Source of the DNA: Chloroflexota bacterium
GTDB taxonomy: Bacteria; Chloroflexota; Anaerolineae; Anaerolineales; Villigracilaceae
Direction of reading: 5' to 3'
Length of the DNA stretch: 5,683 nt
Assembly: GCA_023484185.1 (NCBI GenBank)
Contig: JAMDBC010000159.1
Location: 1 to 5,683 of the forward strand
Positions 1 through 5,683 of the stretch are shown piece by piece. Under the pieces are notes generated by a model. It did not search any database and was not told where the DNA came from. It worked only from the letters and a program-made list of their open reading frames with translations. The translations under genes and the position numbers were made by a program. Each line of letters opens with the position of its first letter. Positions within the stretch are counted from its first letter, which is position 1.

Positions 1-113
1 GCGAGGATTAACGGCCTGATCATCTCGCGGGTCTGATAAACAATAAAGACGAGAAATGCAATGACGAGCGCAAGTGCAAAATAACGTGCTGGCAGACTCC
101 ACTCAGATTTCAT
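1..113 (-). CDS. AI-2E family transporter-like membrane protein, N-terminus only (runs off window)
   Basis: Only the first 37 codons are inside the window. The translation starts MKSEWSLPARYFALALVIAF and continues LVFIVYQTREMIRPLIL. Residues about 11-27 form one hydrophobic transmembrane helix, followed by a charged turn and a 'RPLIL' segment. This start pattern (short polar N-terminus, 'W(S)..RY', one helix, then R..(I/L)xPL) is what I know from the AI-2E/PerM (UPF0118) family of multi-pass inner-membrane proteins, which export small molecules or ions. The family call is inferred from a short stretch. The ATG overlaps the thrC stop codon in an ATGA arrangement, so the gene is probably co-transcribed with and translationally coupled to thrC. 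No link in function to threonine synthesis is evident. Any other membrane protein with a single early helix remains possible. Confidence 0.6.
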   Translation of the reverse strand, partial: MKSEWSLPARYFALALVIAFLVFIVYQTREMIRPLIL

Positions 114-1369
114 AAAAGCCTTTTTACAGCCGATAAAGTCGGCTCGATGATGGGCGCAGCAGTGACCGCTTGCATGGCGGCTTTGACATCTTTGAGGCCG
201 CTGCCGGTATTCATCACGAGGACGGGGTCTTCGCTTCCGACCACGCCTGAGGCGGTTGCCGCGACCAAACCAGCGTAGGCGGTCGCCCCGGCCGGTTCGG
301 CGAAGATGCCCATTTTGCCAAGTTCTGCCATCGCTTTGAGAATCTTCGCATCAGGGACAGTGATATAAGTTCCACCCGTTTCCTTTGCGGCGCGCACGGC
401 ACGTAAACCATCGCGCGGCAAGTCTACAGAGATGCTGTCTGCCAGAGTCGCGGCGGAAACCGGCGTAATCTTTTCGGTGTCCGCATTGAAAGCATTGGCA
501 ATCGCAGCGGAGCCTTCAGCCTGCACGCCCATAATGCGCGGCATGTTGGAAATCCAGCCAAGCGCAAGCAAATCCTTGAAGCCCTTGTGAATACCCGAAA
601 TAATGTTGCCATCGCCCACTGAGACAAAGATGGTCAATGGAGAATGGTTATCCAGCAGGCTGTCTTTTTTATGCCAGTCGTAATGAGCGTCAATCCACCA
701 CTCCCAGATTTCGAAAGCGGCGGTCTTTTTCCCCTCGGCAGTGAAGGGGTTGTGGCCCGTGTTGCGACAGTACCAGCCAAACTCGTCCGCGGCTTTGACG
801 GTCAGATCAAAGGCATCGTCGTAGGTTCCATCCACCAGAATGACTTTCGCGCCGAAGATGAGCAGCTGCGCCACTTTGGCGGGCTTGGGTGCGAAGATGA
901 TGGCCTTCTGTCCGATCGCGGCGGACATGCACGCCAGCGCCGCGCCCGCGTTACCGGTTGAGGCAGTCACAACGATTTCGGCCTTGATCTCCTGCGCACG
1001 CGCTACCACAATTGCCGAGGCGCGATCCTTGAACGAAGCCGACGGATTGCGCGACTCATCCTTGAGCCAGAGATGTTCCAGCCCGAGTTTTTCCGCCAGG
1101 CGCGGCAGTTTGAATACGGGAGTCCAGCCTGCCATGTGGAGAGGCGTCGCTTCACCTTTTGGCGTACTGACTGGCAGGAGAGGTTCGTAACGCCAGAGTG
1201 AAAAGTCGCGGCGGCTGGTGATATCTTCGGGCTGGAATTTCTTCTTGATGGCCGGGTAATCAAGCTCGATATCCAGATTGCCGCCATCTTTCGGACAGGT
1301 GTACTTGACCTGTCCGGGCAGGTATTCGGTCCCGCACAATGAACAGCGATAGCCGGTGAATTTAGTCAT
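110..1369 (-). CDS. thrC: Threonine synthase
   Basis: 419-residue PLP-dependent enzyme that converts O-phospho-L-homoserine to L-threonine and phosphate, the last step of threonine synthesis, in the cytoplasm. Seen: an N-terminal zinc-ribbon-like segment (C9, C12, C25) followed by the fold-type II PLP core. The Schiff-base lysine is K114 in 'SASFKDRAS'. The phosphate-binding loop is 'TASTGNAGAA' (about 135-144). A glycine-rich 'SVGDGNIISGIHKGF' and a C-terminal 'EPAGATAYAGL' and 'NTGSGLKD' also match the family. Length is normal for bacterial ThrC with the N-terminal ribbon. The ATG at 1369 fits the ribbon start and is preceded by a modest AAGGGA ribosome site. The usual fourth cysteine of the ribbon appears to be Asp28 (CPKD), so metal binding may be altered or lost. 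It lies 97 bases after the xanthine dehydrogenase-like gene but behind a terminator, so it is probably a separate unit; I see no convincing promoter. Related PLP enzymes such as threonine dehydratase or cysteate synthase are less likely. Confidence 0.9.
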   Translation of the reverse strand: MTKFTGYRCSLCGTEYLPGQVKYTCPKDGGNLDIELDYPAIKKKFQPEDITSRRDFSLWRYEPLLPVSTPKGEATPLHMAGWTPVFKLPRLAEKLGLEHLWLKDESRNPSASFKDRASAIVVARAQEIKAEIVVTASTGNAGAALACMSAAIGQKAIIFAPKPAKVAQLLIFGAKVILVDGTYDDAFDLTVKAADEFGWYCRNTGHNPFTAEGKKTAAFEIWEWWIDAHYDWHKKDSLLDNHSPLTIFVSVGDGNIISGIHKGFKDLLALGWISNMPRIMGVQAEGSAAIANAFNADTEKITPVSAATLADSISVDLPRDGLRAVRAAKETGGTYITVPDAKILKAMAELGKMGIFAEPAGATAYAGLVAATASGVVGSEDPVLVMNTGSGLKDVKAAMQAVTAAPIIEPTLSAVKRLL

Positions 1370-1416
1370 GGTTTCCCTTTTCTCTGCTTGATTTTACCCG
1401 ATAGATGGCTCAATAT

Positions 1417-1457
1417 AAAAAGGACTCTCAGACTTGAAAGCTTGAGAGCCCCTTTTT
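1417..1457. terminator. Bidirectional rho-independent terminator
   Basis: A hairpin with 9-base arms (1422-1430 GGACTCTCA and 1443-1451 TGAGAGCCC, one A-C mismatch) and a 12-base loop. It is flanked by five A on the left (1417-1421) and five T on the right (1453-1457), so either transcript ends in a U-run. It starts ten bases after the stop codon of the large molybdenum hydroxylase gene and should end that operon before thrC. No plus-strand gene reads towards it here, so only the minus direction is clearly useful. Confidence 0.8.
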
Positions 1458-1466
1458 CATTTCAAC

Positions 1467-4274
1467 TTATTTCTTTTCTCTTTCCCACAGTTCCCTTGCA
1501 ATCATCTCCTGATCCACAGGCGTCTTATCAATCCGCACACCGACAGCATTATAAATTGCGTTGGTAATCGCAGGCGTGGTCGGGATACTGCATATCTCCC
1601 CCACTCCTTTTGCGCCGTAGGGACCTTCAGCGGTGGGATGTTCAACGATAATAGAAGTGATCTCTGGCGTTAGCATGATGCCAGGGACGCGGTAGCGGGC
1701 GAGATGATCGGTAACTACGTTGCCGTTGTCCATAATGAATTCTTCGGTGAGACAGTTGCCGAGGCCCATCATCACGCCGCCTTCGATCTGTCCCTGCAAG
1801 CCAAGCGGGTTGACCGCCATGCCCACATCGTTGGCGGAAATGACTTTCAGAACGCGGACTTCGCCCGTCAGTTTATTGACTTCCACTTCAGCGGCCTGCA
1901 CGCCATAGGAGAAGGCAAAGTGCATGTCACCGCCTGTGCCGAGGGGTTGGGTCTTGGGCGCTTCGTATTCATAGAGGGCGCGCGGCTGTTGTTCCATTGA
2001 TTTCATTTCTTTTGCAACATCAGTGTATGTCATCGAATGTCCGTTGACATGAACAATGCCATTCTCGAATCGAATTTGTTCGGGACGCACGTCATATTTT
2101 TCAGCCATGGTAGCAGTGATCGCTTCACGCAGAGTCATTGCGGCATAGCGCGAGGCATTGCCAGTGACGAAAGTTTGGCGTGACGCAGTTGTCGGGCCGC
2201 CATTGGGAGTCAGGTCAGTGTCCATGACGAGAACGTGCACTTGTGATGGCGACACAGACATTTCTTCTGCGACGATGGTCTGCATCACGGTCACCAGTCC
2301 CTGCCCCATTTCGGCGGAGGAACTTCTCACTTCAAATTTTCCGTTGTCGTAAAGTTCAACTTCCGCGTTGGATATATCAGGCACGCCACCGCCGAGTCCT
2401 GTGTTCTTGTAAGCGGCAGCAAAGCCCCAGGCGCGCACCAGATTCGGATTGGCGGAATCCACTCGAGGGGCGAAAGGAAGCGGCGTATGCTTCCGCATTT
2501 CCGCATCAACTTTATCAATGCACTCCATCAGGCCAACCGACTCGCGCAGTTCCTGTCCCGTGTTGGTGATGCTGCCAACATGAAGAGAATTCATGCGGCG
2601 CAATTCAATGGGATCGAGATTCATTTTTTCGGCGAGCATGTCCATCATCGACTCAACCGCAAAGGCAGACTGCGTGACGCCGAAACCACGGAACGCGCCC
2701 GCAGGCGGATTGTTGGTGTACATGGCGTAACAATCGGCGCGCACGTTGGGAATATCGTATGGGCCTGCGGAGTGCGTGGTGGCGCGGGTCATCACTTTTT
2801 CGCCAAGCGACGCATACGCGCCCGTATCGCCGTACAGTTCCGTTTCAACCGCGACGAGACGGCCATTTTTCTTGGCGCCGATCTTGACGCGGATCTGCGT
2901 GGCGTGCCGCTTCGGATGCACGAGCAAACTCTCGTGGCGATCGAACAATAATTTCACGGGGCGCTGAGTCACATTGGCAAGCATGGCAACATGGATCTGC
3001 CCCATCACATCTTCCTTGCCGCCGAAGCCACCACCCATCAATTGACCAACGATGCGGATGCGCTCTTGAGGCCAACTCATCACGCGCGCAACTTGCTCCC
3101 GATCCTGATACGGAATTTGCGAGCCGACATAAATCTCCATGCGGCCATCGGGCAACGGCACACCGATACTGCATTCAGGTTCGATGAAAGCGTGATCGGT
3201 CGTGGGCGTGTGGAAGGTGTGTTCAAGGATCACATCCGCTTCGGCAAAGCCTTTATCCATGTCGCCTTTGCGGACTTTGATGTGCTTGAGCAGATTGCCC
3301 TTTTCGTGGATTTGCGGGACTCCCTCCTGCCGTGCCTGCACTGGATTCGTGATAACGGGCTGGATTTCGAACTCCGCTTCAATCAACGCCGACGCCTGCT
3401 CGGCGATCTCCTGAGTTTCCGCGGCAACGATGGCAAGCGCATCGCCCACATATCTGACGCGTTCACCAATACCGATCATCACAGGCCAATCGTAAATAAC
3501 CAGTCCATGATTCTTTTCGCCAGGGATATCGTCAGCAGTTAAAACGGCTACTACGCCTGGCAATGCTTTTGCTTTTGAAATATCCAATTTCTTCAGGAAG
3601 CCATGCGGGATCATTGCACGGCGCGCTTTGGCATACAACATGCCGTCGAACGCAAGGTCATCGGTATAGATGGCATTGCCTGTGACTTTCTCGAATCCAT
3701 CGGGTCGCAGGTTGGTATGTCCAACTGATTTATGCTCATGAATCGAATCAGGGATATGTGGTTTCCTGACAGGTTCCCCCGTTCTCAAAGATTCGGCTGC
3801 TGCGAGGATCGCATTCTCAATCGAAGGATAGCCCGCACAGCGGCAGAGTGTATCTTTCAAAGCAAAACGAACATCGTCACTGTCAGGATTCGGATTGCGC
3901 TTGAGCAAAGCATACGCGGTCATGATCTGGCCGGGGATGCAGAATCCGCATTGGGCTGCGCCGTGTTCAACAAACGCTTCCTGAAGAGGGTGGAGTCCCC
4001 CTCTCCCTAAGGGAGAGGGGGTAGGGGTGAGGGAAGACAACCCTTCGATGGTGACAATATTTTTCCCATCCGCGCGCTCGGCAGGATAGATGCACGAGAC
4101 CACAGGCTCGCCATCCACAAGGACGGTACACGCGCCGCACTCGGCCTCATCACAGCCGATCTTTGTGCCCGTAAGTCGAAGTCGCTCGCGCAGGAGGGTG
4201 GAGAGGGTTTCGCCCGCAATGGGTTCGAGAGTGTGTTTGATGCCGTTAACTGTAAGTGAGATTAGGTTGTTCAT
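1467..4274 (-). CDS. Fused [2Fe-2S] + molybdopterin-binding subunit of a xanthine dehydrogenase-type hydroxylase
   Basis: Mo-containing hydroxylase subunit of 935 residues, counted from the ATG at 4274 (MNNLISLTVNG); a GTG at 4286 would add four residues, and neither start has a strong ribosome site. Order of parts: ferredoxin-like domain with C41, C46, C49, C61; helical second [2Fe-2S] domain with C109, C112, C144, C146; then the aldehyde oxidase/xanthine dehydrogenase a/b hammerhead (about 190-300) and the Mo-cofactor domains. Cofactor motifs visible are GGGFGGKED (E421), AFRGFG (527-532), EMGQG (655-659) and GAKGVGE with the likely catalytic base E893. E421, R497 and F531 fall where bovine XDH has E802, R880 and F914, which points to a purine substrate (inference). 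The fusion lacks the FAD domain, which should come from the gene at 5465-5683. There is no CO-dehydrogenase CSFR loop, so this is not a form I CoxL. Residues 82-93 (LTPTPSPLGRGG) are an in-frame repeat insertion between the two Fe-S domains. Nicotinate or aldehyde oxidation remains possible. Confidence 0.88.
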   Translation of the reverse strand: MNNLISLTVNGIKHTLEPIAGETLSTLLRERLRLTGTKIGCDEAECGACTVLVDGEPVVSCIYPAERADGKNIVTIEGLSSLTPTPSPLGRGGLHPLQEAFVEHGAAQCGFCIPGQIMTAYALLKRNPNPDSDDVRFALKDTLCRCAGYPSIENAILAAAESLRTGEPVRKPHIPDSIHEHKSVGHTNLRPDGFEKVTGNAIYTDDLAFDGMLYAKARRAMIPHGFLKKLDISKAKALPGVVAVLTADDIPGEKNHGLVIYDWPVMIGIGERVRYVGDALAIVAAETQEIAEQASALIEAEFEIQPVITNPVQARQEGVPQIHEKGNLLKHIKVRKGDMDKGFAEADVILEHTFHTPTTDHAFIEPECSIGVPLPDGRMEIYVGSQIPYQDREQVARVMSWPQERIRIVGQLMGGGFGGKEDVMGQIHVAMLANVTQRPVKLLFDRHESLLVHPKRHATQIRVKIGAKKNGRLVAVETELYGDTGAYASLGEKVMTRATTHSAGPYDIPNVRADCYAMYTNNPPAGAFRGFGVTQSAFAVESMMDMLAEKMNLDPIELRRMNSLHVGSITNTGQELRESVGLMECIDKVDAEMRKHTPLPFAPRVDSANPNLVRAWGFAAAYKNTGLGGGVPDISNAEVELYDNGKFEVRSSSAEMGQGLVTVMQTIVAEEMSVSPSQVHVLVMDTDLTPNGGPTTASRQTFVTGNASRYAAMTLREAITATMAEKYDVRPEQIRFENGIVHVNGHSMTYTDVAKEMKSMEQQPRALYEYEAPKTQPLGTGGDMHFAFSYGVQAAEVEVNKLTGEVRVLKVISANDVGMAVNPLGLQGQIEGGVMMGLGNCLTEEFIMDNGNVVTDHLARYRVPGIMLTPEITSIIVEHPTAEGPYGAKGVGEICSIPTTPAITNAIYNAVGVRIDKTPVDQEMIARELWEREKK
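3997..4033. repeat. GC-rich palindromic repeat element inserted in frame in the large subunit gene
   Basis: A perfect inverted repeat of 12-base arms around a single central base (3997-4021, arms CCCCCTCTCCCT and AGGGAGAGGGGG) is followed by a TAGGGGTGAGGG tail (4022-4033). Read in the gene's frame it encodes LTPTPSPLGRGG, residues 82-93. Relatives normally have only a few residues between the 'IEGL' strand and 'LHPLQEAF', so about 10-12 residues are extra. From general knowledge, repeats with this CCCTCACCCC...GGGAGAGGG pattern are dispersed in many copies in some Chloroflexota and other genomes. Only one copy lies in this window, so dispersal cannot be shown here. Confidence 0.8.
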
Positions 4275-4298
4275 TGTAACCGCCACAGTGGTTTAGTG

Positions 4299-4646
4299 TC
4301 ACAAAGAAGCATCAAATTCTGTTAATCGGGTAAAGGTACCTATATTCGAAAACGGCCGCCAACCTCTTTCAATTGCAAGGCGAAATAACCACCACTCAAA
4401 ATCCCGAAAATAGATTTGATCTGATGTAAGATGAGACAAATCAGATCCGATAATTTCAATGTCATAGAGCGTGAACCGTAACGAATATTCACTTATCCAG
4501 AGCCGATTCTGTTTACCCCACTTATTACCAAATTTCTCAACAAAGAGATTCCCAAAATACTTTACTTCGAGTGAATCTGTGGACTTTATTTCGATGTGCG
4601 CATGGTCAGATTCTACAATAATTGAAAATAGGTCAACTTTTTGCAT
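4299..4646 (-). CDS. Hypothetical protein, 115 residues, AT-rich orphan
   Basis: I do not recognise the family. The predicted soluble protein has no signal peptide or membrane helix. It is rich in aromatic residues, with five tryptophans (W43, W50, W85, W86, W96), and contains segments such as 'FRDFEWWLFRLAIERGWRPF' that may form an amphipathic helix. A beta-rich first half (about 5-65) with alternating hydrophobic residues precedes it. The ATG at 4646 has a good GGAG ribosome site five bases upstream, which supports a real gene. G+C is about 39%, clearly below the 53-60% of the flanking enzyme genes, which suggests horizontal acquisition. It lies between the FAD-subunit remnant and the large molybdenum hydroxylase gene, 24 bases upstream of the latter's ATG, so it may be read with it. 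Small single-domain size and AT-richness next to a toxin-antitoxin pair would fit an orphan immunity or accessory protein, but nothing in the sequence shows this. Confidence 0.6.
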   Translation of the reverse strand: MQKVDLFSIIVESDHAHIEIKSTDSLEVKYFGNLFVEKFGNKWGKQNRLWISEYSLRFTLYDIEIIGSDLSHLTSDQIYFRDFEWWLFRLAIERGWRPFSNIGTFTRLTEFDASL

Positions 4647-4651
4647 TTTAG

Positions 4652-4655
4652 CTCC
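4652..4655 (-). promoter_or_regulatory. Ribosome binding site of the 115-residue orphan gene
   Basis: GGAG on the minus strand, five bases before the ATG at 4646. It is the main evidence that this AT-rich reading frame is translated and fixes its start. Confidence 0.65.
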
Positions 4656-4723
4656 GTTCCTGTTCCATCACAAAATACTAAGTGAAACTAATCAAAGAAC
4701 TGTGTGTCTTTCCGTCTCAACCG

Positions 4724-4820
4724 TCAATTTGCTCTTTTCCATACATTTTCGAGTATTTCCCTAAATAAACCAATAACAATGTGCCGACGATAATCCGCGC
4801 TGGCACGGCGGGAGTGGAGC
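4724..4820 (-). pseudogene. Displaced 3' end of a second FAD-binding (CoxM/XdhB-like) subunit gene
   Basis: Directly after the toxin stop codon, a different frame reads RRASADYRRHIVIGLF, then REILENVWKRAN and a TGA stop (4726-4724). The intact FAD-subunit end at 5465-5683 reads RRASADYRKHIVSGLF, then KDTLKAAWERA and stop. Counting by hand, 18 of 27 aligned residues are identical without gaps, and most differences are conservative. 'RASADYR' is the conserved signature of the CO dehydrogenase flavoprotein C-terminal domain. No start codon or upstream domain is present, and a one-base deletion lies near 4813, so this piece cannot make a protein. Homology stops abruptly at 4820, at the vapC stop. 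The first third is nearly identical in DNA to the intact copy, while the rest is AT-rich and diverged. It is either the original end of the neighbouring gene, displaced by the cassette, or the stump of a tandem paralogue. Confidence 0.85.
4788..4820 (-). repeat. Direct repeat copy B (FAD-subunit 3' end), right after vapC
   Basis: This matches 5526-5559 in the same orientation with about 31 of 34 aligned positions identical, counted by hand, including an exact 19-base core at 4794-4812. It differs by two substitutions and one missing base. The repeat starts at the base following the vapC stop codon, so it marks the downstream edge of the toxin-antitoxin cassette. Confidence 0.88.
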
Positions 4821-5207
4821 CTACCAAACCACTTGGACATCATATTTCCGAATATCATCATCCACCGATAGAAGCGGCATGGATTCAACCTGGCTTTGGG
4901 CAATCAGTAATCTGTCAAATGGATCGGCATGGTGCATGGGCAATTTATAGACCTGCACAGCATGATGGATTTGTACAGGCAGGGCTTGAAACCCATGCAG
5001 GCTTATGCGACTTGAAATGTAGTGCGTGGGATCTTCTGGTAAAACGAGACGCCCACGGGCGGCTTTAATGGCAATTTCCCATGCGCTGGCAGCGCTAAGG
5101 AAGATTTCGTTACTACCATCTGCGATGATTTCCTTTGCAATAGTGGATAACTGCGAGTCATCCATATTCCACCAAAGGAATGTATGCGTGTCGAGCAGGT
5201 ATTTCAT
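4821..5207 (-). CDS. vapC: PIN-domain ribonuclease toxin, VapC family
   Basis: 128-residue PIN-domain protein, full length for the family. PIN toxins are Mg2+-dependent endoribonucleases, many of which cleave tRNA or rRNA and stop growth when free of antitoxin. Seen: strand 1 'MKYLLDTHTFLWW' with D6, 'SAWEIAIKAARGRL' with E44, 'HHADPFDRLLIAQ' with D95 and D98, and 'LLSVDDDIRKYDV' with D116. All acidic positions expected for a metal site are present, so the toxin appears active. The pattern matches the subgroup usually paired with Phd-type antitoxins. Its ATG overlaps the antitoxin stop (ATGA), and a strong GGAGGA site lies nine bases upstream inside the antitoxin gene, so the two are coupled. 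The natural C-terminus 'YDVQVVW' is intact, and the stop codon abuts the FAD-subunit remnant exactly. The RNA target cannot be read from the sequence. Confidence 0.92.
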   Translation of the reverse strand: MKYLLDTHTFLWWNMDDSQLSTIAKEIIADGSNEIFLSAASAWEIAIKAARGRLVLPEDPTHYISSRISLHGFQALPVQIHHAVQVYKLPMHHADPFDRLLIAQSQVESMPLLSVDDDIRKYDVQVVW

Positions 5208-5422
5208 ACTGCGAATTCCTCCAACGGGTCATCGAAGTTAGGCATGATGACTACCGTACCCTTGTCAATGCCTGGTTTGCGCTGGGAAACATTCGAAACC
5301 ACAGGCAAAATACGCGCAATAGGTTTCCCTGCTTTGGCAATCACTACTTCTTCGCCATTCAAAACACGTTCAAGCAGTTTTGAAAAGTGGGTTTTAGCTT
5401 CGTGAATATTGAAAATAGTCAT
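5204..5422 (-). CDS. Antitoxin of the Phd/YefM family (VapB role)
   Basis: 72-residue antitoxin that should bind and block the PIN toxin encoded just downstream and repress its own promoter. Residues 1-45 are the classic Phd/YefM DNA-binding and dimerisation domain: 'MTIFNIHEAKTHFSKLLERV', then 'LNGEEVVIAKAGKPIARILP'. The tail (about 50-72, ending 'MPNFDDPLEEFAV') is the flexible acidic and hydrophobic segment that normally wraps the toxin. The start at 5422 has an AGAGGTG ribosome site six to seven bases upstream. The stop overlaps the toxin start by four bases. The promoter and a candidate operator lie in the 42-base gap from the FAD-subunit stop codon. Family assignment is firm. The gene name is left blank because such antitoxins are called VapB, Phd or PhdA by partner. 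Confidence 0.92.
   Translation of the reverse strand: MTIFNIHEAKTHFSKLLERVLNGEEVVIAKAGKPIARILPVVSNVSQRKPGIDKGTVVIMPNFDDPLEEFAV
5217..5222 (-). promoter_or_regulatory. Strong ribosome binding site of the toxin gene inside the antitoxin gene
   Basis: GGAGGA on the minus strand, nine bases before the toxin ATG at 5207 and within the last codons of the antitoxin. Such a strong site for the toxin is notable, because antitoxins are usually made in excess. Here the difference may depend on translational coupling and antitoxin autoregulation. Confidence 0.7.
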
Positions 5423-5439
5423 TTGACACCTCTAAAGGC

Positions 5440-5468
5440 ATTGTAGACTAACCAGTGGACTAAGTCAA
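5440..5468 (-). promoter_or_regulatory. Sigma-70-like promoter of the toxin-antitoxin operon
   Basis: On the minus strand a TTGACT -35 box (5468-5463) and a TACAAT -10 box (5445-5440) are separated by exactly 17 bases, five of six matches to consensus in each box. The -35 box contains the TGA stop codon of the upstream FAD-subunit gene. The antitoxin ATG follows 17 bases after the -10 box. The toxin-antitoxin pair therefore has its own promoter in addition to any read-through. Confidence 0.72.
5444..5463. promoter_or_regulatory. Candidate antitoxin operator (direct repeat in the promoter spacer)
   Basis: TAGACTAA (5444-5451) and TGGACTAA (5456-5463) are two direct repeats differing at one base and spaced 12 bases apart, with a CCAGTGG near-palindrome around their junction. 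They fill the spacer between the -35 and -10 boxes, where a bound antitoxin or toxin-antitoxin complex would block polymerase. The operator role is inferred from the known autoregulation of Phd/VapB systems. Confidence 0.45.
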
Positions 5469-5683
5469 GCCCGTTCCCACGCGGCTTTGAGCGTATCCTT
5501 GAACAATCCACTGACGATGTGCTTGCGATAGTCCGCGCTGGCACGGCGGGCGCTGGAGCGGAATTGGGCCTGGGCTAGCAAAGCATCCAGCGCCGAGTCA
5601 AATGTTGAATCTATGAGAGATTGTCCACGCAAAATATTTTCCGCTTCGGTGGCGCGGAAGGGAGTCGCGCCGCCGGGGCCGAC
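5465..5683 (-). CDS. FAD-binding subunit of the molybdenum hydroxylase, C-terminal end (5' part outside window)
   Basis: An open frame runs from the window edge to a TGA at 5467-5465, giving the last 72 residues: VGPGGATPFRATEAENILRG at the start, then a helical stretch, then RRASADYRKHIVSGLF and KDTLKAAWERA. This is the CO dehydrogenase flavoprotein C-terminal domain found in CoxM, XdhB and related FAD subunits; the GxxxxxPxRa...aE..L.G start and the RaSAdYR signature are both visible. The subunit takes electrons from the Fe-S clusters and passes them to NAD+ or another acceptor. It should partner with the fused Fe-S/Mo subunit at 1467-4274, which lacks an FAD domain. The two genes would normally be adjacent, but a toxin-antitoxin pair, a second FAD-subunit tail and an orphan gene separate them. 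The stop codon lies within the -35 box of the toxin-antitoxin promoter. Confidence 0.88.
   Translation of the reverse strand, partial: VGPGGATPFRATEAENILRGQSLIDSTFDSALDALLAQAQFRSSARRASADYRKHIVSGLFKDTLKAAWERA
5526..5559 (-). repeat. Direct repeat copy A (within the intact FAD-subunit gene)
   Basis: Partner of the repeat at 4788-4820, with the exact 19-base core at 5532-5550. It encodes the conserved RSSARRASADYR stretch. The distance between the copies (about 738 bases) contains the FAD-subunit tail, the toxin-antitoxin promoter and both toxin-antitoxin genes. Confidence 0.88.

Follow-up and report, generated by a model that had tools for sequence, protein, structure and literature searches.

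In the window, by which we mean the whole stretch of 5,683 nucleotides that was analyzed, a predicted toxin-antitoxin pair is enclosed by two diverged copies of the 3' end of one gene, which encodes an FAD subunit. We put at about even the chances that the stretch from 4724 to 5550 was formed when a toxin-antitoxin cassette entered by homologous recombination in the FAD gene end, restoring the gene and leaving the native end behind as a relic. On the minus strand, on which the annotated genes and gene ends of the window lie, the order is the FAD-subunit gene end, a vapB-type gene, a vapC-type gene, a second FAD gene end, an open reading frame (ORF) of 115 aa, xdh, and a threonine-synthase-like gene. 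The gene end in use is the 3' part of the FAD-subunit gene (5465 to 5683), which matches PF03450 (CO_deh_flav_C) with an E value of 3e-13 and whose reading frame stops at 5465 to 5467.

A promoter-like stretch, TTGACTTAGTCCACTGGTTAGTCTACAAT (5440 to 5468), was recognized by motif match and sequence and may serve as the promoter of the cassette. Its -35-like box, TTGACT (5463 to 5468), contains the FAD stop codon, so the left edge of the cassette was taken to be this codon. The right edge lies directly behind the stop of the toxin gene. A lax form of the motif, allowing up to 5 mismatches, was present ahead of vapB at all 24 vapBC loci, the match in L101 being poor. The antitoxin gene (5204 to 5422; 72 aa; Phd/YefM family, PF02604) and the toxin gene (4821 to 5207; 128 aa; PIN domain, PF01850) overlap at 5204 to 5207, and both family matches were above the cutoff. 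This Phd/PIN pair is predicted to be a vapBC-like type II toxin-antitoxin system. As had been claimed in the first-pass annotation of the window, neither the ORF list nor the family search revealed an integrase among the reading frames of the cassette. In a plasmid search, the best vapC match was 59% and none was close, and no solved structures were found by sequence search.

The gene end is present twice. Copy 1 lies within the working FAD gene (5469 to 5550), and copy 2, probably the FAD gene end that was displaced, follows the toxin gene (4724 to 4820), in frame and with its own stop at 4724. The assignment is based on a direct repeat together with in-frame alignment. The repeat, D1 (4731 to 4812 versus 5469 to 5550), is 82 nt long and 72% identical, with a spacing of 738, and includes an exact 19-base core, TCCGCGCTGGCACGGCGGG. 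Aligned in frame, the two ends share 19 identical residues over 31 codons. The local score of the FAD end against the gap was 60, compared with a maximum of 23 for 100 mononucleotide shuffles. A second, diverged FAD gene end directly behind the vapC stop and a 19-base core repeated at a distance of about 738 bases, both noticed at first pass, were hence confirmed.

Next after copy 2 comes the 115-aa ORF (4299 to 4646), a second cargo taken from the ORF list. It matched no Pfam or NCBIfam family and had no counterpart in the other FAD-site gaps. It is followed by xdh (1467 to 4286), identified by family search as a fused 2Fe-2S/molybdopterin subunit of xanthine-dehydrogenase-like type. A palindrome (CCCCTCTCCCTAAGGGAGAGGGG) was noted in frame in xdh at 3995 to 4035, near the start of the second iron-sulfur domain, and relatives carry inserts of other lengths roughly at this position.

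The FAD-xdh junction was compared across 80 xdh relatives, in 76 of which the FAD end could be placed. The order FAD end, vapBC, FAD end was found in 3 of the 76 (L021, L029, and L033), with vapC genes 84 to 88% identical to that of the window. Behind the second FAD end, each of the three carries a different extra ORF and then xdh. In L029, a third, degenerate FAD end was discerned by eye behind a second small ORF. The vapBC pairs at the FAD site are 75 to 89% alike and the xdh genes 79 to 88%; as the two are about equally alike, old vertical descent is possible at this site. The end of xdh itself likewise flanks cargo in two loci, a DUF4160/DUF2442 pair in L027 and, in L032, DUF2281 with what looks by eye to be a broken, PIN-like toxin gene.

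Forty-three FAD-xdh gaps of at least 50 nt, including that of the window, were read for a second FAD end, and many of the other junctions hold different inserts without one. A candidate second end in L026 was rejected, its score having come only from a CCACGGAGACACGG repeat. Several junctions (L009, L014, L025, L026, L030, L035, L039, and L079) contain ORFs, which we take to be of the GxxExxY type, with CCACGGAGACACGGAGACAC-like sequences inverted on both sides; by eye, these resemble a further, independent small mobile unit. The junctions of L010, L034, and L044 have an ORF of unknown kind in common, again without a second FAD end. In L042, a partial tandem repeat, consisting of a permease-like end and the start of the FAD gene, precedes an intact FAD gene.

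The window vapC was further searched in overlapping sets of 18, 400, and 152 genomes, and 24 loci were close (E value of 1e-45 or less). Two host-gene ends flank 10 of these: three at FAD, six at the methylmalonyl-CoA mutase gene (MCM; PF01642), where the window family of vapBC lies between the gene ends of L084, L088, L089, L095, L096, and L105, and one, L106, at an ORF that matched no Pfam family. The pair in L097 is flanked by two terminator-like hairpins and that in L099 by a repeat of another kind. The remaining close loci showed no gene-end pair, including L091, which sits behind MCM. A search for further pairs between host-gene ends, suggested in the first-pass annotation, was thus fruitful at MCM, xdh, and L106, with several kinds of cargo. 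In a tree of 24 vapBC pairs (23 loci plus the window), the MCM label requires 3 changes, at least 2 of which are forced by supported branches, and the pair therefore arrived at the MCM end on more than one occasion. The FAD label requires 2 changes and is compatible with one origin at FAD. Separately, the start of a different vapBC-type operon was seen repeated behind its toxin gene (L086/L126).

The MCM gene end proved to be a hot spot. A search that used the MCM gene of one cassette locus found MCM in 143 of 152 genomes. Seventy sites were read, 30 plus 40 down the list, in which G370 and G009, already among the cassette loci, were passed over; 67 sites had at least 400 nt behind the gene. 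At a score cutoff of 54, a second MCM end was detected at 14 of these 67 sites and at 0 of 69 reverse-strand controls. L186 (score 51) was left out of the relic count, and one reverse-strand score outside the survey set exceeded the cutoff (57, in L109). Sites with recognized cargo had a second end in 11 of 15 cases, those without in 3 of 52 (Fisher P = 3e-7), an association that is descriptive because the cargo queries were drawn from these same loci. The cargo kinds comprise the window vapBC family, DUF2281/PIN, MazE-type antitoxin/PIN, DUF433 with a PemK/MazF-type toxin, DUF4177, and remnants only; second ends with cargo other than the window family, or with remnants, occur in L142, L153, L154, L163, L190, L191, L195, and L197. 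Cargo behind MCM without a second end was found in L139, L146, L177, and L192. L112 has two added MCM ends, one behind the window family and one behind another toxin, PIN-like by eye.

Relatives thus carry the layout at several genes, and a single gene end may house various toxin-antitoxin pairs. Such pairs have therefore probably spread through recombination at conserved gene ends, with no recombinase of their own. The starts of the MCM relics recur at codon -36 for at least four cargo kinds and near -24 for others. Codon -36 is also where a variable stretch of the gene has its edge, and the recurrent start may therefore in part be a detection limit. Beside the cassettes of L142, L154, L163, L173, and L195, a small hairpin element whose arms are of the CCCCCAAAT type was noticed by eye just behind the MCM stop.

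Gene-end copies were also sought without regard to cargo. In G029 (703 genes, 0.8 Mb), the scan yielded ten end copies, four of them without homology further up: MCM, a mannosyltransferase-like gene, a pair also matching mid-gene, and a 131-aa ORF. It also yielded 12 mid-gene and 6 gene-start copies, which were counted without a paralogue score. At the mannosyltransferase-like gene (contig 1, 111570 to 113093 and downstream; L243), a sulfatase lies between the gene and the copy of its end, 1,680 nt downstream. Among 1,105 genes in 100 loci, 12 non-paralogous end copies, 0 mid-gene copies, and 3 gene starts were found; 6 of the 12 end copies were in loci picked for carrying the cassette, and taken alone the scan is a weak control.

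Cassette-free relatives were used to determine which of the two ends is native. In L128, which is the same place as L110, the relic, its stop, and 392 nt downstream align in register with cassette-free L131 (84%). The relic, stop, and downstream DNA of L109 align in the same manner with cassette-free L130 (85%, 382 nt). The FAD site gave one such case, L029, in which the DNA following the third FAD end matches that behind the FAD stop of cassette-free L009 (78%, 451 nt), L026, and L025. In all three cases, it is the distal copy that is native, and a gene end entered together with the cassette. The alignment with vapBC-free relatives that had been proposed at first pass was therefore informative for part of the set: clear empty-site partners were obtained for 2 of 11 MCM loci (L128 and L109), with L190 weak, and for 1 of 5 FAD-site stretches. 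Among the relatives compared, which for MCM formed a 53-site panel that includes L139, L146, L192, and L197, no clear partner emerged for the middle end of L029 or for the FAD ends of the window, L021, and L033, nor for nine MCM loci if the weak L190 is counted with the other eight.

The strongest competitor to homologous recombination in the gene end is an insertion with long target duplication, in which the insertion itself copies the last 60 to 110 bp of the gene and the outer copy then decays. We regard this as unlikely, although several observations agree with it. Long direct repeats of the target surround the insert, and a single-copy empty site is present for L128, L109, and L029. The duplicated stretch at MCM often begins at the same codon for different cargo, and decayed relics exist (L111, L112, L153, and L173). 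Restriction-modification genes in Helicobacter pylori have the same layout in the portions of PMC1643837 and PMC3031569 that deal with them.

Comparison with nearest relatives also speaks in part for target duplication. Each end of 12 MCM loci was compared with those of the three nearest relatives in a panel of 38 MCM genes, which include L139 and L146 as cargo loci without a second gene end. The end in use was closer in 10 of the 12, by 0.003 to 0.16, the difference being largest in L111, where the relic is decayed. The relic was closer in 2 (L191 and L110), and in L191 it is 93% identical to the end of the nearest relative compared with 82% for the gene end, which argues against an outer copy made by the insertion. 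As far as such identities can tell, the result is evidence against simple displacement everywhere, though the gene end reflects kinship weakly (r = 0.35 in 703 control pairs) and relics are themselves subject to decay. For the window, mean identity to the ten nearest relatives was 0.744 for the end in use and 0.685 for the relic, in a panel that is too distant (best body identity of about 0.8) for a firm assignment. The native end of the window would thus lean to the end in use. The idea of a gene-end-restoring toxin-antitoxin cassette, as first put forward for the window, accordingly stands at the three relatives' loci with a native distal copy, whereas for the window itself the comparison leans the other way.

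The divergence between the two copies is less easily reconciled with target duplication. Over 10 loci, with L111 left out, differences at the first, second, and third codon positions numbered 38, 36, and 102 (102 of 176 at third positions; P = 3e-11 against one third). The corresponding counts were 15, 11, and 56 for MCM, a strong excess, and 22, 21, and 41 for FAD, a weaker one (P = 0.004); those for the window alone (9, 8, and 14; P = 0.18) were not significant. The third-position share reached 16 of 18 differences in L191 and 9 of 10 in L170, and among the gene ends of the 38 panel genomes it was 75%. At the FAD site, 33 codons that differ between the copies are amino acid changing and 27 are synonymous. 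The third-position excess, unexpected for an outer copy that drifts freely, suggests that the copies diverged largely as working ends in different lineages and that the outer one partly decayed later; a perfect duplicate drifting freely would fit it poorly.

Movement of the cassette is indicated by L109 and L128, two species with a near-identical cassette. The cassette is 98.0% identical over 655 nt, compared with 89.7% for the gene body, 87% for the gene end, and 84% for the relic, and the downstream DNA is unrelated. High identity extends from about 30 nt before the gene stop to about 35 nt inside the relic. Further up in the gene end, identity falls to 67% in a single 30-nt bin and then returns to 93 to 97%. 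Because the left limit of the shared block rests on this bin, the right limit is the better defined of the two. Exchange with limits that fall within the gene-end copies would be the outcome expected of homologous recombination in them. It should be noted that gene ends of 87% identity beside a cassette of 98% require different donors or later exchange to be assumed.

The same pair of loci bears on a further explanation, namely, that these are small integrative elements for which a site-specific recombinase is supplied in trans and the gene end serves as the attachment site, comparable to integrase-less relatives of such elements or to an integron-like array. Such an element would account for the restored gene end and displaced native end at the empty-site loci, for tandem accretion in L029 and L112, and for the recurrent relic start at codon -36. 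However, the block of high identity shared by L109 and L128 stops within the relic and not at its start, no motif common to the relic starts of the host genes was seen by eye, and in 16 genomes, many of whose contigs are short, no match to tyrosine recombinases (PF00589) lay close to the MCM or FAD sites. The likeness to site-specific integrative elements drawn in the first-pass annotation is not borne out by these searches, and we judge this explanation improbable. The reading that vapBC insertion mostly deleted a tandem FAD paralogue, or that gene conversion took place, had also been raised at first pass and was rejected as highly improbable: partial tandem leftovers of this operon do exist, as in L042, but no second full FAD gene stood in the place of the cassette in any of the 76 relatives (72-residue FAD end as the query), the same layout recurs at MCM, xdh, and other genes, and the empty sites carry a single gene end in register.

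If homologous recombination in the gene end is the route, the incoming gene-end copy would restore the FAD gene, and the native end would stay behind the toxin gene as a relic. Crossovers in the common gene end, of about 60 to 110 bp, would carry the cassette from cell to cell, perhaps in the form of linear DNA or of a circle excised between the two copies, and a dedicated recombinase would not be required. The pair would favor itself, its loss being punished. The first gain of a gene-end copy at a new gene would likely start with a rare insertion with long target duplication. We extend this only tentatively, and at somewhat less than even chances, to a general recombinase-free class in which toxin-antitoxin pairs lie between copies of the last 60 to 110 bp of a conserved gene that act as portable homology arms, and in which they hop between species, restore the gene, and stack into arrays. 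Accretion is seen in the three FAD ends of L029 and the two added MCM ends of L112.

Chromosomal toxin-antitoxin pairs are common, and their movement in the absence of transposases and integrases calls for an explanation. Gene ends, if they are portable homology arms, would offer a simple and testable route for the spread of these pairs between species. Such a route would also account for toxin-antitoxin pairs that stand behind metabolic genes without breaking them, and the displaced gene ends would be relics from which the history of insertion could be read.

Integrative elements are known to enter the 3' ends of tRNA or protein genes, to bring a replacement end, and to displace the native one. 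The loci described here are alike in that a replacement gene end is carried and the native one displaced, but the insert has no integrase, its cargo is a single operon, and no fixed core is shown. In homology-facilitated illegitimate recombination, one arm is homologous and the other joint forms without homology. One arm in the gene would likewise leave a remnant of the native gene end, but relic starts that recur immediately after the cargo would not be expected from this process. In a search of titles, outside which most subscription journals lie, none was found on toxin-antitoxin pairs between duplicated gene ends. The first-pass statement that such cassettes are not a named class therefore holds for toxin-antitoxin pairs in this layout, but a named relative exists in insertion with long target duplication.

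Toxin-antitoxin cassettes of integrons are discussed in PMC2654758, where Nobusato et al. (2000) are cited for restriction-modification systems. Judged by the sections of that article on such cassettes, integron arrays resemble the present loci in having a promoter-like stretch of their own, in being separated by repeats, and in accretion (L029 and L112); here, however, the repeat is a coding gene end that differs by host gene, and the arrays seen are short. The closest known kind is restriction-modification genes inserted with long target duplication, as described from comparisons of Helicobacter pylori and other genomes (PMC1643837 and PMC3031569, citing Nobusato et al. 2000, Gene 259:99). 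As presented there, both involve an addiction-type complex, a small insert, and long direct copies of the target. The loci analyzed here differ in that most of the cargo consists of toxin-antitoxin pairs, what is duplicated is the 3' end of a gene, the copies show a third-position excess, and the outer copy is native at three loci. They carry over to toxin-antitoxin pairs what had earlier been observed for restriction-modification genes.
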